Position numbers and translations under genes: made by a program. DNA of 64,000 nt from the IMG/VR virus record IMGVR_UViG_3300028862_000012, positions 159,866 to 223,865 of that record; one strand, given 5' to 3'. Shown piece after piece: positions 1 through 64,000 of the stretch (positions within the stretch are counted from its first letter, which is position 1; the number at the start of each line of letters is the position of its first letter). The DNA is from a virus. The notes beneath the pieces were generated by a model. That model was not told the origin of the DNA and ran no database searches. It saw only the letters and a list, made by a program, of their open reading frames with translations.

Positions 1-25
1 GACTTAAAGCTGGAATAAATATATT

Positions 26-259
26 ATGAATAATAAAAGAATTTCTACTTTTGTAGATAACGAGTGGTATGCTTTTTATAGGGATGTTGATAAAGATTAC
101 ATTTGTAATCAAAGTATACTTACTATACTAGAACTATTTTACAACTACCTAAATGACAAGTCAGAGTATTGTAAAAAGCTCATGGACTACTACAATTTAA
201 TTTCAGATAAATATAAAGCTGACTATTGGAAAGAAAGATACGAAAAGGAAATAAAATGA
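26..259 (+). CDS. hypothetical small protein (77 aa)
   Basis: Unrecognised acidic, aromatic-rich protein. Its TGA stop overlaps the ATG of the next gene (ATGA), as in the rest of this gene run, which supports it as a real gene. The weak ribosome site GGAATAA lies a little far from the ATG. Codons 6-11 contain a 19-nt sequence identical to a type V-A CRISPR repeat core (40-58), which is unusual inside a coding region. Confidence 0.7.
   Translation: MNNKRISTFVDNEWYAFYRDVDKDYICNQSILTILELFYNYLNDKSEYCKKLMDYYNLISDKYKADYWKERYEKEIK
40..58 (+). CRISPR. solitary type V-A-like CRISPR repeat core inside a gene
   Basis: The sequence AATTTCTACTTTTGTAGAT has the hallmark Cas12a handle: TCTAC and GTAGA arms around a 4-nt loop, preceded by AATT. 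The identical 19 nt occur on the opposite strand at 45912-45930. There is no second repeat nearby, so this is not an array. Chance identity of 19 nt in 64 kb is unlikely, although the sequence is AT-rich. It could be a solitary repeat unit acting as an RNA anti-CRISPR, or an accident of coding sequence. Confidence 0.45.
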
Positions 260-504
260 TTTTAAAAGACTATCTAGAAAATACCTATACAATAGGCGAA
301 TTAATAATGCTTGATGATTGGTTTAATGGTGATGAAAATTATTCTACTTGGTGCGAAGTTTGTGTTACTTCCATAATGAAAGGAACAGATTTTGATGATT
401 TAAAAGAAATCTGTGTATGTGTAAAAACATTAATTATTAAAAAACTAAAATATGCTTTATCTAGTATTCATGGTAGTGAGATATACTTTAAGGAACAAAT
501 ATGA
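256..504 (+). CDS. hypothetical protein (82 aa)
   Basis: No family recognised. The ATG at 256 overlaps the preceding stop and has GGAAATAAA upstream, so it is preferred over an in-frame upstream ATG at 226. Contains a CEVC pair and ends in an ATGA overlap with the next gene. Part of a translationally coupled run of small genes. Confidence 0.7.
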   Translation: MILKDYLENTYTIGELIMLDDWFNGDENYSTWCEVCVTSIMKGTDFDDLKEICVCVKTLIIKKLKYALSSIHGSEIYFKEQI

Positions 505-734
505 GTAAACAAGCTGATTTATTTAATCAGTGGAAATTTGAATGTGATAAAATGAAAAACACAATTAATGTTATTCAAAATGACTTTGACAGAATGCTTA
601 CAGACGGTAGTTGTACTAAGCAGGATATAGAAAGTTCCATTAACGATTTTAAGGAAATGTTTAAATATAATATTGCTAATTTTGAAGAACTAGAACAGCA
701 TGTTTGTGAGTTGCTATGGGAGAAATCAAGATGA
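501..734 (+). CDS. hypothetical helical protein (77 aa)
   Basis: No family recognised. Predicted mostly alpha-helical, rich in Asn, Asp, Lys and Glu. Starts within the previous stop (ATGA) and its own TGA overlaps the ATG of the next gene at 731. Confidence 0.7.
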   Translation: MSKQADLFNQWKFECDKMKNTINVIQNDFDRMLTDGSCTKQDIESSINDFKEMFKYNIANFEELEQHVCELLWEKSR

Positions 735-1039
735 ATAGTGAACCAGTGGATAACAGTGAAGTAGTACATAGCCTCTTTGGTACTAAAAAAGAAGTAATAA
801 ATAATCGTGAAATTTATGGTGTTGATATAGGCGATGTATACTATCATTATGAAACTATAGGAAGTGTCTATTGGGGTATGAAGAAGTTCACAATTAAAAA
901 AGTTGGAACAGGTTGTATGTGTTATACTCCTTTTTATGTTGAACTTGAATTTACTAATAATGATGGAGAAATAAGTTGTCATCATGTTAGTTCAGAAGAA
1001 TTAGTTAAAGATTTTTCCGTAACTGAAAAAGAAGCATAG
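731..1039 (+). CDS. hypothetical protein interrupted by in-frame TAG
   Basis: Unrecognised 102-residue product. The ATG at 731 shares ATGA with the previous stop. After the TAG at 1037-1039 the same frame stays open for another 36 codons (1040-1147) and ends in a TGA at 1148-1150 that overlaps the ATG of the next gene. Every earlier junction in this run has exactly this overlap, so the original gene was probably 731-1150 and the TAG is a nonsense mutation, a base error (for example CAG to TAG) or a readthrough site. The extension is charged and helix-like. Confidence 0.6.
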   Translation: MNSEPVDNSEVVHSLFGTKKEVINNREIYGVDIGDVYYHYETIGSVYWGMKKFTIKKVGTGCMCYTPFYVELEFTNNDGEISCHHVSSEELVKDFSVTEKEA

Positions 1040-1146
1040 ATTAAATATAGTAAACATATAGATAGAGAAATACTTCATTTTAAAAAAATTATTGAAGATT
1101 ATAATATATCTAAGATAGAAGTAGAAAATAAAATTAAGGAGTTAGT

Positions 1147-2049
1147 ATGAATATAGAATTTTATGGAGTACGTGGTAGTTATTCTGTTCCCGGTTTATCT
1201 ACTGTAAAATATGGTGGTAATACAACTTGTGTTAGTATTTCTACAGTATATAATGATAAAATAATTCGTATTATTATAGATAGTGGAAACGGCATAATTC
1301 CTTTGGGCAAAAAAATGATTAATAATTATTTTGCTAAAAAAGAAAATCTTATAGCTACCCTTTTGTTTACTCACTTGCATCCAGATCATACACAAGGATT
1401 TCCTTTCTTTTCACCTAATTTCTTTTCAAACTGTGAACTACACTTAATGGGAATGAAAACTTTAAAAAAGAATATTGGAAATATCTTAGAACAAGATATG
1501 AACCAGCCTACATTTCCCATAGAATATAAAGATTTAAAATCAAAGAGATTTCATTATGAAGTAGTTGATGGACAAACTTTTTATATCGATATTACTGGAA
1601 AGCCCATAATGATAAAAAATGAGCAGGCCTTGTTTGAAGTAAAAATTATGCAGTCATATTCACCGTCCCATCCACAGCAGGGTGCAGATTATTATAGAAT
1701 AACTGAATTATTGTCTGGTAAAAGTGTAGCGTGTATATGGGATTTGGAGTCACACTATGGTGGTGATAAGCGCGTTATTTCTTTTGCAAAAGATTGTGAT
1801 ATAATGATTCATGATACACAATATACAGATGAAGAATATAATAATGATAAAATAGTTGTGCAAGGTTTTGGACATTCTACTTATTCAATGGCTATTGATA
1901 ATGCTACTCAAGCGAATGTAAAAAAATTAATTTGTATGCATTATAATCCAAACCATTCTGATGATACACTTGATAAAATTTCAGAATCATTAATTAGTAA
2001 AGATTTAGAAATAGTATTTTCAAAAGAAAATATGGAAATAGAAGTTTAA
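1147..2049 (+). CDS. MBL-fold metallo-hydrolase / phosphodiesterase
   Basis: A 300-residue metallo-beta-lactamase-fold protein. The N-terminus has the VRGSYSVPG...YGGNT signature seen in phosphodiesterase-type MBL proteins. The metal site is THLHPDH near residues 75-81 (HxHxDH), with further ligands in HDTQ (about 221), GHSTYS (about 240) and CMHYNP near the C-terminus. Such enzymes hydrolyse phosphodiesters, including cyclic nucleotides. Phage-encoded MBL phosphodiesterases (Apyc1 type) are known to degrade cyclic nucleotide signals of Pycsar defence, so an anti-defence role is possible, but that is inference. The start is coupled to the preceding gene by ATGA, with AAGGAG upstream. Confidence 0.85.
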   Translation: MNIEFYGVRGSYSVPGLSTVKYGGNTTCVSISTVYNDKIIRIIIDSGNGIIPLGKKMINNYFAKKENLIATLLFTHLHPDHTQGFPFFSPNFFSNCELHLMGMKTLKKNIGNILEQDMNQPTFPIEYKDLKSKRFHYEVVDGQTFYIDITGKPIMIKNEQALFEVKIMQSYSPSHPQQGADYYRITELLSGKSVACIWDLESHYGGDKRVISFAKDCDIMIHDTQYTDEEYNNDKIVVQGFGHSTYSMAIDNATQANVKKLICMHYNPNHSDDTLDKISESLISKDLEIVFSKENMEIEV

Positions 2050-2059
2050 GGAGTAAAGC

Positions 2060-2335
2060 ATGGGAATGGATAAAGATTGTGAGAAAGCAGAAGGATCAAT
2101 ATCTTTATTGTTAAAAGATATTTTTAGTGCATTGAAAGAATCAGACGCGATTATTAGTAATAGCTATGATAGGTTTCATGATGTAATAAAGAATGTTCCT
2201 GATACAGAGGCACCTAATGAAGAAAAAAGGCTGGAGAAAGAATCATATTTAGCTGAAAGTCTTTATAAAATCAAAGAAGAAATAGTTAGAATAAATAATT
2301 GTTATATTGATTTTAATTCAAAATGTGATTTGTAA
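2060..2335 (+). CDS. hypothetical helical protein (91 aa)
   Basis: No family recognised. Acidic, predicted all-helical. Good ribosome site TAAGGAG ahead of the ATG. Lies between the MBL hydrolase and the next charged helical protein. Confidence 0.75.
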   Translation: MGMDKDCEKAEGSISLLLKDIFSALKESDAIISNSYDRFHDVIKNVPDTEAPNEEKRLEKESYLAESLYKIKEEIVRINNCYIDFNSKCDL

Positions 2336-2349
2336 ATTAAGGTGCTATT

Positions 2350-2670
2350 ATGGATTTTTCAGCATTAGACACAGAGCAGAAGGAAAAGCTTGATACTACA
2401 CTACAGGCTTTTTATGAGTACAAAGTACTTGCACGAGACAACACAGCAAGTGCAAATGAATTGATTAGTAATCTTATTGATGATTTTATTCCAAAGATTG
2501 AAAAAGGCACTAAAGCAAGTAGAGCAGATAAGGAAAATAATAAGCAGGAGCGAAAGGAAGCAAAGCAGACTATTGGCGATATCGTTCGTGAATTCATGCG
2601 CGAAAAGGATAGTAAGCCCGATACTACTCCTGAAGCTAGACAGGCTTATGAAAATTTGAAAAATAAGTAA
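2350..2670 (+). CDS. hypothetical charged helical protein (106 aa)
   Basis: No family recognised. Helical N-terminal half, then a Lys/Glu/Asn-rich centre and a polar C-terminus. Such composition is common in small phage scaffold or DNA-associated proteins, but nothing in the sequence fixes a role. Confidence 0.75.
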   Translation: MDFSALDTEQKEKLDTTLQAFYEYKVLARDNTASANELISNLIDDFIPKIEKGTKASRADKENNKQERKEAKQTIGDIVREFMREKDSKPDTTPEARQAYENLKNK

Positions 2671-2737
2671 AACAGTGTATGTAAAAATATCTATGTAAAA
2701 AAGTTTTTATTCAGAATATGTTTTATAAGGAGTTTAT

Positions 2738-2965
2738 ATGAAAACGGAAAATGAGATTAAGCGTGGGATTAAAACAACTATTAATCCAATGATGAGAAAG
2801 CTTTCTGAAAGTTTTTATTCTGGAAGTAGTCAATTGAAGTGTAAGGAACTTTATGATGTAGTTAAGTCACAGCTTAAAGCTTCTGATTTTATTAGTCAGC
2901 AGAACATTATTGAATATAAAGGGTATAAGCTTAAAGTTCGTTTTGCAGGTCAGAAGAATTGGTGA
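2738..2965 (+). CDS. hypothetical protein interrupted by in-frame TGA
   Basis: The 75-residue product starts after a clean AAGGAG site. After the TGA at 2963-2965 the same frame continues for 69 sense codons, with protein-like composition, to a TAA at 3173-3175, filling the otherwise empty gap before the methyltransferase gene. The residues around the stop read ...GQKNW-stop-FSQVYDG. A TGG to TGA change is the simplest explanation. TGA is used as a normal stop elsewhere in the window, so a global code change is unlikely. Confidence 0.55.
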   Translation: MKTENEIKRGIKTTINPMMRKLSESFYSGSSQLKCKELYDVVKSQLKASDFISQQNIIEYKGYKLKVRFAGQKNW

Positions 2966-3188
2966 TTTTCTCAGGTCTATGATGGGAACTTTTATGACTA
3001 TGATCTTTATATTCGATTCTTTAATAATGAAGATAAAGGTGTATATCTGATTAATAAGGACTATTTTAAATCATTAAAGGGAAGCAAGGCTCATGCACCT
3101 TGTAAAACTATAAAATCTTTTAATCCATCAAAAAGTGATAGAGAAGATATTGTAACTATGTATAAGGTATGTTAATATAGGAGACATT

Positions 3189-3971
3189 ATGATAGCGGAT
3201 AAGTTTTACACTGATCCGCTTTTAGCAAAGCATTTAATAGAAGTAACTAATTCAAAAATAGATTTTAGTAAGTTTGATGTTCTTCTTGAGCCTTCTGCTG
3301 GAAGTGGTAGTTTTTATTTTAATTTAGATAAATCTAAGCGTTTAGGATTAGACTTGTATCCTGATGCAAATGAAATACTTGAGCAAGATTTTTTTACTTT
3401 TAAGTATGATAGTAATAAAAAATATATAACAATTGGTAATCCTCCCTTTGGAAGAGTAAGCTCTATGGCTGTAAAGTTTTTTAATACAGCAAGTAATTTT
3501 TCAGAGTATATATGTTTTATAGTACCTCGTACTTTTAAACGAGTGTCAGTACAGAATAGATTAAACTTAAACTTTCATTTAATCTATGAAGAAAATATTC
3601 CTGCTAATAGTTTTACCCCTTCTATGAATGTAAAGTGTGTGTATCAAATATGGGAACATAGAAAGCAAAAAAGAAACATAGTCATTCTACCAAGTTTTAC
3701 TAATGATTTTAAATTTGTTTCTATAGCTAATAAGGATAATGCTGACTTTGCTATGTTGGCTTATGGGGGAAAATGTGGAAGAATAGAAAGAGTTATTCCT
3801 ACTACCGGCTTGCGTAGTTGGCATTTTATAAAAGTAATTAATGATAAAAATGTAGAAGAAATCATAGCAAGACTGAATAGCTTAGATTATTCCATTTGTG
3901 AAGATACAGCGCGACAAAACAGTATTGGGATGAAAGAAGTTTGTGAATTATATAATAATAAATATACATAA
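3189..3971 (+). CDS. N6-adenine DNA methyltransferase-like protein
   Basis: A 260-residue Rossmann-type methyltransferase candidate. Motif I, the S-adenosylmethionine loop, is seen as EPSAGSGSF (about residues 36-44). Motif IV, the catalytic site, is GNPPFG (about 84-89), the NPPF form typical of adenine-N6 methyltransferases. No target-recognition domain is obvious. It may protect phage DNA from restriction or act on RNA. The start follows GGAGACATT. Confidence 0.8.
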   Translation: MIADKFYTDPLLAKHLIEVTNSKIDFSKFDVLLEPSAGSGSFYFNLDKSKRLGLDLYPDANEILEQDFFTFKYDSNKKYITIGNPPFGRVSSMAVKFFNTASNFSEYICFIVPRTFKRVSVQNRLNLNFHLIYEENIPANSFTPSMNVKCVYQIWEHRKQKRNIVILPSFTNDFKFVSIANKDNADFAMLAYGGKCGRIERVIPTTGLRSWHFIKVINDKNVEEIIARLNSLDYSICEDTARQNSIGMKEVCELYNNKYT

Positions 3972-3999
3972 TAAAAAAGTTTATAACTATTAGTTAGTA

Positions 4000-4104
4000 G
4001 GGGTATATTTGGTTATCGATTTAGTGGTTGATTGAAGCGACGAAAGGCCCATATTACGAAAGCTTAGACTGCTAAAGACCGGAGTTCAAATCTCCGATGC
4101 TCCA
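4000..4104 (+). tRNA. tRNA-like element (degenerate; T arm and acceptor only)
   Basis: The 3' part is convincing: a 5-bp T stem CGGAG/CTCCG around the canonical loop TTCAAAT (4080-4096), then ATGCTCC (4097-4103), which pairs with GGGGTAT at 4000-4006, and an A discriminator. No CCA is encoded. CTGCTAA at 4069-4075 looks like a Ser(GCU) anticodon loop, but it is too close to the T arm and no proper anticodon stem or D arm can be drawn. At 105 nt it is long. It may be a damaged tRNA, an unusual tRNA, or an attachment site copied from the 3' end of a host tRNA gene. Confidence 0.35.
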
Positions 4105-4126
4105 ATAAAGTATAAAAGGAATAGTT

Positions 4127-4807
4127 ATGATTTTACAAGAAAAAGAGTTTGAAATTACAAACAAAGATTTACAAGAAAGTTTTCCAGAATTATATGAAAA
4201 ATATAAAGAAACCTTTGGTAGTAAGCGCCCTGATATAAGCGTAGAGATACAGGATGAATATAACTTTCATGTTTCTGTAACTGATTGGCAATCTGATTAC
4301 TGGAATCCAGTTATTTATTTCTTTTTGCATGATGGTAAAGTTGCTTATTTTGATGCAGGAGTAGATGGTGGAAAGGGTAATTTTCCTTTTGGAAAGTATA
4401 AATTAGGTGATTCAGATGCAATATTAGAATGTTATACTAAAAGTTTTAATCGTTGTAATCTAATAGTAAATAGTCATTTTATAAATAAACAAGCATTACC
4501 CGTATCAGAAGATTTAGACTTTGCAGAAGAGTATGTTTTGTGTTTAATGCATATGTATAAAGCAGCATTTAGACGTAAGAACTTTTTAAGCTATATTTAT
4601 GATGGTAATTATACTGTAGATAATTGGAAACGTCCTATTAAGGAAGTGAAAAAAGCTGTGTTACAGTATGGAAACTACAAAGATGAAGCCTATGATGCAA
4701 TATTACTTTCGTTGCAGATGAAAGATTTAGTTGTAATAAATAGTGCAGGAAGTTCAAGACTTACAAATAAAGGAACAAATATAGCTATTCAATTGAACGG
4801 AAGATAA
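4127..4807 (+). CDS. hypothetical protein (226 aa)
   Basis: No family recognised. Mixed alpha/beta with a central aromatic-rich segment. The last 70 residues look like a winged-helix arrangement, but weakly. Ribosome site AAAGGAA. Precedes the virion module and follows the tRNA-like element. Confidence 0.75.
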   Translation: MILQEKEFEITNKDLQESFPELYEKYKETFGSKRPDISVEIQDEYNFHVSVTDWQSDYWNPVIYFFLHDGKVAYFDAGVDGGKGNFPFGKYKLGDSDAILECYTKSFNRCNLIVNSHFINKQALPVSEDLDFAEEYVLCLMHMYKAAFRRKNFLSYIYDGNYTVDNWKRPIKEVKKAVLQYGNYKDEAYDAILLSLQMKDLVVINSAGSSRLTNKGTNIAIQLNGR

Positions 4808-4827
4808 ATATTTATACTCATATTTTT

Positions 4828-4872
4828 AATCCCTTATAACTATTATAGTGACACATTATAATTTATAAGGGA
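4828..4872 (+). promoter_or_regulatory. inverted repeat enclosing TAACTATTATAGT motif
   Basis: ATCCCTTATA (4828-4837) pairs with TATAAGGGAT (4863-4872). Inside lies TATAACTATTATAGT (4834-4848), a motif that recurs at several gene starts of this genome. The site is 11 bases before the first virion-type gene, so it may be a promoter or operator for the late region. It could also act as a terminator for the gene before. Confidence 0.4.
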
Positions 4873-4882
4873 TATTTATTTT

Positions 4883-5629
4883 ATGGACTTAGACTTTTTA
4901 AAAACTCCGTGGGGATTTGGTAGTGTAACAGTAGTAACAGCAGGACTTTGTTTTATTTTATATCGTGTTGGTTATATAGCTTTTGGAAAGTTTCAAGCAG
5001 GTAGAAAAGAAAAAGAAAAAGAAATATCTCCTCATGCTAGTTGCCCTCATTCAAAGGACATTATGGATATTATACATCGAACGGCAGATCATTATGAAAA
5101 AGTCCAGAACTTAAAATCCTCTATAATTAAAGAGCAAATGAGATACTATGAAGAGATTGAAGAAGAAGTATTAGGACATTTAAAACATATCTTTACAAAA
5201 TTAATATCAAATAAATTATCTAATAATGAGCAGTTTATTACTCATTCTGATTATGGCTACTATATGCTTATTTTAAAAGTTATATTTTCTGATTTAAAAT
5301 CCTATGTTAGAAACTTGTTTTTAGTTAATCATTATATAACCTATTCAATAGAAGATCAGCAAGATTATATTGAAAAGAAAAAAACTATTATAGTACAGAA
5401 AATATCAGAATCCATAAATGACTATTGGCGTGGATCATTAATAACATGCACTGAAATTTATGAAAAAAATAAAGAACAATTATCTTTTTTTGAAAGTCAA
5501 ATAAAAGATGTTTTTAATCGAGCATTCTTTACTGCTCGTGAAGTTAATACTGCAATAATTAAAATGGAAGAAAGTTATCAGAATTATATAGATTCTATAG
5601 TTGGAGTTTCTGATGAGAATAAGGAGTAA
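4883..5629 (+). CDS. membrane-anchored coiled-coil protein
   Basis: A 248-residue product with one N-terminal membrane segment (about residues 14-33) followed by a basic patch and a long, mostly helical domain likely to form coiled coils. First gene of the group that ends in the fibre genes. It could be a lysis-related or virion-envelope-interacting protein; no family is recognised. Confidence 0.75.
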   Translation: MDLDFLKTPWGFGSVTVVTAGLCFILYRVGYIAFGKFQAGRKEKEKEISPHASCPHSKDIMDIIHRTADHYEKVQNLKSSIIKEQMRYYEEIEEEVLGHLKHIFTKLISNKLSNNEQFITHSDYGYYMLILKVIFSDLKSYVRNLFLVNHYITYSIEDQQDYIEKKKTIIVQKISESINDYWRGSLITCTEIYEKNKEQLSFFESQIKDVFNRAFFTAREVNTAIIKMEESYQNYIDSIVGVSDENKE

Positions 5630-5631
5630 GA

Positions 5632-5988
5632 ATGTCAATAATTATAGATGATACATTGTCTGGTAACTTAACATTTAATTTAGCAAGTGGCGAAGAAAAG
5701 TATATACAAGTTAACAGTAATATATATTCTTGTATTTTATCAACAAAGATGTTAGATAGTGGAGCAACATTTAGCTTAAAAAGTGCAATGGAATCTTCCG
5801 AATTTATAAAAGAAAATAATTTAGAAGCAAGTGATATTCAATGGGAGAATATAAAGATAGAAGGAATAGAATATACAGAGGTAACTGTAGATATACTTTC
5901 TATAACCTTTTTAAGTCCAAGTATTTTATATTTTAAAAATACTTCAGCAACTCAAATAATACGATTTTCTTTACGGGGGATTAGATAA
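5632..5988 (+). CDS. small beta-rich putative virion protein (118 aa)
   Basis: No family recognised. Predicted beta-rich with short repeats of Ser/Thr/Ile. Sits directly before the fibre gene, whose ATG overlaps its TAA, so it may be a head-tail or baseplate-fibre connector. This role is inferred from position only. Confidence 0.7.
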   Translation: MSIIIDDTLSGNLTFNLASGEEKYIQVNSNIYSCILSTKMLDSGATFSLKSAMESSEFIKENNLEASDIQWENIKIEGIEYTEVTVDILSITFLSPSILYFKNTSATQIIRFSLRGIR

Positions 5989-8150
5989 TGGGTGGAGTAT
6001 GGGATTTTACGAAAGGTGGATTATCGTTTCAGCAAGAGCAAGCAATAGCCTTAAATACATTTGTCCGTCATTCTCATACAAATAAGCTAATACTCGACAA
6101 TACTGAAGCTTCTTATACTTCTGCTGAAAAAATAAAATTAGGAAATTTAACAGACTCTTTTAAGGGTGTATTTAGTAATCAAGCATCAATAGTAGCGGCT
6201 TATCCCACACCATCTTCAGGATGGAGTGCTTGGAATTCAGCAACCAGTACAATATGGGCAGTAAGTAATTCCGCTTGGATAAATTCTGGAATAGCTTCTA
6301 TAGGTAATATGCTTCAAACTGTTTATGATCCTCAATCAATAGGTAAAGACTCATTTAGTAGAGCAAATCATACAGGTAGTCAATTAATTTCTACTATAAC
6401 AAACTTAGGAAGCGCAAGTGTTGATTCGTCAGGAAGCTTATCATTACCTTCTAATTTAACTGTTACATCAAAAATAACTTCTTCCAGTTTAGTTTCTTCA
6501 AATTTAATTTTAGGAAATGCTTCTACTTCAACACATACTTTGCACATACAGGGAATTAATAATGGTGTTGCTGGTATATATTTATCAGATGCCGTTCCTA
6601 GTAGTGTTAGTTATTCATTATATAATGATAGTGGCACTTTAAAATGGAATGGAACTGCTATAGGAATGGGATCAAGTATATCAGGTACAACCAGATATAT
6701 AGGTTTATTTACTGCCTCAAATGCTATTGGTGCTTCTGGTATATATCAAGATGCAAATAATAATATTGGTATTGGAACTATTACCCCCGGAGCAAAACTT
6801 GGTGTAAAAGTTGGTACAAATCAAGATTTTTCTGTTACGAGTACAAACGGAGTATTAAATTTACAATCTGTAAATGATGCATGGGACATATATAAACCTT
6901 TATATATTGATGGTAGCACCATTGCGTTTAATGCTAATGGTGGAGGGTATGTAGGAATTGGAACGACAAATCCCTTAGCCAGATTAAATATTAATGATGG
7001 TGGATCTTCCTCACTTTTACTTGGTGATAATGTTACCACTGGCAAATCAGCTTTTGCTATAAGTTTATCTTCTGCTACTAATGGTTATACTAGTTTACAA
7101 GCTATTTCTGCTGGTGGTTCTAGTTATGGAAATATCATACTTAATACCTTAGGAGGAAACGTCGGCATTGGAACAATTAGTCCTGATGCTAAACTTAGTG
7201 TGAATGGCAGTATATCAACAATGACTTCTGTTGCGGGTATTGCTGGATCACAAACTCTTGGTGATATAAACTTGGCTGTAGATACTGGTGATGCTGGACA
7301 TCGTACTCGTGTCTTTGCATTTAGTAATTCATCAGATTTAGTAGCATTTGGTTATATGGATACTATTACTGAATCAGGAGGAGCATCTTCTGTTGTGTTT
7401 GGTTCTGGATTTGGAGGTGCTGGAGACGTTCTTTATATTAATAACAAGAGTGGTAATGTTGGTATTGGAACAACGAGTCCTCCTTGTTCATTAACATTAG
7501 GTGATTCTTCTTGTGGAACATGGGATAGTAATTATAGAGTAATAGATCTACTTGGTTGTGGTACTATATTGGGAAGTCATAATAGTACTGGTTGGTCTGG
7601 AACAGGGTATGGCCAGACAGCTTGGGCAAACAATACATATTATAATGGAACAAGCAAAGCAATAGGTACTGGTGCTGCAAGTTCAATATTACAAGGTACA
7701 GGGCAAATTGAATTTCAAGTTGCTCCATCCGTGTCTGCTAGTGCTACTCAAACATTCATTTCTGCTATGCATATCAATAATTCTGGTTATGTAGGTATTG
7801 GAACAAATAGTCCATTACAGCCATTGCATGTAGCATGGGCCGATCAAAGTCACTCAAGAATAAGAATTCAAAACACCAATAGTGCTGATGGTGGAAGACC
7901 CTTTGAATTAGTAGCTGGGATTAATACCGTAAGTCAAAGTGGGTTTAGTATTTATGATGCCAGTGCTTTAGCAACAAGATTAGTTATAGATAATAATGGC
8001 AGAGTGGGGATTGGTACTATATCCCCCACTTCGCCCCTACAGGTCATAGGTGTTTCAGTATTCGCCGACAACGCCGCCGCAACCACCGGAGGCCTTACCG
8101 CCGGAGCCTTTTACCGGACATCGACTGGTCAGTTAATGTGTGTTTATTAA
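5988..8150 (+). CDS. tail fibre protein with VGIGT repeats
   Basis: A 720-residue trimeric-fibre-type protein. Six copies of the fibre repeat (V/I)GIGTxxP are visible between about residue 260 and 700, each followed by a short beta hairpin such as DAKLSV. The N-terminus should attach to the virion. The last 30 residues end in GLTAGAFYRTSTG, a C-terminal motif common in phage tail and fibre proteins. The DNA of this final block (about 8030-8130) is clearly GC-rich while the rest of the gene is AT-rich, which suggests that the tip was exchanged by recombination. The role is host recognition. Confidence 0.85.
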   Translation: MGGVWDFTKGGLSFQQEQAIALNTFVRHSHTNKLILDNTEASYTSAEKIKLGNLTDSFKGVFSNQASIVAAYPTPSSGWSAWNSATSTIWAVSNSAWINSGIASIGNMLQTVYDPQSIGKDSFSRANHTGSQLISTITNLGSASVDSSGSLSLPSNLTVTSKITSSSLVSSNLILGNASTSTHTLHIQGINNGVAGIYLSDAVPSSVSYSLYNDSGTLKWNGTAIGMGSSISGTTRYIGLFTASNAIGASGIYQDANNNIGIGTITPGAKLGVKVGTNQDFSVTSTNGVLNLQSVNDAWDIYKPLYIDGSTIAFNANGGGYVGIGTTNPLARLNINDGGSSSLLLGDNVTTGKSAFAISLSSATNGYTSLQAISAGGSSYGNIILNTLGGNVGIGTISPDAKLSVNGSISTMTSVAGIAGSQTLGDINLAVDTGDAGHRTRVFAFSNSSDLVAFGYMDTITESGGASSVVFGSGFGGAGDVLYINNKSGNVGIGTTSPPCSLTLGDSSCGTWDSNYRVIDLLGCGTILGSHNSTGWSGTGYGQTAWANNTYYNGTSKAIGTGAASSILQGTGQIEFQVAPSVSASATQTFISAMHINNSGYVGIGTNSPLQPLHVAWADQSHSRIRIQNTNSADGGRPFELVAGINTVSQSGFSIYDASALATRLVIDNNGRVGIGTISPTSPLQVIGVSVFADNAAATTGGLTAGAFYRTSTGQLMCVY

Positions 8151-8163
8151 ATTATTTTAGTTT

Positions 8164-8177
8164 TTAACTATTATAGT
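8164..8177 (+). promoter_or_regulatory. TTAACTATTATAGT motif upstream of small virion-region gene
   Basis: Second plus-strand copy of the recurrent TAACTATTATA motif, 22 bases before the ATG at 8200 and upstream of a good AAGGAG site. Its placement fits a promoter for the 8200-9847 unit. Confidence 0.4.
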
Positions 8178-8199
8178 ATAAGTATTTTAAGGAGACCGT

Positions 8200-8433
8200 A
8201 TGAAGTTTACAGTAGATAGTGAAGCGAAAAAGGCATTACAGGACTTGTGTGATATTGCATTAAAGACAGGCGGAATTCAGAACTTAGTTGCAGTACAAGT
8301 TATTTTATCAAATGTTCAGGATATAGAAAAAGTTGATAATACTGAAAAAGAAACTGATAAAAATTTAGATAAAAAGAGTTCAAATAAAAAGAGTTCGGAT
8401 ACAAGTTTAGATAAAAAAGAAGTAGCTAAGTAA
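8200..8433 (+). CDS. hypothetical protein with Lys/Ser/Asp-rich tail (77 aa)
   Basis: N-terminal helical half, then a low-complexity tail of repeated DKKSS-type units. No family recognised. It lies between the two fibre-type genes, which suggests a small virion or chaperone role. Confidence 0.7.
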   Translation: MKFTVDSEAKKALQDLCDIALKTGGIQNLVAVQVILSNVQDIEKVDNTEKETDKNLDKKSSNKKSSDTSLDKKEVAK

Positions 8434-8446
8434 TTTAGAGGTAGTA

Positions 8447-9676
8447 ATGACAGGACTTTGGGATGCAGGGAATAGCTCTTTAGATTATACAATAGTTGGA
8501 AATTGGAACGCAAATACTAATTCTCCTAATTTAGATGTTGTATCTACAATAGGAAATGCTTATATAGTTTCTACGGCTGGCACTCATACTCTTGGAACTA
8601 TATCAAATTGGAATGTTAATGATGTTGCTTTGAAAATATCTACAGGATGGGCTATTTTATCTAATAGATTTTCATTAGTTACTAATTATTTATATGTAGG
8701 AAAGCATGGTAGTGATACAGCAGGAAATGGTTCAGTAGAGAAACCTTTTTTAACAATTCAGAAAGCAATAAGTGTAGCTACAGCAGGTACAACTATTTTT
8801 GTATGGCCGGGAGCTTATACAGAAAACCTAGCATTAAAAGCAGGAGTAAACTTAGTAGCTCCTGCAAAGTTTTCGGTAACAGTTATAGGAACTGCTTCTA
8901 CTGGAATTACAGGAACAGTTTATTTAGAGAAAATAATTTTTAGAAATTCAACTGGCTATGCTCTAAATTTTAGTGGAACTACTGCTCAAAATATACAGGC
9001 TTTAATGTGTAACTTTGAGTCAGCAACAGGAAATGGATATGATGCTGTTAATTATTCAAATTCAAATGCATCCAGTAAATTATTTATGACTGATAGTGTA
9101 GTAACTACTTATACTTCTACAACGGCTAAAGCATTAAATGTTGTAGCTGGTTCTGCTGGAAGTATTATAATGGCAAATACTACAGTTCAGTTAGTAGATA
9201 ATCCTAATCATGTGGCTATTTATCTTGGTGGATCAGTTAGCTATACTCATACAATGGATGCAATAATAGGACAAGTAGTTACTGCTAATACTTCACATTT
9301 CACAGCGGCTATGTTAACTGTTACTACTTTAAGTGTCCCTACTTTAGTACATAATTCCACTTTTACAATGCCTAGTATGCTATCAAGTATTGTAACTACA
9401 ACAACTTCAACACCTGCTATAACAGGTTCAGGATTATTAACGTATGCGGCGGCTTTTTATGCAGGTACAGGAAGTGGAGGAGCGGCTACTTTAAATAATG
9501 GATTAGGCCCTTTACCTTTTGATATGGCTTCTATAAAGTTTAGGACTCAAGCAGGACTACTACCTAATACTGCTTTAGCTTTAGGATATTTAAATGGAGT
9601 TCTTGAATTTACCTCTTCTGGATTATATTTTAGTATTGGAACAACCAGATATAAATTAAGTATGACTGCTGTATAA
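8447..9676 (+). CDS. tailspike-like beta-helix protein
   Basis: A 409-residue product. Residues about 83-140 carry the pattern YVGKHGSD..G..KPFLTIQKAI and later WPGAYTENL, as in right-handed parallel beta-helix (pectin-lyase-like, DUF1565-type) proteins. The rest is Ser/Thr/Ala-rich beta structure. Probably a receptor-binding or polysaccharide-binding tailspike. No catalytic residues can be assigned by eye. The start is preceded by GAGGTAGTA. Confidence 0.75.
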   Translation: MTGLWDAGNSSLDYTIVGNWNANTNSPNLDVVSTIGNAYIVSTAGTHTLGTISNWNVNDVALKISTGWAILSNRFSLVTNYLYVGKHGSDTAGNGSVEKPFLTIQKAISVATAGTTIFVWPGAYTENLALKAGVNLVAPAKFSVTVIGTASTGITGTVYLEKIIFRNSTGYALNFSGTTAQNIQALMCNFESATGNGYDAVNYSNSNASSKLFMTDSVVTTYTSTTAKALNVVAGSAGSIIMANTTVQLVDNPNHVAIYLGGSVSYTHTMDAIIGQVVTANTSHFTAAMLTVTTLSVPTLVHNSTFTMPSMLSSIVTTTTSTPAITGSGLLTYAAAFYAGTGSGGAATLNNGLGPLPFDMASIKFRTQAGLLPNTALALGYLNGVLEFTSSGLYFSIGTTRYKLSMTAV

Positions 9677-9682
9677 CAAGTG

Positions 9683-9847
9683 ATGTATACTTTTTATCTT
9701 TCAGAAAGTGAAATTAAACAAATAATTTCTTCCTTAATACTTTCTAAAGATAAAGAGTTAATAAAACTCTTATTAGAACAAATAAATAAAATAGACTTAT
9801 CTGATAAGGAAATAGATATTATTATTGACAGCATTGTAGACATATGA
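9683..9847 (+). CDS. hypothetical small helical protein (54 aa)
   Basis: A short gene with ATG 6 bases after the tailspike stop, so probably translated by coupling. Leu/Ile/Lys/Asp-rich and predicted as two or three helices. The opposite strand holds a longer open frame here, but composition and gene order favour the plus strand. Confidence 0.55.
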   Translation: MYTFYLSESEIKQIISSLILSKDKELIKLLLEQINKIDLSDKEIDIIIDSIVDI

Positions 9848-9870
9848 TAAAATAATATTGAGGTTTTTAT

Positions 9871-10527
9871 ATGCTTAAAAATATAGTAATTGGCGATATT
9901 CATGGTCGCAGTGATTGGAAGAAATATATAAAAGAAGAATTTGATAATTTTTATTTTGTAGGAGATTATTTTGATTCCAGAGATGGATTTTCTATTATAG
10001 ATCAAATTACAAATTTTAGAGAAATCTGTAAAGTAGTCAGAAAAGATTCACGATTTCATCTTTGTCTAGGAAATCATTGCCATCAATATCTTAGAGGACT
10101 AGAACCAGATTATTATTTAAGTTGTAGTGGCGCTCAATTTTCTGCTCGATTTGATATACAAGAAGTACTTGAAGCTAATATGGACTTAATTAAAATAGTA
10201 TATCAAATTGACGATACACTTATCTCTCATGCTGGAATCAGTAATAGCTTTATGAAAGTTTTAAATCTTACTAATCCACTTGATATTAATAATCGATTTA
10301 ATGAATATAGAACTTCTGTTGGTTGGAACGGCTATGATCCAAAAGGTTATGGAAATAATAAGGACAATAGCTGTTTATGGATACGTCCAGAGGCATTATT
10401 GTCTGACAAATTGACTGGCTATAAGCAAATAGTAGGGCATACTCATTTTGATATTATCACTACTATCGATGGTATTACTTTTACAGATAACAATAATAAA
10501 GAGGTCTATAGATTTTTATCTATATAA
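9871..10527 (+). CDS. calcineurin-like metallophosphatase
   Basis: A 218-residue phosphoesterase. All core motifs are visible: GDIHGR (residues 8-13), GDYFDSR (about 31-37), GNHCH (about 66-70), SHAG (about 117) and GHTHF near residue 191. These bind two metal ions and catalyse phosphomonoester or phosphodiester hydrolysis, as in lambda-type phosphatases and ApaH/PrpE relatives. Phages use such enzymes as protein phosphatases or nucleotidases; the substrate is unknown here. Confidence 0.85.
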   Translation: MLKNIVIGDIHGRSDWKKYIKEEFDNFYFVGDYFDSRDGFSIIDQITNFREICKVVRKDSRFHLCLGNHCHQYLRGLEPDYYLSCSGAQFSARFDIQEVLEANMDLIKIVYQIDDTLISHAGISNSFMKVLNLTNPLDINNRFNEYRTSVGWNGYDPKGYGNNKDNSCLWIRPEALLSDKLTGYKQIVGHTHFDIITTIDGITFTDNNNKEVYRFLSI

Positions 10528-10540
10528 AATTATTGTAATT

Positions 10541-10571
10541 GTGAAATATTTCACAGCAAAATAGCTATTTT
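10541..10571. promoter_or_regulatory. two perfect palindromes upstream of a promoter
   Basis: GTGAAATATTTCAC (10541-10554) and AAAATAGCTATTTT (10558-10571) are perfect 14-bp palindromes. They lie after the metallophosphatase gene and 36 bases before the -35 box at 10607. They may be operators, or together act as a terminator for the upstream gene. Confidence 0.4.
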
Positions 10572-10606
10572 CAGCTTAGTTGTATTTAATATTTTCATAT
10601 TATTAG

Positions 10607-10635
10607 TTGACATAAATCTATTATAGGTATATAAT
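10607..10635 (+). promoter_or_regulatory. sigma70 promoter, leaderless
   Basis: TTGACA (10607-10612), 17-bp spacer, TATAAT (10630-10635): a perfect consensus. The ATG of the next gene is only 6 bases after the -10 box, so the transcript should begin at or next to the start codon. Confidence 0.75.
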
Positions 10636-10641
10636 TCTATT

Positions 10642-10887
10642 ATGAATATGAAGAGATTAACTATATCTACAGTTATACAAAAGAAATCGGTACAATATAC
10701 TTTGCGAATATATACAAAAAATAAGGCTACTATAACCTACCCCGAAATAGAGAATAAACAAGTACAATATTATCGGAAATCAATTACTAATGACTCTAAT
10801 ATTAAGACACTTGAACGTTTTTTCAGAATTCAAAGTTTAGTAATTGAAGATACAGTAACATTGCAAGATGTTATTGAAAGACTGTAA
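10642..10887 (+). CDS. hypothetical protein (81 aa), leaderless start
   Basis: No family recognised. Basic N-terminus, beta-rich centre. The ATG at 10642 (or a second ATG at 10648) lies at the predicted transcription start, with no ribosome site. First gene of the unit that is interrupted by the type IV-B island. Confidence 0.65.
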   Translation: MNMKRLTISTVIQKKSVQYTLRIYTKNKATITYPEIENKQVQYYRKSITNDSNIKTLERFFRIQSLVIEDTVTLQDVIERL

Positions 10888-10896
10888 GGAGGTAAT

Positions 10897-11124
10897 ATGA
10901 AAAATCGGGGTTTTAAGAAAGGTGATTTTACTGTATATGTAACTATAGGAAAAGATACAAAAGGTAATGATTCCTTTGTAGGGACAATGTATGATAAAAC
11001 AGAAAAGCTTATTATGCCTGTCTATTCCACTATTTCACATTTTGATTGTGCATTGAAAGGAATAGCTTATATGCGAACATTAAATGATATGCCGAGTAAC
11101 TACAAATTAAAGGTGGCAGTATGA
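10897..11124 (+). CDS. hypothetical protein (75 aa)
   Basis: No family recognised. Small alpha/beta protein with a strong AAGGAGG site. The TGA overlaps the ATG of the next gene (ATGA). Confidence 0.7.
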   Translation: MKNRGFKKGDFTVYVTIGKDTKGNDSFVGTMYDKTEKLIMPVYSTISHFDCALKGIAYMRTLNDMPSNYKLKVAV

Positions 11125-11279
11125 AAGAAACAGAAATTATAGAATTTAAAAATGATTCTTTAATTATTAAAGAAAACTTTTTAATAAACTCTAAATACAA
11201 AGATATTAAAGCACTGCGAGAGAAGACCAAAGATGAAGAGGATTATATGCCAGATACTAACGCTTTGTGCTTGCAGTAA
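11121..11279 (+). CDS. hypothetical protein at the island junction (52 aa)
   Basis: The ATG overlaps the preceding stop. The N-terminal two thirds have normal phage composition. The last 9 codons lie in the sequence ATACTAAC...TAAT at the left boundary of the GC-rich island, so the natural C-terminus may have been replaced when the island inserted. Confidence 0.55.
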   Translation: MKETEIIEFKNDSLIIKENFLINSKYKDIKALREKTKDEEDYMPDTNALCLQ

Positions 11280-11310
11280 TGTTAGTATAAAGTGTGATCT
11301 TATACTGAAC
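11254..11310. repeat. nested inverted repeats at left edge of type IV-B island
   Basis: ATACTAAC (11254-11261) is the exact reverse complement of GTTAGTAT (11281-11288). GTTAGTATAA (11281-11290) also pairs with TTATACTGAAC (11300-11310), with one extra G. Base composition changes from AT-rich to GC-rich across this site. AAC...GTT arms of this kind resemble integron attC-type recombination sites or an insertion scar, but this is inference. Confidence 0.4.
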
Positions 11311-11339
11311 AGTGGAATTTATGTTAGAACGACAAACAA

Positions 11340-11369
11340 CCGTGTACCGGCCTTGCGGCCACTACACGG
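11340..11369 (+). promoter_or_regulatory. strong GC hairpin in csf1 leader
   Basis: CCGTGTA/TACACGG (7 bp) and GGCC/GGCC (4 bp) stack around a TTGC loop with a small symmetric internal loop. It lies 30 bases before the proposed TTG start and just before the ribosome site. It may control translation of the operon or be an RNA partner of the complex. If an upstream ATG (11321) were the true start, this would be coding sequence. Confidence 0.5.
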
Positions 11370-11398
11370 ATAATTTGCGGGAAGAAAAGGAGGGAAGA

Positions 11399-12226
11399 TT
11401 GACAGCATCAGAATTATTTTCTGGGAATAAACATAATCACGGCGATCACAACTGCTATTACTGTGGTGCATCGTGTGATGAACAATATAAAACCGCTGAT
11501 TACGTAAAAGATACGTTTACCAATCGCGATATTGTGAAATATCCACAGTCGCAATTTGTTTGTGTCGGCTGCGTTGAATCTCTAGGGAATGGCGAAGACA
11601 AAATGCCGTTCATCGACGGGACGGTGAAAGTCAGAGAGAACGCGCGTGGTATGTGCCCGCGAATGTATTCGTGGATTTTATTTACAGATCATAAGCTCGC
11701 CGGAACAAAGGCCCATATAAAAGAATGGCGCGAGCTTTTAGCCAATCCTCCCGAACCGCCATTTGCAGTAATCCTTGCAGATTCCGGGCAGAAGCAGTTG
11801 ATATTCCGTGCACCTATCGCAATGAGTAAAAAGTGTTTTTCAATTCTTCTTGAAGATGAATGTATCGAAGTAATTCCCGAACAGCTTGCAGAACGCCTTG
11901 AAATGTGTACACCGATTTGCGCGGCTCTTGGCAAACCTGCACTGCAGGGAGAAATCTCTTTTTCATCTTATACCCGATATAACGAATATCATGGTGAAAT
12001 TGAAACTCTTGAAAAATGGTTGGCCATTCGTGACCAGCCTTTGTCGCGCCTTGCGGCGTGGTTATCGCTATCAAAGGAGAATGCACAGAATGAGTATGCA
12101 AGTATTGAGTGCGGAAAAGTTCCGGCAGGAACTCGCGGGACTAGTGGACAAAAGCCGGACGATTCCAGAAATGGAACTCGGAGTAATCAAGGATCAGGCG
12201 GTCAGGTTCTGCTCGATCTTGGCTGA
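11399..12226 (+). CDS. csf1: Csf1 (type IV-B large-subunit-like Cas8 protein)
   Basis: Large-subunit homologue of type IV CRISPR complexes. From the TTG start it reads TASELFSG, then a zinc-finger-like region with CYYCGASC (about residues 19-26) and CVGC (about 55-58), four cysteines as expected for Csf1, and ADYVKDTFT, a segment typical of the family. TTG at 11399 is chosen because AAAGGAGGGAAGA is placed ideally before it; in-frame upstream starts (GTG 11312, ATG 11321) lack such a site and would put a GC hairpin in the coding region. The last 46 codons overlap cas11 and look like out-of-frame sequence (Gly/Ser/Arg/Gln-rich), so csf1 may carry a small indel before an original stop near 12091. 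Confidence 0.8.
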   Translation: MTASELFSGNKHNHGDHNCYYCGASCDEQYKTADYVKDTFTNRDIVKYPQSQFVCVGCVESLGNGEDKMPFIDGTVKVRENARGMCPRMYSWILFTDHKLAGTKAHIKEWRELLANPPEPPFAVILADSGQKQLIFRAPIAMSKKCFSILLEDECIEVIPEQLAERLEMCTPICAALGKPALQGEISFSSYTRYNEYHGEIETLEKWLAIRDQPLSRLAAWLSLSKENAQNEYASIECGKVPAGTRGTSGQKPDDSRNGTRSNQGSGGQVLLDLG

Positions 12227-12578
12227 GGTGTTCGGCGAAGACCTTGACCGGAAAACTTTATGGGAGCGTATCGGAAACGGCCTTATTGTCGCAGCTGCAA
12301 AATGCGGCGGCGACTGGGAGCTGTTCGTCAATGAGATGCTCAAATACATTAAGGCAGAACCGGGAAAAGTAGCGGCGAATCGCGGGCTTGCGGCTTTCAT
12401 CGACGAGATGCTTGTTCGCCCGAAAGAATGGCAAGAGCAGTTTGTCCGCGAATGCGAGGCAAAGCATATGTTCATTTGCGTCAAAGCGCGGATGCTCTGG
12501 AACTCACGAAAAACACCACAGGACAATCCCGATGCAGAAGATCGTTTGACCGGAGGTGCAGAAAATGGAACTAATTAA
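12090..12578 (+). CDS. cas11: Cas11-like small subunit of type IV-B complex
   Basis: A 162-residue, mainly helical protein between csf1 and csf2, the position of the Cas11 small subunit in type IV-B operons. Small subunits line the backbone and stabilise guide or target RNA. The start ATG at 12090 follows AAAGGAG; a longer open frame from 11886 only runs inside csf1. The identification rests on position, length and helical content rather than a diagnostic motif. Confidence 0.65.
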   Translation: MSMQVLSAEKFRQELAGLVDKSRTIPEMELGVIKDQAVRFCSILAEVFGEDLDRKTLWERIGNGLIVAAAKCGGDWELFVNEMLKYIKAEPGKVAANRGLAAFIDEMLVRPKEWQEQFVRECEAKHMFICVKARMLWNSRKTPQDNPDAEDRLTGGAENGTN

Positions 12579-13521
12579 AAACTGCAAAATACATTGCCTT
12601 TCAACGGCATTATCTCCGATCACGCACATGATGGGAACCTCTGGGAATGAATCCGTCATCAACCGCGAATCAGTCCTGTTCAAAAATAAAATCAGACAGG
12701 TTCCGGTTCTGTCTGGCAACGCAATTCGTCACAAGATGATACGCGATCCAGGCGGCCTCTACCTTATCAAAGAGTGCGGACTTGTCGGGAAGCTGAACAT
12801 CGATCAAGCGAATTACCTACTGAATGGCGGTTCTCTGACAGAATCTTCGACAACGGAAAACCTTGGGCGTATTGCAGAAATGCAAACACTCATGCCGCTC
12901 ACCCGACTGCTCGGAGGATCACTACGAAATCAGGTTATCGGTGGATCTCTGTTTGTTCTTCGAGGGCTTTTGGTCTGCGAGGAAAACAGAAGCCAGATTC
13001 AGAAACAACTTCCAGAAGGCTACGAACTTCCTGAACAGGCATTGCGTTCGGCGGAAGATTTCATCGATCAATATCAGTACACCCGCGGAGATGCGCAAAA
13101 ACGGAACGACGCTGATCTTATGCTTGAAGAAAAATCCGATGACGTAAAATCAAATCTTATGATTTACAACGGACAGGATGTAATTCCCGGTTCTGTTTTC
13201 TATCATGGGTTCACCTTACAGAATATTTCACCGATCGAAGTAGGGGCATTGCTCCATTCGCTTATTCAGTGGGATGCAGCGGGCGGATTTATCGGAGGTC
13301 AATCACGCATAGGACATGGAAAACTCAAGATGTCGATTTTCTTCGAGGACGGAGACGACTTCATGGGAAATGAACTCAATCCGGCTGATATCGTGAAAAT
13401 GTATATCGACCACGTACACGCGAATGCAGAAAAAATTGCGCAATGGCTCGATGATACATTCCCGAACAAAGGGAAAAAAGCGGACGCGAAAAAACTTGCT
13501 GAAGGAGCGCTCGGCTTATGA
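12565..13521 (+). CDS. csf2: Csf2 (type IV Cas7-family backbone)
   Basis: A 318-residue RAMP protein forming the RNA-binding filament. Features include the N-terminal RAMP strand, VPVLSGNAIRHKMIRD (about 46-61), the conserved SGN.IR element of Csf2/Cas7, and a Gly-rich C-terminal loop GGFIGGQSRIGHG (about 248-260). The start ATG follows CCGGAGG and overlaps cas11 by 14 bases. In known type IV-B systems this protein assembles with Csf1, Csf3 and Cas11 around short RNA. Confidence 0.85.
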   Translation: MELIKNCKIHCLSTALSPITHMMGTSGNESVINRESVLFKNKIRQVPVLSGNAIRHKMIRDPGGLYLIKECGLVGKLNIDQANYLLNGGSLTESSTTENLGRIAEMQTLMPLTRLLGGSLRNQVIGGSLFVLRGLLVCEENRSQIQKQLPEGYELPEQALRSAEDFIDQYQYTRGDAQKRNDADLMLEEKSDDVKSNLMIYNGQDVIPGSVFYHGFTLQNISPIEVGALLHSLIQWDAAGGFIGGQSRIGHGKLKMSIFFEDGDDFMGNELNPADIVKMYIDHVHANAEKIAQWLDDTFPNKGKKADAKKLAEGALGL

Positions 13522-14198
13522 TAAAGAACTGGAAAGTCACCGCATGGCTTTCCAGCCCTTTGGCTGGAGAACCCCCACAGTTTGACGCAATACTCGGATG
13601 GGAACTTGCGCGTCGGCTTGGGTATAAACATTGCCGAAAGCTTACAAGAGATACGCCGTTGAGCGATATTCAAAATCCGCCGATCCCACTTGCGCAGCGT
13701 ACTATTTCAGGCGTTGACGTGTTCTGCTGTTCAGCGCCGATACTTCCCGAGCCTCATGATGAATGGGTTGAGAGAATATCAAAGCGGATTGACACCGACG
13801 AAATAGCCTTGCTTCTTGCGCCTGAGTTCCGCAAGTCTCTGCTTGTAGCATCTGGCCCGTATAAGATGCGGTATGTTCCTGAGCGGATTCGCCTTATTGA
13901 TTGCGTATGCTGGTTTGTACGTGGAGATAGAAAAGAAATACACAAGCTAGTAAAATCAGTCTATGCGATTGGGAAGCATCGTAATATTGGGTATGGTCAG
14001 GTTGAAGATTGGACGTTTGAAGAAACTGAAGAAGATTATTCCATCTCTGCATTACGTCAAGGCAAGCCGGTGCTTATGAAAATAATTCCGTTCGGAAGCG
14101 AATGTCAAAATATGACTGGATACAAACATTCTTTCGGCGCGGCGAATATGCCGTATTGGCATCCGGAGAATTATCGGGAGATTGCTTCTCCATGTTGA
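13518..14198 (+). CDS. csf3: Csf3 (type IV Cas5-family protein)
   Basis: A 226-residue RAMP protein translationally coupled to csf2 (ATGA). The N-terminus KVTAWLSSPLAGEPPQFDAI is typical of Csf3. A Gly-rich region GKHRNIGYGQVEDW (about 153-166) matches the RAMP glycine loop. Cas5-type subunits cap the 5' end of the guide RNA. The C-terminus ends with a PYWHPENY segment. Confidence 0.85.
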   Translation: MIKNWKVTAWLSSPLAGEPPQFDAILGWELARRLGYKHCRKLTRDTPLSDIQNPPIPLAQRTISGVDVFCCSAPILPEPHDEWVERISKRIDTDEIALLLAPEFRKSLLVASGPYKMRYVPERIRLIDCVCWFVRGDRKEIHKLVKSVYAIGKHRNIGYGQVEDWTFEETEEDYSISALRQGKPVLMKIIPFGSECQNMTGYKHSFGAANMPYWHPENYREIASPC

Positions 14199-14479
14199 TT
14201 GACAAGAAGATAATATTTAGAGCCGGGACGGATACGAAAGAATTATATTTATGTGTTGCGGCTCTAAATAAATATCTTGTAGAAAACGAGATAAGATCAA
14301 ACGATAGAGAACGGACATACAACGTCCACAACAACACGAAAGAAATATACATACGTGAGAGAAGTAAAAGTATTTTTGTGAGGTATAAAAAATTAAAAGA
14401 ACCGAAAGCGCGAGCGCGAAAAGATAAACAGTTAACGAGAGAAACTACAAACAGTACATATGGAGATGGTAGGTGTTAA
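14192..14479 (+). CDS. unknown basic protein between csf3 and cysH (95 aa)
   Basis: The open frame extends upstream to an ATG at 14102 inside csf3, but the ATG at 14192 overlaps the csf3 stop closely and is preferred. The product is basic, with a Lys/Arg-rich C-terminus (KARARKDKQ), which would suit RNA or DNA binding. No known type IV-B subunit fits. Composition becomes AT-richer here, suggesting a separate origin from csf1-csf3. Confidence 0.55.
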   Translation: MLIDKKIIFRAGTDTKELYLCVAALNKYLVENEIRSNDRERTYNVHNNTKEIYIRERSKSIFVRYKKLKEPKARARKDKQLTRETTNSTYGDGRC

Positions 14480-15168
14480 TAATAACAGATCGTCATACAG
14501 AAAAAGATTTGAAACTTTGGAAAGAGTATAAGGAGATTGATAAAATATCAACATACTCTGAAAAGAAAATAGAGCTTGCAAAAAAATCTATCAATGAGTT
14601 TTCATGTAAACATATTGATACTGTTATATATACGTCATGGGGAAAGGATTCGATTATTCTTCTTCATCTTGTCGCGCTAATGGAATTAAAATATCCGGTT
14701 GTATATGTACGTTTTAATGACCGCGATAATCCAGATTGTGAATTAGTTCGCGATGCGTTTCTGAAGAAATACAATATTGATTATCACGAGGAATATTTTG
14801 ATTATAAACGCGTTCGTGCAAAAGATTTGCACTGGAAAGAAACGGCTAATAAATATGGGCATCATAGAATTACCGGAATAAGAAACGATGAATCAGGGCG
14901 TCGATTATTGAACTGGAAAAAATACGGCTTCTTTTCAGAAAATACTTGTCGCCCATTATCATTGCTTACAAACAAAGAAGTATTCGCATATATTTATCAT
15001 AATGATTTACCGCTATGCCCTGTATATGGATACCTCGGAGGTGGAAGATGGCCACGTGAAAACATACGAACTCATTCACTCGCAGGTTCAAGTGCGGATG
15101 GTTTCGGACGAACGGAATGGGAGTTCGAATATTATCCTGATATTTTGAACAGAATTAAGAGTTTCTAA
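14473..15168 (+). CDS. cysH: CysH-like PAPS reductase-family protein of type IV-B
   Basis: A 231-residue PP-loop protein. The nucleotide loop is YTSWGKDSI (about 54-62, the SxGKDS pattern). GIRNDESGRR (about 137-146) and CRPLSLLTNKE (about 160-170) follow as in adenylyl- or phosphoadenylyl-sulfate reductases and DndC relatives. A cysH-like gene is a known accessory of array-less type IV-B loci; its role is unproven. The start is GTG, overlapping the previous stop. The stop TAA lies inside the downstream inverted repeat. Confidence 0.85.
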   Translation: MLIITDRHTEKDLKLWKEYKEIDKISTYSEKKIELAKKSINEFSCKHIDTVIYTSWGKDSIILLHLVALMELKYPVVYVRFNDRDNPDCELVRDAFLKKYNIDYHEEYFDYKRVRAKDLHWKETANKYGHHRITGIRNDESGRRLLNWKKYGFFSENTCRPLSLLTNKEVFAYIYHNDLPLCPVYGYLGGGRWPRENIRTHSLAGSSADGFGRTEWEFEYYPDILNRIKSF

Positions 15169-15221
15169 TAACTGGTTCCACCTGACAATCTTGCGGATTG
15201 CAGGTGAACCAAGTGTTAGGT
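15166..15221. repeat. attC-like structured inverted repeat after cysH
   Basis: TAATAAC (15166-15172, containing the cysH stop) faces GTTAGGT (15215-15221). Between them TGGTT/AACCA, CACCTG/CAGGTG and CAATC/GATTG form a hairpin with a TTGCG loop and two single-base bulges (C15178, A15185) on the same arm. Length 56 bases, position on the stop codon, AAC/GTT ends and one-sided bulges all resemble integron attC sites. No T tract follows, so it is not a simple terminator. Confidence 0.45.
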
Positions 15222-15227
15222 TGACGC

Positions 15228-15265
15228 TCAATCCATATAGCGCCAGTAGCTGCTATATGGATTGA
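15228..15265. repeat. 14-bp perfect inverted repeat
   Basis: TCAATCCATATAGC (15228-15241) and GCTATATGGATTGA (15252-15265) are exact reverse complements with a 10-base loop. It lies between the cysH-side hairpin and the terminator. Possibly a protein-binding site or part of a recombination site. Confidence 0.6.
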
Positions 15266-15267
15266 CC

Positions 15268-15307
15268 GCAAAAAAGAGCGAAAAAGTGCATTTTTCTGCC
15301 TTTTTTT
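15268..15307. terminator. A-tract/T-tract hairpin terminator
   Basis: Two A tracts (15270-15275 and 15281-15285) face two T tracts (15291-15295 and 15301-15307), giving a long AT stem with a GTGCA loop and ending in T7. It would terminate the type IV-B transcript before the promoter at 15319, and may work in both directions. Confidence 0.6.
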
Positions 15308-15318
15308 ACATTATTTAG

Positions 15319-15356
15319 TTGACATAATATCTTGATTGTAGTATGCTTTAATCAAG
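15319..15356 (+). promoter_or_regulatory. sigma70 promoter with palindromic operator
   Basis: TTGACA (15319-15324), 17-bp spacer, TATGCT (15342-15347). CTTGATT (15331-15337) and AATCAAG (15350-15356) form a perfect inverted repeat that spans the -10 box. A repressor bound here would block the promoter. The downstream RHH-like protein is a natural candidate for autoregulation, as in Aca-controlled anti-CRISPR promoters. Confidence 0.7.
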
Positions 15357-15419
15357 GTTGATAGTTAAGGCAACCAAATCTAAACGACCTACGGGCTGGT
15401 CAGTAAACCCGAAAAACAA

Positions 15420-15692
15420 ATGAAGCACGGAAAACTTACCAGAGAACAGGCTATCGAAATCGCAGGATCAGAGATCGTCAAAAAGCTCGATTATGTTAAC
15501 TGCGAACCCACAAGCCGGTTACAGTGCGACGGCGACGACTCAACCGAGTACACCGCATCACTCAAGACCGCCAACGGCGAAACGCTTATTGCCTACTACT
15601 ACACAACACCCGAGCAAGAGCAGACAATTGCAGACGCAGACGCAGATGGTTCGGCGATAGACTGGGAAATCAACGGATACGAGGTTATTTGA
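15420..15692 (+). CDS. small acidic protein, anti-CRISPR-like position (90 aa)
   Basis: No family recognised. Acidic, with a helical N-terminus (LTREQAIEIAG), a central beta part and an Asp-rich stretch. It is the first gene after a strong operator-bearing promoter and is followed at once by a DNA-binding-type gene (stop and start share TGATG). That is the usual layout of acr-aca pairs. No good ribosome site is seen. Calling it an anti-CRISPR is a guess from context only. Confidence 0.65.
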   Translation: MKHGKLTREQAIEIAGSEIVKKLDYVNCEPTSRLQCDGDDSTEYTASLKTANGETLIAYYYTTPEQEQTIADADADGSAIDWEINGYEVI

Positions 15693-15874
15693 TGCAACAC
15701 GGCGGCAAGCGAAATGGGGCGGGCCGCCGCCCTATTTTTGAAAAAACAAAGCTGACCCAAATACGGGTAAATCAGGAAATCTGGGACGCTATCCCGGCAC
15801 CAAAAGCGGCATGGGTTAGGGAAGCGATTGAAGAAAAAGCGAAAAAAAAGAACCTAACAACTGCCTTAACCTGA
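15692..15874 (+). CDS. putative ribbon-helix-helix regulator (60 aa)
   Basis: Short basic protein. HGGKRNGAGRRP is a Gly/Arg-rich arm, followed by LTQIRVNQEIWDAI and a helix WVREAIEEKAKK, a strand-helix-helix pattern as in ribbon-helix-helix DNA-binding proteins. Probably binds the inverted repeat over its own promoter. The longer open frame starting at 15524 is only a shadow of the previous gene. An A8 run near the end makes the exact C-terminus uncertain. Confidence 0.65.
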   Translation: MQHGGKRNGAGRRPIFEKTKLTQIRVNQEIWDAIPAPKAAWVREAIEEKAKKKNLTTALT

Positions 15875-15882
15875 TGTTAATT
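15852..15882. repeat. right edge of island, ACCTAAC...GTTAATT
   Basis: ACCTAAC (15852-15858) is the exact reverse complement of GTTAGGT at 15215-15221, the end of the attC-like site. GTTAATT follows at 15876. Composition returns to AT-rich phage DNA here. In integron cassettes the left box of a cassette's own attC pairs with the cassette's first bases, which is what is seen. The inner part is too short for a classical attC. Confidence 0.35.
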
Positions 15883-15920
15883 TAGAAGACGATTTAAAAG
15901 ATTTGAAAGGAGTAAATTCA

Positions 15921-16238
15921 ATGGCAGTAATACAAATGGCGCATGATCTTCCGTCTGATGTTATTGGAAAAACATGGAAGAAAAAAAATCTTGAAATTAC
16001 ACATAAAATTTCTTTGTGGTCATTAGTTGAAATTAATTATGAAGATGCTCCTAATAAAGGTGTTCGCTTGTTGGTATGTAAGCATACTCGTGACTGTGAT
16101 GGTACTCCACTTTATTCCTTGACTTGGGATCGTAATTATTATGAGCAGTTTGTCAATAATCAATATATGACTGTTTCAACCAATGGATATAGCGAAGAAG
16201 ATCTTAAAGTAATACTATGTTTCAATCAACATTGCTAA
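15921..16238 (+). CDS. hypothetical protein (105 aa)
   Basis: No family recognised; mixed alpha/beta with several Trp and Tyr. ATG at 15921 follows GAAAGGAG, so it is preferred over an in-frame TTG at 15903. First phage-type gene after the island. Confidence 0.75.
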   Translation: MAVIQMAHDLPSDVIGKTWKKKNLEITHKISLWSLVEINYEDAPNKGVRLLVCKHTRDCDGTPLYSLTWDRNYYEQFVNNQYMTVSTNGYSEEDLKVILCFNQHC

Positions 16239-16459
16239 TAAATATTGCTGATGATAAACATGAATTTTCAATATGTGGTAATAGAAGATGTGATGCTGGA
16301 ATATCTAGTGTTGCTTATTCTGCTTATCATGCTGGAATATTAGGATGGAGAAATGTGGAATTGCCAAAAGATGAAGCAAAAGCATATGGGAAAAAGTTTT
16401 TATTACTTTGTCCAGAGTGTTATAGAGTATTAGATAAGATACTTATTTATAAGGTATAA
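16217..16459 (+). CDS. small zinc-ribbon-like protein (80 aa)
   Basis: Overlaps the previous gene by 22 bases. CGNRRC (about 19-24) and CPEC (about 67-70) could form a zinc site. No family recognised. Confidence 0.7.
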   Translation: MFQSTLLINIADDKHEFSICGNRRCDAGISSVAYSAYHAGILGWRNVELPKDEAKAYGKKFLLLCPECYRVLDKILIYKV

Positions 16460-16471
16460 AAGGAGTTTTTT

Positions 16472-16672
16472 ATGAAAATGACTGCTATAATTTGTCTTGA
16501 ACCTGATGAAATTCAGAAAGCGGTAATAGCTTATATTGAAAAAGAAACAAATAAAAAAGTTGATATAAAATCTTTTAGCTTTACTACAGGTACTCGGTCT
16601 GTTGGATCTGGCTTGTCAGAACATGATGAATGGTGTTTTAAAGGATGTACTGTTAAAGTTATAGATGCTTAA
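16472..16672 (+). CDS. hypothetical protein (66 aa)
   Basis: Small alpha/beta protein after a good AAGGAG site. No family recognised. Confidence 0.7.
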   Translation: MKMTAIICLEPDEIQKAVIAYIEKETNKKVDIKSFSFTTGTRSVGSGLSEHDEWCFKGCTVKVIDA

Positions 16673-16689
16673 TATTTATTGGAGTAAAA

Positions 16690-16929
16690 ATGTTTGAGTC
16701 AAGTTGTTCAAATTGCGATGATATAGAATGTCTAGTTAGAGATTATTCCTATGACTGTTATAAGGAAGAAATTAAAGATATACAACAGTGCATGGATAGT
16801 TACGATATTGAACTTATTAAAAAGATTATTGATAGGTCGGATATTCTATATAAACAAACACAGAATGATAAGTTTTATCAGTTTTCTTATTTTGGAAAAC
16901 AGATACTTGATTGCTTTAATGGTGAGTAA
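16690..16929 (+). CDS. hypothetical protein (79 aa)
   Basis: Acidic, helical, with an N-terminal CSNC..C cluster that may bind metal. Ribosome site TGGAG. No family recognised. Confidence 0.7.
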   Translation: MFESSCSNCDDIECLVRDYSYDCYKEEIKDIQQCMDSYDIELIKKIIDRSDILYKQTQNDKFYQFSYFGKQILDCFNGE

Positions 16930-16939
16930 GGAAATAAGT

Positions 16940-17165
16940 ATGGAATATATTTTTAATGAACAGGAATATAAAGAATCTTTAGAAAACAAAAAAAATTGCT
17001 GAAGTATCTAAAGTTAATCAACAAGTAATTGAAAAATACTTTAGTGAGAATTGCAATCGAAAGAAGCATGGTTATTGCGATAACTGTATTATTTTAGGAA
17101 CTACTGTTTTATCAGGTGAATGGAATAAGTGTTTAGCAAATTTGTTTATAGAATGTTCAAAGTAA
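16940..17165 (+). pseudogene. small Cys-containing protein, frameshifted in an A8 run
   Basis: Reading from the ATG at 16940 stops at 17002 after 20 codons. If the A8 run at 16988-16995 is read as A7, the frame continues as IAEVSKVNQQV... to a TAA at 17163-17165, giving about 74 residues with CNRKKHGYCDNC. That fills the gap to the next gene exactly. One extra A by error, mutation or transcriptional slippage would explain it. Confidence 0.55.
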
Positions 17166-17170
17166 AAGGA

Positions 17171-17335
17171 ATGAATATAAAGAATACAGAATTAGAAGAG
17201 TTGATTAGCCAGTTTATAGAAACACAATCTGATAATGATACAGGTGAGTGTTGTATTTCTTCTAAAGAAATGTCAGAGCAAGTTATGGAAGGATTTAAAG
17301 ATTTTCTAAAATTAAAGGGTAAACGGATTAAATAA
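17171..17335 (+). CDS. hypothetical protein (54 aa)
   Basis: ATG at 17171 follows AAAGGA; the upstream extension to 17129 overlaps the previous gene and is rejected. Acidic and helical, with no family recognised. Confidence 0.65.
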   Translation: MNIKNTELEELISQFIETQSDNDTGECCISSKEMSEQVMEGFKDFLKLKGKRIK

Positions 17336-17336
17336 T

Positions 17337-17555
17337 ATGGAAAAGGTAACACCTAATGCAATACAAGCAAATGGTTTTTATAATCATTTTTCTGGTATGA
17401 AAAAATGGACCATAACTTGTGATAGATGTAACCATACTTGGGTAGAAAAAGTTCCAATAGTAGAACCTTCTTCAGTAGTTTGTCCCTGCTGTTGTACTCA
17501 AAATATATGGTCAATTGTTAAGTTTGAAAAAGAATACAATAAAGTAAATAATTAA
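17337..17555 (+). CDS. zinc-ribbon protein (72 aa)
   Basis: Two cysteine pairs, CDRC (about 29-32) and CPCC (about 52-55), spaced like a zinc ribbon, with W in between. No family name can be given. Possibly nucleic-acid binding. Confidence 0.7.
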   Translation: MEKVTPNAIQANGFYNHFSGMKKWTITCDRCNHTWVEKVPIVEPSSVVCPCCCTQNIWSIVKFEKEYNKVNN

Positions 17556-17564
17556 GGAGATACT

Positions 17565-18377
17565 ATGTACGATCCGATCTATGTAATTAATTTACAGATT
17601 CATGCTTGCTTTGCAAGCTTTTCCTCTCGTGATATTTATATGTACAAAGAAATATCAAAATCAGAGTTTGATAAAGAAAAACTTTCTGTAACTGGTGACT
17701 ATATTTTTGAAGATACAGAATATGGCTTGTTTGAAATATTTATTGAGGATACTACTTATTATAATGTAAGCATACCTACAAACTATGCTACTCTAGCTGA
17801 GATGCAAATGCTGATTGATAAGTATACTCTTGAACTTGGCTATTCTAGAAATAAGTCAGAAGCGTATAATGATCGTTATGAACTTAGAAAGCTAAATGAA
17901 GAAAAAATAAAAGCAGATGAAAGAAAACAAGCAGGGTATATTTATTATATCAGTGTAGACTGGAAGTATGATCAGAAATTAGCGCAAGGTGGTTTTTCTG
18001 ATGACTTATGGAATTATGAAAAAACACAGCAATATACTAAAAGTAAATCTTTTGGATATTTTGGTCATAATGTGCGAAAAGAAGAATTGGATATTTATAT
18101 AGAGAAAGCTTTGAAAGATATTCATAGTAAATCTAAATTTCCATCAATTGATTATAGAGAAATTTGCTATAGTTATTTAAGTTCCTCTGATGCACGTCAT
18201 ATGTGTGATACTCTTGAAGATATTCCTTTTGAAGCACAAAAAAAAGACATTGATAATAAAATAAAATCTATGTGGAATAATGCTTATATCTATGGAAAGA
18301 AAGAGCATGATGGAACATTTTATGGAACCATGAATTTAATGGATAAGTATAAAGAGGATTTGTTTGACTATGAATAA
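17565..18377 (+). CDS. hypothetical protein (270 aa)
   Basis: No family recognised. Tyr- and Lys-rich, mixed alpha/beta N-terminus and helical C-terminus. AAGGAGATACT precedes the ATG. An A8 run at 18238-18245 is correctly in frame here, in contrast to the broken A8 genes nearby. Confidence 0.8.
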   Translation: MYDPIYVINLQIHACFASFSSRDIYMYKEISKSEFDKEKLSVTGDYIFEDTEYGLFEIFIEDTTYYNVSIPTNYATLAEMQMLIDKYTLELGYSRNKSEAYNDRYELRKLNEEKIKADERKQAGYIYYISVDWKYDQKLAQGGFSDDLWNYEKTQQYTKSKSFGYFGHNVRKEELDIYIEKALKDIHSKSKFPSIDYREICYSYLSSSDARHMCDTLEDIPFEAQKKDIDNKIKSMWNNAYIYGKKEHDGTFYGTMNLMDKYKEDLFDYE

Positions 18378-18567
18378 AGATATAACAAAACTTTTAAAGT
18401 GCTATGCTACTTATTGTGATACTAATATTGATTGTTTACTTACTGAAAGGCAAATGGTTTTATCAAAAGAATATACGATTAAAATCGATGAATTATTTGA
18501 TAGATATTTATCTTCAATGGCAGAGTTTAAAAACTGCATTGAACTTATATTAAAACATAAAGACTAG
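18370..18567 (+). CDS. hypothetical helical protein (65 aa)
   Basis: ATG at 18370 overlaps the end of the previous gene by 8 bases. All-helical, with several Cys. No family recognised. Confidence 0.65.
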   Translation: MNKDITKLLKCYATYCDTNIDCLLTERQMVLSKEYTIKIDELFDRYLSSMAEFKNCIELILKHKD

Positions 18568-18582
18568 AATAGGATTTTTTAA

Positions 18583-19062
18583 ATGAATACAAAAGTAAAA
18601 GAGTTAGATGAAATTGTAAAACAAATGATACTGTTACATAAAGGTGGAGAACGATTTTTTGATAATCTGGACAGGGCTGTATGTAACTCAAATTTTTGCA
18701 TGAAATTATTTTCCATGTTTACAACTTCTAATGATGTCGATGCAATCATTGTATCAGGAAAGTTTGGTTTATACTTTAGTCAAATTCCTGATATTCAATT
18801 ATATGGCGCTACAATTATTGTAGCAAATGGTGGACTAAGACTTGCTGATTCAAAAGTAATTGATTTATCCCCTTTTAGTAATTCAATTACTAATCGGAAG
18901 TTTATGTTTATTGATGATAGCTATTATTCTGGTACTACTCGCTTTATGATTGAAAAAGAATTAAATAAGCTTAATGCTACAATATCAAAAGTAGCAGTTT
19001 GCTATGATGGATCAAAAGATAAAGATGATTCCGTTATTTCTTTATATAGATACTATGATTAG
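18583..19062 (+). CDS. phosphoribosyltransferase-like protein
   Basis: A 159-residue protein with FIDDSYYSGTT (about 108-118), the PRPP-binding loop pattern of type I phosphoribosyltransferases. The preceding beta/alpha segments fit the fold. It may act in nucleotide salvage or modification. The hood and thus the substrate cannot be inferred. Confidence 0.7.
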   Translation: MNTKVKELDEIVKQMILLHKGGERFFDNLDRAVCNSNFCMKLFSMFTTSNDVDAIIVSGKFGLYFSQIPDIQLYGATIIVANGGLRLADSKVIDLSPFSNSITNRKFMFIDDSYYSGTTRFMIEKELNKLNATISKVAVCYDGSKDKDDSVISLYRYYD

Positions 19063-19075
19063 TATTTTTTAGTAA

Positions 19076-19104
19076 TTGACATAAAGTATATAAAAGAATA
19101 ATAT
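19076..19104 (+). promoter_or_regulatory. sigma70-type promoter, leaderless
   Basis: TTGACA (19076-19081) and TAATAT (19099-19104) with a 17-bp spacer. The ATG of the next gene at 19110 is 5 bases later, at the expected transcription start. Confidence 0.6.
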
Positions 19105-19109
19105 AATCT

Positions 19110-19520
19110 ATGGAAAAAATTGTAGGTTTTAATATATTTAGACTTCAGCAAGATGATTCATTTTTTGAAGATGAAGTTTTGTTTAATAGTTTATTTAATG
19201 AGTATATGGCTTACAGCCATAATAGAAACTTTTGGGATTATCTGTTTGGAGCCTCAGATAGGCAGGAGCCATTAGATACATTATCAGAAAGAGAACTAAA
19301 GATAGTTGCATCTGTTATTCAATGGCTAGGAACACCTGTAGGGACACAGTTTTTACATAAAGCAGGATTTGATAAAAAAGATATTGAAATAAAAAATAGA
19401 TATATACCTGACTATAATACTATGACTTTCTATGAAGAATCTGCTTACGTAATGTACAAAGGTAAACTAAGTGTTGCATATGGTATAAATAATAAACCTG
19501 TTCCATTTCCAAAAGGATAA
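19110..19520 (+). CDS. hypothetical protein (136 aa)
   Basis: No family recognised; alpha/beta with a central helical region LSERELKIVASVIQWL. Appears to be translated from a leaderless transcript. Confidence 0.75.
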   Translation: MEKIVGFNIFRLQQDDSFFEDEVLFNSLFNEYMAYSHNRNFWDYLFGASDRQEPLDTLSERELKIVASVIQWLGTPVGTQFLHKAGFDKKDIEIKNRYIPDYNTMTFYEESAYVMYKGKLSVAYGINNKPVPFPKG

Positions 19521-19523
19521 TTT

Positions 19524-19799
19524 ATGAAACAACTTAAAATGTGGATTGGTAGATATTTTGATAATGATCCTAATTATTCAAGTAGTCATACTAAAGAGTG
19601 TGCTATTATAGCTTACACTAAAAAGCAAGCTATGGAATTATCAGGTTTAAGTAATAGAGAATTAAGTGTTTATTTTCATCATGATACTTTAGGTAAATTT
19701 GGATCACCTGAAATAAAAGAGAATTGCACAAGTGTAGGCTTTTGGATTATTGATGATCCATATAGCACTCTTCATAATATACCTCGGAGAATAAAATGA
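19524..19799 (+). CDS. hypothetical protein (91 aa)
   Basis: No family recognised. Small alpha/beta protein whose TGA overlaps the next ATG (ATGA). Confidence 0.7.
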   Translation: MKQLKMWIGRYFDNDPNYSSSHTKECAIIAYTKKQAMELSGLSNRELSVYFHHDTLGKFGSPEIKENCTSVGFWIIDDPYSTLHNIPRRIK

Positions 19800-20011
19800 A
19801 TAAAACAATATATGAGCAGTTTGATGAAGCATTTAGACATCATATGAGTTCTAAACTTGAAAGAAAAGGTCAAGCTACTTTTAATGCAGTTATGACAATT
19901 GATCCGGTACTTGCAGATAGTTTGCGCGGAACAAATATAGACTGCTATTATTTTGATGGAAAAATTAATGATTTTATGAGTGTAGTATATAATAAGTGGA
20001 GTAGTTTGTGA
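19796..20011 (+). CDS. hypothetical protein (71 aa)
   Basis: No family recognised. Coupled at both ends: ATGA with the previous gene, and GTGA with the GTG start of the next. Confidence 0.7.
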   Translation: MNKTIYEQFDEAFRHHMSSKLERKGQATFNAVMTIDPVLADSLRGTNIDCYYFDGKINDFMSVVYNKWSSL

Positions 20012-20577
20012 AACAGGACAGAAGCTATCTATGTGATGAAAAGTGTAATGAGTGTATACTATTACAATCACCTAATAGTAGAATGGTTACTGAAGTTTTG
20101 AATGAACTGTATAATAAGTTTGGTAATGGGGTATATGAAATAGTAGAAAAAAATTGCCCTAATCTTACTTGTTGCTATGATTGTCATATAGATGATTTTT
20201 GTCATGTTAAAGGATGTAAAATTATTAAGGAGAATAAAATGAACATTGAAGAAGGTAAAGAATATTTTTATATAAATATAAGTTGTTCAGAAATTGATTA
20301 TATTATTCAAAAAGTAAAAATACAAAAAATAATAAGTAACTATGTAACTTGTTATGATGTAGAGGATAAAGCTAAAGATAATATGTGTATTTTTACTGAT
20401 GAATCATTTTTCTCTGAAAAGTATTCAGAAGCTCATACCTATCTTATTAACGAACTTAAAAAATATGAAGAGAATGAAATGGAAATAGTAAGAAATAACA
20501 TAAAAGATACTATTGAAAAATCAAATAAAGCTTGTCAAAAGTATTTTAAGGAAGAATATGGACGAAGACATAATTAG
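20008..20577 (+). CDS. Cys-rich protein with possible internal second gene (189 aa)
   Basis: Starts with GTG overlapping the previous stop. Residues 1-75 are Cys-rich (CDEKCNEC, CPNLTCCYDC, CHVKGC), suggesting metal binding. An AAGGAG site followed by ATG at 20239 lies in frame, so the C-terminal 113 residues could also be made alone. It may be two genes fused in frame after loss of a stop. Confidence 0.65.
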   Translation: MKQDRSYLCDEKCNECILLQSPNSRMVTEVLNELYNKFGNGVYEIVEKNCPNLTCCYDCHIDDFCHVKGCKIIKENKMNIEEGKEYFYINISCSEIDYIIQKVKIQKIISNYVTCYDVEDKAKDNMCIFTDESFFSEKYSEAHTYLINELKKYEENEMEIVRNNIKDTIEKSNKACQKYFKEEYGRRHN

Positions 20578-20719
20578 AGACTATATAGAGAAAAATATTA
20601 AAATACAGATTAATGAATATTACTCAATGAATTGTAAGCATGGATTAAGTGTAAGTTTAGTTCTTAATAGTAAAGAAGTTTCAGAAGATCATATTATGAT
20701 AGAAGGGTATAATGAATAA
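20558..20719 (+). CDS. hypothetical protein (53 aa)
   Basis: ATG at 20558 after AAGGAAG, overlapping the previous gene by 20 bases; an upstream in-frame start is inside that gene. No family recognised. Confidence 0.65.
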   Translation: MDEDIIRDYIEKNIKIQINEYYSMNCKHGLSVSLVLNSKEVSEDHIMIEGYNE

Positions 20720-20930
20720 AGAATATGAGGATATATTTAATAATAGACTTATGGAATTAGAAAAAGAAAAAACAAGTCTTGTTGTCGATATAGATACTTA
20801 TGAAAATACAGGTGGAAAAGGTATAGAATTAATGTCCGAATATCATAATACTATGATAAAGTATTGGATGCTTTGTGAAAGAATAAGTGAATTAAATAGA
20901 TTAAGATATCTTATAGAAAGGGATTACTAA
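20712..20930 (+). CDS. hypothetical helical protein (72 aa)
   Basis: Likely coiled coil throughout (ERISELNRLRYLIER). Overlaps the previous gene by 8 bases. No family recognised. Confidence 0.65.
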   Translation: MNKEYEDIFNNRLMELEKEKTSLVVDIDTYENTGGKGIELMSEYHNTMIKYWMLCERISELNRLRYLIERDY

Positions 20931-20933
20931 TAA

Positions 20934-21347
20934 ATGAATATAACACCTGAAAGAATAACAGAACTAAAACCAAAGGAAGTGTTCTGCTTCGGCTCAAATG
21001 AAAAAGGTCGCCACGGACTTGGTGCCGCTAAATTAGCTTATAATGAATTTGGTGCAGTATGGGGTAAAGGGTTTGGATTGTTTGGTCAAAGTTTTGCCAT
21101 TCCTACAAAAGACGAGAATATTGAAACACTTCCTTTAGATAAGATACAAACATATATTCAAGCTTTTGAAGTACAAGTAATAAATCATCCTACTCTAATT
21201 TTTTATGTTACTCAAATTGGATGTGGCTATGCAGGATATACACCAAAAGATATAGCACCTTTATTTAAAAGTTGTTATCAATTACCTAATGTATATATGC
21301 CAGAAAGTTTTTGGGAAATATATAAAAAGGTAAATCATGAACTTTGA
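20934..21347 (+). CDS. macro-like phage protein (A1S_2505-type)
   Basis: A 137-residue protein with FCFGSNEKGRHGLGAAKLA (about 18-36) and VTQIGCGYAGY (about 91-101), the conserved pattern of a widespread phage protein annotated as A1S_2505-family non-structural protein. The GxGAA and IGCGxAG elements resemble the ADP-ribose-binding loops of macro domains. It may remove or bind ADP-ribose-type modifications, but that is inference. Confidence 0.75.
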   Translation: MNITPERITELKPKEVFCFGSNEKGRHGLGAAKLAYNEFGAVWGKGFGLFGQSFAIPTKDENIETLPLDKIQTYIQAFEVQVINHPTLIFYVTQIGCGYAGYTPKDIAPLFKSCYQLPNVYMPESFWEIYKKVNHEL

Positions 21348-21660
21348 AACATTTTTATTTATAATAAAGAATACTTTTAGGTGTAAAATAATTTGTTATT
21401 CTGACAATACTGCTATTATTATCTATAATAATAAAAAATATAAGTTTAAGTATTATAATAATTTTATTAATTGTATAGATGCAGATGCTTTTTTAAATAG
21501 TTGTACTTGTAGTTATGATTGTAACCTCGAATATATTTCAGAGTTATCAATTATTGATTATTTTATTTCTATAGTAAAAGCTAATAATAATCTATTTGAA
21601 TTTTCATACAAAGAATCAGGAGTAAAAAAGTTATGGAATACATTGACAAAGAAGTATTAA
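21337..21660 (+). CDS. hypothetical protein (107 aa)
   Basis: No family recognised. Tyr/Asn/Ile-rich, with CTCSYDC in the middle. Starts inside the end of the previous gene. Confidence 0.65.
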   Translation: MNFETFLFIIKNTFRCKIICYSDNTAIIIYNNKKYKFKYYNNFINCIDADAFLNSCTCSYDCNLEYISELSIIDYFISIVKANNNLFEFSYKESGVKKLWNTLTKKY

Positions 21661-21842
21661 AAAACATGCTTACTTGTGGTAATTGTTATGGTGTTCATTG
21701 TGGTGTAACCGATGAGTCTACATGTCCTGCATATGATTATAATGAATCATGTAATGTAGATATTGATGATTGCAAGTTAACTGATATAGCAATAGCCAAA
21801 ATTAGAACTTATATTGAAACACAGGATGATACTAATGAATAA
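21633..21842 (+). CDS. Cys-rich protein (69 aa)
   Basis: CGNCYGVHC, CPAYD and CNVDIDDC give seven or more cysteines, likely a metal-binding knuckle. Ribosome site CAGGAG. Overlaps the previous gene by 28 bases. Confidence 0.65.
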   Translation: MEYIDKEVLKNMLTCGNCYGVHCGVTDESTCPAYDYNESCNVDIDDCKLTDIAIAKIRTYIETQDDTNE

Positions 21843-22191
21843 TAAATTTAAGATCGGAGATAATGTAAAGATACGAAAGACTTGCGCCTTTCATGGTGGA
21901 GAAATTACTAAAGTAACAGAAGTTTTTACTAAAAGTGTATGTCTTGAAATAGACAACGGATTGTTTGAATTTCCAAAAGAAGGATTAATAAAGATAGGTT
22001 TTAATTATTATTTACCTGTAATAAATAAATATTTGTATTCTATCGCTTTATATGGACTTATGGCTTATTTCTTTATAACCTGCTCACCAAATGATCTATT
22101 ATTCTTTTCAGGAATAGTTTATAGCTCTATAGTAGTTTGGTGCGAAGATACTATTTTTAGTAAGCTTAAATGTTTTAAGAAAGAGGAATAA
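21835..22191 (+). CDS. membrane protein with N-terminal SH3-like domain (118 aa)
   Basis: ATG at 21835 is preferred over 21814. Residues 5-55 (KIGDNVKIRK...EVF) look like a small beta-barrel. Two membrane segments follow (about 65-85 and 90-105). No family recognised. Confidence 0.65.
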   Translation: MNNKFKIGDNVKIRKTCAFHGGEITKVTEVFTKSVCLEIDNGLFEFPKEGLIKIGFNYYLPVINKYLYSIALYGLMAYFFITCSPNDLLFFSGIVYSSIVVWCEDTIFSKLKCFKKEE

Positions 22192-22192
22192 A

Positions 22193-22705
22193 ATGCTTAG
22201 ACCTGCTATATCTTATAAAGCTGAACTAGATAAAATAAATATTGAATTAATGGAAAAAGAAGAAATATATAAATATTTTATTAGTGCAGATTATTGGTAC
22301 AAGTTATTCGTTATAGATGAAACAGAGTATAATCAGATATCACGAGTAAGTGTTGATAGTGATGGAAAAGTAATTGGATATATTGGTGTATCCTTAAATA
22401 AAGCTATTAATTCTGTAAATCATATGTATGTTTGCTATTTTAAAATGCCTAAAATTAGTTATACTTTTACAAAAGATGTTTTAGAATTTATTGATTATTT
22501 ATTTGTATATAAAAAGTTTAATAAAATACATTGGAGTGTATATATCGGAAATCCGGCTATAAAGGTTTACAATAAGTTCATTGAGCGCTATAATGGAAAG
22601 ATAGTTGGATATTTTAAAGACGATGAAAGACTACTAGATAACTCCATTGTGGATAAACAAGTATATGAAATTATACGTGAAGACTATTTAAAAGCAAAGG
22701 AATAA
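22193..22705 (+). CDS. GNAT-like acetyltransferase
   Basis: A 170-residue protein with the GNAT order: strand SRVSVDSDGKVIGYIGVSL, then a helix region with FNKIHWSVYIGNPAIKVYNKF, matching the C-terminal motif in which the Asn-x-A-x-x-x-Y segment binds acetyl-CoA. The target is unknown. Confidence 0.6.
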   Translation: MLRPAISYKAELDKINIELMEKEEIYKYFISADYWYKLFVIDETEYNQISRVSVDSDGKVIGYIGVSLNKAINSVNHMYVCYFKMPKISYTFTKDVLEFIDYLFVYKKFNKIHWSVYIGNPAIKVYNKFIERYNGKIVGYFKDDERLLDNSIVDKQVYEIIREDYLKAKE

Positions 22706-22718
22706 AGGAATAAATATT

Positions 22719-22922
22719 ATGGGTAGAGCTAAATATACTTTTGAGTTAGATGAAATACAAGAGAAAGAATTTGATGAGTGGAAAGAAAAGATAAAGGATC
22801 TAATGGGAAGTTATGGTGGTTATACCTTTATTTTTAGACCTAACAGTATTGGATGTGGTGTAACTATTCATAGCGATTTAATTAACAAAGATATAGATGT
22901 TTCCCATCAAGAAAATTGGTAG
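22719..22922 (+). CDS. hypothetical protein (67 aa)
   Basis: Helix then beta strands; no family recognised. Lies just before the exonuclease gene. Confidence 0.7.
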   Translation: MGRAKYTFELDEIQEKEFDEWKEKIKDLMGSYGGYTFIFRPNSIGCGVTIHSDLINKDIDVSHQENW

Positions 22923-22944
22923 AATAACAGAGTAGGTTACTTAT

Positions 22945-23649
22945 ATGAAAGTTTTAATTGTAGATGGAAATAATCTTGTATGCGCGGGATATTTTGTAAG
23001 TAAAAATTACCCTGAAAAACTTATACCTATGCAATGTGCTGATTATTTTAATAATAGAGTAAGTAAGATCGAACAACAATTAGGATGTGATGCAACCTAT
23101 GTAGCATGGGATGGAATTAATAGTACTGCATGGCGTAAAACTATATTTCCTGATTACAAGGGAACACGAAAAGAAAAAGAGCCAATGTTGTATGAATGTC
23201 TAAATTATGTTCCTGATAATAATATATTTAAAAATATAAAAGTGGAAAATGCTGAAGGAGATGATACTATATATGCACTCTGTCGCTATATGACAGAAAC
23301 GGGTAACTCAAATTATATATTATCTCATGATAATGATATGATTCAAATAGTTCAGGAGAAATTAAGTAAAGGGGTATATACCCATATTAAAAATACTTTT
23401 AAATCTATCCCTGATTATGATATAGCTGTTTTTAAAAGCTTAATGGGAGATACATCAGATAACTTACATGGACTTATGGGGATTGGAGAAAAGAAAGCAA
23501 TAAAATTAATCGAAAATAATCTAGCAGGATTAACAGGCGAACAGATACAATTGTTTAGAAAGCATAAACAAGTTATACGATTAGCAAATAATCCTTATAA
23601 AGATAATTTTCTTAATACTGTAAAGCAATATATTGTTAGTAACTCATAA
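22945..23649 (+). CDS. 5'-3' exonuclease (FEN/PolA N-domain type)
   Basis: A 234-residue flap-endonuclease-family enzyme. Metal ligands and motifs are visible: VDGNN (residues 5-9), YKGTRK (about 72-77), AEGDD (about 102-106), SHDND (about 128-132), GDTSDN (about 174-179) and the helix-hairpin-helix segment GIGEKKA. Such proteins remove RNA primers and 5' flaps in phage DNA replication (T4 RNase H, T5 D15 types). Confidence 0.9.
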   Translation: MKVLIVDGNNLVCAGYFVSKNYPEKLIPMQCADYFNNRVSKIEQQLGCDATYVAWDGINSTAWRKTIFPDYKGTRKEKEPMLYECLNYVPDNNIFKNIKVENAEGDDTIYALCRYMTETGNSNYILSHDNDMIQIVQEKLSKGVYTHIKNTFKSIPDYDIAVFKSLMGDTSDNLHGLMGIGEKKAIKLIENNLAGLTGEQIQLFRKHKQVIRLANNPYKDNFLNTVKQYIVSNS

Positions 23650-23659
23650 CTATTATAAT
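23646..23659 (+). promoter_or_regulatory. ATAACTATTATAAT motif abutting a start codon
   Basis: The recurrent motif ends exactly at the ATG at 23660. The same arrangement is found on the other strand at 26642-26655 and, with one change, at 42267-42280. No ribosome site is present, so this is probably a promoter giving a leaderless transcript or a special translation start. Confidence 0.45.
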
Positions 23660-23839
23660 ATGATAAAAGTATTTTTGAAGTGCATCAATGATGAAGATAG
23701 CTTCGAGTATGAAGAATTTTTAGCCGAGTTATCAGATCAAAAGTTAAAGAAATATTTAATAATAAATAATTATAGTTATGAAATACTATCTAAAATAGAA
23801 ACACCTGAATTTACAAAAGTAATAGTAGATAGAGTATAA
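23660..23839 (+). CDS. hypothetical protein (59 aa)
   Basis: ATG at 23660 directly follows the TAACTATTATAAT motif; an in-frame ATG at 23633 inside the exonuclease gene is less likely. Acidic, alpha/beta. The TAA overlaps the next ATG (TAATG). Confidence 0.65.
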   Translation: MIKVFLKCINDEDSFEYEEFLAELSDQKLKKYLIINNYSYEILSKIETPEFTKVIVDRV

Positions 23840-24481
23840 TGAGATTACTTGAAACAGATCATTTACTTGAGACAGAACGAGATACTTTTTCAAATAATAA
23901 TATTAAAAAATATTTATATTTATTGTCGGAAGAATTTCCTAATGATATGCCATTAGAATGTAGACAGACTATTTTAAGCTGGAAAGTAGTTTCTAAGTCA
24001 CCCCTATAGCTATAGTTTTTATGATATAACAGATAAGTCATGGGACGATACTCATCAAGATTACTTCTATCGTTGTGCAGATCATTGGAATTTTCTATCA
24101 CAAAGTAAAATTCATTGTCGAACACAAGACAACAAAGATTATAAGAACTTATACAGTATAGCTGAATACAATCCCGAAACTAATAGATATGTAGTTATGC
24201 AAAGTTTTAAGAAAGAAAAGTATGCTGTACCAAGCATCATAGATAAACTATCCGGCGAAGAATTAACAGATAGTTTATTAGCATTAATTAATCAAAATGA
24301 TTTAATAAACAAAAGATTAAAAGATATTATTGTAAACTTAGTAGTAACAGAAAATGATAGCATGTTAATAACATCTAAAATTCAAAAAACCATAAATACA
24401 TTTTATTATTTATTTTCAATAAACCATAGCATGATACAATTAAAAGATAAAGTGTATCATGCTATAAATAAAGACCTATAA
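23839..24481 (+). pseudogene. hypothetical protein with +1 frameshift at CCCC
   Basis: The frame from the ATG at 23839 ends at a TAG just after TCACCCCTATAG (about 23999-24010). Dropping one C lets it continue without a stop as SPYSYSFYDITDKSW... into the open frame that ends at 24481, giving about 213 residues. The second part has an Asp/Lys/Asn-rich helical C-terminus. CCC-C is also a known type of +1 slippery site, so error, mutation and recoding are all possible. Confidence 0.6.
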
Positions 24482-24817
24482 CTTACTTTTTAAGCTCATA
24501 TTTACTTCACTCCGAAGTTGCTTAAATAAAGGACTATCACTATAATCTTCATTATCTTCAGCTTGCTTACATTTCAATATATACTGTTCAAATTCTGGGA
24601 TAGGATAAATACTCATATACACTTTATCTTCTACTATCTTTAGTTTAAGCGTTCCAATATCAGGTAATACAATCTCATCATTACCTGCATTACAAATAGC
24701 AATATAAGTAATAATACCTTTAAATAACTTATATACGTCTTGCTTCTTTTCAATTGAACTAAAGCAACGTATTAACTCTTTAGCCTGTTCGTTTTTATCA
24801 ATAACTGCATTATTCAT
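24476..24817 (-). CDS. HU/IHF-like DNA-binding protein candidate (113 aa)
   Basis: Residues about 26-60 (DVYKLFKGIITYIA...DEIVLPDIGTLKLKI) follow the helix plus LPGfGtF-type strand order of HU-family proteins. The DNA-binding arm is not clear. Overlaps the convergent gene by 6 bases. Lies just downstream of thyX. Confidence 0.45.
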   Translation of the reverse strand: MNNAVIDKNEQAKELIRCFSSIEKKQDVYKLFKGIITYIAICNAGNDEIVLPDIGTLKLKIVEDKVYMSIYPIPEFEQYILKCKQAEDNEDYSDSPLFKQLRSEVNMSLKSKL

Positions 24818-24826
24818 ACTTCATCC

Positions 24827-25852
24827 TTATAAGTTTAAATTATATTCTTTTTCTAAGTTTTCTTTTACAATAGTAATTAATTCTCGTATATCACCTTGTG
24901 CATGGCTATCACAACGTAAATCAATTACCTTTTTCCACTGTTCTATATTTGCTGTACTCATAATAGTTGTACTTGTTCCATTTGGCAAAACTTCACGTGC
25001 TGTTTCTGGTAAAGTACCTATATCTATTAAGTCAAAGTATGCTTGTTCCGCTTGAGAATAAGCAGTAAGGTATGGAGCTATTAAAGTAGTACTGGTTAAT
25101 ATATCAGCATTAATCATTGATTGCCTGATTGAGTAAGGTAGAATAAAATCAATTGAATGATTGAACTTATTTGAACTATAATTACAGTATCTTTGACTGG
25201 ATTGCGAAACTGAGTTCTTTCTATGGCGAACTAATTGATGTGATACTGATCTGCTTGTAGTAAATACAAAAGATTCGTAGCAATGTTTATTAATTTCATA
25301 GTTTCTACTATTTTCATTAGGAATAAATTTTAAAAGATCTTTTATTTCTGATATAGTAAGGATAGGAAAAAGATAATCAACATAGTCATCAATATGTTCT
25401 GAAAAAATTATAGGATACAGAATAGTACATGTTTTATAAAACTGTATATAAATATTTTGTTCTCCACATTTTAATAAAGAATAATAAGAATTTTTAAAAA
25501 TATAATTTAGTAATTCATACCAAGCTCTAACATTAGCACTAATAATACTATAACAATATCCATCTTTCAATATACTACTTATATTAAAAAATCCAGCATA
25601 AAAATTACTATCAGGAATAATATTAAAAAGTTTTCTAGTTATGTCTTCAGCATTATCATACACAAGCATTGAAATACTTTCATGCTCTAATATTGATAAA
25701 TGACCTTTTTCAATTATTTTTTTAATAAAAGGAATATAACTATCTTCTTTAATATTATTTTCAGAACGATAACATAACCTTCCAGCATATTCCATTTTCT
25801 TATATGGAACTGTATTAGGAACATAGGTAACAGATGGATCAATAATTTTCAT
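24827..25852 (-). CDS. thyX: flavin-dependent thymidylate synthase ThyX
   Basis: A 341-residue enzyme converting dUMP to dTMP with FAD and methylene-tetrahydrofolate. The ThyX signature RHRKNSVSQSSQRY (about 202-215) is present, preceded by SVSHQLV. The C-terminus has WKKVIDLRCDSHAQGDIREL as in ThyX. It is longer than most (about 220-300 residues), with an extended middle. It supplies thymidine for phage DNA synthesis. Confidence 0.9.
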   Translation of the reverse strand: MKIIDPSVTYVPNTVPYKKMEYAGRLCYRSENNIKEDSYIPFIKKIIEKGHLSILEHESISMLVYDNAEDITRKLFNIIPDSNFYAGFFNISSILKDGYCYSIISANVRAWYELLNYIFKNSYYSLLKCGEQNIYIQFYKTCTILYPIIFSEHIDDYVDYLFPILTISEIKDLLKFIPNENSRNYEINKHCYESFVFTTSRSVSHQLVRHRKNSVSQSSQRYCNYSSNKFNHSIDFILPYSIRQSMINADILTSTTLIAPYLTAYSQAEQAYFDLIDIGTLPETAREVLPNGTSTTIMSTANIEQWKKVIDLRCDSHAQGDIRELITIVKENLEKEYNLNL

Positions 25853-25908
25853 ACTAACTCAAATTATTTTATAAATCATTTAACAATTTTTCATATAATT
25901 ATAAACAG

Positions 25909-25937
25909 AGTATATACAAGTAATTAAATAATGTCAA
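25909..25937 (-). promoter_or_regulatory. sigma70 promoter for thyX
   Basis: On the minus strand TTGACA (25937-25932), 17-bp spacer and TATACT (25914-25909). About 50 bases of leader lead to the thyX ATG at 25852. Confidence 0.7.
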
Positions 25938-25947
25938 TAAGTAACCT

Positions 25948-26641
25948 CTAAATAGATCTTATAAGATTTTTTAATAATAGATTATACTTGTAAGTAATAT
26001 TTTTATTCATCCAGTCATATCCTTCTGGATGAATATGCTTTAACCAAGTAGGATTACAAAAGTAATAAGAAAAATGTTCTGCAAAGCATTCACCTCCATT
26101 TAAAGTTCCATAACTTGAAGGTGATTCTGCCATGTCATGACAAGGCGTTTTATATTCTTTATTTTCATTATCAAATAAATGACCTATTTCGTGGACTAAA
26201 GTAAAAAAAAGAAATATATGATCCTCTTTTAATTTCAATTTCATCTATAGAAGTACCTACAACTCGGGCTTCCTCTGTACCTGAAAAACTTTTATAAACT
26301 ATACTTATTCCAAAACTTTCAAGTATTTTTATAATAGTATCATCTATTAAAATATTCATAAATAAAGGCTTATCATATTTTTTTATACCATAGGTATGGA
26401 ACTTCCATTCATATCTTTTTTCACAATAATTGTTATATTCTCTAAAGGAAATAAACTCTTTTGAGAAATAATGATTGGATGGATCTTTTTCTGTCATGTC
26501 TGTTTCATACTGTACATGAAACTTTTTAAATAACAGGTCTGTATACTTATCTCTATTTTCTTTATCATTATTTAGTGTAAAATTATCTATAGCATCTTTA
26601 TAGATTTGAATAACTTCATCATCGTTTTCTTTTAAACTCAT
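25948..26641 (-). pseudogene. zinc metallopeptidase split by a frameshift in T8
   Basis: Two overlapping frames, 26641-26171 and 26244-25948, make one protein if the T8 run (plus-strand A8, 26203-26210) is read as T7: ...GSYIS-FFTLVHEIGHLFD.... The second part carries HEIGH, with a further GECFAEHFSYY, the HExxH plus Glu pattern of gluzincin/ImmA-like peptidases. As sequenced it is broken. An extra base by assembly error, decay or slippage is possible. Its ATG directly follows the TTAACTATTATAAT motif. Confidence 0.6.
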
Positions 26642-26699
26642 ATTATAATAGTTAATAACTATTACTATATAAGGAAATAGTTTTACTATATAGGAAAAT
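26642..26699. promoter_or_regulatory. divergent control region before terminase
   Basis: On the minus strand TTAACTATTATAAT (26655-26642) abuts the peptidase ATG. On the plus strand two imperfect tandem copies of TTACTATATAAGGAAA (26662 and 26683) precede the terminase ATG at 26708, the first joined to ATAACTATTAC. These are good candidates for late promoter elements or operators. Confidence 0.45.
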
Positions 26700-26707
26700 A
26701 ATATAGA

Positions 26708-28876
26708 ATGTCTTCAAATATAATTGTACCTCATGGAAATCTGGACTCAAAACAATTAGCTAATCTTGTAGATCAAAGCTATGATCTTTTGCAAGGTGAT
26801 ATGGATGTCGCTTTACTGGATGATTTTAGTCAAGCAGATATACTTGAATTAAAGAAAGCATTAAGTGTATTAGCAAATAATCCTAATTTTTCTAATGACC
26901 AAATTTCTAATCTTTTATCTGAAAGCTGGAGAATGCTTTATTATCAAAAGCCTCCTACTATTGAAGAGTTTTTATCTCCTGAATGGTTAGGCGCGACAAG
27001 TGATACTATTCGTCCTCATATACGTGAATGGTTATGTGAATGGTATAATCCAGAAAAAGGATATAGACACTGTTATTTAAGTACAGCTATTGGTATGGGT
27101 AAAAGTTATTTTTCGGTTTTGAATAGTTTGTTTGCAGGAACTAATATAGCATTGATGCGTAATCCTTGGAAAACAATGAGTTCTATATTAGGAGAAGCGT
27201 CACCTATAGCAATTATTTTCGTAAGCTATAGTATTGATAAAGTAACAGAAATATTAATAGAACCATTCAAACAATTTTTAATGACATCAGAATCAAGCTC
27301 AAAGCCTAAGTTTAAAAAATGTAAAACAATTGAGGGTATGAATAAATTTGCAACTGAACATAAGGGTGCAATTATTCCTTGGACTACAGCAGGAGAAACA
27401 AATATATTGACTATTGGTAATCCATTAAATACAGCAAATATAAATTTAAAAGTTGCAAGTGATCCTGCTAGATTATTAGGCTTAACTTTAGTACAAACTA
27501 TATTTACAGAATTAAGTTTCTTCTTGGATAAAGGAAAATCTCCACAATACATTGACAGATTATTTAAAGACGGAGCCGGGAGAATTTTGAGTCGCTTTCC
27601 AAATCAAGAACAGCAAAAATATAAAGATAAAGATAATAATATATTTTCTCCATCAACTACTTTTTGGGCGCGAGACATTATGGATAGCTCTCCTAATAGT
27701 TGGGATAGTCCAATTGATAAATATATTTATAGTGGTGAAGCAGATCGTAATCCAGAAAACTTAATATTCCGTGGTAGTGCTTGGGACATAATGCCAAACA
27801 GTGTACCTAATATAGAAGATAGATTTCCTGTATTTGTTGGTGGAAGCTCTAAAGAACCTCGCATAATAGATGAGTCTGAAATAAAAAACTTTTCTTTAGA
27901 AGAAGTTTTAATGGTTCCAAAGTTTTTCTATAATAAGTTTTATGAAAATATTTGTAAGTCATTAAAAGATATAGCAGGTATTCCTTCTAATGCACAAGGA
28001 AGATTAATAGAGAATATAGAACATATAGAAAATATATTTGTAGGTAATCTACGCAATCAATATAGTTATATCACCGCGCCAAGTAGTAGTATACCAGAGC
28101 GATTAATATGGGATCAAATAAAAAATGAGTTCTTTATTTATGTAAAAGATCACTATGAATTTTATAGAAATAATAATACACCTCGATATATTTCTATTGA
28201 CCAAAGTTATAAAAAAGATACTACTGGTATTAGTATGTGTCATATGGAAGTAAATGAACATGGTGACATTATCTATATTCTGGATTTTACTATAGCAATA
28301 GAACCAAAAGGAAGCAAGATTAATCTTGAAAGTATAAAATGTTTTATAGAAGATTTAGTTACCTTAGGTGGAATAAAAGTAGTAATGGTTAGCTATGATC
28401 ACTTCCAGTCAGAGCAATCAATACAAAGTTTAGAGCGTGTAGGAATACCTGTAAAGCACATATCAGTTGATACAGATATGTCACCATATTTAAATATGGT
28501 TAGCTTAATGGCTCAAGGCAGAATAAAAAGTGGTAAAAATATTTATTTAAAAAATAATTTAAAATCACTTATTCGTTCTGAAACTAAAGTAGCAAAGAAG
28601 CCAAAGATCGATCATATAATTGGTGAAGTTACTGATGAAGCAAATACTAATTGGGATACCTCTACTTTAGGTAAGTATGCAAAGGATATTTCAGATAGCG
28701 CAAGCGCAAGCATTAGTATTGCTATGCGCTTTGGTGAGTATACTGATGGTTTATGGGTATGGAAAGACAGTGAAAGCAAATGCGAACTAAAGGAAGTACT
28801 TGTTAATAAAGCTAAAGATGATTTATTAAAAATGGGAATACGTATACGTCCAGCAAGTCATTTATCCTTTTCGTGA
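26708..28876 (+). CDS. terL: terminase large subunit
   Basis: A 722-residue packaging motor. The ATPase part has STAIGMGKSYFS (about 125-136), a Walker A loop, and a Walker B-like IFTELSFF (about 266-273). The nuclease part has YISIDQSYKKDTTG (about 496-509), the first catalytic Asp of the RNase H-like fold, and VSYDHF (about 561-566). It cuts and packages DNA into proheads. It is isolated between leftward genes; no small subunit was recognised. Confidence 0.85.
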   Translation: MSSNIIVPHGNLDSKQLANLVDQSYDLLQGDMDVALLDDFSQADILELKKALSVLANNPNFSNDQISNLLSESWRMLYYQKPPTIEEFLSPEWLGATSDTIRPHIREWLCEWYNPEKGYRHCYLSTAIGMGKSYFSVLNSLFAGTNIALMRNPWKTMSSILGEASPIAIIFVSYSIDKVTEILIEPFKQFLMTSESSSKPKFKKCKTIEGMNKFATEHKGAIIPWTTAGETNILTIGNPLNTANINLKVASDPARLLGLTLVQTIFTELSFFLDKGKSPQYIDRLFKDGAGRILSRFPNQEQQKYKDKDNNIFSPSTTFWARDIMDSSPNSWDSPIDKYIYSGEADRNPENLIFRGSAWDIMPNSVPNIEDRFPVFVGGSSKEPRIIDESEIKNFSLEEVLMVPKFFYNKFYENICKSLKDIAGIPSNAQGRLIENIEHIENIFVGNLRNQYSYITAPSSSIPERLIWDQIKNEFFIYVKDHYEFYRNNNTPRYISIDQSYKKDTTGISMCHMEVNEHGDIIYILDFTIAIEPKGSKINLESIKCFIEDLVTLGGIKVVMVSYDHFQSEQSIQSLERVGIPVKHISVDTDMSPYLNMVSLMAQGRIKSGKNIYLKNNLKSLIRSETKVAKKPKIDHIIGEVTDEANTNWDTSTLGKYAKDISDSASASISIAMRFGEYTDGLWVWKDSESKCELKEVLVNKAKDDLLKMGIRIRPASHLSFS

Positions 28877-29053
28877 TTACTGAACCTCTTCTTTTTCTTT
28901 CTTCCATAATAAATACCATCCCATAGCACAACCAGTAGTTTCTTCCCATGTACAAGATATATTACAGGTGTGGCAATAAGTTTCATCTATTACTAATTTT
29001 AATAATTCCATTTCTTCTGTAGTAGGAAGTTTACATTTTGTAAAAGTATTCAT
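28877..29053 (-). CDS. Cys-containing small protein (58 aa)
   Basis: A short gene abutting the end of terL. CHTCNISC suggests a metal site. The ATG shares ATGA with the preceding gene and follows AAGGAGATACA. No family recognised. Confidence 0.65.
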   Translation of the reverse strand: MNTFTKCKLPTTEEMELLKLVIDETYCHTCNISCTWEETTGCAMGWYLLWKKEKEEVQ

Positions 29054-29196
29054 TGTATCTCCTTGATATACTCTATTTCAGGTTGTTTACTGACTCTTTT
29101 TTTAGTAATTATATTTTTATGTAAAGTACAATACTCTTTAGTAACATTATGACCTTTTTCTATACCTTCTATTTTTATTTTTCTCTTTTTAGACAT
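29050..29196 (-). CDS. small basic protein (48 aa)
   Basis: Lys/Arg-rich, starting at the TAATG overlap with the gene before and ending in ATGA with the gene after. No family recognised. Confidence 0.6.
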   Translation of the reverse strand: MSKKRKIKIEGIEKGHNVTKEYCTLHKNIITKKRVSKQPEIEYIKEIQ

Positions 29197-29447
29197 TATA
29201 ATTCCTGAATAAAACTATTAATCCACTCTTTTATTTCTTCTATAGTAGGTTTATAATTAATAATAAAAATTAATAAATCTGTCAGAGCTTCTTTCTTTGC
29301 TATAGGTTCTGTTGTTTTACAACCAGAAAAAAATCCTTGAGCAAACGGCTGATATTCTGCAAATTGCTTTCCAAAGTCAAGTTCTTCATCTGAAGCTTGT
29401 TCTGGAATTTTATTATCAATCAAACCTTTTATTAGTTCAGTAGTCAT
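29196..29447 (-). CDS. hypothetical protein (83 aa)
   Basis: Helical, acidic; no family recognised. Overlaps the next start (TAATG). Confidence 0.7.
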   Translation of the reverse strand: MTTELIKGLIDNKIPEQASDEELDFGKQFAEYQPFAQGFFSGCKTTEPIAKKEALTDLLIFIINYKPTIEEIKEWINSFIQEL

Positions 29448-29450
29448 AAA

Positions 29451-29732
29451 TTACTCCTTATATGTGTCTTTATTAAAACAAAGTTTATGTAGATCCATTC
29501 CATTATTTACTTGATAGTAAGCTGAGTCTATAGGAACTTTATTATAAAGTAGATATCCAATAACAGCTTTATAATCCTTTCTGCCTATATCTAAAATAAT
29601 CATATAAGGAATAATTGCTTCTATTGAAACATCCTCCATAGATTGAATAAACTTAATTATATCTTGCTTATGACAGCTTTGATATTCAAAGTCAAACTCA
29701 TCCATTATAATTAGTCTGTATTCATCACCCAT
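29451..29732 (-). CDS. hypothetical protein (93 aa)
   Basis: Alpha/beta, acidic; no family recognised. TAAGGAG precedes the downstream gene. Confidence 0.7.
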   Translation of the reverse strand: MGDEYRLIIMDEFDFEYQSCHKQDIIKFIQSMEDVSIEAIIPYMIILDIGRKDYKAVIGYLLYNKVPIDSAYYQVNNGMDLHKLCFNKDTYKE

Positions 29733-29744
29733 GTTAGTTTCCTT

Positions 29745-29966
29745 TTAGATTACTTTTTTATTCTTATTATTCATTCTTATAAACTCTTTAAAAAACAAGA
29801 TAGCTTCTTCATCAGAGCTAAAACATTTACAAAAAGTTGAAGAAGGATCTACTTGCATTAAATTATTTACAGGGCATTCAAGACAGGCAATATAGTCACA
29901 ATTACCTTGTTTAATTATTTTTTCAGCAATTATTAAATGACCTACTTCCATATGATCCTTTTCCAT
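29745..29966 (-). CDS. Cys-containing protein (73 aa)
   Basis: ATG at 29966 follows AAAGGAAAATAAT, just after the stop of the upstream gene; a longer frame from 30062 overlaps that gene and is rejected. CDYIACLEC and CKC could bind metal. No family recognised. Confidence 0.65.
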   Translation of the reverse strand: MEKDHMEVGHLIIAEKIIKQGNCDYIACLECPVNNLMQVDPSSTFCKCFSSDEEAILFFKEFIRMNNKNKKVI

Positions 29967-29967
29967 A

Positions 29968-30360
29968 TTATTTTCCTTTATATCTAAAATATTGTTTATC
30001 AGATGGACTTTTGTAATGAGCTTTTTTAGGCAAACTAAATGTATTTCTAAAAAGTTCATCATTTAAAATAAAGCGTCCTAGCTCCCAACTATTATAATTA
30101 TATTCTCGTTCAACACTGATTGATTTTGCATATTCTAATTCAATAGGAAAATCATCTTTACTTGTAAATCGAGTTATTTCCTTTTCAGTATAAATACCCA
30201 CTTTTAAAAGATTTGGTGTATATCCACTACTATTTGGTCCCCATAAACAAATAGCATAATCACCTGAACCAGTATGTCGCATACAAGCTACTACATATTT
30301 TTTATTATCTTCAATATTAGTAATAGGTTTTGTATCAATGTCTTCAATAGTATTTTCCAT
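29968..30360 (-). CDS. hypothetical protein (130 aa)
   Basis: No family recognised; alpha/beta with a Tyr-rich C-terminus. AAGGAGATATT precedes the ATG. Confidence 0.7.
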   Translation of the reverse strand: MENTIEDIDTKPITNIEDNKKYVVACMRHTGSGDYAICLWGPNSSGYTPNLLKVGIYTEKEITRFTSKDDFPIELEYAKSISVEREYNYNSWELGRFILNDELFRNTFSLPKKAHYKSPSDKQYFRYKGK

Positions 30361-30380
30361 TAATATCTCCTTATATAAAC

Positions 30381-30869
30381 TTAGTTATTATTTTTTACAG
30401 GTTTATCACAACATTTACTATAAATCCAAATAATAAAGTAACTTAAAATAAGTGATAATATTACTGAACTTACTAATAGAATAATAATAAATTGCGGATT
30501 ATAATAATCAGCTAGATATAATATCCATGTTTGTTTTTCATAAAGCTTATACCCGTCTATATGATGAACGTATAATTGAACTTCCTTCTTTCCATTAGAC
30601 ACAATTAGTGTTCCATCTCCTTCATAGCCACTTGATTTATAATTATAAGCATAAGGAAGAATATCTACCGTAGTCATAGTATAAGCTTTCGGATGTTGCT
30701 CGTCAAAAGTACAACCGGCTACAAATATTGATACGAAAAAGATAATTACTAAAAATGTGAATCCAATGGAGTGATCGTCTTCACTATCACTACTGCTACC
30801 TCCACCACCACTGCTGTTTCTATTACGCTTTATACATTCATTTGCGGCAAAAATATCAACTGCATTCAT
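30381..30869 (-). CDS. membrane protein with Gly/Ser/Asp linker (162 aa)
   Basis: N-terminal helix, a low-complexity Gly/Ser/Asp stretch (about 19-32), one membrane segment (about 36-53), an external beta domain and a second membrane segment (about 128-150). No family recognised. Confidence 0.7.
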   Translation of the reverse strand: MNAVDIFAANECIKRNRNSSGGGGSSSDSEDDHSIGFTFLVIIFFVSIFVAGCTFDEQHPKAYTMTTVDILPYAYNYKSSGYEGDGTLIVSNGKKEVQLYVHHIDGYKLYEKQTWILYLADYYNPQFIIILLVSSVILSLILSYFIIWIYSKCCDKPVKNNN

Positions 30870-30883
30870 ATAATCTCCTTATA

Positions 30884-31252
30884 CTAAATATCATCATATC
30901 GTGATTCTTTTTCTATCCATATAGGATTACTTAAAGTAGCTTCTGCTGTAGTAATAAGATTTTTTTGCTCTGCAATCATTGAGGTAAGTCTTTTAACAAA
31001 ATAATCTTTTAATTTAGCTTTGTTATCTTCAATAGACACAGTATCTTCTAATGACAGTATATAAAAATTCTGATAATTTAATGAATTATTATATGTAATA
31101 GAATCAATTACACCAATTTTATTTTTTGCTATGCGTTTTTTATCCCATACATAGCTTGCCTTTGTTTCAGTATACTCAGGATAATGATACAGGTTTATTT
31201 CAAGCTTACCTGTAACTCCATTATAACTTCCAGAAATTTTTACTAAATGCAT
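30884..31252 (-). CDS. hypothetical protein (122 aa)
   Basis: No family recognised. Beta-rich first half, helical second half. Confidence 0.7.
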   Translation of the reverse strand: MHLVKISGSYNGVTGKLEINLYHYPEYTETKASYVWDKKRIAKNKIGVIDSITYNNSLNYQNFYILSLEDTVSIEDNKAKLKDYFVKRLTSMIAEQKNLITTAEATLSNPIWIEKESRYDDI

Positions 31253-31260
31253 AACTACCT

Positions 31261-31413
31261 CTAATCAATTAAATGTAAAACATATTTAAGTATAGCCCAT
31301 ACGGGAATATTAGTAATATTTGTAATAAATAAACGAAGTAATATATCGTTCTTTGTTTTATCCCGTTTAGCACTCCAAAGAATAGTAATTATATTAAGTA
31401 TTAGAAAATACAT
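31261..31413 (-). CDS. small membrane protein (50 aa)
   Basis: Hydrophobic short gene after AGGAGAGATAAATA, with two hydrophobic segments around a KRDKTK loop. No family recognised. Confidence 0.55.
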   Translation of the reverse strand: MYFLILNIITILWSAKRDKTKNDILLRLFITNITNIPVWAILKYVLHLID

Positions 31414-31441
31414 TATTTATCTCTCCTATTTAAAAATAAAA

Positions 31442-31472
31442 CTATACTGATATACATTTTATATCAGTATAG
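31442..31472 (-). terminator. hairpin terminator after lipoprotein gene
   Basis: CTATACTGATATA and TATATCAGTATAG form a perfect 13-bp stem with a 5-base loop, flanked by T-rich sequence on the minus strand. It ends the transcript of the lipoprotein gene. Confidence 0.7.
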
Positions 31473-31483
31473 ATTTTATAAAA

Positions 31484-32008
31484 CTAATAACCCTTTGGCA
31501 CGTATGCCAGCATTTCTGATGGAAGCTTATACGGTAAACAAACTACATTTGGTTCAAAATAAGCAGGAATGGCTTTACCATTAGGAGATATCATCATTAG
31601 CCAAGTTCCCGCAGACGAAGAGGGAGAAAATAGTCCATTTGGATCTGCTTGATTTATAACATAAGGATAAGCATAATGATCACTACCATTCTTTGTAGGA
31701 TTAGTATATTGGGTAGAATAGGGAATAGGATATCCAATAGTATTGCCAACAAAAATAAACTTTCCTGTCATATCAGAAAATAGATAACTGTAGGTAATAT
31801 AACTTGATTTATCCCGTAGTTCAAGAATTGATTTTAACATTTTCTTTTCACGAAATTCGGTAATAGCGGGCATACCTATTTCAGAACTACCTTCAGCAAG
31901 TATTTTCTCTTGCTGTACTTTTGCTACATCATCGGATGTAGGTGTGTAGTCACACGATGTAAATAGAATTCCGATAAATATTGCAACCATGATAAGTTTA
32001 AATTTCAT
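31484..32008 (-). CDS. lipoprotein of mobile-element type (174 aa)
   Basis: Signal peptide with lipobox FTSC (Cys19). The C-terminal half has YPIPYSTQYTNP and WLMMISPNGKA, a pattern that I recognise from proteins common on plasmids and phages. It is paired with the upstream gene (32010-32342), a usual partner. Role unknown; a membrane location is expected. Confidence 0.7.
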   Translation of the reverse strand: MKFKLIMVAIFIGILFTSCDYTPTSDDVAKVQQEKILAEGSSEIGMPAITEFREKKMLKSILELRDKSSYITYSYLFSDMTGKFIFVGNTIGYPIPYSTQYTNPTKNGSDHYAYPYVINQADPNGLFSPSSSAGTWLMMISPNGKAIPAYFEPNVVCLPYKLPSEMLAYVPKGY

Positions 32009-32009
32009 T

Positions 32010-32342
32010 TTACTCTTCCTTCAAGTTAATAATAAATGTTCTCAAATCAGATGGAAACATTTTCAGTTCATATCCAGCTACTTTGTGCAAAATTAAATCT
32101 TTCAAACCAGATTTAATTACAGGGTCTGTAGCTTTAATATAGTCTTTCTCCATATCATAGATATCTTGAGCCATACCTTCATTATAAGCCTGACTCTGCT
32201 TAAATGTATCCCTCCTTACCTGTTCATACTGAGGCATAAATACTTTAGCCATAAAAAAGTCATTACCTTGAAATGCCCAGCAGGTTACAAATAATCCTAC
32301 AATGCAAGCCAAGCCAATAAGAAAACCTTTAAATATATTCAT
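32010..32342 (-). CDS. membrane-anchored partner protein (110 aa)
   Basis: N-terminal membrane segment, then WAFQGNDFF and EQVRRDTFKQSQAY, a conserved pattern in small proteins of plasmids and phages that usually sit next to the lipoprotein type above. Helical cytosolic or periplasmic part. Role unknown. Confidence 0.7.
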   Translation of the reverse strand: MNIFKGFLIGLACIVGLFVTCWAFQGNDFFMAKVFMPQYEQVRRDTFKQSQAYNEGMAQDIYDMEKDYIKATDPVIKSGLKDLILHKVAGYELKMFPSDLRTFIINLKEE

Positions 32343-32463
32343 GTAAACTCCTTTTAAAAAAGTAAAAGATTACTAATCATAATTACTTATTCCATTTAGC
32401 TTTATACAATTCAATAAACTCTATAGGAAAATCAGATTTCCATCCACAATTAGGACAAACAAA

Positions 32464-32679
32464 TTATTTTCCATTAAAATAAGTAGAATGCTTTTCTAGT
32501 AAATCGTTAATATATTGTTTTACTGTTGTATCTGTAGCTCTAACATCTTCTGTACAATATATTTCAAGTAGTACTTTTTCAATTATATTAATATAAGTAT
32601 CAATTAGCTCTGCACTATTTTCATTTAATCGCTTATATATTAGTTCTGCCTTTTCTCTAATTGCAAGTGTATGGTTCAT
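32464..32679 (-). CDS. hypothetical protein interrupted by in-frame TAA
   Basis: A 71-residue helical product. After the TAA at 32464-32466 the same frame continues as FVCPNCGWKSDF... for 26 codons to a TAA at 32383-32385. The extension has a CPNCGW half zinc finger and fills the gap to the next gene. CAA to TAA is the simplest cause. The natural gene was probably 32383-32679. Confidence 0.6.
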   Translation of the reverse strand: MNHTLAIREKAELIYKRLNENSAELIDTYINIIEKVLLEIYCTEDVRATDTTVKQYINDLLEKHSTYFNGK

Positions 32680-32687
32680 AACTCCCT

Positions 32688-33263
32688 TTACAGCATATCA
32701 TCAGTAAATTTAAAGTTTGTAAGATCAGGAGCAGTCTCAATTACTACTTTCATATCTTTGTTAAAAGTAGAAAAATGAGAATTCATTTTATTAATAGCCT
32801 CTTTCATTATATCTACGGATTCTTTTATTTCATTATAGCATAACTCCATACACTTAATAATTTCTGATTCAGTTAAGCAATAGCTACAACGAGACATGAA
32901 ATCATATGAATCACAATAATATTTTACACAGGTATTTAACTCATCTTTTAATTGATCATCAGATTTTGGAAAAGTCTTAACTTCTGATAGATCTTCTTTA
33001 GATTTTATGAGCATGTTTGAAATCTCATTAATCGATGAACTTTTACTTTCTGCAAGCTTCATGATATCTTCTAATAGCTTTGTTGTAACAATAGACTCCG
33101 CAGAGCGAAATCCTGATATAAATCCATATGCTTCATGTTTTGCCATATCATAATTACCGGGATAGCGTGTAGCTATATCACAAGCTAAAAATAAAACAGT
33201 ATCAGGTATTGTATGGTTTGAGAACTTTTCAAACTCTTCTATAATTATATCATTTTCATTCAT
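32688..33263 (-). CDS. hypothetical helical protein (191 aa)
   Basis: No family recognised; predicted all-helical, with CSYC in the middle. Good AAGGAG site. Confidence 0.75.
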   Translation of the reverse strand: MNENDIIIEEFEKFSNHTIPDTVLFLACDIATRYPGNYDMAKHEAYGFISGFRSAESIVTTKLLEDIMKLAESKSSSINEISNMLIKSKEDLSEVKTFPKSDDQLKDELNTCVKYYCDSYDFMSRCSYCLTESEIIKCMELCYNEIKESVDIMKEAINKMNSHFSTFNKDMKVVIETAPDLTNFKFTDDML

Positions 33264-33265
33264 AG

Positions 33266-33463
33266 TTACTCCTTAGTAAGTAAGTCATAAAGTATATCTG
33301 CACTTTTCCGTTTTGCACCATCTATGGAAATAATGCCGTAAGGTGAAAAACCTATATTTGATAAATCAGAATTAGATAAGCTATTATCGTTCTCCGATGC
33401 ATTTGAAGCTAGTATGTTTAATGCAGATCGCAATTGCCGTTTTTCTGTATCAGTATATTTCAT
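33266..33463 (-). CDS. hypothetical protein (65 aa)
   Basis: Small helical protein; its start overlaps the stop of the upstream gene. No family recognised. Confidence 0.65.
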   Translation of the reverse strand: MKYTDTEKRQLRSALNILASNASENDNSLSNSDLSNIGFSPYGIISIDGAKRKSADILYDLLTKE

Positions 33464-33669
33464 GTAAACTCCTTTATTACAAATTTTTGTTCTGTATCTT
33501 TTATTTTTTTAGTACTGCAATTTCTAATTTCTATATCTGTAGCTTTACAGATTTTATTGTCACAATACCAAAAACAATTTTTAATACACCATTTTCTTTT
33601 AAACAATCTAAATAAAATTTGTGTTTTTATGTTAGAAAGTTTAATATAAAATAGGTAAGATTTGTTCAT
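33460..33669 (-). CDS. small Cys-rich basic protein (69 aa)
   Basis: ATG at 33669 follows AAAGGAATTTAT and overlaps the upstream TGA (ATGA), so the longer frame from 33696 is rejected. CIKNCFWYC..C suggests metal binding. No family recognised. Confidence 0.65.
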   Translation of the reverse strand: MNKSYLFYIKLSNIKTQILFRLFKRKWCIKNCFWYCDNKICKATDIEIRNCSTKKIKDTEQKFVIKEFT

Positions 33670-33908
33670 ATAAATTCCTTTGTATCTATATTCCAAAAAG
33701 TAAACTCATTATTGTTACGAGTATATTTAACAATACCTTGTTCAATACCTGTAATTATAGTAAATGCTTTGTTTATATTAAGTTCATTGTCTTCAATGCA
33801 ATGAGTAATAATATTATGATAACTAAGATCAGGATTTAACCAAATAGTATCTATTCTATCAAGTGACCTAAATAATTGTTTTCTGTATTTAGATATGTTG
33901 CTTTTCAT
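33666..33908 (-). CDS. hypothetical protein (80 aa)
   Basis: No family recognised. Basic N-terminus, alpha/beta. Confidence 0.7.
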   Translation of the reverse strand: MKSNISKYRKQLFRSLDRIDTIWLNPDLSYHNIITHCIEDNELNINKAFTIITGIEQGIVKYTRNNNEFTFWNIDTKEFI

Positions 33909-33917
33909 ATTACCTCT

Positions 33918-34109
33918 TTAAATTTTAGTCCAATCCATAAAAGTTTGATATGAGAAATCTTTATTTTCCCATTTGAGAGTAAGCGTATTATATATTTGAA
34001 TAACTTCATATAATTGAAACCATACTTTGTAACATCCTGCTTTAACAGGAAACAAGGCAAAACCTTTTTTAATACGGGAGTTCCCATTTTTAGGCATTTC
34101 TTTAATCAT
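33918..34109 (-). CDS. hypothetical protein (63 aa)
   Basis: Starts after AAGGAGATACT. Basic and aromatic-rich. An overlapping frame at 33905-34087 is a shadow. No family recognised. Confidence 0.65.
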   Translation of the reverse strand: MIKEMPKNGNSRIKKGFALFPVKAGCYKVWFQLYEVIQIYNTLTLKWENKDFSYQTFMDWTKI

Positions 34110-34118
34110 AGTATCTCC

Positions 34119-34217
34119 TTAAAATAAAAGTTTCCAATGAGTAGCACAATAAATAAGACCTGCAATAAATAATACTACAAGTATACCCTGACTTACTTGA
34201 CCTAACAAAGGATACAT
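34119..34217 (-). CDS. single-span membrane peptide (32 aa)
   Basis: ATG at 34217 follows AAGGGAGCTAAA and lies within the end of the upstream gene. About 20 hydrophobic residues form one membrane segment. No family recognised. Confidence 0.5.
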   Translation of the reverse strand: MYPLLGQVSQGILVVLFIAGLIYCATHWKLLF

Positions 34218-34567
34218 TTTAGCTCCCTTAAATTTCTGTTTATTTTATCCTGAAGATTATTCAATTCAGGTGTTTCATTTTCAGCATAGTAGTCAATCGA
34301 GTTTGTTTCTTTGCGATACTTTCCACTAAAAAGAAACTTACCACTGAAGCGCCATTCTGTACAAGGATATCTATGAGAAGAAAGGTGAGCATAAATAAAA
34401 TCACCACGAGTTACTTCACAAGCGCCACCGTATTCTACGAGTATTGAATAAACGTTATCAAAGAAGGTATATTCTTTTTCATACTGTTCTTTGGAAAGGT
34501 TTGTAGTTCTGTTTCCTTCATTCCAGATTTTATATATTCGATAGGACTCTTGAATATCAGTTTTCAT
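34202..34567 (-). CDS. hypothetical protein (121 aa)
   Basis: No family recognised. Part of the leftward run 34202-35950, whose codon use is slightly GC-richer than its surroundings. Confidence 0.7.
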   Translation of the reverse strand: MKTDIQESYRIYKIWNEGNRTTNLSKEQYEKEYTFFDNVYSILVEYGGACEVTRGDFIYAHLSSHRYPCTEWRFSGKFLFSGKYRKETNSIDYYAENETPELNNLQDKINRNLRELKCILC

Positions 34568-34569
34568 AA

Positions 34570-34983
34570 TTATTCCTTTTCACAAACAGTCATATTTTCA
34601 CAATTGAAATACCAAGATTCATTGCCTGTTACCTGAAAGTCTTCAATTAAAACTTTTCTGCAACGGGTAAGAATATCTGACCAGCACATATGCCAGCAAC
34701 TATCGTGATTAACAAGCTCTTCCCACTCTGAAGGTTTGAAAAAATTTTCAATAGCGAGTGTTCGCCATTCTACTTTTACACAACGGCTTCCTTCATTAGA
34801 GCTATAACGAATTTGAAAATTAATTTTTTGTCCAATATCATTTCCATCTGCATCATAACAAGTATGATCAAAACGAAAATCATATTGCATTATCTTTCCT
34901 TTACCTCGAAAGAGTGAGTTAAAGGTTTCATAACACATTGATTCTGCAACATTAAAAGTCATGTAAACAATATCATCAGACAT
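34570..34983 (-). CDS. hypothetical protein (137 aa)
   Basis: No family recognised; beta-rich with many Cys and Trp. Confidence 0.7.
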   Translation of the reverse strand: MSDDIVYMTFNVAESMCYETFNSLFRGKGKIMQYDFRFDHTCYDADGNDIGQKINFQIRYSSNEGSRCVKVEWRTLAIENFFKPSEWEELVNHDSCWHMCWSDILTRCRKVLIEDFQVTGNESWYFNCENMTVCEKE

Positions 34984-34984
34984 A

Positions 34985-35278
34985 TTAACCCCTTTCTATC
35001 CAGCAATTTGCTCTACCATTCCAATTATTATCAAGCTTGATATCAGCCCAATCATACAATCCTGTCATGCAGTAATTAAATTCATCATAGCCAGATTCAG
35101 GATTACTGGCAATGTCATCAAAGTTTTCAATGACTGCTTCAAGTGCAGAATCATCTTGAATATGAAAAGCTTTCAATTTTCTGACGATTGCTTCAGCGGT
35201 TTTGTAAACCAATGATTCATCATCATTAGAGGCTTTCCATTCCGTTGCTATATTAAGTGTATGCATCCATTTGCTCAT
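34985..35278 (-). CDS. hypothetical protein (97 aa)
   Basis: ATG at 35278 follows AAAGGACTGTAAT; the longer frame from 35302 overlaps the upstream gene. Helical, acidic. No family recognised. Confidence 0.7.
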   Translation of the reverse strand: MSKWMHTLNIATEWKASNDDESLVYKTAEAIVRKLKAFHIQDDSALEAVIENFDDIASNPESGYDEFNYCMTGLYDWADIKLDNNWNGRANCWIERG

Positions 35279-35279
35279 A

Positions 35280-35597
35280 TTACAGTCCTTTGTATAAATC
35301 AATCACTTCTATTTCAGTATATTCACTGAAATATTTTTGCCGTTCTGCTATTTCCTCTTCTGTGAACTGCAAGGCAAGTCTGATGCTTGCACTCCAACTA
35401 GGATTAGGAATATCAGCCATAAGATATTCACCATTACGACAAATAAGATAATGATGATCTTTGATATAATCCTTTACAATACTACTGGCATAGCACCAAA
35501 CATCTTCAATTCTTTCTGTAGAGTTAAAGTTTATTTTATTTTCAACAAAGGTAATTCCCAAACCAACAATTTGTTTGGATAGCTCAAATACGTTCAT
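35280..35597 (-). CDS. hypothetical protein (105 aa)
   Basis: No family recognised. The start overlaps the stop of the upstream gene (ATGA). Confidence 0.7.
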   Translation of the reverse strand: MNVFELSKQIVGLGITFVENKINFNSTERIEDVWCYASSIVKDYIKDHHYLICRNGEYLMADIPNPSWSASIRLALQFTEEEIAERQKYFSEYTEIEVIDLYKGL

Positions 35598-35950
35598 ATG
35601 ACTTCCTTTACAATATTGTATCCACAGTCATAGTGATATGCTTCACCACGAGATGACCATACTTCGGAAGTGTTGGTATCATTAGTATCAATCCACTGAT
35701 CAACAGTGAATTTATAATGATATCCCTTATAAGTGTTTGACTTTTTTACACGAACTTTTCCACGAGACTTGGTAAGGTAAGTTTTACCTTCTTCAATGAA
35801 GATGAATTTTACTATACCGTTTAAATAATAAGGAGTTCCATCAGGTTTTTCAATATCAACATTAATCCATGTATTTTTTCCAACTTCACAGTCAGAAATA
35901 TAGTCATCAAATACATTACCAATTTCACCTGATTCAAGCTCAACCTTCAT
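35594..35950 (-). CDS. hypothetical beta-rich protein (118 aa)
   Basis: First gene of the unit read from the promoter at 35971-35999. Beta-rich, acidic N-terminus. No family recognised. Confidence 0.7.
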   Translation of the reverse strand: MKVELESGEIGNVFDDYISDCEVGKNTWINVDIEKPDGTPYYLNGIVKFIFIEEGKTYLTKSRGKVRVKKSNTYKGYHYKFTVDQWIDTNDTNTSEVWSSRGEAYHYDCGYNIVKEVI

Positions 35951-35970
35951 ATTGTTTACCTCACTTAATT

Positions 35971-35999
35971 ATCATATCATTATTTTACTTTGCTGTCAA
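35971..35999 (-). promoter_or_regulatory. sigma70 promoter for 35950-34202 unit
   Basis: TTGACA (35999-35994), 17-bp spacer and TATGAT (35976-35971) on the minus strand, with GAGGTAA ahead of the first ATG. Confidence 0.75.
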
Positions 36000-36064
36000 A
36001 TAAAAAACGTATAGTTTAGTAAATATTTTTTAATAAATACTAAAGCTACTTTAGTTAAACTAAA
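35994..36064. repeat. upstream A/T element, copy A
   Basis: About 70 bp beginning at the -35 box, nearly the same as 36730-36801 and 56382-56453. A/T tracts next to the -35 suggest an UP element. It ends in CTTTAGTTAAACTAAAG, a 17-base palindrome that could be an operator. Confidence 0.6.
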
Positions 36065-36665
36065 GATGATACAGATCAGTCATGCAAGCCCAATAGTTTT
36101 CTGCTATTTTATGTGATTGCATAGCTTTATAGCCATCAGTATTATTAGCTATATGATGCTCCGCTATATAACTAAACTTAACCTTTTGATTTTGATTGGC
36201 ACTAATCAATTGTGAGTAGGCTATTTCGACATCTTTAGGCTTAAAGCTGTATAGATCATTATGGCTTTTGAAGCGCATGTCTTCTTTTCCGTTCTTGCAT
36301 AAGAATAGTCCAAAGCCAGCTTCATCCTTAAATAAAACAGACTCTTGATCAAACTTTTTTCCTAAATATAGGATATCTCCAAAATCTATATTAGGAATAA
36401 AAAAGCTTTTTTCTTCCCGTATTCCTAATTCACCAGTATCTATATCTTTATAACTATATCCTGAACGCTGTTCAATGTAGCCATAGTGAAGACCTCTGAT
36501 AGTTTTTCGTAATTCTTCATGCCTTTCTAGGTTTTGTTCTTCTGAAAAAAGATCCTGTCTATATGCAGAAACTACTCCAAAGGTAGTATTGGGATTATTT
36601 ATGTGTTGCCAGACTCGGCTTAAACTTGATTCTATTAATCGGATGTTTCCTTCATTGATGCTCAT
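36060..36665 (-). CDS. hypothetical protein, DUF3293-like (201 aa)
   Basis: The N-terminal half (GVVSAYRQDL...EEQNLERHEELRKTIRGL...EKSFFIPNI) loosely matches a small family of phage and bacterial proteins with an E-x-S-F-x-V signature (DUF3293 type). Role unknown. It has its own strong promoter and AAGGAG site. Confidence 0.55.
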   Translation of the reverse strand: MSINEGNIRLIESSLSRVWQHINNPNTTFGVVSAYRQDLFSEEQNLERHEELRKTIRGLHYGYIEQRSGYSYKDIDTGELGIREEKSFFIPNIDFGDILYLGKKFDQESVLFKDEAGFGLFLCKNGKEDMRFKSHNDLYSFKPKDVEIAYSQLISANQNQKVKFSYIAEHHIANNTDGYKAMQSHKIAENYWACMTDLYHL

Positions 36666-36706
36666 AATTATTACTCCTTTCTAATAGTTAGATCAGCTGT
36701 ATAGTA

Positions 36707-36735
36707 AGCATACATTTTATTTACTTTAATGTCAA
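36707..36735 (-). promoter_or_regulatory. sigma70 promoter for 36665 gene
   Basis: TTGACA (36735-36730), 17-bp spacer and TATGCT (36712-36707) on the minus strand. Confidence 0.75.
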
Positions 36736-36801
36736 TTAAAAAAGTGCTATTTTAGTAATTATTTTTTAACATATACTTAACTATCTTTAGTATAGTTAAA
36801 G
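36730..36801. repeat. upstream A/T element, copy B
   Basis: Second copy of the roughly 70-bp element joined to a -35 box. It contains AACTAT...ATAGTT as a partial palindrome. Confidence 0.6.
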
Positions 36802-36863
36802 TTAAAAAGAGGTATTCTATGGAAGAAAAATGCATTTATTTTATAAAAAAGTAATATATTTAC

Positions 36864-36892
36864 TTGACAGTAAACTAATAATATGATATATT
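36864..36892 (+). promoter_or_regulatory. sigma70 promoter for accessory genes
   Basis: TTGACA (36864-36869), 17-bp spacer and TATATT (36887-36892). GAAGGGGTAAAAG precedes the ATG at 36928. Confidence 0.75.
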
Positions 36893-36927
36893 GTATATAA
36901 GGTGATTGATACCTGAAGGGGTAAAAG

Positions 36928-37371
36928 ATGATGAAGTATATGCATAAAGAGACTGGATCAGTGGACACTCGTGATGGATGGATCGAGTCTGTGCCTGTAG
37001 ACGAGTTGCAAGAGCTTGGCCTTGAGAGGTTTACCGCCACACAAGTAGTTGATAAATACATCAAAGAGGGTGTTTTGATCGAGTATGTTGATCCTCCCAT
37101 TGATCATACAACAAACTCCTACGGTGACATTACGGTTGATGGTAAAGTGTATCATCTTACCGGCGATGCCGGTATGACAAGCCGATTGACTGACGAGCCG
37201 TATCATGAGGCAATCGAGGGTGAAGAGTACATTTTTGAGATGTCCGCTCCTGCAAATGATAATGCCGGTAACGACTATGTAGTTTTTTGGATGTTCCGCG
37301 CAACCAAAGGCGAGGAAAAAGAGCTTGACGAATACAACTACAGTGTCCCGTCAAAAATTGAGTTGATATAG
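36928..37371 (+). CDS. acidic accessory protein (147 aa)
   Basis: No family recognised. Strongly acidic, beta-rich second half. Its DNA is much richer in GC than the flanks, it has its own promoter, and it stands alone between two leftward blocks, the typical signs of a recently gained accessory (moron) gene. Anti-defence or host-takeover roles are possible, but not shown. Confidence 0.7.
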   Translation: MMKYMHKETGSVDTRDGWIESVPVDELQELGLERFTATQVVDKYIKEGVLIEYVDPPIDHTTNSYGDITVDGKVYHLTGDAGMTSRLTDEPYHEAIEGEEYIFEMSAPANDNAGNDYVVFWMFRATKGEEKELDEYNYSVPSKIELI

Positions 37372-37447
37372 CAAACAATCCAGAGATTTAACTGGGCAAG
37401 GAATGAAATTAATAATAGTTTTATTTCCTTAAAATAAGGAGTAAAAG

Positions 37448-37717
37448 ATTAAAAGAAACTTTTTTGCAGGTTATAGTTACATGGGTGTTAATTTTACTTT
37501 TGACAGTCCGTGCTGGTTAGTGTTTATGTTTGACTCAAAAAAAGAGCGCGATGTATGGGTCAAAGAACATGAATATGTTGATGGTAACATAAAAGCTATT
37601 GCTATTACTCAAAAAGTTGCCTATCAAATACTGGGTGTAACTCCTGCTAAACTAAGTCAGGGACAATATATCAGTGATGCATCAAGCGGTCGTCCAAACG
37701 AGGTTATGTTCTGCTAA
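37448..37717 (+). CDS. hypothetical protein, possible ATT start (89 aa, or 78 aa from ATG 37481)
   Basis: The ATG at 37481 has no ribosome site. A perfect AAGGAGTAAAAG lies before an in-frame ATT at 37448, the same spacing as for the 36928 gene, so the natural start may be ATT (rare, as in infC) or a mutated ATG. The protein has an aromatic-rich N-terminus and no known family. Confidence 0.6.
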   Translation: MKRNFFAGYSYMGVNFTFDSPCWLVFMFDSKKERDVWVKEHEYVDGNIKAIAITQKVAYQILGVTPAKLSQGQYISDASSGRPNEVMFC

Positions 37718-37726
37718 TATCCTGCA

Positions 37727-37767
37727 AGAAGAGTTATATGTTATTCAATCTTTCATATAACTCTTCT
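37727..37767. terminator. bidirectional terminator
   Basis: AGAAGAGTTATATG and CATATAACTCTTCT form a perfect 14-bp stem with a 13-base loop between convergent genes. It overlaps the 3' end of the leftward gene. Confidence 0.65.
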
Positions 37768-37931
37768 ATGCTTATACACTGATCACATCCAGAAATTTTA
37801 ATTATTTCATTATGTTCTTCATTGCAAGATTCTTCATTAAAGTGATACCAGTCATCTTTAAATAAGCAAACGCCGTAAGCAGTCATTAATGTTTTAAAAT
37901 CTTTTAGAAATAAGTAAAATTCTTTACTCAT
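37734..37931 (-). CDS. hypothetical protein (65 aa)
   Basis: Helical, acidic, last gene of the long leftward block. Its start overlaps the upstream stop. No family recognised. Confidence 0.7.
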   Translation of the reverse strand: MSKEFYLFLKDFKTLMTAYGVCLFKDDWYHFNEESCNEEHNEIIKISGCDQCISIEELYERLNNI

Positions 37932-38194
37932 ACTATTTTATCCACTTCTTTTATTACTGAATCTAATCCACGCACATCATTACATACTTCCAGTGCATCA
38001 TAAGTATGTAACTGCTTTTTAATTCGAGTAAGTAACTCTACAGATACAGGTATAGTAACTTCTTTAGATAAATAATCATTTGTTGATTGAATAAGTTTAT
38101 TAGCTGTTGCTTTATAGAGAAAGGACTCATTTAAATAAACACTACTTAAAAATAATACATTTTCTAAAAACTCTTCTGATACTTCTACACTCAT
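37928..38194 (-). CDS. hypothetical protein (88 aa)
   Basis: Helical; no family recognised. Coupled with the next gene by ATGA. Confidence 0.7.
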   Translation of the reverse strand: MSVEVSEEFLENVLFLSSVYLNESFLYKATANKLIQSTNDYLSKEVTIPVSVELLTRIKKQLHTYDALEVCNDVRGLDSVIKEVDKIV

Positions 38195-38203
38195 TACATA
38201 TCC

Positions 38204-38551
38204 TTATTTAATAATAGCGTGACGATACATATAGTCTTCTGTATCTTGCTTCTCTGCTTCTTTCCTTAATTTATCTGCTTCATCATCTTTTCCAATAGAT
38301 CGAAGATAGCGTACTTGATTTAAGGATTTTGCATAGCGTTCTTCTGCCTGTCTTTGTAACTGTTCAAAATAATCTTTTTTAAGTTTTGTAACTACGCTTA
38401 CGCCTAATGCTTTTTTAATACATTGAGAGCCAAAATCAAGAGTATCACCTGTATCAGTATCAAGCACTGTAAAAGCTTTCGTTATTGCACGTTTATGACA
38501 GTAATCACATACTGTTTCTTTTTCCTGTATTCCTAATAGTTTATATCGCAT
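38204..38551 (-). CDS. zinc-binding domain protein (115 aa)
   Basis: CDYCHKRAITKAFTVLDTDT (about 15-34) followed by FGSQCIKKALG is a small zinc-binding pattern found in phage and actinobacterial proteins. A charged helical tail (about 60-110) follows. Role unknown. Confidence 0.65.
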   Translation of the reverse strand: MRYKLLGIQEKETVCDYCHKRAITKAFTVLDTDTGDTLDFGSQCIKKALGVSVVTKLKKDYFEQLQRQAEERYAKSLNQVRYLRSIGKDDEADKLRKEAEKQDTEDYMYRHAIIK

Positions 38552-38561
38552 AAATTAATAG

Positions 38562-38819
38562 TTAGTTTCTGCAAGTAATTTTATTTCTATAATTACTAAA
38601 GTTCAAACAAGCACTACAGTTTTTATTACAAAGTGACACTAGCTTATAATCTAATTCCCATTCATCATTACTCATTTTATATATTTCAACATCTGCATGA
38701 GTATTATATCGTTTAATAGTTTCTTCTGCATAGGTATCAAAATCTTTTTGATTAGCATATACCCGCTTCTTAATAATCTTATGACTTAAACAATTTCTAC
38801 TTACTACTTTATAAACCAT
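38562..38819 (-). CDS. hypothetical protein (85 aa)
   Basis: ATG at 38819 follows AAAGGAGATAATA; the frame from 38849 is inside the upstream gene. Ends in a CNKNCSAC cluster. No family recognised. Confidence 0.65.
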   Translation of the reverse strand: MVYKVVSRNCLSHKIIKKRVYANQKDFDTYAEETIKRYNTHADVEIYKMSNDEWELDYKLVSLCNKNCSACLNFSNYRNKITCRN

Positions 38820-39207
38820 TATTATCTCCTTTATCATGAACAGTTCCAACTATTTTTCTTAATTCTACACCTGCTTCAAATAAGGAAAAAATATTACTTG
38901 GGTTAATCTCATTATATGCACAAAAATTTCCTTTATAGAAAACTACAATCCACAATGCATACTGATCTTTGTCACCTAGTTGTAACCTATCTCCTACATA
39001 TACAGGAAGTTTGTCACAATCATATAATCCTATAAATTGTTCTAATATATAATTATGAATATAATCATCAGACCAACCAATAGTTCTATCACGTAAAACT
39101 TTAGAAATAGAGTCATACTTCCATTCAAGTAAACCAACAGAAAAATATTTTCTTTCATCTAAATCATATGCACGAAACATTGGTACATAGTCTAAGTTAT
39201 TATTCAT
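38809..39207 (-). CDS. YopX-like phage protein candidate (132 aa)
   Basis: The order FRAYDLDERKYFSVG ... IGLYDCDKLPVYVGDRLQLG resembles YopX-type phage proteins, in which FRAWD, a conserved QYTGLKDKNG-like part and EGDIV follow each other. Function of that family is unknown. Moderate match by eye. Confidence 0.55.
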   Translation of the reverse strand: MNNNLDYVPMFRAYDLDERKYFSVGLLEWKYDSISKVLRDRTIGWSDDYIHNYILEQFIGLYDCDKLPVYVGDRLQLGDKDQYALWIVVFYKGNFCAYNEINPSNIFSLFEAGVELRKIVGTVHDKGDNNGL

Positions 39208-39601
39208 AGTGCCTCACAATAAAATCATGTTCTAAATATTTATTTCCAATAGTATATCCTTCTGTATTGAGTAAATCAAAGCAAGGTAATATTTTAAAAT
39301 ATTCCATTAAAATACAAGTGTTTTCGTTATTTATTTTATAATATGTTTGATTACTATTTACAGAAATACTTCCATCTGCAAGGCGCAATAATACTTCACT
39401 ATTGAAACAACTACTATGTAATCGCACCTGCACTAAATAGCCAATGCGATTAGTAACTCTGTTGTCTCCATCAATTAATCCTGTAACTACAAATTGACAC
39501 TGTTGTAGAGTATCGAGCGACCATATAGGAATCATAGCATTATAGCTGTTAATTGAATAAGTAGCTATGTTTTCAAATAATTGTTTTACTATTTTAGTCA
39601 T
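39200..39601 (-). CDS. hypothetical protein (133 aa)
   Basis: No family recognised; beta-rich. Overlaps the next start by 8 bases. Confidence 0.7.
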   Translation of the reverse strand: MTKIVKQLFENIATYSINSYNAMIPIWSLDTLQQCQFVVTGLIDGDNRVTNRIGYLVQVRLHSSCFNSEVLLRLADGSISVNSNQTYYKINNENTCILMEYFKILPCFDLLNTEGYTIGNKYLEHDFIVRHYE

Positions 39602-39606
39602 TTAAC

Positions 39607-39846
39607 TTATTCCTTATCTACTCTTAAAGGTAGACTAATAAACTCTGTACTTGTACAATTAAAAGTACAACCATAATGACACTTATAACTAAGATCATAG
39701 GCAACACAGTGATCTATATATCCTGAAGACATATCTAACTTAGAAAACAAATTCATTTTTTCATTATGATGTACAGGACAAAATAAATCTGATTTTTCTA
39801 TTACAGCATCAATATATTCTTTTGCATTAAAAAATTTTTCTTTCAT
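39607..39846 (-). CDS. Cys/His-rich protein (79 aa)
   Basis: CPVHHNEKM and CHYGCTFNC suggest a zinc site. No family recognised. Confidence 0.65.
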   Translation of the reverse strand: MKEKFFNAKEYIDAVIEKSDLFCPVHHNEKMNLFSKLDMSSGYIDHCVAYDLSYKCHYGCTFNCTSTEFISLPLRVDKE

Positions 39847-39848
39847 GC

Positions 39849-40142
39849 TTACTCCAATACTTTTTTAATAACATTCATTGCATGAGTAATGCCATCTTGC
39901 CATGCGTAAAATTGTTCTTCACTCATATTTTTTGGCTTCTTTAAGTTTTCTCTATTAGCAGTAAGTTCTTTAATTAAATCTTCAACTATACTAGTTGATA
40001 TCATGTTAGTTATATTAGAACCAATAGTAGAAGCATATTTACTTTGCATTCCTTGCTGTCTAAGATTATGTTGCACTATACTGTTTGGATCAATATAGTG
40101 ACACATAAGGGTATCGATTAAGCAAATAAAATCATACGTCAT
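39849..40142 (-). CDS. hypothetical helical protein (97 aa)
   Basis: No family recognised. Predicted all-helical; coupled to the upstream gene by ATGA. Confidence 0.7.
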   Translation of the reverse strand: MTYDFICLIDTLMCHYIDPNSIVQHNLRQQGMQSKYASTIGSNITNMISTSIVEDLIKELTANRENLKKPKNMSEEQFYAWQDGITHAMNVIKKVLE

Positions 40143-40363
40143 TTATGCTTCCATATTTTTATATCTTCTAGTTTAGGTAGTACTACAGTAATAGTAAATC
40201 CAAATAATACTGTAAATAAAGATAGGTATCCTAGAAATAAATAAGCAATACATGTTACAATATCTATTAAAGTAAATTCTTTTTCTGTAATACAAATTAT
40301 TATATAAAGTATTGTTGCTATACCACCACATATAAACCAAGATATTAAAAATTGTGTATCCAT
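40139..40363 (-). CDS. small membrane protein (74 aa)
   Basis: Two membrane segments (about 5-23 and 35-60). No family recognised. Confidence 0.7.
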   Translation of the reverse strand: MDTQFLISWFICGGIATILYIIICITEKEFTLIDIVTCIAYLFLGYLSLFTVLFGFTITVVLPKLEDIKIWKHK

Positions 40364-40372
40364 AGTTATCTC

Positions 40373-40675
40373 CTAACTATTTAAAGTTTCATAATCATCA
40401 TTGCTAAAATTCTTAGAAGCCAATTTTAATTGTTTATAATTAAGCCACATGTTAAAATTATTTATGCGATCTTTGCGCTTCATAATTCTACGTGCTACAA
40501 TTCGCGCAACTAAGCTATTAAAACAATAAGCAGTAACAGGTTCATCGTCTTGTAAATAAATTACTACTGTATTATTCATAGTAGTAACACTTTCAATAGT
40601 ACTTACATTAAAACAAGTAATTGAATTATCTTTTGGTAGATATTTTACAAAGATATATTGATAGGGTGCTTTCAT
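40373..40675 (-). CDS. hypothetical protein (100 aa)
   Basis: Beta-rich N-terminus, basic helical C-terminus. Its start overlaps the stop of the clamp-loader gene, so the two are co-translated. Confidence 0.7.
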   Translation of the reverse strand: MKAPYQYIFVKYLPKDNSITCFNVSTIESVTTMNNTVVIYLQDDEPVTAYCFNSLVARIVARRIMKRKDRINNFNMWLNYKQLKLASKNFSNDDYETLNS

Positions 40676-41823
40676 TTTAATAGTCTCCTTGTGGGTTTAG
40701 CTACTGGAGTACCAGCATCATTCTTTAGATTATTAACACTATCTATTTTAATAAAGTTTAGTATTTCATACATAAATCGAGCTTTAGTAATTCCTTCATC
40801 ATAATTATAAATTTTATCAAAATCAAGTAATAGACGTAGCAGTTTTTCTACTCTATTGATATTATCAAAAAAGTATTTATAGTTCTTTAGCTGATATTCA
40901 TCAAAATCATTTGTGTGACTACGAACAACATAATCAGAAAAAACTTTTATACCGTATTTAATAAAGCTACTTGCAGTAATATCAGTATTTAGATTAAAAG
41001 AAGTAAAGAAGCTTATATCATTGCCTATAATCTTTTTATACAAGTCCATAATAGCAAGATCATTGTCCCAATCAAATAAAGGTAGTGCCTCTTCAATTGT
41101 ATAGGCTTTAGCACTCATTACTGTATCGAAGTCTTGTACTACTTGTCCGACACTTCCATCTGCATGATTAGAAATTTCAATTAATACTTTACCAAAAGTT
41201 TCTATATCAATTTTTTCATCAGGATCAAACTGTTCAAGTAGTGTAAACAAGTAATCACTTAATACATCTTTGCCTACTTTCTTAAACTTCAGTTTTTGAA
41301 CGCGCCGATTAAGTGCTTTCTTCATAGTAGCATCATTACTGATATCACACATGCTGATAATTATGAAAAAAACGCTACTTAGATCGTTTTCCAGAAGATT
41401 AAGTAAAGCACCTTTTGTTTTACTATTACCAAGTGATTGACTTTCATCAATAATATATACAGACTTATCACTAAAAATAGATTGATTTTTAATTTCATCA
41501 GAAATATTTATAATATCCGATTTATCACTCTCACCTGATTTTACAAAAGTAGTATCAAGTTGAAATGAACGAGTAAGAATGTCTCTACAATTTTCGCATT
41601 CCAAACATGGGGTGATAACACCATTAATAATAGTAGTATGTTTACACTGCAATAGCATTGCTATAATATATCCAAGCGTGGTTTTTCCACTACCGCTTTC
41701 ACCATTTAGAAATATAACATTAGGGACTTTTTTTTCAATGAACCAATTATTAATAATATTTACATTGGCAGTTTGTCCAATTACATCTTGAAGTCTATTC
41801 GGTCGTAAAGATTGTGATAACAT
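40672..41823 (-). CDS. dnaX: clamp loader subunit gamma/tau-like (DnaX)
   Basis: A 383-residue AAA+ protein. SLRPNRLQDVIGQ opens it as in DnaX, then GESGSGKTT (Walker A, about 42-50), a four-Cys zinc finger (C70, then CLEC/C about 80-86) and DESQSLG (Walker B, about 128). NRRVQKLKF matches the region of the SRC motif. It would load a sliding clamp for phage replication. ATG at 41823 follows AAAGGAAAATAT and gives the canonical N-terminus; the frame from 41850 is longer. Confidence 0.85.
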   Translation of the reverse strand: MLSQSLRPNRLQDVIGQTANVNIINNWFIEKKVPNVIFLNGESGSGKTTLGYIIAMLLQCKHTTIINGVITPCLECENCRDILTRSFQLDTTFVKSGESDKSDIINISDEIKNQSIFSDKSVYIIDESQSLGNSKTKGALLNLLENDLSSVFFIIISMCDISNDATMKKALNRRVQKLKFKKVGKDVLSDYLFTLLEQFDPDEKIDIETFGKVLIEISNHADGSVGQVVQDFDTVMSAKAYTIEEALPLFDWDNDLAIMDLYKKIIGNDISFFTSFNLNTDITASSFIKYGIKVFSDYVVRSHTNDFDEYQLKNYKYFFDNINRVEKLLRLLLDFDKIYNYDEGITKARFMYEILNFIKIDSVNNLKNDAGTPVAKPTRRLLK

Positions 41824-41873
41824 ATATTTTCCTTTTTCATATAGTAGCATATAGTAAAAGTTTAATCAATTAG

Positions 41874-42266
41874 TTATATCAACATATTAATAAACTTTTC
41901 AGTATCAAGTATTACTTCATTCAAATCTTTTTCTGCACTAGCAATTTCTGCTGTATCAAAAGTAACAAACTCTTCTTCACCTACAGGATCATGCTTAGTA
42001 TAATAACATTGTGTTCCGTTATGAATCATAACATCAGGAGTACTATTTTTATCGCGGAAATAAAGATAAATGAAATCAATAATAGTTCCTTTGAACTTTA
42101 ATGACTGCATCTTATCTTTTATGGCACTAAGCGCTTTTGCAATATCTGTATCATAACGGGCATCTTTAATAAACTTTTCTAAAGTCATATGCTTGCCATT
42201 GTATTGTACATACATGGTATCGTAATGACTAAAGAATTCAACACTAGAGGTTTCAGTTATCTTCAT
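41874..42266 (-). CDS. hypothetical protein (130 aa)
   Basis: No family recognised; acidic alpha/beta. The ATG directly follows ATAACTATTATTAT, with no ribosome site, as in two other genes with this motif. Confidence 0.7.
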   Translation of the reverse strand: MKITETSSVEFFSHYDTMYVQYNGKHMTLEKFIKDARYDTDIAKALSAIKDKMQSLKFKGTIIDFIYLYFRDKNSTPDVMIHNGTQCYYTKHDPVGEEEFVTFDTAEIASAEKDLNEVILDTEKFINMLI

Positions 42267-42889
42267 ATAATAATAGTTATATCGTTACTATTATTATATC
42301 TATCATTATAAATTTTTACTAATTTTTCATGACTTAAATTATAGGGTGCTAATATTCTATCCCACCATTCTAACTGCTCTTCTTTGGAAATTGCTTCGCC
42401 TGTTATTGGGTTTTTACCACTATCAAGTAATCCATGACTATATAGATTTAGTAAATATATATTATCTTTTTCATAATAGAACTTTACAAATCTTCCCCCT
42501 TTTGGTAATACGTGGGCGTGGGTAAGTTGATTATGAAACCCACCACTATTATCACATAGCTCTGCATATTCATCAGGATTAAGTGTTTGAATCAGTACAC
42601 AACTTTTATCTCGTATGTCTACTTCGCTACATACTTTTACCCATTCAGGATCAGTGTTAGTTCCTTTAGCAAATTCCTTTTGACTTATTTTATCATAACT
42701 TCTTTTTTTAGCATTAGCACTATATCGCGCTACAGAATCACTACGCTTTTCCAAGCTCTTTAAATACTTTTCATATTTAGTTTTTAGTTGCTTATCGTTA
42801 TATTTCTTTTCTTTATTGATATAACTGTTATCAGGAAATTGATTGTATTTATAAAAATATGCAATGAAAGATTCATAGGAGTGTGTCAA
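42263..42889 (-). CDS. HNH endonuclease-like protein
   Basis: A 208-residue protein with LTHAHVLPKGG (about 125-135), DNIYLLNLYSHGLLD (about 144-158) and a basic N-terminus, fitting an HNH nuclease core (H, N, H). It may be a homing-type nuclease or a recombination nuclease. The start is TTG after AAGGAAGCATAT. Confidence 0.6.
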   Translation of the reverse strand: MTHSYESFIAYFYKYNQFPDNSYINKEKKYNDKQLKTKYEKYLKSLEKRSDSVARYSANAKKRSYDKISQKEFAKGTNTDPEWVKVCSEVDIRDKSCVLIQTLNPDEYAELCDNSGGFHNQLTHAHVLPKGGRFVKFYYEKDNIYLLNLYSHGLLDSGKNPITGEAISKEEQLEWWDRILAPYNLSHEKLVKIYNDRYNNSNDITIII

Positions 42890-42941
42890 AATATGCTTCC
42901 TTATTTTTTGCTATTCTTTTTATCAGTCTTATTACTTTTTC

Positions 42942-43319
42942 TTACCGCTCTTTTTTTTCACGATCTGGAGCTATTTTATCTAGCAGTCCTTCTATCCTAT
43001 TAAAGAGTTTAAAACCAAGCAATACATACAATAATATTCCTACACAAGTTTGAATGAATATATCACGATAGTTTAGTAGAGTGAACTTACTAAAATCATT
43101 AAGCTTAAAATAAACATTAGCTACACTGCAAAGTATACAGGTAACAAATGCTATGCTATTTTTAGCAGTATCAGATTTAGCAATATTTAACATCTTGCCA
43201 AACAAGTAGACCATTGCCATAGTTATTAAAAACATAAAGAAGTATTGCCATAATCCAAAAGAATTGAGGATGTCATTAAAGGACGTAAGGGTATCTTGAA
43301 TCTGTTTTACTGTATCCAT
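42942..43319 (-). CDS. membrane protein, holin-like (125 aa)
   Basis: Three membrane segments with a short charged C-terminus (DREKKER), which fits a holin, although no lysin is next to it. ATG at 43319 directly follows TAACTATCATAGT, a variant of the recurrent start motif; the frame from 43340 is less likely. Confidence 0.6.
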   Translation of the reverse strand: MDTVKQIQDTLTSFNDILNSFGLWQYFFMFLITMAMVYLFGKMLNIAKSDTAKNSIAFVTCILCSVANVYFKLNDFSKFTLLNYRDIFIQTCVGILLYVLLGFKLFNRIEGLLDKIAPDREKKER

Positions 43320-43353
43320 ACTATGATAGTTACAGTACAAAGAGTAAAGTAGG

Positions 43354-43527
43354 TTATTCTAATCCTGATTGTTCGCGCTCTTCATACATACCTATAGCAG
43401 TGCAATAATTTCCATACTGGATAATTTTATTTTTAATATCATGAGTATCCATATCCATGTTGTCTAAAAAATCTGATATCTCTGCAAATAAACTATTTGC
43501 TTTACTTTCAATACTTTGTTTACTCAC
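43354..43527 (-). CDS. small paralogous helical protein (57 aa)
   Basis: GTG start overlapping the upstream stop (GTGA). The C-terminal half (IIQYGNYCTAIGMYEERE) resembles those of the genes at 43524, 44295 and 48015, so this is one of a small paralogous family. Role unknown. Confidence 0.6.
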   Translation of the reverse strand: MSKQSIESKANSLFAEISDFLDNMDMDTHDIKNKIIQYGNYCTAIGMYEEREQSGLE

Positions 43528-43742
43528 AAATATTCCTCACTGTTTATTCTTTCCTCAAGTTTCCCTGCCCGATAATTGATAATTCCATACTCTGTAATCT
43601 TTCTACAGAGTGTATCAATATAAGAATCATGTAACTTGTCATCATCTTTTATTTTATAAAGATAATTAGTTATATCTTGCAAGGCATCTATTGAAAACTT
43701 ATCTAATTGTGACTTTGCTTCTTTATTGTTATTACTAAGCAT
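43524..43742 (-). CDS. small paralogous helical protein (72 aa)
   Basis: Shares the ITEYGIINYRAGKLEER pattern with neighbours. All-helical. No outside family recognised. Confidence 0.65.
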   Translation of the reverse strand: MLSNNNKEAKSQLDKFSIDALQDITNYLYKIKDDDKLHDSYIDTLCRKITEYGIINYRAGKLEERINSEEYL

Positions 43743-43743
43743 A

Positions 43744-44293
43744 TTATCCCCTATTCATTTCTTTTAAAAGCTTTATATACCAAACATCTTCGATGGTTTT
43801 ATCAGTAATAAGTTCTTTTAGTTCTTCTTCTGATTTTATTTCTCCCCACCATGAACCACAACCATAGATAATTTCTTTTAGTTCAGGAACAAAGATAGCA
43901 GGATTATACATAGAACGATTTACCGTTATAGTATCCTCAATAATTGAAGAATTAAGACATAGTGGTATATCGCCTATCAGTATTCCAAAATAAGTTTTTT
44001 TTACCATATTTTTCATCGCAAGGACAAACTTTTACAGGTGTGCCACACTTACGAGTATCAATAGGTTCATCCTTACTATATTCTAGCTGTTTATAACTGT
44101 TTAAAGCCACTTGCCAATTAAGACGTTCAAAAAGCTTAAATAAATCTTTTACTAAGTTTGCTTGATTATTAGTAATATAATACTGTGTTTCTTTATCAGA
44201 AGATTTATCATAATCTATATTTACAATAGTATCAAATAAGTGTAAATTACTTCTAATAGTATCTAATTGATTTCGTAATTTTATTTCATCCAT
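43744..44293 (-). pseudogene. hypothetical protein split by a frameshift in A8
   Basis: Two overlapping frames, 44293-43952 and 44016-43744, join into one about 182-residue protein if the A8 run (plus-strand T8, 43995-44002) is read as A7: ...CPCDEKYGKK-TYFGILIGD.... The tail of the first frame after the run is not protein-like. Contains a CPCD cluster and a CGSWWGE segment. No family recognised. Confidence 0.55.
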
Positions 44294-44294
44294 G

Positions 44295-44498
44295 TTAGTC
44301 TACCTTTTTATCTATATCTTGCTGACCAAACTTACGGTTCATTTTTCCGTATTCTGTAATCAAATTATATAATTTAGTATCTTTATAATTAAATCCATGT
44401 TCATCATAGTTCAGTAAATATGCTTTCATGACTTCATCAAAAAGATCTAAAGATCTCTGATTTAAGTCCTCTACTATTACTAATGGTTTACTTTCCAT
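44295..44498 (-). CDS. small paralogous helical protein (67 aa)
   Basis: LITEYGKMNRKFGQQDIDKK matches the C-terminal pattern of the genes at 43354 and 43524. Role unknown. Confidence 0.65.
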   Translation of the reverse strand: MESKPLVIVEDLNQRSLDLFDEVMKAYLLNYDEHGFNYKDTKLYNLITEYGKMNRKFGQQDIDKKVD

Positions 44499-44502
44499 AT
44501 TT

Positions 44503-44994
44503 TTACTCCTCTATCCTTTTGTATAATTTTTTAAAATCAAAATTATTATAAACATTTATTTCACCAAGTACACTTACTACGATCCAGTCTCCACTTACAA
44601 CACATTTATTGCTATCACTAGTTAAATAACTATGTGCTATAGGTAGATGATTCCACTTTTCATAGTTTGCATATTGTAAGCATAACTCATTTGTAGAAGG
44701 ATCAATTGTTTCATGCTTACCACTATGCAATTCATACATACTAAAAGGTAAATAGCTTCCATTAGTCTGAGCTATATCGCCATTTATATCCTTTGCAAGC
44801 CATCCTTGAGGCAAATACAAACTTTTATCAAAATGATTTACATAATAATAATTATCTCGTACATCAAAGATTAGTTCTACTCGACTAGTTGTAACTAGAT
44901 CACTATCACCTGATTTAGTCCACTGAAAAGCTACTTCAGGTATTCGCTGATAATTAGGAATACTTTCAATTTTTTCCACTATACTTGTTTCCAT
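44503..44994 (-). CDS. hypothetical protein (163 aa)
   Basis: No family recognised; Tyr/Asn-rich and beta-rich. Confidence 0.7.
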   Translation of the reverse strand: METSIVEKIESIPNYQRIPEVAFQWTKSGDSDLVTTSRVELIFDVRDNYYYVNHFDKSLYLPQGWLAKDINGDIAQTNGSYLPFSMYELHSGKHETIDPSTNELCLQYANYEKWNHLPIAHSYLTSDSNKCVVSGDWIVVSVLGEINVYNNFDFKKLYKRIEE

Positions 44995-45070
44995 AAATTC
45001 CTTTTATTACATATAAGTTATAAAAATCCCTACTATTTATAACCTATGTATTAGTTATTTTTCAAACTAT

Positions 45071-45847
45071 CTATTTTCCACCATTAATTTTTTCATCCAA
45101 TTGCTGAACCTGAATAGTAAGTACTTCAATCTTATGAATCAGCTTATTTTTCTTTTCCTCAAGTTCTTCTATTTCCTCAAGCTCTTCCATTGGTTCTTTA
45201 ATAATCTGTTTTACCTGATCAATAGTTTTTCCTTGCTGAAGCAAAATAAGTGCCTTTTGTGCTTTATCCAGATCAGAAGTAAGTGCTACAAAAGTTTTAG
45301 CATCAGAACTAATATCATTAGGAATACCCCGAGTAGCAATCTTAACAGTCTTTTTTACTGTTGTTCGCTTAATTCCAATAGTACGATCTGTAATATCTTC
45401 ATATCGTACATTTTCTTCTTTGCAGATAGTCTGTACTTCAATCAGTGCTGTACCCATTTCAGAAGTAAGCTTACTAATTTGTACATCCAGTTCTTTTACC
45501 TTATCAATTTTAGCTTTCAAGTTGTCAGAGATAACTACAGTGTAAAATCCGAGTTTTTCGGCTTTAGTAATTAGATCATAAAAGGTAGACCAAAAGAAAC
45601 TGGTATGTCCTTCCTTACGATTATTTTCTGCATACACTACATGATGAGCTAGTTCATGCAGTGCTGTAAAAAAGAGCAGATTATTGTCATCATTGAAATT
45701 TCGGTTATTTAATAGTATTTCTTTTGTTGCAGGTAAATATTTACCATTTACATTTTTAGATTTCTTTCCAGTAAAAATACAAGTATATTCATTTACGCAA
45801 TGATATACCTTATCCAGATTTTCTTTAACATCATTTTGATTCCACAT
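45071..45847 (-). CDS. SprT-like zinc metallopeptidase
   Basis: A 258-residue protein. HELAHHVVYAENNRKEGHTSFFW (HExxH at about 66-70, third His in EGHTSFF) matches SprT/SprT-like peptidases. The C-terminal half is a long coiled coil (about 120-255). The gene follows a two-repeat type V-A-like mini-array in its 5' leader. The ribosome site AAAGGATG lies between the second repeat and the ATG. Confidence 0.7.
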   Translation of the reverse strand: MWNQNDVKENLDKVYHCVNEYTCIFTGKKSKNVNGKYLPATKEILLNNRNFNDDNNLLFFTALHELAHHVVYAENNRKEGHTSFFWSTFYDLITKAEKLGFYTVVISDNLKAKIDKVKELDVQISKLTSEMGTALIEVQTICKEENVRYEDITDRTIGIKRTTVKKTVKIATRGIPNDISSDAKTFVALTSDLDKAQKALILLQQGKTIDQVKQIIKEPMEELEEIEELEEKKNKLIHKIEVLTIQVQQLDEKINGGK

Positions 45848-45859
45848 ATAACATCCTTT

Positions 45860-45945
45860 ATCTACATAAGTAGAAATTTTAATTTTCTAAATACTCGCAA
45901 GAAATCAATTCATCTACAAAAGTAGAAATTTAAAACCTTCTAAAA
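45860..45945 (-). CRISPR. two-repeat type V-A-like mini-array
   Basis: On the minus strand, repeat 1 (45945-45912) ends in AATTTCTACTTTTGTAGAT and repeat 2 (45892-45860) ends in AATTTCTACTTATGTAGAT; both start with TTTAGAA and have TCTAC/GTAGA stems. A 19-base unit (45893-45911) lies between, shorter than normal Cas12a spacers. No cas12a, cas1 or cas2 is nearby. It sits between a promoter and the SprT-like gene. It may be a degenerate mini-array or an RNA anti-CRISPR that loads Cas12a with a useless guide. Confidence 0.6.
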
Positions 45946-45971
45946 TATTTCTTTATAAGAAATTTACTAAC

Positions 45972-45998
45972 AGTATAACAAAATAAATTATAAGTCAA
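45972..45998 (-). promoter_or_regulatory. promoter for mini-array and SprT-like gene
   Basis: TTGACT (45998-45993) and TATACT (45977-45972) on the minus strand, spacer 15 bp, shorter than the usual 17 in this genome. The transcript would begin about 20 bases before repeat 1, after a small ATTTCTT/AAGAAAT hairpin. Confidence 0.45.
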
Positions 45999-46005
45999 TA
46001 ACTAA

Positions 46006-46035
46006 ATGCGGAGAATATAAAGCTAATCTCCGCAT
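46006..46035 (-). terminator. hairpin terminator
   Basis: ATGCGGAGA and TCTCCGCAT form a perfect 9-bp stem with a 12-base loop, one base after the stop of the leftward gene 46037-46258. It isolates the mini-array unit from upstream transcription. The T tract is weak. Confidence 0.6.
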
Positions 46036-46036
46036 A

Positions 46037-46258
46037 TTATATTTCGCGCAACACATTAGCTAAAACTTTTTTAAACTTTTCATAACCATCCTCATAACTA
46101 TAGGTATCGTAATCAATAGCAATACCTATTCCATAAAGCATGTCTTTAATAAAAGTATCATCAGAGCAGTCATAATAATTTTTCTGATTACTATAGGTAT
46201 CCACATATAGTTTCATAAGCTTTACTATGTCAATCATACGCTGTTGTTTTTCTTCCAT
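46037..46258 (-). CDS. hypothetical helical protein (73 aa)
   Basis: Acidic, Tyr/Asp-rich. YGIGIAIDYDTYSYEDG is distantly like the small paralogous genes at 43354-44498. Role unknown. Confidence 0.65.
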   Translation of the reverse strand: MEEKQQRMIDIVKLMKLYVDTYSNQKNYYDCSDDTFIKDMLYGIGIAIDYDTYSYEDGYEKFKKVLANVLREI

Positions 46259-46259
46259 G

Positions 46260-46430
46260 CTATGCCTCTAGCTCTTCAATTAAAACTTTTATAAATTCTT
46301 CCTGATTCTTATAATCGTTGAAATCAACTATGTTTCCATAAATATAACTTTCACACTTTTTCAAAGTTACTGCTTCTAGTCCATAGCGTAAACCAGCTAC
46401 AATGGTTTCTATATTTGATTGCACTATCAT
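46260..46430 (-). CDS. small helical protein (56 aa)
   Basis: Starts right after the stop of the CCA gene (TAAATG) and ends in TAG at 46260. AGLRYGLEAV resembles the small paralogous family nearby. Role unknown. Confidence 0.6.
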   Translation of the reverse strand: MIVQSNIETIVAGLRYGLEAVTLKKCESYIYGNIVDFNDYKNQEEFIKVLIEELEA

Positions 46431-47705
46431 TTACATAAACTCCTTTTCCATACGATGTTCTAAGCTATCAAAAGTAGATGATTTTAATATATTAATTGCT
46501 TTTTCTTTACTTGTATACAGGTTATTTAATTGATTCATGTACAGTGTATTTAATATATTTTTAAACTCTGGACAAGGTTTATAACCAAGTTCTATTAAAG
46601 TATCACCGGTAATAAAAGGAGCAGGAAGGTTAGTATAATTACTGGCAATTTGCTTATTGAAATTATACAAGCTTATATCATAAATAAACTTTTCATTATC
46701 AGAAATCATTACATCACAGACAATAAGCATATCATCAAAAAAATTAGATGCTTTTAAAGTTCGGGTTGTGGCTAAATCAATATGACTATATAATTTTTTA
46801 TAATTACTAATTATATTACAAATGTATTCTATGTCATCATTACTAAATCGTAAAGTACTTAACTCTTCTTTTACTATATCTGTATCCATATTGATAAACA
46901 TCAAACTCAAATATACTTTGTAATTTACTTTATATTTATCAGCACGGAGCAGTCTATCGATCAACAGATTAAGTGTATAGGCATCAGTTACTTCATGCTT
47001 ATACAAGGCAGGGTATATAACATTACATAAATCTTTATAGCCAGTCAATACTTTCATAAAATCACCTACCTTTGACATCAATATTTTTTCAGTAAGTTCT
47101 TTACTGATTCTATCTTTGGCAACATGATTATTAAATTCTGACGAAAAGCTATTTATAAAATCAGGTGAGTAATTAGAGATATATCCATGTACTTGGAAGC
47201 GAATAAAACGCAATAGTCTAAGATAATCTTCTTTAATACGCTCTTCTGGATTTCCTACAAATCGCAATACTTTATTTTCTATATCGCGAACTCCATTAAC
47301 ATAGTCATAGTACTGATTAGTTATAGGATTATAAAACAAGGCATTAATAGTAAAGTCTCGACGCTGTGCATCTTCTTCTATTGAAGCTAATTCCATATGA
47401 TCAAAATGGCGACCGTCACAACCGATTTCTTTTCTAAAACAAGCCAGCTCGAAAGTAAAGTTATTCTTTGATACTAATAGTACTTCAAATGATTTACCTA
47501 CAGATTTACCTACAGATTTCACTATATAGCCGTAATGAGCAAGGATTGGAATACTAATATTAGTTAAGCAATCTGTTGCTATATCTATGTCATTACATGG
47601 TTTATTAGCCAAGGTATCCCGAACATAGCCGCCTGCAAAAACAGCTATATGATTTTCTGATTGGAGGCATTTACATATATCAATAGCTGTTTCTAATTCT
47701 GTCAT
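46431..47705 (-). CDS. cca: CCA-adding tRNA nucleotidyltransferase
   Basis: A 424-residue class II nucleotidyltransferase. FAGGYVRDTL (about 23-32) and NDIDIATD (about 38-45, the catalytic DxD) are followed by RRDFTINALFYNP (about 110-122) and ERIKEDYLRLLRFIRF (about 152-167), the motif order of CCA-adding enzymes and poly(A) polymerases. It repairs or adds tRNA 3' CCA ends. The tRNA-like element at 4000 has no encoded CCA, which would fit a need for this enzyme. The transcript appears leaderless. Confidence 0.85.
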   Translation of the reverse strand: MTELETAIDICKCLQSENHIAVFAGGYVRDTLANKPCNDIDIATDCLTNISIPILAHYGYIVKSVGKSVGKSFEVLLVSKNNFTFELACFRKEIGCDGRHFDHMELASIEEDAQRRDFTINALFYNPITNQYYDYVNGVRDIENKVLRFVGNPEERIKEDYLRLLRFIRFQVHGYISNYSPDFINSFSSEFNNHVAKDRISKELTEKILMSKVGDFMKVLTGYKDLCNVIYPALYKHEVTDAYTLNLLIDRLLRADKYKVNYKVYLSLMFINMDTDIVKEELSTLRFSNDDIEYICNIISNYKKLYSHIDLATTRTLKASNFFDDMLIVCDVMISDNEKFIYDISLYNFNKQIASNYTNLPAPFITGDTLIELGYKPCPEFKNILNTLYMNQLNNLYTSKEKAINILKSSTFDSLEHRMEKEFM

Positions 47706-47711
47706 AATAGT

Positions 47712-47740
47712 ATTTTACACCTATAATAATTATATGTCAA
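47712..47740 (-). promoter_or_regulatory. sigma70 promoter of cca, leaderless
   Basis: TTGACA (47740-47735), 17-bp spacer and TAAAAT (47717-47712). The ATG of cca is 6 bases later, just as at 10642. Confidence 0.7.
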
Positions 47741-47772
47741 TTACTAAACTTAATAATATTTATCCGGCTTTT

Positions 47773-48018
47773 TTAAGTCCTTGTAATTATAATTTCATTA
47801 TCTAAATGTTTATTTATAAACGCTTGCATAACCATTATAGCCTCATCATTATGTATATACACTTCTGATTGAAGTAAAGTAAGAAGTTCTTTTGCAGTTC
47901 TATTAGGCTGGTTTATCATAGTAATAAAATCAGATGTAGCTATAGTGCTATATGCAATAGGCTTCTTATACTTAGATGAGAACCAACTTACATCTTTGGA
48001 ATACCATTTAGATTTCAT
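47773..48018 (-). CDS. hypothetical protein (81 aa)
   Basis: No family recognised; basic N-terminus and helical C-terminus. Coupled to the upstream gene by ATGA. Confidence 0.7.
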   Translation of the reverse strand: MKSKWYSKDVSWFSSKYKKPIAYSTIATSDFITMINQPNRTAKELLTLLQSEVYIHNDEAIMVMQAFINKHLDNEIIITRT

Positions 48019-48179
48019 AAAATTTCTTTATCTTCTGTTGCATCTTTTTGACCATTCATATAATTCAAACTAGCAAACTTAGCCAGTAGCTCAATAAAAT
48101 CTTTTTCATATACCCTATCAGTATCACAAGCTCGATATATTTCTAGTATTTCACCATATACTTTTGCAAACTCATCCAT
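48015..48179 (-). CDS. small paralogous helical protein (54 aa)
   Basis: LLAKFASLNYMNGQKDA matches the C-terminal pattern of the 43354/43524/44295 family. Its TGA overlaps the next ATG. Role unknown. Confidence 0.6.
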   Translation of the reverse strand: MDEFAKVYGEILEIYRACDTDRVYEKDFIELLAKFASLNYMNGQKDATEDKEIL

Positions 48180-48182
48180 AGT

Positions 48183-48395
48183 TTATTCCTTTATAGTCTC
48201 ACAATCATTTTTAACAATAAGACCCAAAGCTATTGCAGGATAATTTAATACTAAATAATCTGTTAAAGAATATTTTGCTAACCAACTATGTTTAATTATA
48301 TCTTGTTTATCTAGTTCTTTTACTAAAAGTATTGTACCGATCTTATCATGATACCAATAATTAGGATATTTACAACTAATAATTTTTGCTTTCAT
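48183..48395 (-). CDS. hypothetical protein (70 aa)
   Basis: ATG at 48395 shares TAATG with the upstream stop; the frame from 48434 is within that gene. No family recognised. Confidence 0.65.
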   Translation of the reverse strand: MKAKIISCKYPNYWYHDKIGTILLVKELDKQDIIKHSWLAKYSLTDYLVLNYPAIALGLIVKNDCETIKE

Positions 48396-48688
48396 TATTT
48401 CCATACCTTGCAAAGATAATAAATAAAATTCCATTTAAATAAAGTTCTTTTACTATACTGTTCTTTAATTCTTTGTTTTACAAACACAAGCGGACAATGA
48501 GTATAAAGCCATTCATCCTCATGTCTGCTAAAATTAGCAATAGTAAACTCGCTACTGTTATCATCAGGAGGTGGATCATTTATATCCAAATACAATGAGT
48601 TTAACAAACTTTTGTTGTTATCCTTTAGCCAATTATACAGCTCATGAAATTGAGCCATACTTCCAAATAGTTTATCAATACTTGCCAT
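48395..48688 (-). CDS. hypothetical protein (97 aa)
   Basis: No family recognised; aromatic-rich, basic C-terminus. Confidence 0.7.
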   Translation of the reverse strand: MASIDKLFGSMAQFHELYNWLKDNNKSLLNSLYLDINDPPPDDNSSEFTIANFSRHEDEWLYTHCPLVFVKQRIKEQYSKRTLFKWNFIYYLCKVWK

Positions 48689-48689
48689 G

Positions 48690-49277
48690 CTATACTTCCT
48701 TTATATTTACAATTCTATAATCAGTATCAAAGGTAAAAGTTCCATAATAAGTATTATGCATTACATCAGCTTCTTTTGCAAGTTCATTAAAGCGCGAACT
48801 AAACATTAAATAAGTATTGGACTCATCTGATAGTTTAGCAAAGCTATAATGATTATAATTATCAATACTTACAAACTTCAATGTAGCTGTAAAAGTATAA
48901 TTAGGTTTCCAAATAGGTTCATGACCATTTATTTTTTCTGGATATTCCATAATTTGTTTTTTATAATTAAAAGGAATAAGTTTTTGTTTCCATTCTCTTT
49001 CATATTTTCGAGGAACTAAAGCAAAAAATAAAGGAATACAACATATCGGATTCAGTGTTATCATTGCAAACCAAATAACACACCAATAAGGTATATCACC
49101 AAATATAGTGTCTTTAGCAATTTTATTAAAATTACCAGATAGAATACCACATAGTATATAATTCATTATGCCATATATAATACTAGATACAATAAATATA
49201 AGTAAGTAAAGTGCTACGCTTTTATACCAAGGACGTACATATGTTTCTATAAACTCTGAGTCATACTTTGTTTTCAT
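48690..49277 (-). CDS. membrane protein (195 aa)
   Basis: Two or three membrane segments in the first 100 residues, then a soluble beta-rich domain. No family recognised. Confidence 0.7.
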   Translation of the reverse strand: MKTKYDSEFIETYVRPWYKSVALYLLIFIVSSIIYGIMNYILCGILSGNFNKIAKDTIFGDIPYWCVIWFAMITLNPICCIPLFFALVPRKYEREWKQKLIPFNYKKQIMEYPEKINGHEPIWKPNYTFTATLKFVSIDNYNHYSFAKLSDESNTYLMFSSRFNELAKEADVMHNTYYGTFTFDTDYRIVNIKEV

Positions 49278-49511
49278 CTATTCCTCGATTACAGCCATTA
49301 GAGGATAGTCACTATCAGGGCATTGAAATATACATACATCTTTACAATCATCAATATTTATTTTTTCAAACTCATATAAGCTAAGTTCAGGATTTTGAAA
49401 CTCGTCTATAGTTGAAGCAAAATAGCATTGCTGACCAATGTATGTAATTGATTCTACAATATCCTCAATAGAAAATACCTTCAACTTTCTGGTAACAGTT
49501 ATTGATTTCAT
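49278..49511 (-). CDS. hypothetical protein (77 aa)
   Basis: Small alpha/beta protein after AAGGAGTAGCT. No family recognised. Confidence 0.7.
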   Translation of the reverse strand: MKSITVTRKLKVFSIEDIVESITYIGQQCYFASTIDEFQNPELSLYEFEKINIDDCKDVCIFQCPDSDYPLMAVIEE

Positions 49512-49532
49512 AGCTACTCCTTGTATAAAATA

Positions 49533-49742
49533 TTATTTGTCCAGAATAAGTGTAGGGAATATTGTTATTTCTGTACTACAATCATTACATTCTACTTCAA
49601 TTGGTTGTGTATCAACATTTCCATGTACAAGTAAGTATTCTATCTGTTCTTTTGTTACACAAATCTGATAGAAAGTCAGTTCTAGATTTTCTTCATCTTC
49701 CATTTCTTGTTCACTATCAACGCCATAGTCTTCATAAATCAT
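49533..49742 (-). CDS. hypothetical acidic protein (69 aa)
   Basis: Very acidic N-terminus (DSEQEMEDEENLE). One ECNDC pair. No family recognised. Confidence 0.65.
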   Translation of the reverse strand: MIYEDYGVDSEQEMEDEENLELTFYQICVTKEQIEYLLVHGNVDTQPIEVECNDCSTEITIFPTLILDK

Positions 49743-49759
49743 AGCTATCTCCTTAATAA

Positions 49760-50005
49760 TTAAACGTTATGATTATCATATTCTTCTTTAGTAATTAAAA
49801 CAGGTACATCATAGCTCATAATTAGAGGACTGTTAGAAGGATTATCCCCATTACCAAATTTATGTTGAACCATTATTTGAATACTTCTAGCCTTACACAT
49901 ATATTCTTTAGGATTATCAACAGCTATTACTGTGCCTACTCCATGAGGAGTTAAAACATAGTCACCTCTATCAAATATTTTTATTAAAATACTTTCAGTA
50001 TGCAT
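49760..50005 (-). CDS. SH3-like small protein (81 aa)
   Basis: IFDRGDYVLTPHGVGTVIAVDN (about 9-30) looks like a small beta-barrel of the CarD/KOW type. No firm family. Starts after GGGAGATAGCT. Confidence 0.6.
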   Translation of the reverse strand: MHTESILIKIFDRGDYVLTPHGVGTVIAVDNPKEYMCKARSIQIMVQHKFGNGDNPSNSPLIMSYDVPVLITKEEYDNHNV

Positions 50006-50007
50006 AG

Positions 50008-50574
50008 CTATCTCCCTATTGATTTATTTACATAGTCCAAAGCTACTTTTTGTGCTTCTTCATAGGTATCCCATTTTTCACATCCATCTACTTTTATCTG
50101 AATGCTTCCTACTTCAACATAGTAATGACTTCCACCGGGAAACTGTACTATATTTATTTTATAGTTTTCAGGAAAAACTAAAGTATCACTTATATGAACA
50201 TCTAATGTTGTATAAAATTCATTTTCTTTATCATAACTCCATGAAGTTAAATTAGATTGAAATAATATTGTATTACCTTTTTCTAATAACTCCATTTGCT
50301 TTTTTGATACTGATACTAATGTTTGAGATATTGCTTCCGAAAAACTAATTCCTTTAATGTCTGCTATTTGATTAAAAGCTATAGCTAATGTATTTGAAAA
50401 ATGTTTCTCTTTCTTAGACTCAACTTTTAAAAAATTTTCAAAGGCTTTTGATATTAAGTTTGTACTTACTTCGTTCATGGAAAGCTGTTGAAGCATCCAT
50501 TTAGAATCAATACATAAATACCAATTAATTAATTGAGGACATTTATTTAATGACATCTTCTTAAAAGTATACAT
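50008..50574 (-). CDS. hypothetical protein (188 aa)
   Basis: Helical N-terminal half, beta-rich C-terminal half with HYYVEVGSIQIKVDGCE. No family recognised. Confidence 0.7.
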   Translation of the reverse strand: MYTFKKMSLNKCPQLINWYLCIDSKWMLQQLSMNEVSTNLISKAFENFLKVESKKEKHFSNTLAIAFNQIADIKGISFSEAISQTLVSVSKKQMELLEKGNTILFQSNLTSWSYDKENEFYTTLDVHISDTLVFPENYKINIVQFPGGSHYYVEVGSIQIKVDGCEKWDTYEEAQKVALDYVNKSIGR

Positions 50575-50577
50575 ATA

Positions 50578-50856
50578 CTATTCCTCTATAATATAGATAT
50601 AAGTAATACTACTAATTTTAATAATGATAACTCTTTTAGTTGCATCTGACTCAAACGTTATAACATCAGAGCCAACACCCGTTATGTATCCTTTATTACC
50701 TTGCCATGAATTAGTTGTATCACTTGATAAACCAATTTGAATTCTGTAATGATGATCAAAACAATCATAGATATACTGACAAAAAGTATTGTAAGCAAAT
50801 ATACTTGAGGTACATATAACAAGTACTAATATACAGAATAGCTTCTTAGTTTTCAT
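50578..50856 (-). CDS. secreted or membrane-anchored small protein (92 aa)
   Basis: N-terminal signal-like hydrophobic segment (residues 5-20), then a beta-rich part. Its start overlaps the end of the upstream gene by 11 bases. No family recognised. Confidence 0.65.
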   Translation of the reverse strand: MKTKKLFCILVLVICTSSIFAYNTFCQYIYDCFDHHYRIQIGLSSDTTNSWQGNKGYITGVGSDVITFESDATKRVIIIKISSITYIYIIEE

Positions 50857-51121
50857 GTTTATCCTTTATATCAATAGCCAAAAATTTTATATCATTTTTA
50901 CCACAAATTTTCATAATATAAAATTTATTTTCTGTTCGCCATTCTAATTCAAAAAATCCATCATCTGATAAACCGATAAGTGGATTACTTTCTATTTGTA
51001 AGGTATCGAGTAATTCTTTTAGCACTATAGCATTCTCTTTAGCCTTTGCACTATTTATTTCTTCATCTTCTTCAGATAGAGAAACTAAATAGTTAATGCG
51101 TTCTTCAATTCTTGTTTTCAA
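50846..51121 (-). CDS. hypothetical protein (91 aa)
   Basis: Helix-rich N-terminus, beta-rich C-terminus; no family recognised. Confidence 0.65.
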   Translation of the reverse strand: MKTRIEERINYLVSLSEEDEEINSAKAKENAIVLKELLDTLQIESNPLIGLSDDGFFELEWRTENKFYIMKICGKNDIKFLAIDIKDKHEN

Positions 51122-51431
51122 TTATTTTAATTCCTCTAAAAGTATTAGCAGTATAACTCATATCCATTTTAAGTAAGTTAAAATCAGTGAACAAAGTCAG
51201 TGTATCTATGCAATCAGTTATTACACTACAGTCATTTTCTTTCTCTATTTTAATTAATCCGATTAAGCTATCTCCTGAATTATTCACTAATGCTTTATAT
51301 TCAGGATGTACAGCTATAAATTCTTTTGCATTTTTACAACGTTGCTGAAGCTCTTTATAGCTACAACTAAACACTGTATCATAAGCACGCTCAAATTCTT
51401 CTTGTGAATTAAAAGGGCTATTTTTTTCCAT
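51105..51431 (-). CDS. hypothetical protein (108 aa)
   Basis: ATG at 51431 is preferred over 51482, which gives a Leu-rich leader inside the upstream gene. Helical, with no family recognised. Confidence 0.65.
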   Translation of the reverse strand: MEKNSPFNSQEEFERAYDTVFSCSYKELQQRCKNAKEFIAVHPEYKALVNNSGDSLIGLIKIEKENDCSVITDCIDTLTLFTDFNLLKMDMSYTANTFRGIKIIENKN

Positions 51432-51714
51432 TCGATATAGCCTCATTATATTTAAAAGTAGCAGCAATAGATAAAGGATCACTATTACTTTCTGTATTAT
51501 CTTTTCCTGCTAGTTTACAACCAGAATAAATAGTACAAGGAATTTTAAACAGCTTATATAAACAGCGTGGTATAAGTTTTTGCCATGGTTTAGTAAGTGT
51601 AACAACCGCAATATTGAAAGTAGGAACATCATAATCTGTTTTAAATTCAGGTACATCCACTGCTTTTACTGTAAAATCTTTGTCTTGTATTTTAATACTA
51701 AACTTATCACTCAT
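51418..51714 (-). CDS. hypothetical protein (98 aa)
   Basis: No family recognised. Beta-rich N-terminus. Good AAGGAAAAATTA site. Confidence 0.65.
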   Translation of the reverse strand: MSDKFSIKIQDKDFTVKAVDVPEFKTDYDVPTFNIAVVTLTKPWQKLIPRCLYKLFKIPCTIYSGCKLAGKDNTESNSDPLSIAATFKYNEAISNGKK

Positions 51715-51725
51715 TAATTTTTCCT

Positions 51726-51785
51726 TTAATCATACTGAGCCTTGAAATGATCAATAATGAAGCTATTGCTCATTTGATTGCTCAT
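51726..51785 (-). CDS. possible 19-residue peptide
   Basis: A very short frame with ATG at 51785 and TAA at 51726-51728, filling the gap before the 51714 gene. No ribosome site. It is the only feature in this interval, and may be spurious. Confidence 0.25.
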   Translation of the reverse strand: MSNQMSNSFIIDHFKAQYD

Positions 51786-51797
51786 TATCAAATTATA

Positions 51798-52277
51798 TTA
51801 AAAATAAATTATCTTTTTATGCTTTTTTGTTTTAGCATTATATCTACAAGTTTTTTCTAAAAAAAGTTGTTCTCTATTAAAGTTCTCAATATCTGAATAC
51901 TCTTTAAACTTACAACAAAAATCGTGTACATTTAAGTCCTTTACTAAAACGTCAGTATAACTGTTTAGCTTCCATTCTTTTAAAACATGCCATTTAGGAA
52001 ATATATTGTAGTAAGCATATTCTATAGTATAAAAATCTTCATGGAAATATTTTGCTCGAATCTTAAAATGTTTCTTTGTTACATCTTTCCAGTATATACC
52101 ATTAGGATTTATACTGTAATTATAACAGATGCAATCACATAAGTTTTGATCTTTAACATCAAATATTTTTTTTATCTTTGAACAGTAACTAACCAAGTCA
52201 CAAGAATTACAACCCTGCGAATTAGGATCATTTAATACTTTAGAGTATTTTTTGTGATTTTGAATAATTAAGTTCAT
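51798..52277 (-). CDS. Cys-rich protein (159 aa)
   Basis: GCNSCDLVSYC and CDCICYN suggest a zinc or Fe-S site. Basic C-terminus. Starts after TGGAGATACT downstream of a strong promoter. No family recognised. Confidence 0.7.
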   Translation of the reverse strand: MNLIIQNHKKYSKVLNDPNSQGCNSCDLVSYCSKIKKIFDVKDQNLCDCICYNYSINPNGIYWKDVTKKHFKIRAKYFHEDFYTIEYAYYNIFPKWHVLKEWKLNSYTDVLVKDLNVHDFCCKFKEYSDIENFNREQLFLEKTCRYNAKTKKHKKIIYF

Positions 52278-52294
52278 AGTATCTCCATATAAAG

Positions 52295-52323
52295 ATTATA
52301 ATCTATGCTATACTATTTGTCAA
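52295..52323 (-). promoter_or_regulatory. sigma70 promoter for 52277 gene
   Basis: TTGACA (52323-52318), 17-bp spacer and TATAAT (52300-52295): perfect consensus. The -35 box overlaps the stop region of the upstream lipoprotein gene. Confidence 0.75.
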
Positions 52324-52760
52324 TAAACTATTGGAGTAACATTAATAATATCAGCAGTAAGTAATAGATTGGTCATGTTTACCTTATTTGTTTCTATATT
52401 TGAGATACTTTGTACCTTACAAGTAATATCTACTGTAGAGTTTTTTTGCATATCTATAGTAAGATTATCAGGATCATAAAAAAGTGTTGCACCCAGTGGT
52501 GAATCCAAAATTCTTACAATTCTTTTGTTATTAAGTAAATAAACATCTTCTATTATTACTCTAAAATAGAGAGTTTTATTTTTTTCCTTAATAAGCTTTT
52601 CATTTATGTCTGCTTCAAAAACAGACTTCCAATTACTAAAATATTTATCTGTTAAAATATAAGTAAAGGTATTGACTACTTCTGTATTAGGTGTATTAGT
52701 AATTTTATTACTGCAACCAGTGACTAAAATAACAAAAAGTATAATAAAAAACTTTTTCAT
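52320..52760 (-). CDS. lipoprotein (146 aa)
   Basis: Signal peptide with lipobox VTGC (Cys16). The mature part is beta-rich and might be an OB-type fold. It may serve in superinfection exclusion or cell-surface change, as for other phage lipoproteins, but nothing specific is seen. Confidence 0.75.
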   Translation of the reverse strand: MKKFFIILFVILVTGCSNKITNTPNTEVVNTFTYILTDKYFSNWKSVFEADINEKLIKEKNKTLYFRVIIEDVYLLNNKRIVRILDSPLGATLFYDPDNLTIDMQKNSTVDITCKVQSISNIETNKVNMTNLLLTADIINVTPIVY

Positions 52761-52776
52761 ATTATCTCCTTAGTTA

Positions 52777-52805
52777 AGACTAAACTATTTACTAAACTTT
52801 GTCAA
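52777..52805 (-). promoter_or_regulatory. weaker sigma70-type promoter for lipoprotein gene
   Basis: TTGACA (52805-52800), 17-bp spacer and TAGTCT (52782-52777), a poor -10 box. AAGGAGATAAT precedes the ATG. Confidence 0.5.
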
Positions 52806-52835
52806 CAGACAGATATACTATAACTATCTTTGTTT

Positions 52836-53108
52836 TTAAACCTCATATAAATCTATATTTGTATAGCTTCGACCTTCAACTAAATTTTTTCGTTGTTCCT
52901 CGACAATGCCTCTTTTAATTTGAAGTTTAATAATTATATTTGTTTCTTTAGTCATACTCTCTGTATAATTGCATACTTTATAGTCTTCATAAAGATTATT
53001 ATGAAATTCAAGTCTTTTATTAAGCCAATCTAGTTGTTTATCAAACAAGTTAAAGTCATTATCTCTCTGTATTCTCTTTTCTGCTAAAATCTTTTCTGCT
53101 AAAATCAT
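52836..53108 (-). CDS. hypothetical coiled-coil protein (90 aa)
   Basis: Charged helical protein with a short repeat at the start (ILAEKILAEKR). No family recognised. Confidence 0.7.
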   Translation of the reverse strand: MILAEKILAEKRIQRDNDFNLFDKQLDWLNKRLEFHNNLYEDYKVCNYTESMTKETNIIIKLQIKRGIVEEQRKNLVEGRSYTNIDLYEV

Positions 53109-53119
53109 AATAACCTCTT

Positions 53120-53431
53120 TTAATTATTATAGATCCATCCAAAGCCTAGCCAACGATAGATATGAGCATGGTTAGCACCATACTTATTTATTTTGGTAAT
53201 CTTCCAGTACCATTTGTTAGCGTTTACAAACCATGACTTATTATGAAACTCCACATATGGCTTTACATATGGTTCTACATAGTGTTCTACATCTACACTT
53301 TCAAGAGTTAAACCACTATCAGGATCAACAAAATCCCATAGTGCTTTTTCAATCAGCTTTTTAATATCCTCTTCAGGATAAGCACAAAAAGCTGAACAGC
53401 ATGAAACCTTAAATTTATAAACAGTTGCCAT
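53120..53431 (-). CDS. hypothetical protein (103 aa)
   Basis: Contains a short repeat VEHYVEPYVKPYVEFH and many aromatics. No family recognised. AAGGAGATACT site. Confidence 0.7.
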   Translation of the reverse strand: MATVYKFKVSCCSAFCAYPEEDIKKLIEKALWDFVDPDSGLTLESVDVEHYVEPYVKPYVEFHNKSWFVNANKWYWKITKINKYGANHAHIYRWLGFGWIYNN

Positions 53432-53440
53432 AGTATCTCC

Positions 53441-53536
53441 TTAATGTACACTAACCAGAATAGTAAAAAATATCATATAACCAAGTCCTACTGCCATGAT
53501 AAGTTTACCTGCATTATTTCCTAAAAACTTTAGCAT
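53441..53536 (-). CDS. single-span membrane peptide (31 aa)
   Basis: ATG after AAGGAGTAACT, with one hydrophobic segment over about 20 residues. No family recognised. Confidence 0.5.
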   Translation of the reverse strand: MLKFLGNNAGKLIMAVGLGYMIFFTILVSVH

Positions 53537-53538
53537 AG

Positions 53539-53814
53539 TTACTCCTTATGGACATTAATATCTGTCTCTTCTTTTTCATTATCTATAGTCATATTATAGA
53601 AGCTCATATTAGCTGCTTTTACACTACTGATGATAGTAATTACTATAGATATTGCAAATAGAATAATTGTGATCGTTTCTTTCCAGCCCAATTTTGAAAA
53701 TTTCATAAAAATAGGAATAGAAAAATGTAAAAGATATACACAGTTTATTCCAAAGAATGTAGCAGTACTAAATTTCCATGCAAGATAAAAAGCACTAAAT
53801 TTTTTCGTTCTCAT
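53539..53814 (-). CDS. membrane protein (91 aa)
   Basis: Two membrane segments (about 14-33 and 45-66), charged C-terminus. No family recognised. Confidence 0.7.
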   Translation of the reverse strand: MRTKKFSAFYLAWKFSTATFFGINCVYLLHFSIPIFMKFSKLGWKETITIILFAISIVITIISSVKAANMSFYNMTIDNEKEETDINVHKE

Positions 53815-53838
53815 ACTTACTCCTTATAAGCATATACC

Positions 53839-54459
53839 TTATTTGATATTTCTAAAACTCTCTCGTTTATTAAACCCATGATTAACTACTTTCTCAATAT
53901 CAGGAACATAGGCTATATCTTTATCATTTTTTAGTGAAGAGATATAAGTAGAAATATCCTTCCAAATATTTTCAGGATTAATTAAGTGAGTAATTTGAGT
54001 ACCAGAAAGTATAGGCAAATCAATAGAAATACCTTCCTCAACTGTATAGGATGAATAGTCAGGTTCATCATTTTTATTGTTCCTCCAGTTAAAACCATTC
54101 CAAGGAATTTTTACTGACTTAATACTGATAGGATAACCAAATTTGTTTTCATTATTGGTGAAAGTATTTACTATTTTCATAGAACATGAAATAAAATCCC
54201 TTCCATTATAGCTGTTCTTATCAAATTTAAAATCAAACATTTTAATCAAGTACTGAACATATCCTGTTTCAAGTATAATAAATTGTTCAATATCTTTATA
54301 TCCACTAGTGTGTTCAGCTTGACGAGTTGTTTCATAACTTACAAAACTATTGTCAGTGCAAATAATACTACCACGCCGATCAAAGGTTATTAGTTTGTCC
54401 TCACCATAGATATGAGAAAAATAATCATAATAGTCTTTGTTTTTATCAAGTATATACAT
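53839..54459 (-). CDS. hypothetical protein (206 aa)
   Basis: No family recognised. Asp/Tyr/Asn-rich, alpha/beta. Confidence 0.7.
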   Translation of the reverse strand: MYILDKNKDYYDYFSHIYGEDKLITFDRRGSIICTDNSFVSYETTRQAEHTSGYKDIEQFIILETGYVQYLIKMFDFKFDKNSYNGRDFISCSMKIVNTFTNNENKFGYPISIKSVKIPWNGFNWRNNKNDEPDYSSYTVEEGISIDLPILSGTQITHLINPENIWKDISTYISSLKNDKDIAYVPDIEKVVNHGFNKRESFRNIK

Positions 54460-54466
54460 ATACTAC

Positions 54467-54598
54467 CTACTTTGATTTAATCAGGTTACTATCATTTCGT
54501 TTATTACCAGAACAGCCTTTTGATTGTTTCCGCTTTGAATACCCGTTTTTCTTATGTTTTCCAAACCACCGATATTCACCAAACTTTTCGGGCCACAT
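54467..54598 (-). CDS. small basic protein (43 aa)
   Basis: Short gene after TAAGGAGAAACT. Very basic (KHKKNGYSKRKQSKG), suited to nucleic-acid binding. Begins with MWPEKFGEYRWFG. No family recognised. Confidence 0.6.
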   Translation of the reverse strand: MWPEKFGEYRWFGKHKKNGYSKRKQSKGCSGNKRNDSNLIKSK

Positions 54599-54607
54599 AG
54601 TTTCTCC

Positions 54608-54862
54608 TTACTTATATAGAGTTTCAGCAATGTCGTGAATGTAATTAGCTAATGCAATGTTTTCATCAGCAATGCTTGGATACAATATTCTTCGAGCTTT
54701 TTCGTCATCATTGGCATCAACAAATCCAAGTATTTCGTATGAAATACCAGAAGAATAATGAATAATATCTCCAACGCTCATAGCAAGCTCTTTTTCATCA
54801 GAGCAAAAAGTATAAAATCGATCTGATGAATCTGTGCTTTTTAGACAAATAAGTTTTGTCAT
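54608..54862 (-). CDS. hypothetical protein (84 aa)
   Basis: No family recognised; acidic. AAAAGGAGATTTT site. Confidence 0.7.
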   Translation of the reverse strand: MTKLICLKSTDSSDRFYTFCSDEKELAMSVGDIIHYSSGISYEILGFVDANDDEKARRILYPSIADENIALANYIHDIAETLYK

Positions 54863-54873
54863 AAAATCTCCTT

Positions 54874-55155
54874 TTAATTTAGTACATATCCATAATTACA
54901 TTGTAGAAAGAAAAAAGCTTCTTTAATATCGTCAGTATATGTTTCCAATACAAAAGCCAGTGGAACATAGATTTCTTCAAATCTTTCCTCTACAAAAAAA
55001 CCGGGAAGGTTATTAATAATTTCTACAGCTTTTTGATAAGTCATATCTGATTGTGGAGTCCATTCTTTCATGTCCGTTCCGCAATCTTCTGCACGATGAG
55101 CAGAACATCCAAGTGTGTTTATTGTACCACAATTTTCACAAGTTTTTTCACACAT
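54874..55155 (-). CDS. zinc-finger-like protein (93 aa)
   Basis: N-terminal CEKTCENC...C..H..DC cluster (residues 2-25), likely metal binding. Helical rest. No family recognised. Confidence 0.7.
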   Translation of the reverse strand: MCEKTCENCGTINTLGCSAHRAEDCGTDMKEWTPQSDMTYQKAVEIINNLPGFFVEERFEEIYVPLAFVLETYTDDIKEAFFFLQCNYGYVLN

Positions 55156-55157
55156 AG

Positions 55158-55598
55158 TTATTCCTGTACTCCTTCATCAAATTTAAGTAAACTTTTATCT
55201 ACTTCTTCAACAATCATTATAGTTCCATTGTTTATATGATTAAGAAAATCAGCTACAAGAAAAACATGTGTATTTCCATAGTCAACTGACTTCATTTCAA
55301 TTATATAATTATTATACCAATGGTCTTTAATTTCATGATGATTAGAAATTAAAATATTATATTTTCCATTATTATAAAGTTTGCATCTTACATTTTCTTC
55401 ATAAAGAAAGTGATAAGGATTATCAATGTTAGTAACTCTAAAAGGCATTAGAACAGTAAAATTTTCTCCTCGCTCTCGTACATAAGCAAGAAAATCTATT
55501 TAGTTTATATATCCGACCATACCTCTCTGATAAAGTTCCTTCAGTGTCATGGAATAAGGAATTTCTTTTTCAAAGTAACTTTCATATTTTAAAATCAT
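55158..55598 (-). pseudogene. hypothetical protein with in-frame TAA at codon 33
   Basis: ATG at 55598 shares ATGA with the upstream stop. The frame is open to 55158 except for a TAA at 55500-55502 (…GYIN-stop-IDFLAYV…). A shorter product can start at ATG 55448 (96 residues). CAA to TAA, error or readthrough would explain it. No family recognised. Confidence 0.55.
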
Positions 55599-55999
55599 AT
55601 TTCCATTTCCTTCAGCTTGTTTACTTTGTCAATGATTTCCTGCATTGAAGGGGTATCAATATGACAAGGAAGGGAGGAATAGCTCAAGTCATTGTAAGCA
55701 TTATCCATAGTAAGATTATTGTCCATTGCCATATCTGCCAAAGCTTGACCAAACATATTGCAACGAATAAGATCTGCATTATCAGTGATTCCTGCATTAG
55801 CAAAGTGTAGAGTAATAGAACTGCTAATAAAAGTTACTTTTTTGTTGTAGATATCACGAGCTACTTCACGCTCTACAACACGACCAGTTTTGATATTTGC
55901 ATGACTAAAAGGAGTGTCATATAATTCATTGTGTTTTGCATCAATCATATCCATTTCTTTGCGTGTTTCAGGTTGCCAGTTGGTAATAAAAGTAATCAT
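55595..55999 (-). CDS. hypothetical protein (134 aa)
   Basis: No family recognised; alpha/beta. GAGGAGATACT site. Confidence 0.7.
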   Translation of the reverse strand: MITFITNWQPETRKEMDMIDAKHNELYDTPFSHANIKTGRVVEREVARDIYNKKVTFISSSITLHFANAGITDNADLIRCNMFGQALADMAMDNNLTMDNAYNDLSYSSLPCHIDTPSMQEIIDKVNKLKEMEI

Positions 56000-56012
56000 A
56001 GTATCTCCTCGG

Positions 56013-56150
56013 TTATCGAAAGTTTGTTTTAAAAGAAATAAATCCTATTCTATAAAGGTAGCTTGGCTTATTTCTTCCATATCCTACTAAGCCTTTTCCA
56101 AAAGAAGGTTTTGCCGTAAACCAAAAAATTACTGATTTAATAACGATCAT
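56013..56150 (-). CDS. small basic protein (45 aa)
   Basis: The ATG shares ATGA with the upstream stop. Hydrophobic N-terminus, basic and aromatic C-terminus. No family recognised. Confidence 0.55.
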   Translation of the reverse strand: MIVIKSVIFWFTAKPSFGKGLVGYGRNKPSYLYRIGFISFKTNFR

Positions 56151-56332
56151 TCTTTTTCTCCCATTTCAAAGTGTTTATTGAAGTAGCTAGTAATAGACTG
56201 CTTCACTTTAACAGCGGAGTCAGATGATTTATAATCACCACGATTCTTATTAATATAATGATCGATAGCTTCATTAAAAGCTTCCATCATCTGTTCCTTA
56301 GTATTTATTTGTTTCTTCTGAATGTCTTTCAT
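56147..56332 (-). CDS. small helical protein behind a poly-G ribosome site (61 aa)
   Basis: Charged, all-helical. The ATG is preceded by G8 and AATAA; the G8 run (plus strand C8, 56338-56345) stands in for the usual AAGGAG. Read from a strong promoter with copy C of the upstream element. Confidence 0.65.
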   Translation of the reverse strand: MKDIQKKQINTKEQMMEAFNEAIDHYINKNRGDYKSSDSAVKVKQSITSYFNKHFEMGEKE

Positions 56333-56358
56333 TTATTCCCCCCCCATCTGATATAGTA

Positions 56359-56387
56359 ATTCTACCACTTAATTACTTTACTGTCAA
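56359..56387 (-). promoter_or_regulatory. sigma70 promoter for 56332-gene unit
   Basis: TTGACA (56387-56382), 17-bp spacer and TAGAAT (56364-56359) on the minus strand. Confidence 0.75.
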
Positions 56388-56453
56388 CTAAAAAAGTGGT
56401 ATTTTAGTAATTATTTTTTAATAAATACTTCAGCTACTTTAGTATAATTTAAG
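56382..56453. repeat. upstream A/T element, copy C
   Basis: Third copy of the roughly 70-bp A/T-rich element that ends in a -35 box; closest to copies at 35994 and 36730. Confidence 0.6.
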
Positions 56454-56510
56454 ACACTTTTACATATAATGTCATAATAAATATCGCTTTTTTTTATTAA
56501 AAAAAATACC

Positions 56511-56539
56511 TTGACATACCTATATTAGTCTATTACAAT
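56511..56539 (+). promoter_or_regulatory. sigma70 promoter for 56563-57125
   Basis: TTGACA (56511-56516), 17-bp spacer and TACAAT (56534-56539). TAGGAGGAAAT precedes the ATG. Confidence 0.75.
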
Positions 56540-56562
56540 CTATTATAGGTATAGGAGGAAAT

Positions 56563-56877
56563 ATGAAAAACAATACTATGAAAAGTGACACTGAACATAG
56601 AGACGTTATTCAATCCATTGTTTACTTAAATCCTTGGGCTAGAGTTAATGAGCCAAAAGAATATAAAAGATGCAATGTACCTATAATTGAATATGCTAAT
56701 TGTACTATAGTTCAAATATCTGACGATCAATGGGATGTAGTTAAATCAGGTAAATGCATAGCTCAACGAGCAGGAAAAAGTAGTGCAATGCAAGTAGCAG
56801 ATATAGTCAGTGATATTATGTGTCCTGACTATAGCATAGTTCAAGAGCGTATGCTCTGTATGTACGATCATTATTAG
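56563..56877 (+). CDS. hypothetical protein (104 aa)
   Basis: No family recognised. Alpha/beta, with a QISDDQWDVVKSGK segment. One of two rightward genes between leftward blocks, with its own promoter; probably an accessory or early gene. Confidence 0.7.
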   Translation: MKNNTMKSDTEHRDVIQSIVYLNPWARVNEPKEYKRCNVPIIEYANCTIVQISDDQWDVVKSGKCIAQRAGKSSAMQVADIVSDIMCPDYSIVQERMLCMYDHY

Positions 56878-56885
56878 GAGTAAAT

Positions 56886-57125
56886 ATGTTTCACAAAATT
56901 CAATTCGATGTAATTAATGGTACTGTTGAGGTATCAGAGTTTGATACTGAAATAGTAGACTATGGATTTTTCTCTGATCATTATCGCTATAGTGATATCT
57001 GCACTATACTTAATCATCATAGTGCTATTATGGTAGGTGCTATGACCGTTTCAGATAAGCATTTTGATAAAATAGATCAGGAGTACGGAATTAAAAAACT
57101 CTGTACCCCTGATTCTTATTTATAA
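56886..57125 (+). CDS. hypothetical protein (79 aa)
   Basis: No family recognised; acidic, His/Asp/Tyr-rich. Starts after TTAGGAGTAAAT. Confidence 0.7.
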   Translation: MFHKIQFDVINGTVEVSEFDTEIVDYGFFSDHYRYSDICTILNHHSAIMVGAMTVSDKHFDKIDQEYGIKKLCTPDSYL

Positions 57126-57143
57126 AGAATTTCGCGAATAATA

Positions 57144-57410
57144 TTACTTACAGAAATCATTTACCATATTTGCAAAAGTATTAGCATCTCCGTATTTGAT
57201 CCACATATAACATAGAAATACATCTTCATAGATACAGTCTTTTAACTCATTAAAAGAAGGTTTAATACCAGCTAGGGCTGATTCTAATAGTACTAGCTGT
57301 TTATCTAACTGAATCCAGTTAGATTCGCCAAAAGTATTATATTCTGGTAAAGTTTTTCTTTCATTATACAAAAAGTCTATTACCTTTGTCAGTCTATCTT
57401 TTGATACCAT
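57144..57410 (-). CDS. hypothetical protein (88 aa)
   Basis: Helical; no family recognised. Follows the peptidase gene, so may be co-transcribed with it. Confidence 0.7.
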   Translation of the reverse strand: MVSKDRLTKVIDFLYNERKTLPEYNTFGESNWIQLDKQLVLLESALAGIKPSFNELKDCIYEDVFLCYMWIKYGDANTFANMVNDFCK

Positions 57411-57419
57411 ACTAGTTCC

Positions 57420-58523
57420 TTATTTATTAAAATCATATACAGAATATTCTTTCCAGTCAAGAGTAGTTACATGTGTGTTAGCAAATTCAATTATGTCATC
57501 ATAGGTAATAGTATCTAGATGCATTAAATCATTTACTTCGCTACGCCTGTTGTATTCAAAATTATAGCTAAGTTTTACATTATTAATATTCTTTAACTTT
57601 AAACTTATTTCTTTCTTTGATTTGATTTTATTAAACCGGTCTTCAGTAATGTAGCTTAATAGGTTGCTTGTAAACTCTTTTAAATTACTAAAATAGATAT
57701 CTACATTAGCTTTACTTACAGAGCTAGTTATACTAAAGAAAACTCTGTTATTAAAATAAGTAGGATACATTTGCACCCAATAGGCAATACCAAGTTTTTC
57801 TCGAATAAGTTTAACTAAAGGACTAGTCAATCCATCATCCAACATATCAGCAATAAATTGCGCTATGTATAACTTATCTGGGGTTATAGCATTACTTACA
57901 TAGCTTACATCTATACAATTATCGTCAATAGCTTCAATTTTTATAGGTGTAAAATATTGTTGTTTTTCAATAATAGAAAGATCATAATCAGTAGGAGCTA
58001 CTCTTGAATTGCTAAAACTCTGATTACTTGAAATTTCATTTACAGTATAATAGTGAAAATATTTGTTATAATACTCTTTAACTATATCAAAAGTTAGATT
58101 ATCTAATGCTTCCTTTATACCAGCACAACTTACTATACCAAACTTTTGTAAGCATATATTCATATATAAAGCATTATCATTATCTGAAAACATATCATTT
58201 ACTTCTTGCTTTACAATAGGTAGCTCTTTTTCAAAATCTTCCAGTTTCGGAATATAGGTAGTCACACATTTTACAAACTTGTGTTTAACTGTATCAAGTT
58301 CTGAAGCTAATCCGCTAAGAAAGAAAAATACTTCTGTGTCGCTCGTGTAAGCATTATTATACAAACACTTTTCATTAAAAAATTCTTCATATTCTTTATA
58401 GCTATTACATATCATATGTTCAAGTAAATGACATATGCCAAAGGTAGGTAGTGTTTCATGAGTTACAGGGCCAGTGTAACTAATACCAATAAAGTTTTCT
58501 TCTGTGTTCGCGTGTATAAACAT
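57420..58523 (-). CDS. M16-family (insulinase-type) zinc peptidase
   Basis: A 367-residue protein. The inverted zinc motif HLLEHM (HxxEH, about residues 32-36) and a downstream Glu in PIVKQEVNDM (about 107) fit M16 peptidases. The C-terminal half has a second alpha/beta domain with LVKLIREKLGIAYWV, the typical R..Y region of the inactive domain. It degrades peptides or small proteins. Rare in phages; a target in the host or in capsid maturation is possible. Confidence 0.75.
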   Translation of the reverse strand: MFIHANTEENFIGISYTGPVTHETLPTFGICHLLEHMICNSYKEYEEFFNEKCLYNNAYTSDTEVFFFLSGLASELDTVKHKFVKCVTTYIPKLEDFEKELPIVKQEVNDMFSDNDNALYMNICLQKFGIVSCAGIKEALDNLTFDIVKEYYNKYFHYYTVNEISSNQSFSNSRVAPTDYDLSIIEKQQYFTPIKIEAIDDNCIDVSYVSNAITPDKLYIAQFIADMLDDGLTSPLVKLIREKLGIAYWVQMYPTYFNNRVFFSITSSVSKANVDIYFSNLKEFTSNLLSYITEDRFNKIKSKKEISLKLKNINNVKLSYNFEYNRRSEVNDLMHLDTITYDDIIEFANTHVTTLDWKEYSVYDFNK

Positions 58524-58533
58524 ATAATTCCTT

Positions 58534-58818
58534 TTAAATTTCTTCGATATTTAATTCTTTTTTATTTGATGATAAAAACTTACAGAAATAGTTAATTCTA
58601 TTTTCCAAACTTTGATCTTCTGGCTCTTGAATATTGGAAATAAAGAAATTATATTCCTTTTCTGACTTAAAAAACCATTTATTAGTTCTCTTTGATAAAA
58701 GCCATAACAAAGATATATTGTATTCAGTTTTGTTTAAAACAATACCTTGATTATAAATAGTATTTACTATTACATCAATTTCTTCTTTTTTTATTTCCAT
58801 CAGTTTCTTCTTTTTCAT
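58534..58818 (-). CDS. hypothetical protein (94 aa)
   Basis: Lys/Glu/Asn-rich, helical. The start overlaps the upstream stop (TAATG). No family recognised. Confidence 0.7.
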   Translation of the reverse strand: MKKKKLMEIKKEEIDVIVNTIYNQGIVLNKTEYNISLLWLLSKRTNKWFFKSEKEYNFFISNIQEPEDQSLENRINYFCKFLSSNKKELNIEEI

Positions 58819-59135
58819 TATTCATTATTTACTCCTTGTAAATTAAATCCATTAAGCAAGATTACTCGCTTATTCTGATACATAAAGTATTCTGATATAA
58901 TAAAATAGTTATGTAGTACCATATACTCCATATCCTCGGTTTCTTGTATAGTTAAATCCCTTACTGTACACAAGCTGTACTTTCTATACCCTGTATGAGT
59001 ATCGCATAGTTTTTCTATGCACTTTTTTGCGCTATTCCAACTAATGTCTGGTTGATCAGTTTCTATAAAATAGATCGAAATACCCGAAGTGTTAGGTAAT
59101 TGGTTTAGAAAACGATAGAAGAATTGTAGTTCCAT
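58818..59135 (-). CDS. hypothetical protein (105 aa)
   Basis: No family recognised; alpha/beta. The ATG lies 8 bases after the -10 box, so the leader is almost absent. Confidence 0.7.
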   Translation of the reverse strand: MELQFFYRFLNQLPNTSGISIYFIETDQPDISWNSAKKCIEKLCDTHTGYRKYSLCTVRDLTIQETEDMEYMVLHNYFIISEYFMYQNKRVILLNGFNLQGVNNE

Positions 59136-59143
59136 ATAGTAGG

Positions 59144-59172
59144 ATTATAGCAGGTAAAGAGTGATATGTCAA
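59144..59172 (-). promoter_or_regulatory. sigma70 promoter, near-leaderless
   Basis: TTGACA (59172-59167), 17-bp spacer and TATAAT (59149-59144): perfect consensus on the minus strand. Confidence 0.75.
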
Positions 59173-59179
59173 TTAGTAA

Positions 59180-60622
59180 TTAGGGATTAGTATATGTAAA
59201 GGTGAAGCCTTTTAGTTGATTTCGTTCTCCTCTGACACATCTATTTATATATCTTGCATCAATATCAATATTAAAGGTATTCTTTATATATTCAACACAC
59301 TTATATTTATCTTCTAATGAAATTATAAACTCTTTTGATGGATACTTATATATTGATATTCCTTTTAATCCAAACTTTCCTATAATAGTTCCGTTTCTTT
59401 TTTGAACTAAAATAGGATCATAATTACACCATCCTAATTCTGTTCCTGTTTTTAAATAACCTACTATAATTGATCTTGATATATGAAATACTTCAGCTAA
59501 ATCAGTAGTAAATAAATTTTCATGACTTGAATAATATTCACATATAGACTTAGCTAAATTAGTCATAGTATCTGTCTTTAACTTATTCCAATCAAAGTTT
59601 TCTAATTTTAGAAGGTTATATAAATTACTATTTATTACATTATTTTTTATTAAATTAAATTCGGAACGCTCGCAATCGATGCGAATAAGTATATGATCAT
59701 CTTCTTTAGCTAGTCGATCTTTTTCATAGTCAAAGAAAATAGTATCTTCTAATTTTTGACCTCCTTTGTATTCTCTCTTATGGAAGCCTCCATCCATCTC
59801 TATAATATATTTTTTATCATTTAGTTTGAAATAAAAATCATATTGAAATTGTTTTATTTCATTATCAAATATTATTGAGGCCCATTTAGGTGAATATTCT
59901 TTTATAAACTTTTTATTTAATTGTTCAAGCATAAAGTACATAAACTTATTTGGATAACTCATGCCATCTCCACATGGGCATCTGAATCCTAAAGAAGTAT
60001 ATAAATTAGAAATACTTAATTTATTATTTTTTATTCTTCCACAATCAGGACACTTAAAATATATTTTTTTACTGCTTTGTTTAGAATACAACTTAGCATC
60101 CTCTGGATCTTGAAAATATTTTACCATCCAAGGGTCGGTTTTATAAATTGAATTTATTTCTGGAATTATAGTATTGCTCGAACAACAACTACAACCGTTT
60201 TTATCATTTAACAAATGTCCTTCAGTAATTTTTCCTTCTGTCCAACCACAATTTAAACAAGTATATTTATACCATTTATCTTCCCAATCATTTTTAGTCT
60301 TTTTATAATATCTATCTGTAATTTTTAATGATCTATGTTCATCAGTAAATATAGAATCTATTTCTACCTTAAACTCTTTAGTATTTTTTAGAAGTATCCT
60401 TCCTAAATTACATTCGCTTAAAGCATGTATATCTATTATATACTCTTTTACATTATATAATATTGTTATTTTTCTATAATCTAAATATTTTATTAATTTA
60501 ATAATTCCAGAAATTTCACCATAGCTAAAGCTTACTTCTTTTCCTATGGATTTTTTCCAGTCTATAAGCTTTCCATATTTTAAAACTAAACTTGATAAGT
60601 CAATACTTTTTTGAGTTTTCAT
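59180..60622 (-). CDS. EDxHD/Vsr-type homing endonuclease candidate
   Basis: A 480-residue protein. Residues 1-90 are unassigned; then zinc ribbons CLNCGW (about 119-124) with CSCC, and CPDCGR with CPCG. The nuclease core follows: PNKFMYFMLEQL, YDFYFKLNDKKYIIEMDGGFHK (E and D residues, H), and DRLAKEDDHILIRIDCERSE, the order in EDxHD/Vsr-like nucleases. A C-terminal helix-turn-helix or NUMOD-like part (about 365-480) would bind DNA. The related I-Bth0305I is linked to a phage recA; here the gene is directly downstream of recA. The TAACTATTATAG motif precedes it. Confidence 0.7.
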   Translation of the reverse strand: MKTQKSIDLSSLVLKYGKLIDWKKSIGKEVSFSYGEISGIIKLIKYLDYRKITILYNVKEYIIDIHALSECNLGRILLKNTKEFKVEIDSIFTDEHRSLKITDRYYKKTKNDWEDKWYKYTCLNCGWTEGKITEGHLLNDKNGCSCCSSNTIIPEINSIYKTDPWMVKYFQDPEDAKLYSKQSSKKIYFKCPDCGRIKNNKLSISNLYTSLGFRCPCGDGMSYPNKFMYFMLEQLNKKFIKEYSPKWASIIFDNEIKQFQYDFYFKLNDKKYIIEMDGGFHKREYKGGQKLEDTIFFDYEKDRLAKEDDHILIRIDCERSEFNLIKNNVINSNLYNLLKLENFDWNKLKTDTMTNLAKSICEYYSSHENLFTTDLAEVFHISRSIIVGYLKTGTELGWCNYDPILVQKRNGTIIGKFGLKGISIYKYPSKEFIISLEDKYKCVEYIKNTFNIDIDARYINRCVRGERNQLKGFTFTYTNP

Positions 60623-60656
60623 AAGTTTTACCTTTTAAGTTGTTTCAGCAACTATG

Positions 60657-60668
60657 CTATAATAGTTA
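60657..60668 (-). promoter_or_regulatory. TAACTATTAT motif before endonuclease gene
   Basis: Reverse-strand copy of the recurrent motif (TAACTATTATAG) 34 bases before the ATG of the endonuclease. Probably its promoter. Confidence 0.4.
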
Positions 60669-60692
60669 GTTTTATTTTTAGATATAAAAAAG

Positions 60693-60753
60693 CCTAAGAG
60701 ATTTTAGTGTTGAAAACATACACTATGAATGGCTGAAACCATTCTCTCTTAGG
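60693..60753 (-). ncRNA. 61-nt three-way-junction RNA / terminator after recA
   Basis: On the minus strand, CCTAAGAGA (60753-60745) pairs perfectly with TCTCTTAGG (60701-60693). Inside are two further perfect 6-bp hairpins: GAATGG/CCATTC with a 6-base loop and TAGTGT/ACACTA with a 9-base loop. CTTTTTT follows. TAACTATTATAATA lies directly before it (60769-60752), so it may be made as its own RNA. It may also be the terminator of recA. It lacks the hammerhead core. Confidence 0.6.
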
Positions 60754-60778
60754 TTATTATAATAGTTATTTTTTAATA

Positions 60779-61906
60779 CTATTCTACTTTACTGGTATCT
60801 TCCTCTGGAATTGAAATAAAAACTTCTTCTGCCTTTTTAGGTGTTCTCTTTGCTGTCTTTTCTTTCTCAATTTCAATAACTTTCTTTTCATTATCTAATC
60901 TCTTGAAAAGTAAATCTCTACACTTTGCAGTAATATCTTTTTCGATTTCTGGATTATTAATTAAAAATTCTTTTACTGCATCTGCTCCCTGTCCAATCTT
61001 TGTTTCTCCATAAGAATACCAAGAACCTTTTTTATCAATGATAAGATTTTTAACTGCAATATCAATAAGACTCTGAATTTTATCTATTCCTTTTCCAAAC
61101 GTGGTACTTACTTCCGTAACCCGTAGAGGAACATTTACTTTATTTTTGATGCATTTTATCTTTACTTGAATTCCAATTATTTCATCTTCGCTTTTTCCGT
61201 TGATTACTGAAGACTTTCTCATATCCAACATTTGAGAGGCATAGTACTTCAAGGCATTTCCTCCACATTGAATTTCTGGAGAGCCAAAAACAATTCCAAT
61301 TTTGGATCTATATTGATTGATTACTATAAATGCTGATTTTGAAGTATTTAAAATTCCTGAAATTCGTCTAAAAAATTGGGAATTTAATTTTGCTGAAACT
61401 CCCATATTGCTATCGCCCGGATCTCCGTTTAGCTCTCGCTCACTTGATAAAACAGCCAAACTATCTAGAACTATAATATCATAAGCATTAGTAGCAATTA
61501 ATTTTTCTATAACTGAAAATGCTTCTTCAGCACTTTTTGGTTGTGATACCCAAAGAGAACTTATATCTACTCCAAGTGCTTCAGCATAGGAAAGATCAAG
61601 CGAGTTTTCACTATCCACAAAGGCGCATATTCCATTATTCTTTTGAGCCTCTGCAATAGTATGCAAAGCTAAAGTAGTTTTAGAGCTTGCTTCATTTCCA
61701 ACATTAACACTGATACGGCCTCTGGCATACCCGCCACCTAAAACAGAATCAATGGATAGAATTCCTGTTGATAAAAACTCTACTCTATCAATAGGCTCAT
61801 CTCCCATTCTTCGTATAACTCCCTCCCCATGTTCCTTAATAATCTCTGTCTGCATCTTCTTAATCTTTTCTAATTTCTCTTCTTTCGTCATTCCATTTGT
61901 TGCCAT
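60779..61906 (-). CDS. recA: RecA-like recombinase
   Basis: A 375-residue strand-exchange protein. GGGYARGRISVNVGNEASSKTTLALH (split here: the nucleotide loop is GNEASSKTT, about 68-76) replaces the usual GPESSGKTT, so the Walker A glycine before Lys is Ser. The Walker B region IIVLDSLAVL (about 139-148) and INQYRSKIG (about 193-201) are present. The acidic C-terminus is Lys/Glu-rich. It drives recombination and replication restart. AAAGGTATAAGT precedes the ATG. Confidence 0.9.
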   Translation of the reverse strand: MATNGMTKEEKLEKIKKMQTEIIKEHGEGVIRRMGDEPIDRVEFLSTGILSIDSVLGGGYARGRISVNVGNEASSKTTLALHTIAEAQKNNGICAFVDSENSLDLSYAEALGVDISSLWVSQPKSAEEAFSVIEKLIATNAYDIIVLDSLAVLSSERELNGDPGDSNMGVSAKLNSQFFRRISGILNTSKSAFIVINQYRSKIGIVFGSPEIQCGGNALKYYASQMLDMRKSSVINGKSEDEIIGIQVKIKCIKNKVNVPLRVTEVSTTFGKGIDKIQSLIDIAVKNLIIDKKGSWYSYGETKIGQGADAVKEFLINNPEIEKDITAKCRDLLFKRLDNEKKVIEIEKEKTAKRTPKKAEEVFISIPEEDTSKVE

Positions 61907-61934
61907 ACTTATACCTTTCCTTATTTAATGTGTT

Positions 61935-61963
61935 ATTCTACTATATTGTTTTACTTTAATCAA
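61935..61963 (-). promoter_or_regulatory. sigma70-type promoter of recA
   Basis: TTGATT (61963-61958), 17-bp spacer and TAGAAT (61940-61935) on the minus strand, weaker than the others. Confidence 0.6.
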
Positions 61964-61966
61964 TTA

Positions 61967-62173
61967 CTAATCATCATCTTCATCATCGCTATTCTCATAC
62001 TCTTCTATCTCTTTCTTACTAACCCCTAATGGTTTTAATACATCATCTATGGTAGGCATAGTATCATCCGTATCATCATAAAAATCTTCTACTAAGTTTT
62101 CCCAAAATGGATCATCTTGATAGGTTAAGTTCAAGATAATACGTATTGCTTGTTTACGAGTTAATTTTTTCAT
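61967..62173 (-). CDS. hypothetical acidic protein (68 aa)
   Basis: Strongly acidic C-terminus (NSDDEDDD). Helical. The start overlaps the upstream stop. No family recognised. Confidence 0.7.
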   Translation of the reverse strand: MKKLTRKQAIRIILNLTYQDDPFWENLVEDFYDDTDDTMPTIDDVLKPLGVSKKEIEEYENSDDEDDD

Positions 62174-62838
62174 ATGCTCCCTTTATTTTCTATGCAAGTA
62201 TCTATATCAACTAACAAAGTACTATATACACTTGAATTTCTTTGTAGTGCTTTTTTTACAGTGATCATTTGTTTGAAACTTGAATCATTAGGTAATTTAA
62301 ATTGTTCAAGCAACCTTATTAAATAATCTACACTTGAGTTATAACGCGCTATAGCTAAGTTTGTTTTTTCTATAGCTGGATTAATAGTAATTTTTGATTC
62401 CTTACTAATATGTATCATAGAACATGCTCTATTATTTAATGCATCATCAACAAATGGTAAAAATATTCCTATATATTCATAATTTTTAAAATTTCTTATT
62501 AAATATATTTTATAAAAAAATGAAATAAAAAGTATACGAGTATTTTTATCTAATGAAACAAGATTATCTAATATATCTATACCCTCTATCGGATATACTT
62601 GCGCACTATAATCACGATTTTTATAAGTATCTCTACTAGCAGTCATAAAAAAATGGGGTATAGGTAAAACATCAAATACTTTATGAAATAAATCTAAATA
62701 ATCACTTTGATCAAAAGCATAAAATAACTTACTATAAATAGATTTTTCATATTTTGCTTCACTACCGCTTTCTATATATCGCTTTATATTATTAGCTAGA
62801 GTTTCAACATCAAGATGAGGGTCATTATTATATTTCAT
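62170..62838 (-). CDS. hypothetical protein (222 aa)
   Basis: No family recognised; predicted mainly helical with a hydrophobic centre. In a unit of small genes upstream of recA. Confidence 0.75.
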   Translation of the reverse strand: MKYNNDPHLDVETLANNIKRYIESGSEAKYEKSIYSKLFYAFDQSDYLDLFHKVFDVLPIPHFFMTASRDTYKNRDYSAQVYPIEGIDILDNLVSLDKNTRILFISFFYKIYLIRNFKNYEYIGIFLPFVDDALNNRACSMIHISKESKITINPAIEKTNLAIARYNSSVDYLIRLLEQFKLPNDSSFKQMITVKKALQRNSSVYSTLLVDIDTCIENKGSI

Positions 62839-63072
62839 TTATTCCGGCTCTATAATGTTTGAATCATTTTTATTAAACCATTCATCTATTTGTTTTTTTG
62901 TAGTAGCACCTTGATTAAGCAGATGATCGTCATCATAATCAGGTATAGTTTTTGATACACTGCTTATAACATTTACAATTAAGTATCGATTGTTTTCTAT
63001 ACATTCTTTAACATCTTCTATACTCATGTCTTCTTGATTGAGTACCAGTAGTTCTATTTTATGTGCGGTCAT
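62839..63072 (-). CDS. hypothetical protein (77 aa)
   Basis: Acidic alpha/beta; no family recognised. Coupled to the upstream gene by ATGA. Confidence 0.7.
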   Translation of the reverse strand: MTAHKIELLVLNQEDMSIEDVKECIENNRYLIVNVISSVSKTIPDYDDDHLLNQGATTKKQIDEWFNKNDSNIIEPE

Positions 63073-63269
63073 TGATTATCCTTTATAATAGAAGATCTAT
63101 CTATAATGGAAGTACTGTCACCCTTGCTCCAACCATTTATTAGTCTTTCATTTTCTTCTGCTTCTTTTACCTTTCTAATAGCTTCTTCCATACATGAATC
63201 ATAAATTCCTTCTTCTTTCAGAAAGTCATCAAAGCTACTACCAATGCCATTGTGTTTTTCTTTTTTCAT
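63069..63269 (-). CDS. hypothetical protein (66 aa)
   Basis: Helical, charged; starts after AGAGAGGTAAAGA and overlaps the upstream gene by 32 bases. No family recognised. Confidence 0.65.
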   Translation of the reverse strand: MKKEKHNGIGSSFDDFLKEEGIYDSCMEEAIRKVKEAEENERLINGWSKGDSTSIIDRSSIIKDNQ

Positions 63270-63426
63270 TCTTTACCTCTCTATCGTTTATTTTAAGCAT
63301 AGTATTTACCCAAAGCCAAAAAGCTTTATCATTCTCATTTTCTTTAGTGTAATGTAGCTCTGGAGTAAATATGCCATCACAAAAAGTTATTAAACTGTTA
63401 CTGTCTTGATAATATCCTGTACTCAT
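63238..63426 (-). CDS. hypothetical protein (62 aa)
   Basis: Aromatic-rich with basic C-terminus; coupled to the upstream gene by ATGA. No family recognised. Confidence 0.65.
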   Translation of the reverse strand: MSTGYYQDSNSLITFCDGIFTPELHYTKENENDKAFWLWVNTMLKINDREVKNEKRKTQWHW

Positions 63427-63662
63427 TTCTTTTTATCTCCATAAAATAGATAGATGGCGCAACCATATTCTAAAGCTATGCCTATTCCAGATACTATTCC
63501 CATTATAATTATTTTTAGAATAAAAGCAAGTAATACTGATATACCTGCTATTACTCCAAATAATATCATCAAATATCCTACTACATCACTTTTAGTAAAT
63601 TTTTTATAGCAAATATCAGGTAAACAGTATATGCGCTTATTATTTTTCTTAATCATTTTCAT
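63423..63662 (-). CDS. membrane protein (79 aa)
   Basis: Two membrane segments (about 28-48 and 50-72) after a basic N-terminus. No family recognised. Confidence 0.7.
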   Translation of the reverse strand: MKMIKKNNKRIYCLPDICYKKFTKSDVVGYLMILFGVIAGISVLLAFILKIIIMGIVSGIGIALEYGCAIYLFYGDKKK

Positions 63663-63999
63663 ACCTTGTTACTAACTTTTGTAATCTTTCAATTTCTTTT
63701 TTCAATAAGATGTTTTCCTCTTCTGCTTTCAACCGCATAGCATGAGGGCCTGTTTTAAACTCTTTAACAAAAGCAAACTCTATCTTTTGTCCACCTATTA
63801 TAAATTCACCAACTAAATAATTTTTTATTGCTTCGTGCTTGCTAAAGCTTTTCTGTATTGCGGTTGTTACTGCATACAACCATGTTTTTAAATCTTCATC
63901 AGCTATATCTCCATAAGCACTGGTAATACCATCGGCATAATCTACATGAAAATATTTCAAGAATGCTTTCTGTAATTCTTTTTGTTTATTTTTAATCAT
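63649..63999 (-). CDS. hypothetical protein with C-terminal coiled coil (116 aa)
   Basis: The start lies at the window edge, so the upstream context is not seen. Alpha/beta N-terminus; the last 30 residues (EEENILLKKEIERLQKL) are a coiled coil. No family recognised. Confidence 0.65.
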   Translation of the reverse strand: MIKNKQKELQKAFLKYFHVDYADGITSAYGDIADEDLKTWLYAVTTAIQKSFSKHEAIKNYLVGEFIIGGQKIEFAFVKEFKTGPHAMRLKAEEENILLKKEIERLQKLVTRYEND

Positions 64000-64000
64000 A

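Follow-up and report, generated by a model that had tools for sequence, protein, structure and literature searches.

A 19-nt sequence identical to the handle of a mature type V-A (Cas12a) crRNA lies inside a coding region of a phage, which raises the question of whether it acts as RNA or is simply what the gene happens to spell. The window analyzed (64,000 nt) comprises bases 159,866-223,865 of a 223,865-bp viral record with 29% GC, and the handle occurs at its very beginning (Table 1). A first-pass annotation had noted that the same 19 nt recur on the other strand, in the first repeat of a mini-array, and had offered selection for the RNA, a former array or a target decoy as explanations. We propose that 40-58 may mimic the Cas12a crRNA repeat through its handle alone, embedded in an mRNA, and so serve as a decoy resembling the RNA anti-CRISPRs (Racrs), and on the sequence comparisons given below we put this at about an even chance.

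Table 1. Features of the window that bear on the handle, with position, strand and basis.
Feature	Position	Strand	Basis or remark
Promoter-like TTGACT-N17-TATTAT	1..27	+	10/12 sigma-70-like matches
77-codon orphan ORF containing the handle	26..259	+	ORF tests; sole relative identical
Type V-A (Cas12a) crRNA handle AATTTCTACTTTTGTAGAT, exact	40..58	+	sense, within the 77-codon ORF
Orphan gene (258 aa) following the mini-array	45071..45847	-	SprT-like match, weak (sub-threshold in Pfam)
Mini-array repeat 2, one mismatch	45860..45878	-	12 nt, including AAAGGA, separate its end from the start codon (ATG) of the 258-aa gene
Spacer-like stretch, 33 nt, between the two handles	45879..45911	-	no significant phage or plasmid match
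Mini-array repeat 1, same 19 nt as 40-58	45912..45930	-	exact match

The handle, the mini-array and the surrounding gene

A scan of the whole viral record bore out the recurrence: AATTTCTACTTTTGTAGAT is present at 40-58 (+) and, exactly, as repeat 1 of the mini-array on the opposite strand, and the one-mismatch copy AATTTCTACTTATGTAGAT lies 52 nt from the latter. The reversed-pattern control had 0 copies in the same record, and Markov models of orders 0-5 predict 3.6e-5 to 7.4e-5 exact copies on both strands of the whole genome. Identity between 40-58 and mini-array repeat 1 is confined to the mature Cas12a crRNA handle and ends precisely where the handle does; the flanks diverge immediately on both sides (AAAAG/handle/AACGAG at 40-58, TTTTA/handle/GAATTG in the mini-array). 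Because the flanks differ and the shared stretch is exactly the mature handle, 40-58 is not a copied or duplicated segment. Many real V-A arrays, including those of Patescibacteria, Campylobacteraceae, Bacteroidaceae and others, have the exact 19-mer as the 3' portion of their 36-nt repeats. In each of the two stretches around 40-58 that were folded, the minimum-energy structure was the UCUAC-UUUU-GUAGA hairpin; the RNA of 19-120 folds with z=-2.0, a value equaled by ~12% of random genome windows of the same length. Rfam returned no match.

Although 40-58 covers 19 of 19 handle nucleotides, it covers only 19 of the ~36 nt of the full V-A repeat; the 17-nt 5' half is absent, its 9 mismatches being at the random level. 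Within 300 nt, the closest approach to a second handle differs at 7 positions, which is typical of random places, and by the published solitary-repeat criterion (no other repeat within 100 nt) the site is solitary. A relic array at 40-58 was accordingly rejected as a candidate. The broader suggestion that the site is the remnant of a former array absorbed into the gene can appeal to the mini-array elsewhere in the genome, but the missing second handle and 5' half, flanks unlike those of the mini-array, and the expectation that a decaying repeat would not stay exact leave it very unlikely.

The mini-array itself (45860-45930, -) sits in the leader of the 258-aa orphan gene. With its two handles 52 nt apart, it falls short of a type V-A array, which has several full repeats with spacers, and most V-A arrays examined have a repeat spacing of 60-66 nt. 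Searches with its spacer against phages, plasmids and the phage's own genome gave nothing significant, and its one 18-nt match in IMG/VR stops at base 18.

The first-pass annotation had placed the handle within codons 6-11 of a 77-residue gene. It does lie inside that ORF, but it starts at the last base of codon 5 and runs to the end of codon 11. The ORF is probably a real gene, because several observations agree: the 77 open codons were kept in 0 of 5000 dinucleotide shuffles of the segment (70 were reached by one), the codon score of 0.22 exceeds the 95th percentile of wrong frames (0.02), the TGA stop overlaps the next ATG, the preceding gene ends 7 nt upstream, and the Shine-Dalgarno (SD) pairing, while weak, is within range, 21% of phage ORFs being equally weak or weaker. 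The codon score is low relative to that of the phage's other small ORFs. The 77-aa protein has a single relative in viral contigs, 100% identical and on another contig. It had no match in PHROGs, Pfam, NCBIfam or PADLOC, none to a known anti-CRISPR, no paralogue within the phage genome, and a best match of only E=0.6 among named phages; a search for relatives through the terminase, NrdD, the 258-aa protein and the RecA/UvsX-like protein yielded none that was useful.

Given the peptide R-ISTFVD, the codon usage of the phage yields the exact handle DNA with P=0.017-0.03. Codon choice is thus weak evidence only, since usage alone produces this DNA about 1.7% of the time. Since the phage often uses the codons in question, the handle could arise from coding alone.

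Transcription and the proposed fate of the RNA

The -35 box of the promoter-like element starts just before base 1 of the window, its -10 box (22-27) overlaps the ATG at 26, and the element ends 12 nt 5' of the handle. The phage genome contains 239 sigma-70-like sites with at least 10/12 matches, mostly in coding sequence, and from their genome density such a site is expected within 60 nt upstream of a given point ~3% of the time. Better matches favor intergenic starts (6 of 7 perfect sites and 17 of 36 sites with at least 11/12, vs 7% expected), and the phage, as judged from its sequence, uses sigma-70-like promoters. Transcription from the element at 1-27 would begin near 33-35, ~5 nt before the handle. 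This start would fall after the ATG at 26, so the resulting transcript could not use that ATG. No terminator was found after 40-58.

Cas12a recognizes the hairpin of its pre-crRNA and cuts just 5' of it. Observed directly at this locus are the sequence identity and its borders, the ORF, the promoter-like element and the absent PAM, and for 40-58 we infer transcription, a host Cas12a, and binding, cutting and inhibition. The handle would be made within the + strand operon transcript and/or from the adjacent promoter-like element, and host Cas12a, treating the hairpin like that of its own pre-crRNA, would bind it and cleave on the 5' side of A40. Useless phage coding sequence would then occupy the guide position of the complex. 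Such a complex could not attack the phage, because the DNA preceding the post-handle sequence is AGAT and not a TTTV PAM. The two-handle mini-array would be a second decoy unit in the same genome. The target decoy suggested earlier is therefore favored if it is understood as an RNA that sequesters Cas12a; as a DNA target decoy it is not supported, since Cas12a does not target the handle in DNA form and the sequence after the handle lacks a preceding TTTV PAM. Of the three earlier suggestions, selection for the RNA is the likeliest, with support that falls short of demonstration; the former array is disfavored.

A search of the genome with TIGR04330 (Cas12a family) gave no match, and control genomes were equally silent. 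Intact Cas12a has ~1,200-1,300 aa, so the largest phage ORF, a DNA polymerase of 942 aa, is too short to encode it. When 1,027 spacers, mostly from cellular V-A arrays with this handle, were compared with the phage, match counts were near those of the reversed-spacer control. A Campylobacteraceae spacer was rejected as a pointer to the host, its 19-nt match covering the 3' part only with a mismatched seed. Elsewhere in the genome, the + strand gene run that contains the handle also encodes a 300-aa metallo-beta-lactamase-fold protein resembling RNase Z (1147-2049, +), and an adenylosuccinate synthetase-like ORF is split by an intein (G000:C1:24860-27262, -; L019:4860-7262). Comparison of this ORF with PurZ and of the DNA polymerase with DpoZ gave weak matches, both far below cut-off, and a modified-base genome is only a thought that they bring to mind.

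Handles in other viral records

IMG/VR has the exact 19-mer in only 13 stretches, and the form AATTTCTACTNNTGTAGAT in at least 118. For comparison of sites we used the 105 distinct V-A handle sites among the matches listed, three of them from this genome. Within this set, 61 of 105 sites (58%) are intergenic, vs 8% of random places; in nine, the 60 nt upstream hold a promoter-like site matching at 10/12 or better, vs 1.3 expected; and a terminator follows within 130 nt in 28% of the intergenic handles, vs 4% of random intergenic places. In several of the matches listed, the upstream promoter-like element places its -10 box 6 nt before the handle, and several intergenic handles form compact promoter-handle-terminator units, an architecture that, by analogy, RNA anti-CRISPRs should show. 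In most viral sites among the matches listed, similarity to the 17-nt 5' half of the repeat is at the random level, so most of the viral V-A handles found are handle-only; this applies to most of the ~60 intergenic handles listed (L005-L017, L143-L250), several of which are promoter-handle-terminator units.

Handles within ORFs behave differently. They account for 44 of the 105 sites among the matches listed, 18 sense and 26 antisense, at arbitrary places. Given this lack of a sense excess and of preferred places, location in an ORF is by itself no evidence of function, and the in-ORF handles elsewhere look like chance background. The same could hold here: codons 5-11 of an ordinary small gene may spell the handle, with the promoter-like element nearby by chance as well. 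Coincidence would suit the arbitrary, as often antisense as sense, positions of in-ORF handles across IMG/VR, the common codons of the handle and the abundance of promoter-like sites in coding sequence, and the find was picked from a large scan, though a copy is very unlikely for one genome. On the other hand, ~5e-5 exact copies are expected per genome and only roughly 0.003 in some 60 handle-bearing viruses together, and the same phage holds an identical handle in its mini-array. A second dispersed handle was found in none of the 49 other handle-bearing viral records among the matches listed, which have one site each or, in two, a doublet ~40 nt apart. We regard coincidence as the chief rival, if a rather unlikely one. 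The site stands out by the identical-handle mini-array in its own genome together with the 10/12 promoter-like element 12 nt upstream.

Further sites were recorded. The V-A handle doublets, at L163:4613-4673 (-) and L179:4628-4686 (+), are 40-42 nt apart with 21-23 nt between. At L010:9354-9372 (-), a V-A handle with a terminator behind it is preceded, at a distance of 14 nt, by what by eye resembles the end of a type-I-like repeat, GTTCCGAAAGGGCTTGTGGATTGAAAC; the pair may be a double decoy aimed at two CRISPR types. The handle-like AATTTCTACTCGTGTAGTT at G000:C1:152546-152564 (-), antisense in a 413-aa ORF and present in the sister record and in G000, is probably due to chance.

A handle followed by a Shine-Dalgarno sequence and ATG was seen before unrelated phage genes at L152, L190, L219, L228, L229, L233 and L238. 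Among the matches listed, 5 of 50 intergenic handles (10%) have this arrangement, vs 3.5% of random intergenic places. It recalls the present phage, in which both handle sites are within 15 nt of a start codon, and could mean that, by binding or cutting a handle where a gene begins, host Cas12a governs how well the mRNA is translated or how stable it is; the second mini-array repeat, lying 12 nt ahead of another ATG, would act alike. Such cis-regulation could account for the recurrence before diverse genes, but the enrichment is small and would be expected if decoys simply ride in leaders, and the genes downstream share no function. We consider it improbable.

For a decoy at 40-58 count the rarity of the exact handle under Markov expectation, its identity to the mini-array repeat of the same phage and to the handle of real V-A arrays, borders that coincide with those of the mature handle, the neighboring promoter-like element, the enrichment of viral handles in intergenic DNA and near promoters and terminators, and the lack of a second dispersed handle in the other 49 records. 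Against it count the chance-like behavior of in-ORF handles elsewhere, the ordinary codons of the handle, the lack of a terminator, and the predicted transcript start past the ATG at 26.

Relation to known systems and implications

RacrVA1-3, the type V-A RNA anti-CRISPRs, inhibit the V-A (Cas12a) system of Moraxella bovoculi (Camara-Wilpert et al. 2023, PMC10651486), a precedent that by analogy counts for the decoy. Like these and other solitary repeat units, the phage has CRISPR repeat sequence just behind a promoter-like element, apparently with no cas genes; unlike RacrVA1-3, 40-58 is the 19-nt mature handle only (vs a ~36-nt repeat) and lies inside a likely gene. In the published Racr search (PMC10651486), ORFs were masked, matches inside genes were regarded as likely false positives, and a full match had to span at least 90% of the repeat, so 40-58 would have been passed over. 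Since the site departs from two of the published solitary-repeat criteria, intergenic location and at least 90% coverage of the full repeat, we report it as a possible variant of the V-A RNA anti-CRISPRs and not as a member. Most in-gene handle matches are background, in agreement with the view taken in that search.

A repeat mimic and a protein-coding gene on one RNA also occur in the bicistronic acr-racr locus AcrIC5/RacrIC1 (PMC10651486). That locus is of type I-C and has a separate anti-CRISPR gene beside the repeat, whereas the 77-aa protein is without a known anti-CRISPR match. The two handles around a 33-nt spacer-like stretch further recall the viral CRISPR mini-arrays of SPV1/SPV2 and others, which target related viruses (PMC11656645). 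By that precedent, the handle at 40-58 and the sequence after it could be a real guide RNA directing host Cas12a against another element. This is extremely improbable: the sequence after the handle is the gene itself, and the mini-array has a spacer that matches nothing known. Unlike those of SPV1/SPV2 and others, the repeats of the mini-array are handle-only and 52 nt apart.

RNA anti-CRISPRs are known as small non-coding RNAs and have been sought in intergenic regions. Our wider conjecture, which we hold tentatively and consider doubtful as yet, is that phages may place the bare 19-nt Cas12a handle in mRNAs, even within coding sequence near start codons, so that abundant mRNAs would also serve as Cas12a sponges or as switches that respond to Cas12a. 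Since most viral V-A handles found lack the 5' repeat half, the intergenic handle-only viral sites alone may be a sizeable set of candidate Cas12a decoys, easily assayed with existing methods. If a bare handle in an mRNA works, the published criteria, with ORFs masked and at least 90% of the repeat required, omit a class of inhibitors, and gene-masking, whole-repeat searches would miss this in-mRNA handle form of RNA anti-CRISPR.

What the first reader, a model, noticed from the sequence alone, without database searches (positions are those of the whole stretch)
11281..15221. Array-less type IV-B CRISPR-Cas operon carried by a phage genome
csf1, cas11, csf2, csf3 and a cysH-like gene are in the canonical type IV-B order, all open and coupled. 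There is no csf4/dinG, no csf5/cas6 and no array. The host genome has a terminase and tail genes, so the system is in phage (or phage-like) DNA rather than a plasmid. The block is more GC-rich than both flanks. Type IV-B function is unresolved; a phage copy suggests a use against rival elements or host defences.
Basis: partly seen in the sequence, partly recalled or inferred. Interest (0 to 1): 0.92.

Follow-up and report, generated by a model that had tools for sequence, protein, structure and literature searches.

The report
Phage-carried type IV-B CRISPR operon
A large bacterial virus carries an intact set of CRISPR-type RNA-binding genes (type IV-B) with no guide array of its own; it is one of about eighty such sets I found in virus contigs, and several relatives carry a guide-RNA-cutting enzyme in the middle of the operon, which hints that the viruses load the machine with their host's guide RNAs.

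Summary
csf1, cas11, csf2, csf3 and a cysH-like gene lie in IV-B order at 11399-15168 of a 223,865-bp phage record. All are open and coupled; the four genes tested show strong purifying selection. I found no array, DinG, Cas1 or Cas6 in the record. Csf2 matches the solved IV-B Csf2, the Csf1 model folds like type IV Csf1, and CysH is a PP-loop ATPase. Virus-borne IV-B is not new in kind: Fuxivirus is published, and Skermania phage SPI1 has one unannotated. What is new here is scale and anatomy. About 80 IMG/VR contigs carry the operon, in mostly unrelated surroundings. The csf3-cysH junction is a cargo slot: empty in 31 of 74 loci, occupied in 38 by unrelated genes. Occupants include SpoU RNA methylases, DNA methylases, HTH proteins and IbrAB-like pairs. 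Three are clear and two weak Cas6 enzymes, with no array on those contigs. That favours loading with host crRNA (sponge or scavenger), but this is inferred. The window's copy looks like a recent import: it alone, of 51 loci, exceeds its flanks by more than 0.1 in GC.

The parts
11399..12226 (+). csf1 (type IV large subunit, Zn-finger; TTG start, 275 aa)
   Evidence: PADLOC typeIV_Cas8 2.5e-74; AF2 model's only significant PDB fold matches are type IV-A Csf1 (8rc3_G 1.6e-5, 7xg1_A 2.4e-5); start from SD site and L002 homolog; CxxC motifs conserved
12090..12578 (+). cas11 (type IV small subunit, 162 aa; overlaps csf1 by 137 nt)
   Evidence: PADLOC typeIV_Cas11 1.1e-40; start and SD
12565..13521 (+). 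csf2 (Cas7-like RNA-binding backbone, 318 aa)
   Evidence: PADLOC typeIV_Cas7 1.1e-95; profile matches PDB 7jhy IV-B Csf2 6.1e-6, no IV-A Csf2 listed to E=10
13518..14198 (+). csf3 (Cas5-like, 226 aa)
   Evidence: PADLOC typeIV_Cas5 2.8e-38
14192..14479 (+). ORFx, slot gene between csf3 and cysH (95 aa, basic C-terminus, no known family)
   Evidence: overlaps csf3 stop (CCATGTTGA) and cysH start; no significant Pfam or PADLOC match; the same position holds different genes in relatives
14473..15168 (+). cysH-like PP-loop ATPase (CasCysH, 231 aa, GTG start)
   Evidence: PAPS_reduct 4.8e-10; SWGKDS invariant in the 11-locus alignment; AF2 pLDDT 87, folds like CysD, PAPS reductase, TtuA, TilS
15165..15310 (+). 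strong hairpins ending in a T-run, probable operon terminator
   Evidence: RNA fold z = -8.4 against shuffles over 15160-15330; nature inferred
15420..15902 (+). downstream high-GC ORFs (15420-15692, 15524-15874), possibly the end of the imported segment
   Evidence: GC 0.46-0.51 against about 0.30 beyond; no Pfam match; membership in the import is inferred

Best explanation
An intact type IV-B CRISPR-Cas effector operon, recently acquired by a large tailed phage and carried as cargo. Shown: the identity, order, coupling and constraint of the genes; no array or adaptation genes found in the record; the same operon in about 80 other virus contigs. Inferred mechanism: Csf2 and Cas11 polymerise on small RNAs that the phage does not encode, capped by Csf3 and Csf1. 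In the infected cell the likeliest load is host crRNA (or other small guides). The RNP withdraws host guides and so blunts host RNA-guided defence, and perhaps reuses them against co-infecting elements. CasCysH, a predicted ATP-alpha-hydrolysing PP-loop enzyme without the reductase cysteine motif, would adenylate or otherwise modify the bound RNA or its target. The slot gene is lineage-specific help, in some relatives a Cas6 that could cut host pre-crRNA.
For: IV-B identity. Constraint against L002: dN/dS 0.11 (csf1), 0.05 (csf2), 0.03 (csf3), 0.05 (cysH) (dS near saturation). Csf2-CysH distance correlation r=0.50 against permutation maximum 0.19; Csf2-Csf3 0.88: co-inheritance, CysH looser. 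No array in the record, in the related loci, or in the whole contigs with Cas6-like slot genes (L101's 8.4-kb contig included). Slot Cas6: L052 8.3e-30, L076 3.4e-31, L101 5.9e-9; weak L031 1.6e-4, L099 8.1e-5, in different Cas6 families and, where placed, different tree branches. CysH PP-loop invariant, AMP-forming fold relatives. Published IV-B filament binds heterogeneous ~55-60 nt RNA (PMC7937560).
Against: In the only biochemistry (PMC7937560) IV-B did not enrich co-expressed I-E crRNAs, which weakens crRNA specificity. The window's own copy has no Cas6. Slot genes are mostly not Cas6, so the slot may be a general cargo site. Nothing here measures RNA binding, expression or anti-CRISPR activity. 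The host of this phage and its CRISPR content are unknown.
Confidence: 0.4

Rival explanations
1. Inter-element weapon: the IV-B RNP uses host-derived (or trans-encoded) crRNAs as working guides to silence rival phages or plasmids, as plasmid IV-A does, rather than simply titrating them.
For: Setting and gene set fit the published inter-MGE conflict role of type IV (PMC11656645); Cas6 captured without an array would allow use of host arrays in trans.
Against: No DinG-type helicase domain in the record; no effector nuclease in the operon; no spacers to show targets.
Confidence: 0.25
2. RNA-modification machine: Csf2/Cas11 present RNA to CasCysH and to slot enzymes (SpoU methylase, radical SAM), changing tRNA or other host RNA; not guide-based.
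For: CasCysH folds like the tRNA-modifying PP-loop enzymes TtuA and TilS as well as CysD; SpoU-like genes in the slot of four loci, radical SAM after csf3 in two; reference IV-B binds heterogeneous RNA (PMC7937560).
Against: Most slots hold other kinds of gene, including DNA methylases, HTH and Cas6; SpoU is absent from most loci; no substrate known.
Confidence: 0.15
3. Passenger: a recently imported cassette from a higher-GC relative that is not yet or not at all useful to this phage.
For: The only one of 51 loci with operon GC more than 0.1 above its flanks (0.439 against 0.309).
Against: All frames open and coupled, SD sites before four of the genes; strong purifying selection since the split from L002; recurrence in about 80 phage contigs.
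Confidence: 0.1
4. Assembly chimera of plasmid and phage DNA.
For: Sharp GC contrast with the flanks.
Against: L002 (87% Csf2 identity) has the operon between terS-like and terL genes; 26 of 40 sibling records carry terminase or portal; the window's Csf2 falls in a phage-contig group apart from the sampled plasmid copies.
Confidence: 0.03

Closest known systems
Type IV-B CRISPR-Cas of Mycobacterium sp. JS623 plasmid (PDB 7JHY; PMC7937560)
   Same: Csf1, Cas11, Csf2, Csf3; profile match to its Csf2 (6.1e-6)
   Different: Plasmid-borne; here in a phage, with an extra slot gene between csf3 and cysH
Type IV-B of Bathyarchaeia Fuxiviridae (PMC10848311)
   Same: Virus-encoded IV-B with CysH-like gene, no adaptation module
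   Different: Archaeal virus with a mini-array of two repeats and one spacer; none found here
Skermania phage SPI1 orf42-44 (KR011061), annotated hypothetical
   Same: Isolated tailed phage with csf2-csf3-cysH in order
   Different: Csf2 only 23% identical; csf3 and cysH directly joined, no slot gene; orf40-41 as csf1 and cas11 rest on position only
Type IV-A CRISPR-Cas (DinG, Csf5/Cas6, array)
   Same: Homologous Csf1 and Csf2-Csf3 core; Csf1 fold match
   Different: No DinG-type domain, Cas6 or array found in the record; has cas11 and cysH-like gene

Membership tests
Type IV-B CRISPR-Cas | csf1, csf2, csf3 core genes of type IV | tested here: met
   PADLOC 2.5e-74, 1.1e-95, 2.8e-38. NCBIfam equivalogs TIGR03114-6 hit below their cut-offs, so it is divergent from those models
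Type IV-B CRISPR-Cas | cas11 small-subunit gene with the core genes | tested here: met
   PADLOC typeIV_Cas11 1.1e-40, between csf1 and csf2
Type IV-B CRISPR-Cas | adjacent cysH-like gene with PP-loop, lacking the reductase catalytic cysteine | tested here: met
   PAPS_reduct 4.8e-10; SWGKDS invariant; no C-terminal ECGLH-type motif by eye in the alignment
Type IV-B CRISPR-Cas | no array, no Cas6, no adaptation module, no DinG | tested here: met
   No array; PF01867, PF10040, PF13307 absent from the record. Cas6e model PF08798 was not run on this record; the record may be incomplete
Type IV-B CRISPR-Cas | Csf2 groups with IV-B rather than IV-A Csf2 | tested here: met
   PDB profile search: IV-B Csf2 7jhy 6.1e-6, no IV-A Csf2 chain listed up to E=10; no tree with IV-A references was made
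Type IV-B CRISPR-Cas | forms an RNA-bound Csf2-Cas11 filament | not testable with these tools
   needs purification
Type IV-A CRISPR-Cas | dinG, csf5/cas6 and array | tested here: not met
   none found
Tailed phage (Caudoviricetes) carrier | terminase, tail and replication genes on the same record | tested here: met
   TerL (PHROG 2.2e-6; tblastn to named TerL 1e-28), sheath, baseplate wedge, DNA polymerase, ligase

The most novel reading that the evidence does not exclude
Phage-borne IV-B is a widespread, modular counter-defence or guide-piracy machine. The csf3-cysH junction is an exchangeable slot whose occupant adapts the RNP to the host, and where it is a captured Cas6 of the host's type (I-E-like Cas6e, other Cas6 families) the phage processes and loads the host's own crRNAs, although it has no array.
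Probability: 0.3. Interest if true: 0.87.

Novelty: new member of a known kind. Interest (0 to 1): 0.6.

Why it matters
IV-B is among the least understood CRISPR subtypes: usually no array, no nuclease, and an unexplained CysH-like partner. About 80 phage-borne copies, and a slot that sometimes holds Cas6, turn the function question into a testable one in phage-host pairs: does the complex carry host crRNAs during infection, and does it protect the phage? It also shifts the usual picture of IV-B as mainly a plasmid system.

Tried and rejected
Close relatives in sequenced cellular genomes: the first scan with three phage Csf2 found none; a wider profile found only two termite-gut Spirochaetota MAG contigs, so the host is at best hinted. 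CysH against isolated phages: no match. Flanking phage genes shared between loci: only csf and cysH families cluster in more than three loci, so no conserved neighbourhood. Terminase on the Treponema locus L017: not found there. CRISPR-like repeats: the only hits were low-complexity or tandem repeats, for example 81-bp units at L007:4561. Rfam: nothing in the window; the only matches in the 140 kb of the rest searched were tRNAs. Repeats bounding the cassette: only a weak 21-nt pair at RBS/start sites, 76%, rejected as a boundary. ORFx: no family found. The primary surveys of type IV (for example gkz1197) are not held, so novelty claims are limited to the papers read.

Full report
OBSERVATION. 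The window is bases 159,866-223,865 of a 223,865-bp IMG/VR virus record, linear and without terminal repeats. Profile searches give Csf1, Cas11, Csf2 and Csf3 of type IV at E 2.5e-74, 1.1e-40, 1.1e-95 and 2.8e-38, and a PAPS-reductase domain for the fifth named gene, 4.8e-10. Genes and overlaps: csf1 11399-12226 (TTG after AAGGAGGG), cas11 12090-12578, csf2 12565-13521, csf3 13518-14198, ORFx 14192-14479, cysH 14473-15168. It begins inside the end of csf3 (CCATGTTGA) and ends inside the cysH start.

SUBTYPE. A profile of five phage Csf2 proteins finds the solved IV-B Csf2 (7jhy, 6.1e-6); no IV-A Csf2 chain is listed up to E=10. The AF2 model of Csf1 (pLDDT 81) has only two significant PDB fold matches, chains of type IV-A complexes that I take to be Csf1. 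The CysH model (pLDDT 87) folds like CysD, PAPS reductase, TtuA and TilS; its PP-loop SWGKDS is invariant in an 11-locus alignment. I found no array in the record, and no Cas1, Cas6 (PF10040) or DinG-type C-terminal helicase domain. The features that define IV-B are met.

CARRIER. The record encodes TerL (window 26708-28876), a tail fibre (5988-8150), tail sheath, baseplate wedge, DNA polymerase, NAD ligase and anaerobic NrdD: a large contractile-tailed phage. csf1-csf3 are 0.46-0.51 GC, ORFx and cysH 0.35, and the phage about 0.29. Among 51 IV-B loci with flanks, this is the only one whose operon exceeds its flanks by more than 0.1 (0.439 against 0.309); across loci, operon and flank GC correlate at 0.96. 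I read this as recent import from a higher-GC relative. Against L002, dN/dS is 0.03-0.11 for csf1, csf2, csf3 and cysH (synonymous sites near saturation).

RELATIVES. Scans of IMG/VR with growing alignments and HMMs built from them give 85 distinct loci, including the window, Skermania phage SPI1 and two Spirochaetota MAG contigs; four of these show only cysH at a contig end. Among the first 17 loci, only the csf genes and cysH cluster in more than three loci, so the cassette sits in mostly unrelated surroundings. Of 40 sampled virus records, 26 carry a terminase or portal by three Pfam families (union). A Csf2 tree places the window with L002, L003 and L028 (96/89) within a large group of virus contigs, apart from the four plasmid Csf2 sampled; several long branches make deep placement unsure. 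In 50,697 isolated-phage records only SPI1 has a Csf2 relative.

THE SLOT. In 74 loci with both csf3 and cysH, 31 have them joined or within 47 bp, 5 have cysH upstream, and 38 have 178-3,474 bp between them with one to five ORFs, usually starting at or near the csf3 stop. Weak csf3 hits in distant loci make some of these gaps approximate. Contents by profile: SpoU RNA methylase (L021 1.8e-7, L022 9.3e-7; L023 and L040 by similarity), HTH proteins (L002, L014, L026), an IbrA-like PAPS_reduct/DUF3440 with ParB-like partner (L016, four more by similarity), DNA methylases (L119 3.9e-9, L087 1.1e-20), HD (L039), cupin (L082) and others. Cas6 is clear in L052 (8.3e-30), L076 (3.4e-31) and L101 (5.9e-9), weak in L031 (1.6e-4) and L099 (8.1e-5). 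These fit different Cas6 families and lie on different branches where placed, which suggests separate captures. Full contigs of L052, L076, L031 and L099, and the L101 contig, show no array. Radical SAM genes follow csf3 in L028 and L019, where no intact cysH was found.

MECHANISM. Shown: identity, anatomy, constraint, co-inheritance of CysH with Csf2 (r=0.50 against permutation maximum 0.19), absence of a detectable array, occasional Cas6. Inferred: the RNP is loaded with RNA it does not encode, most plausibly host crRNA, withdrawing or reusing host guides, with CasCysH acting on the bound RNA or its target. The sponge and nucleic-acid-modification ideas are published (PMC7937560, PMC8175902); the Cas6-without-array slots are independent support for loading on host guides. 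Against it, the one purified IV-B complex did not enrich co-expressed I-E crRNAs (PMC7937560). The choice between sponge, weapon and RNA-modification models is open.

NOVELTY. Virus-borne IV-B is published for Bathyarchaeia Fuxiviridae (PMC10848311), and type IV in some phages and prophages is noted in review (PMC11656645). The window is therefore a new member of a known kind. The csf3-cysH slot and its Cas6 occupants were not described in the passages I could read; one paper states that IV-B lacks a crRNA-processing enzyme (PMC8175902). The primary surveys were not available, so this is a limited claim.

Noticed in passing
L013 (Skermania phage SPI1, KR011061) 19986-22485: csf2, csf3 and cysH of a IV-B operon in an isolated phage, annotated as hypothetical proteins; orf40-41 in front may be csf1 and cas11.
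   Followed up: partly
csf3-cysH junction in L016, L051, L054, L058, L097: IbrA-like (PAPS_reduct/DUF3440) and ParB-like pair inserted between csf3 and cysH, so two PP-loop proteins in one operon.
   Followed up: partly
csf3-cysH junction in L021, L022, L023, L040: SpoU/TrmH-like RNA methylase gene inserted between csf3 and cysH.
   Followed up: partly
window 15165-15310: Very stable hairpins after cysH (z -8.4), followed by a promoter-like TTGACA-N17-TATGCT; probable terminator, but a structured RNA is not excluded.
   Followed up: partly
L005:5860-8262 (-): 800-aa protein with a PurZ/adenylosuccinate-synthetase-like region (PHROG 1211, 2.3e-46); possible nucleotide-modifying role in the phage.
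   Followed up: no
L005:9682-15269 (-): Cluster of 10 predicted tRNA genes, one with a four-base anticodon call (aatt).
   Followed up: no
L009:14898-17126 (+): Anaerobic ribonucleotide reductase NrdD (2.3e-117), hinting at an anaerobic host.
   Followed up: no
L007:4561-4737: 81-bp tandem repeat, three or more copies; not CRISPR-like (unit conserved over most of its length).
   Followed up: partly
L017, L018 (termite-gut Treponema and Spirochaetaceae MAG contigs): Closest IV-B Csf2 in assembled cellular genomes (63% and 60%); possible prophage or host hint.
   Followed up: partly

Follow-up and report, generated by a model that had tools for sequence, protein, structure and literature searches.

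RNA anti-CRISPRs have been defined on solitary repeats, and the principle is already established for type V-A by RacrVA1-3, three Racr candidates shown to inhibit the type V-A system of Moraxella bovoculi (PMC10651486). One racr is transcribed together with a protein gene, and full repeat matches lying no more than 100 bp apart are treated by SRUFinder as arrays and not retained as solitary repeats (PMC10651486); tandem twin units are therefore probably missing from its list. The locus described here presents two repeat units, R1 and R2, placed in tandem in the leader of a SprT-like gene, in what may be an RNA decoy for Cas12a.

The source record is a large bacterial virus of 223,865 bases, of which bases 159,866-223,865 make up the window, the stretch of 64,000 bases analyzed here and to which coordinates refer unless stated otherwise. 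Its GC content is 27-30% throughout, its terminase shows 24-26% identity to phage terminases, and it encodes tail sheath, baseplate, anaerobic NrdD and RecA genes. The record also contains an adenylosuccinate synthetase-like gene (L005:4860-7262, minus strand), assigned through PHROG to the 2-aminoadenine pathway type and split by an intein that contains a LAGLIDADG domain. Peptide-pattern scans of viral contigs for relatives of the phage, based on the SprT-like protein, the terminase and RecA, returned none, and the NrdD scan returned a single contig, G001 (IMGVR_UViG_3300031918_000008, 103.5 kb), which matches the phage at 100% identity across the 39.5 kb that were compared and stops at window base 9362, short of the SprT locus and of a type IV-B module discussed below. 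A distant blastn comparison of the locus with phage records gave no match, and the lack in these searches of a diverged phage relative spanning the twin handles counts against a decoy.

On the minus strand, R1 (TTTTAGAAGGTTTTAAATTTCTACTTTTGTAGAT) occupies positions 45912..45945 (read 45945-45912) and R2 (TTTAGAAAATTAAAATTTCTACTTATGTAGAT) positions 45860..45891 (read 45891-45860). Both are units of 32-34 nt closing with a perfect type V-A handle, AATTTCTACTT(T/A)TGTAGAT, located at 45912-45930 in R1 and at 45860-45878 in R2. They have in common TTTAGAA, followed by 6-7 variable bases and then by AATTTCTACTTNTGTAGAT, and their likeness, which reaches to the 5' side only, ends precisely after GTAGAT, where the handle itself stops on its 3' side. 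The starts of their 26-nt cores lie 52 bases apart, and a spacer-like stretch, GAATTGATTTCTTGCGAGTA (45892..45911, minus strand), separates them. The two units of the original prediction, with TTTAGAA at the 5' side and TCTAC-N4-GTAGA at the 3' side, are thus seen directly, and the 19 bases it placed between them measure 18-20, as set by where the start of R2 is placed. Its statement that there is no Cas12a gene is borne out as well, since none was found in the whole phage record; a comparison with Rfam yielded nothing convincing. A third-order Markov model of the 223,865-base phage predicts 0.03 occurrences of TTTCTACN4GTAGAT over both strands and 2e-7 tandem pairs with the copies no more than 100 nt apart; the latter figure counts in favor of a decoy. 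The record holds three copies of this motif, the third being found at window 40-58.

This third handle (AATTTCTACTTTTGTAGAT, 40..58, plus strand), which the original prediction had missed, is identical to the R1 handle in 19/19 positions, lacks TTTAGAA and lies in frame within the start of a small ORF (MNNKRISTFVDNEW...); its relation to R1 and R2 is uncertain. Given an expectation of 0.0026 for AATTTCTACN4GTAGAT in the phage under the same model, it is either a coincidence, at odds of roughly 1 in 400, or a solitary unit whose presence within coding sequence is tolerated.

We take the 19-base end of R1 and R2 to be the Cas12a 5' handle, known from type V-A crRNA. In a GTDB scan, the R1 handle variant appears in regularly spaced arrays at at least 52 loci and the R2 variant at at least five, in Clostridia and Patescibacteria, and in Phascolarctobacterium sp. 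RGIG3840 two repeats with a handle identical to that of R1 adjoin the gene of a 1,297-aa Cas12a. This V-A array of six repeats (L106, about 2780-3197, minus strand) has irregular spacing and is degenerate outside the handles, with little else conserved. Solitary handles are not specific by themselves, for they make up about 45% of loci among the GTDB matches listed, some of them probably coding. Twins closer than normal array spacing, on the other hand, were encountered only twice in a survey that covered Bacteroidales, Clostridia, Negativicutes and V-A-type genomes, about 1,130 in all, both times in real V-A arrays (the Phascolarctobacterium array and the final repeat of a long array from Bacteroidales), and a backward-read control pattern gave no twins in the same genomes. 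The exact recurrence of the 19-nt handle, the end of the likeness at the handle edge and the confinement of the short-spaced twins in the surveyed genomes to V-A arrays thus make the sequence-based identification of R1 and R2 as type V-A repeat units well supported. In the comparison with host arrays that had been proposed, the handle matches the repeats of many hosts, but for the TTTAGAA 5' part searches of viral contigs and GTDB revealed no cellular V-A repeat combining it with the handle. This missing match counts against a decoy.

Downstream of the units lies the SprT-like gene (45071..45847, minus strand), the 258-aa product of which carries a HELAHH motif and matches Pfam SprT-like weakly, below the cut-off (E 0.0011). 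Its single-sequence fold is poor (mean pLDDT 46), and no significant sequence relative was found in the PDB. The Shine-Dalgarno region of the gene, AAAGGATG (45852..45859, minus strand), begins immediately after the R2 handle, which runs straight into AAAGGA, and the next 24 bases, in what would be the guide position, contain the ribosome-binding site and the ATG. On the opposite side, the units had been described as standing directly behind a promoter and isolated by a terminator. A promoter-like site, so far as prediction goes, is present at 45972..45998 (minus strand), consisting of TTGACT (45998-45993), 15 nt and an extended -10 element, TGTTATACT (45980-45972), but its spacing is short and a consensus promoter scan does not list it. 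The stem of a possible weak terminator is likewise present between the upstream gene and the leader, as the hairpin ATGCGGAGA/TTCTCCGCAT (46006..46035, minus strand; arms 46035-46027 and 46015-46006), but its loop measures 11 bases, its T tail is weak, and the scan listed no terminator. The weakness of both elements counts against a decoy, as does the predicted fold of the leader, which disfavors the R1 handle (pair probability 0.04-0.12). The R2 handle reaches 0.2-0.8 by length folded, and handles in real arrays and in other viral twins are mostly at 0.6-1.0.

Such viral twins were sought in one twin-handle scan over 2.9 million viral contigs, which yielded four stretches. Two of these (L143 and L144) are regular V-A arrays and the other two are isolated twins of V-A handles, located in contigs that are unrelated to the phage and therein count in favor of a decoy. 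In IMGVR_UViG_3300024518_005131 (L141:4613-4671, minus strand), the twins have a period of 42, the first handle starts six bases behind a TATAAT, and a strong terminator, made up of GGCAGGCCGATGGCTTGCC and a T run, comes after the second handle. In IMGVR_UViG_3300035512_000080 (L142:4630-4686, plus strand), a contig that also contains a reverse-transcriptase-like gene, the period is 40 and the first handle lies four bases behind TACCTTTG, a sequence similar to a Bacteroidetes promoter element. Judged by their layout, both look like small-RNA genes built of two Cas12a handles.

The original prediction had also allowed for a tiny guide array and had suggested a search of the 19-base unit against phages and plasmids. 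Comparison of GAATTGATTTCTTGCGAGTA with viral contigs gave seven 17-mer matches, none of which could be extended, the matches to phage records are at chance level only, and the phage itself offers no PAM-adjacent seed match of at least 9. The search accordingly produced no convincing protospacer in any of the three, leaving the idea of a guide array without support. In the reverse direction, 855 spacers from V-A arrays gave short, chance-size matches only to the phage, among the matches listed.

Given that the phage has no Cas12a and that the spacer has no convincing target, the simplest reading is that the twin units constitute an RNA anti-CRISPR-like decoy for Cas12a, arranged in tandem and embedded in an mRNA leader. 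On the sequence evidence we consider this reading to be about evenly poised between right and wrong, and it is our best bet among those weighed here, a guide array being unlikely. Transcription of the SprT-like gene by the phage in a type V-A host would display two Cas12a handles in the leader, which apo-Cas12a would bind and trim like a pre-crRNA, cutting 5' of both AAUUUCUAC sequences in the leader RNA. Cas12a would then be left holding RNAs whose guides, the stretch between R1 and R2 and the ribosome-binding region, match nothing useful, and fewer Cas12a molecules would carry real anti-phage guides. We infer transcription of the leader, binding and processing by Cas12a and the resulting inhibition; the units themselves and their arrangement are read directly from the DNA. 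The arrangement would amount to a tandem version of the Racr principle, placed in cis with a protein-coding gene.

The same abutment of R2 on the ribosome-binding site opens two further readings. Because the R2 handle ends at the Shine-Dalgarno region, bound Cas12a would mask the beginning of the SprT-like gene, and the transcript could hence be both a decoy and a Cas12a-controlled gene, with Cas12a trimming and covering the start of the mRNA and the phage thereby sensing host Cas12a and adjusting expression; we regard this combination as rather unlikely. Control in cis, in which Cas12a on R2 would cover the Shine-Dalgarno region and start codon and lower SprT-like expression or trim the mRNA, making the gene responsive to host Cas12a, appears similarly improbable from the sequence, for the position of R2 at the ribosome-binding site could be incidental and the twin handles of L141 are away from any gene start. 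Another proposal dispenses with CRISPR altogether and views the TCTAC-N4-GTAGA palindromes as tandem operators bound by a DNA-binding regulator, or as part of a leader hairpin controlling the SprT-like gene. A repeated palindrome between a promoter-like site and a gene does have the layout of an operator, and TTTTAAATTTCTA of R1 can pair with TAGAAAATTAAAA of R2 in 12/13 positions, a pairing that outcompetes the R1 handle in the predicted fold. However, the leader is no more stable than its shuffles (z -0.54), and conservation that extends in the 5' direction and stops at the GTAGAT of the handle 3' end accords with a V-A repeat and not with a palindromic operator. The conservation is not dyad-symmetric, nor is it shared by several promoters, the motif being absent from every other leader in the phage record, and the AATT flank and the final T agree with the Cas12a handle, as does the stem. 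We therefore hold the proposal to be doubtful, albeit worth keeping in mind.

Two repeats and a spacer are also the ingredients of a working mini-array, through which host Cas12a, guided by the spacer RNA, would attack a rival virus or plasmid or repress a gene, and virus-borne mini-arrays are known to act on related viruses in the Sulfolobales (PMC6858448; PMC11656645). Nevertheless, the published viral mini-arrays carry repeats identical to those of the host (PMC11656645), while R1 and R2 differ in their middles and are identical neither to each other nor to any host repeat found; together with the unsuccessful target search, this renders a mini-array quite improbable. The diverged middles and the short spacer would fit a captured V-A array in decay and now functionless, and end repeats of real arrays degenerate alike (L146), but both 19-nt handles fit the V-A consensus perfectly amid drift in the remainder, a pattern suggestive of selection on the handle, and no further array parts lie nearby. 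Such a leftover is very improbable.

The phage encodes two other kinds of system that might be thought to use the handles. A type IV-B CRISPR module (csf1, cas11, csf2, csf3 and cysH), absent from the original prediction, occupies window 11312-15168 on the plus strand. Its csf genes have a GC content of 43-50% and its cysH one of about 36%, as opposed to about 29% in the surroundings, and the csf composition suggests that the module was probably acquired recently. No array was noticed beside it on a non-systematic look, and arrays are usually absent from type IV-B systems (PMC10848311, PMC11656645). The type IV-B complex is a possible user of the twin-handle RNAs, but the module lies about 31 kb from the units and differs from the phage in base composition, with up to 50% GC. 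Two TnpB genes of the IS605/Cas12f-like kind are also present (L006:11908-13179, minus strand, and L011:3842-5047, plus strand, corresponding to phage bases 51908-53179 and 143842-145047). These were set aside as users of the handles, being at least 60 kb away and having guide RNAs that differ in kind from Cas12a handles.

If the decoy reading is right, tandem handles, as found in the phage and in two unrelated viral contigs, would form a class of RNA anti-CRISPRs that surveys built on solitary repeats miss, and twin handles at an mRNA start suggest that protein-coding transcripts can incorporate decoys. The phage leader moreover provides a short RNA suited to direct tests on well-studied Cas12a enzymes.

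Comparison with described systems helps to delimit what is particular to this locus. As in RacrVA1-3 and the V-A solitary repeat units (PMC10651486), a repeat of the V-A subtype is carried by a phage with no Cas12a in the same genome and is expected to occupy that effector. The suggested type V-A version of Racr thus stands as regards the exact handles, present twice, and the missing Cas12a, but not as regards solitude, the units being paired at a distance of 52 bases and the handle at window 40-58, which is solitary, being coding. Unlike RacrVA1-3, the phage units, known here from sequence, stand in tandem in the 5' leader of a protein-coding mRNA, where one of the handles directly adjoins the ribosome-binding site. 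With the virus-borne mini-CRISPR arrays (PMC6858448, PMC11656645) the locus shares a viral setting and a single spacer flanked by two repeats, but here the repeats match neither each other nor a known host repeat, the spacer is short and no target was found. A repeat mimic and a protein gene in one transcript are likewise seen in the RacrIC1-AcrIC5 operon (PMC10651486), where the acr gene is followed after 11 nt by the repeat, whereas the phage units lie upstream of a SprT-like gene with no known anti-CRISPR role. Fuxivirus (PMC10848311) is likewise a virus that combines csf genes and cysH with a two-repeat unit, but its mini-array is part of the IV-B locus, whereas the phage units are of type V-A and distant from the csf genes. 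Set against RacrVA1-3, hence, what is new here is the tandem form of the units and their place in an mRNA leader.
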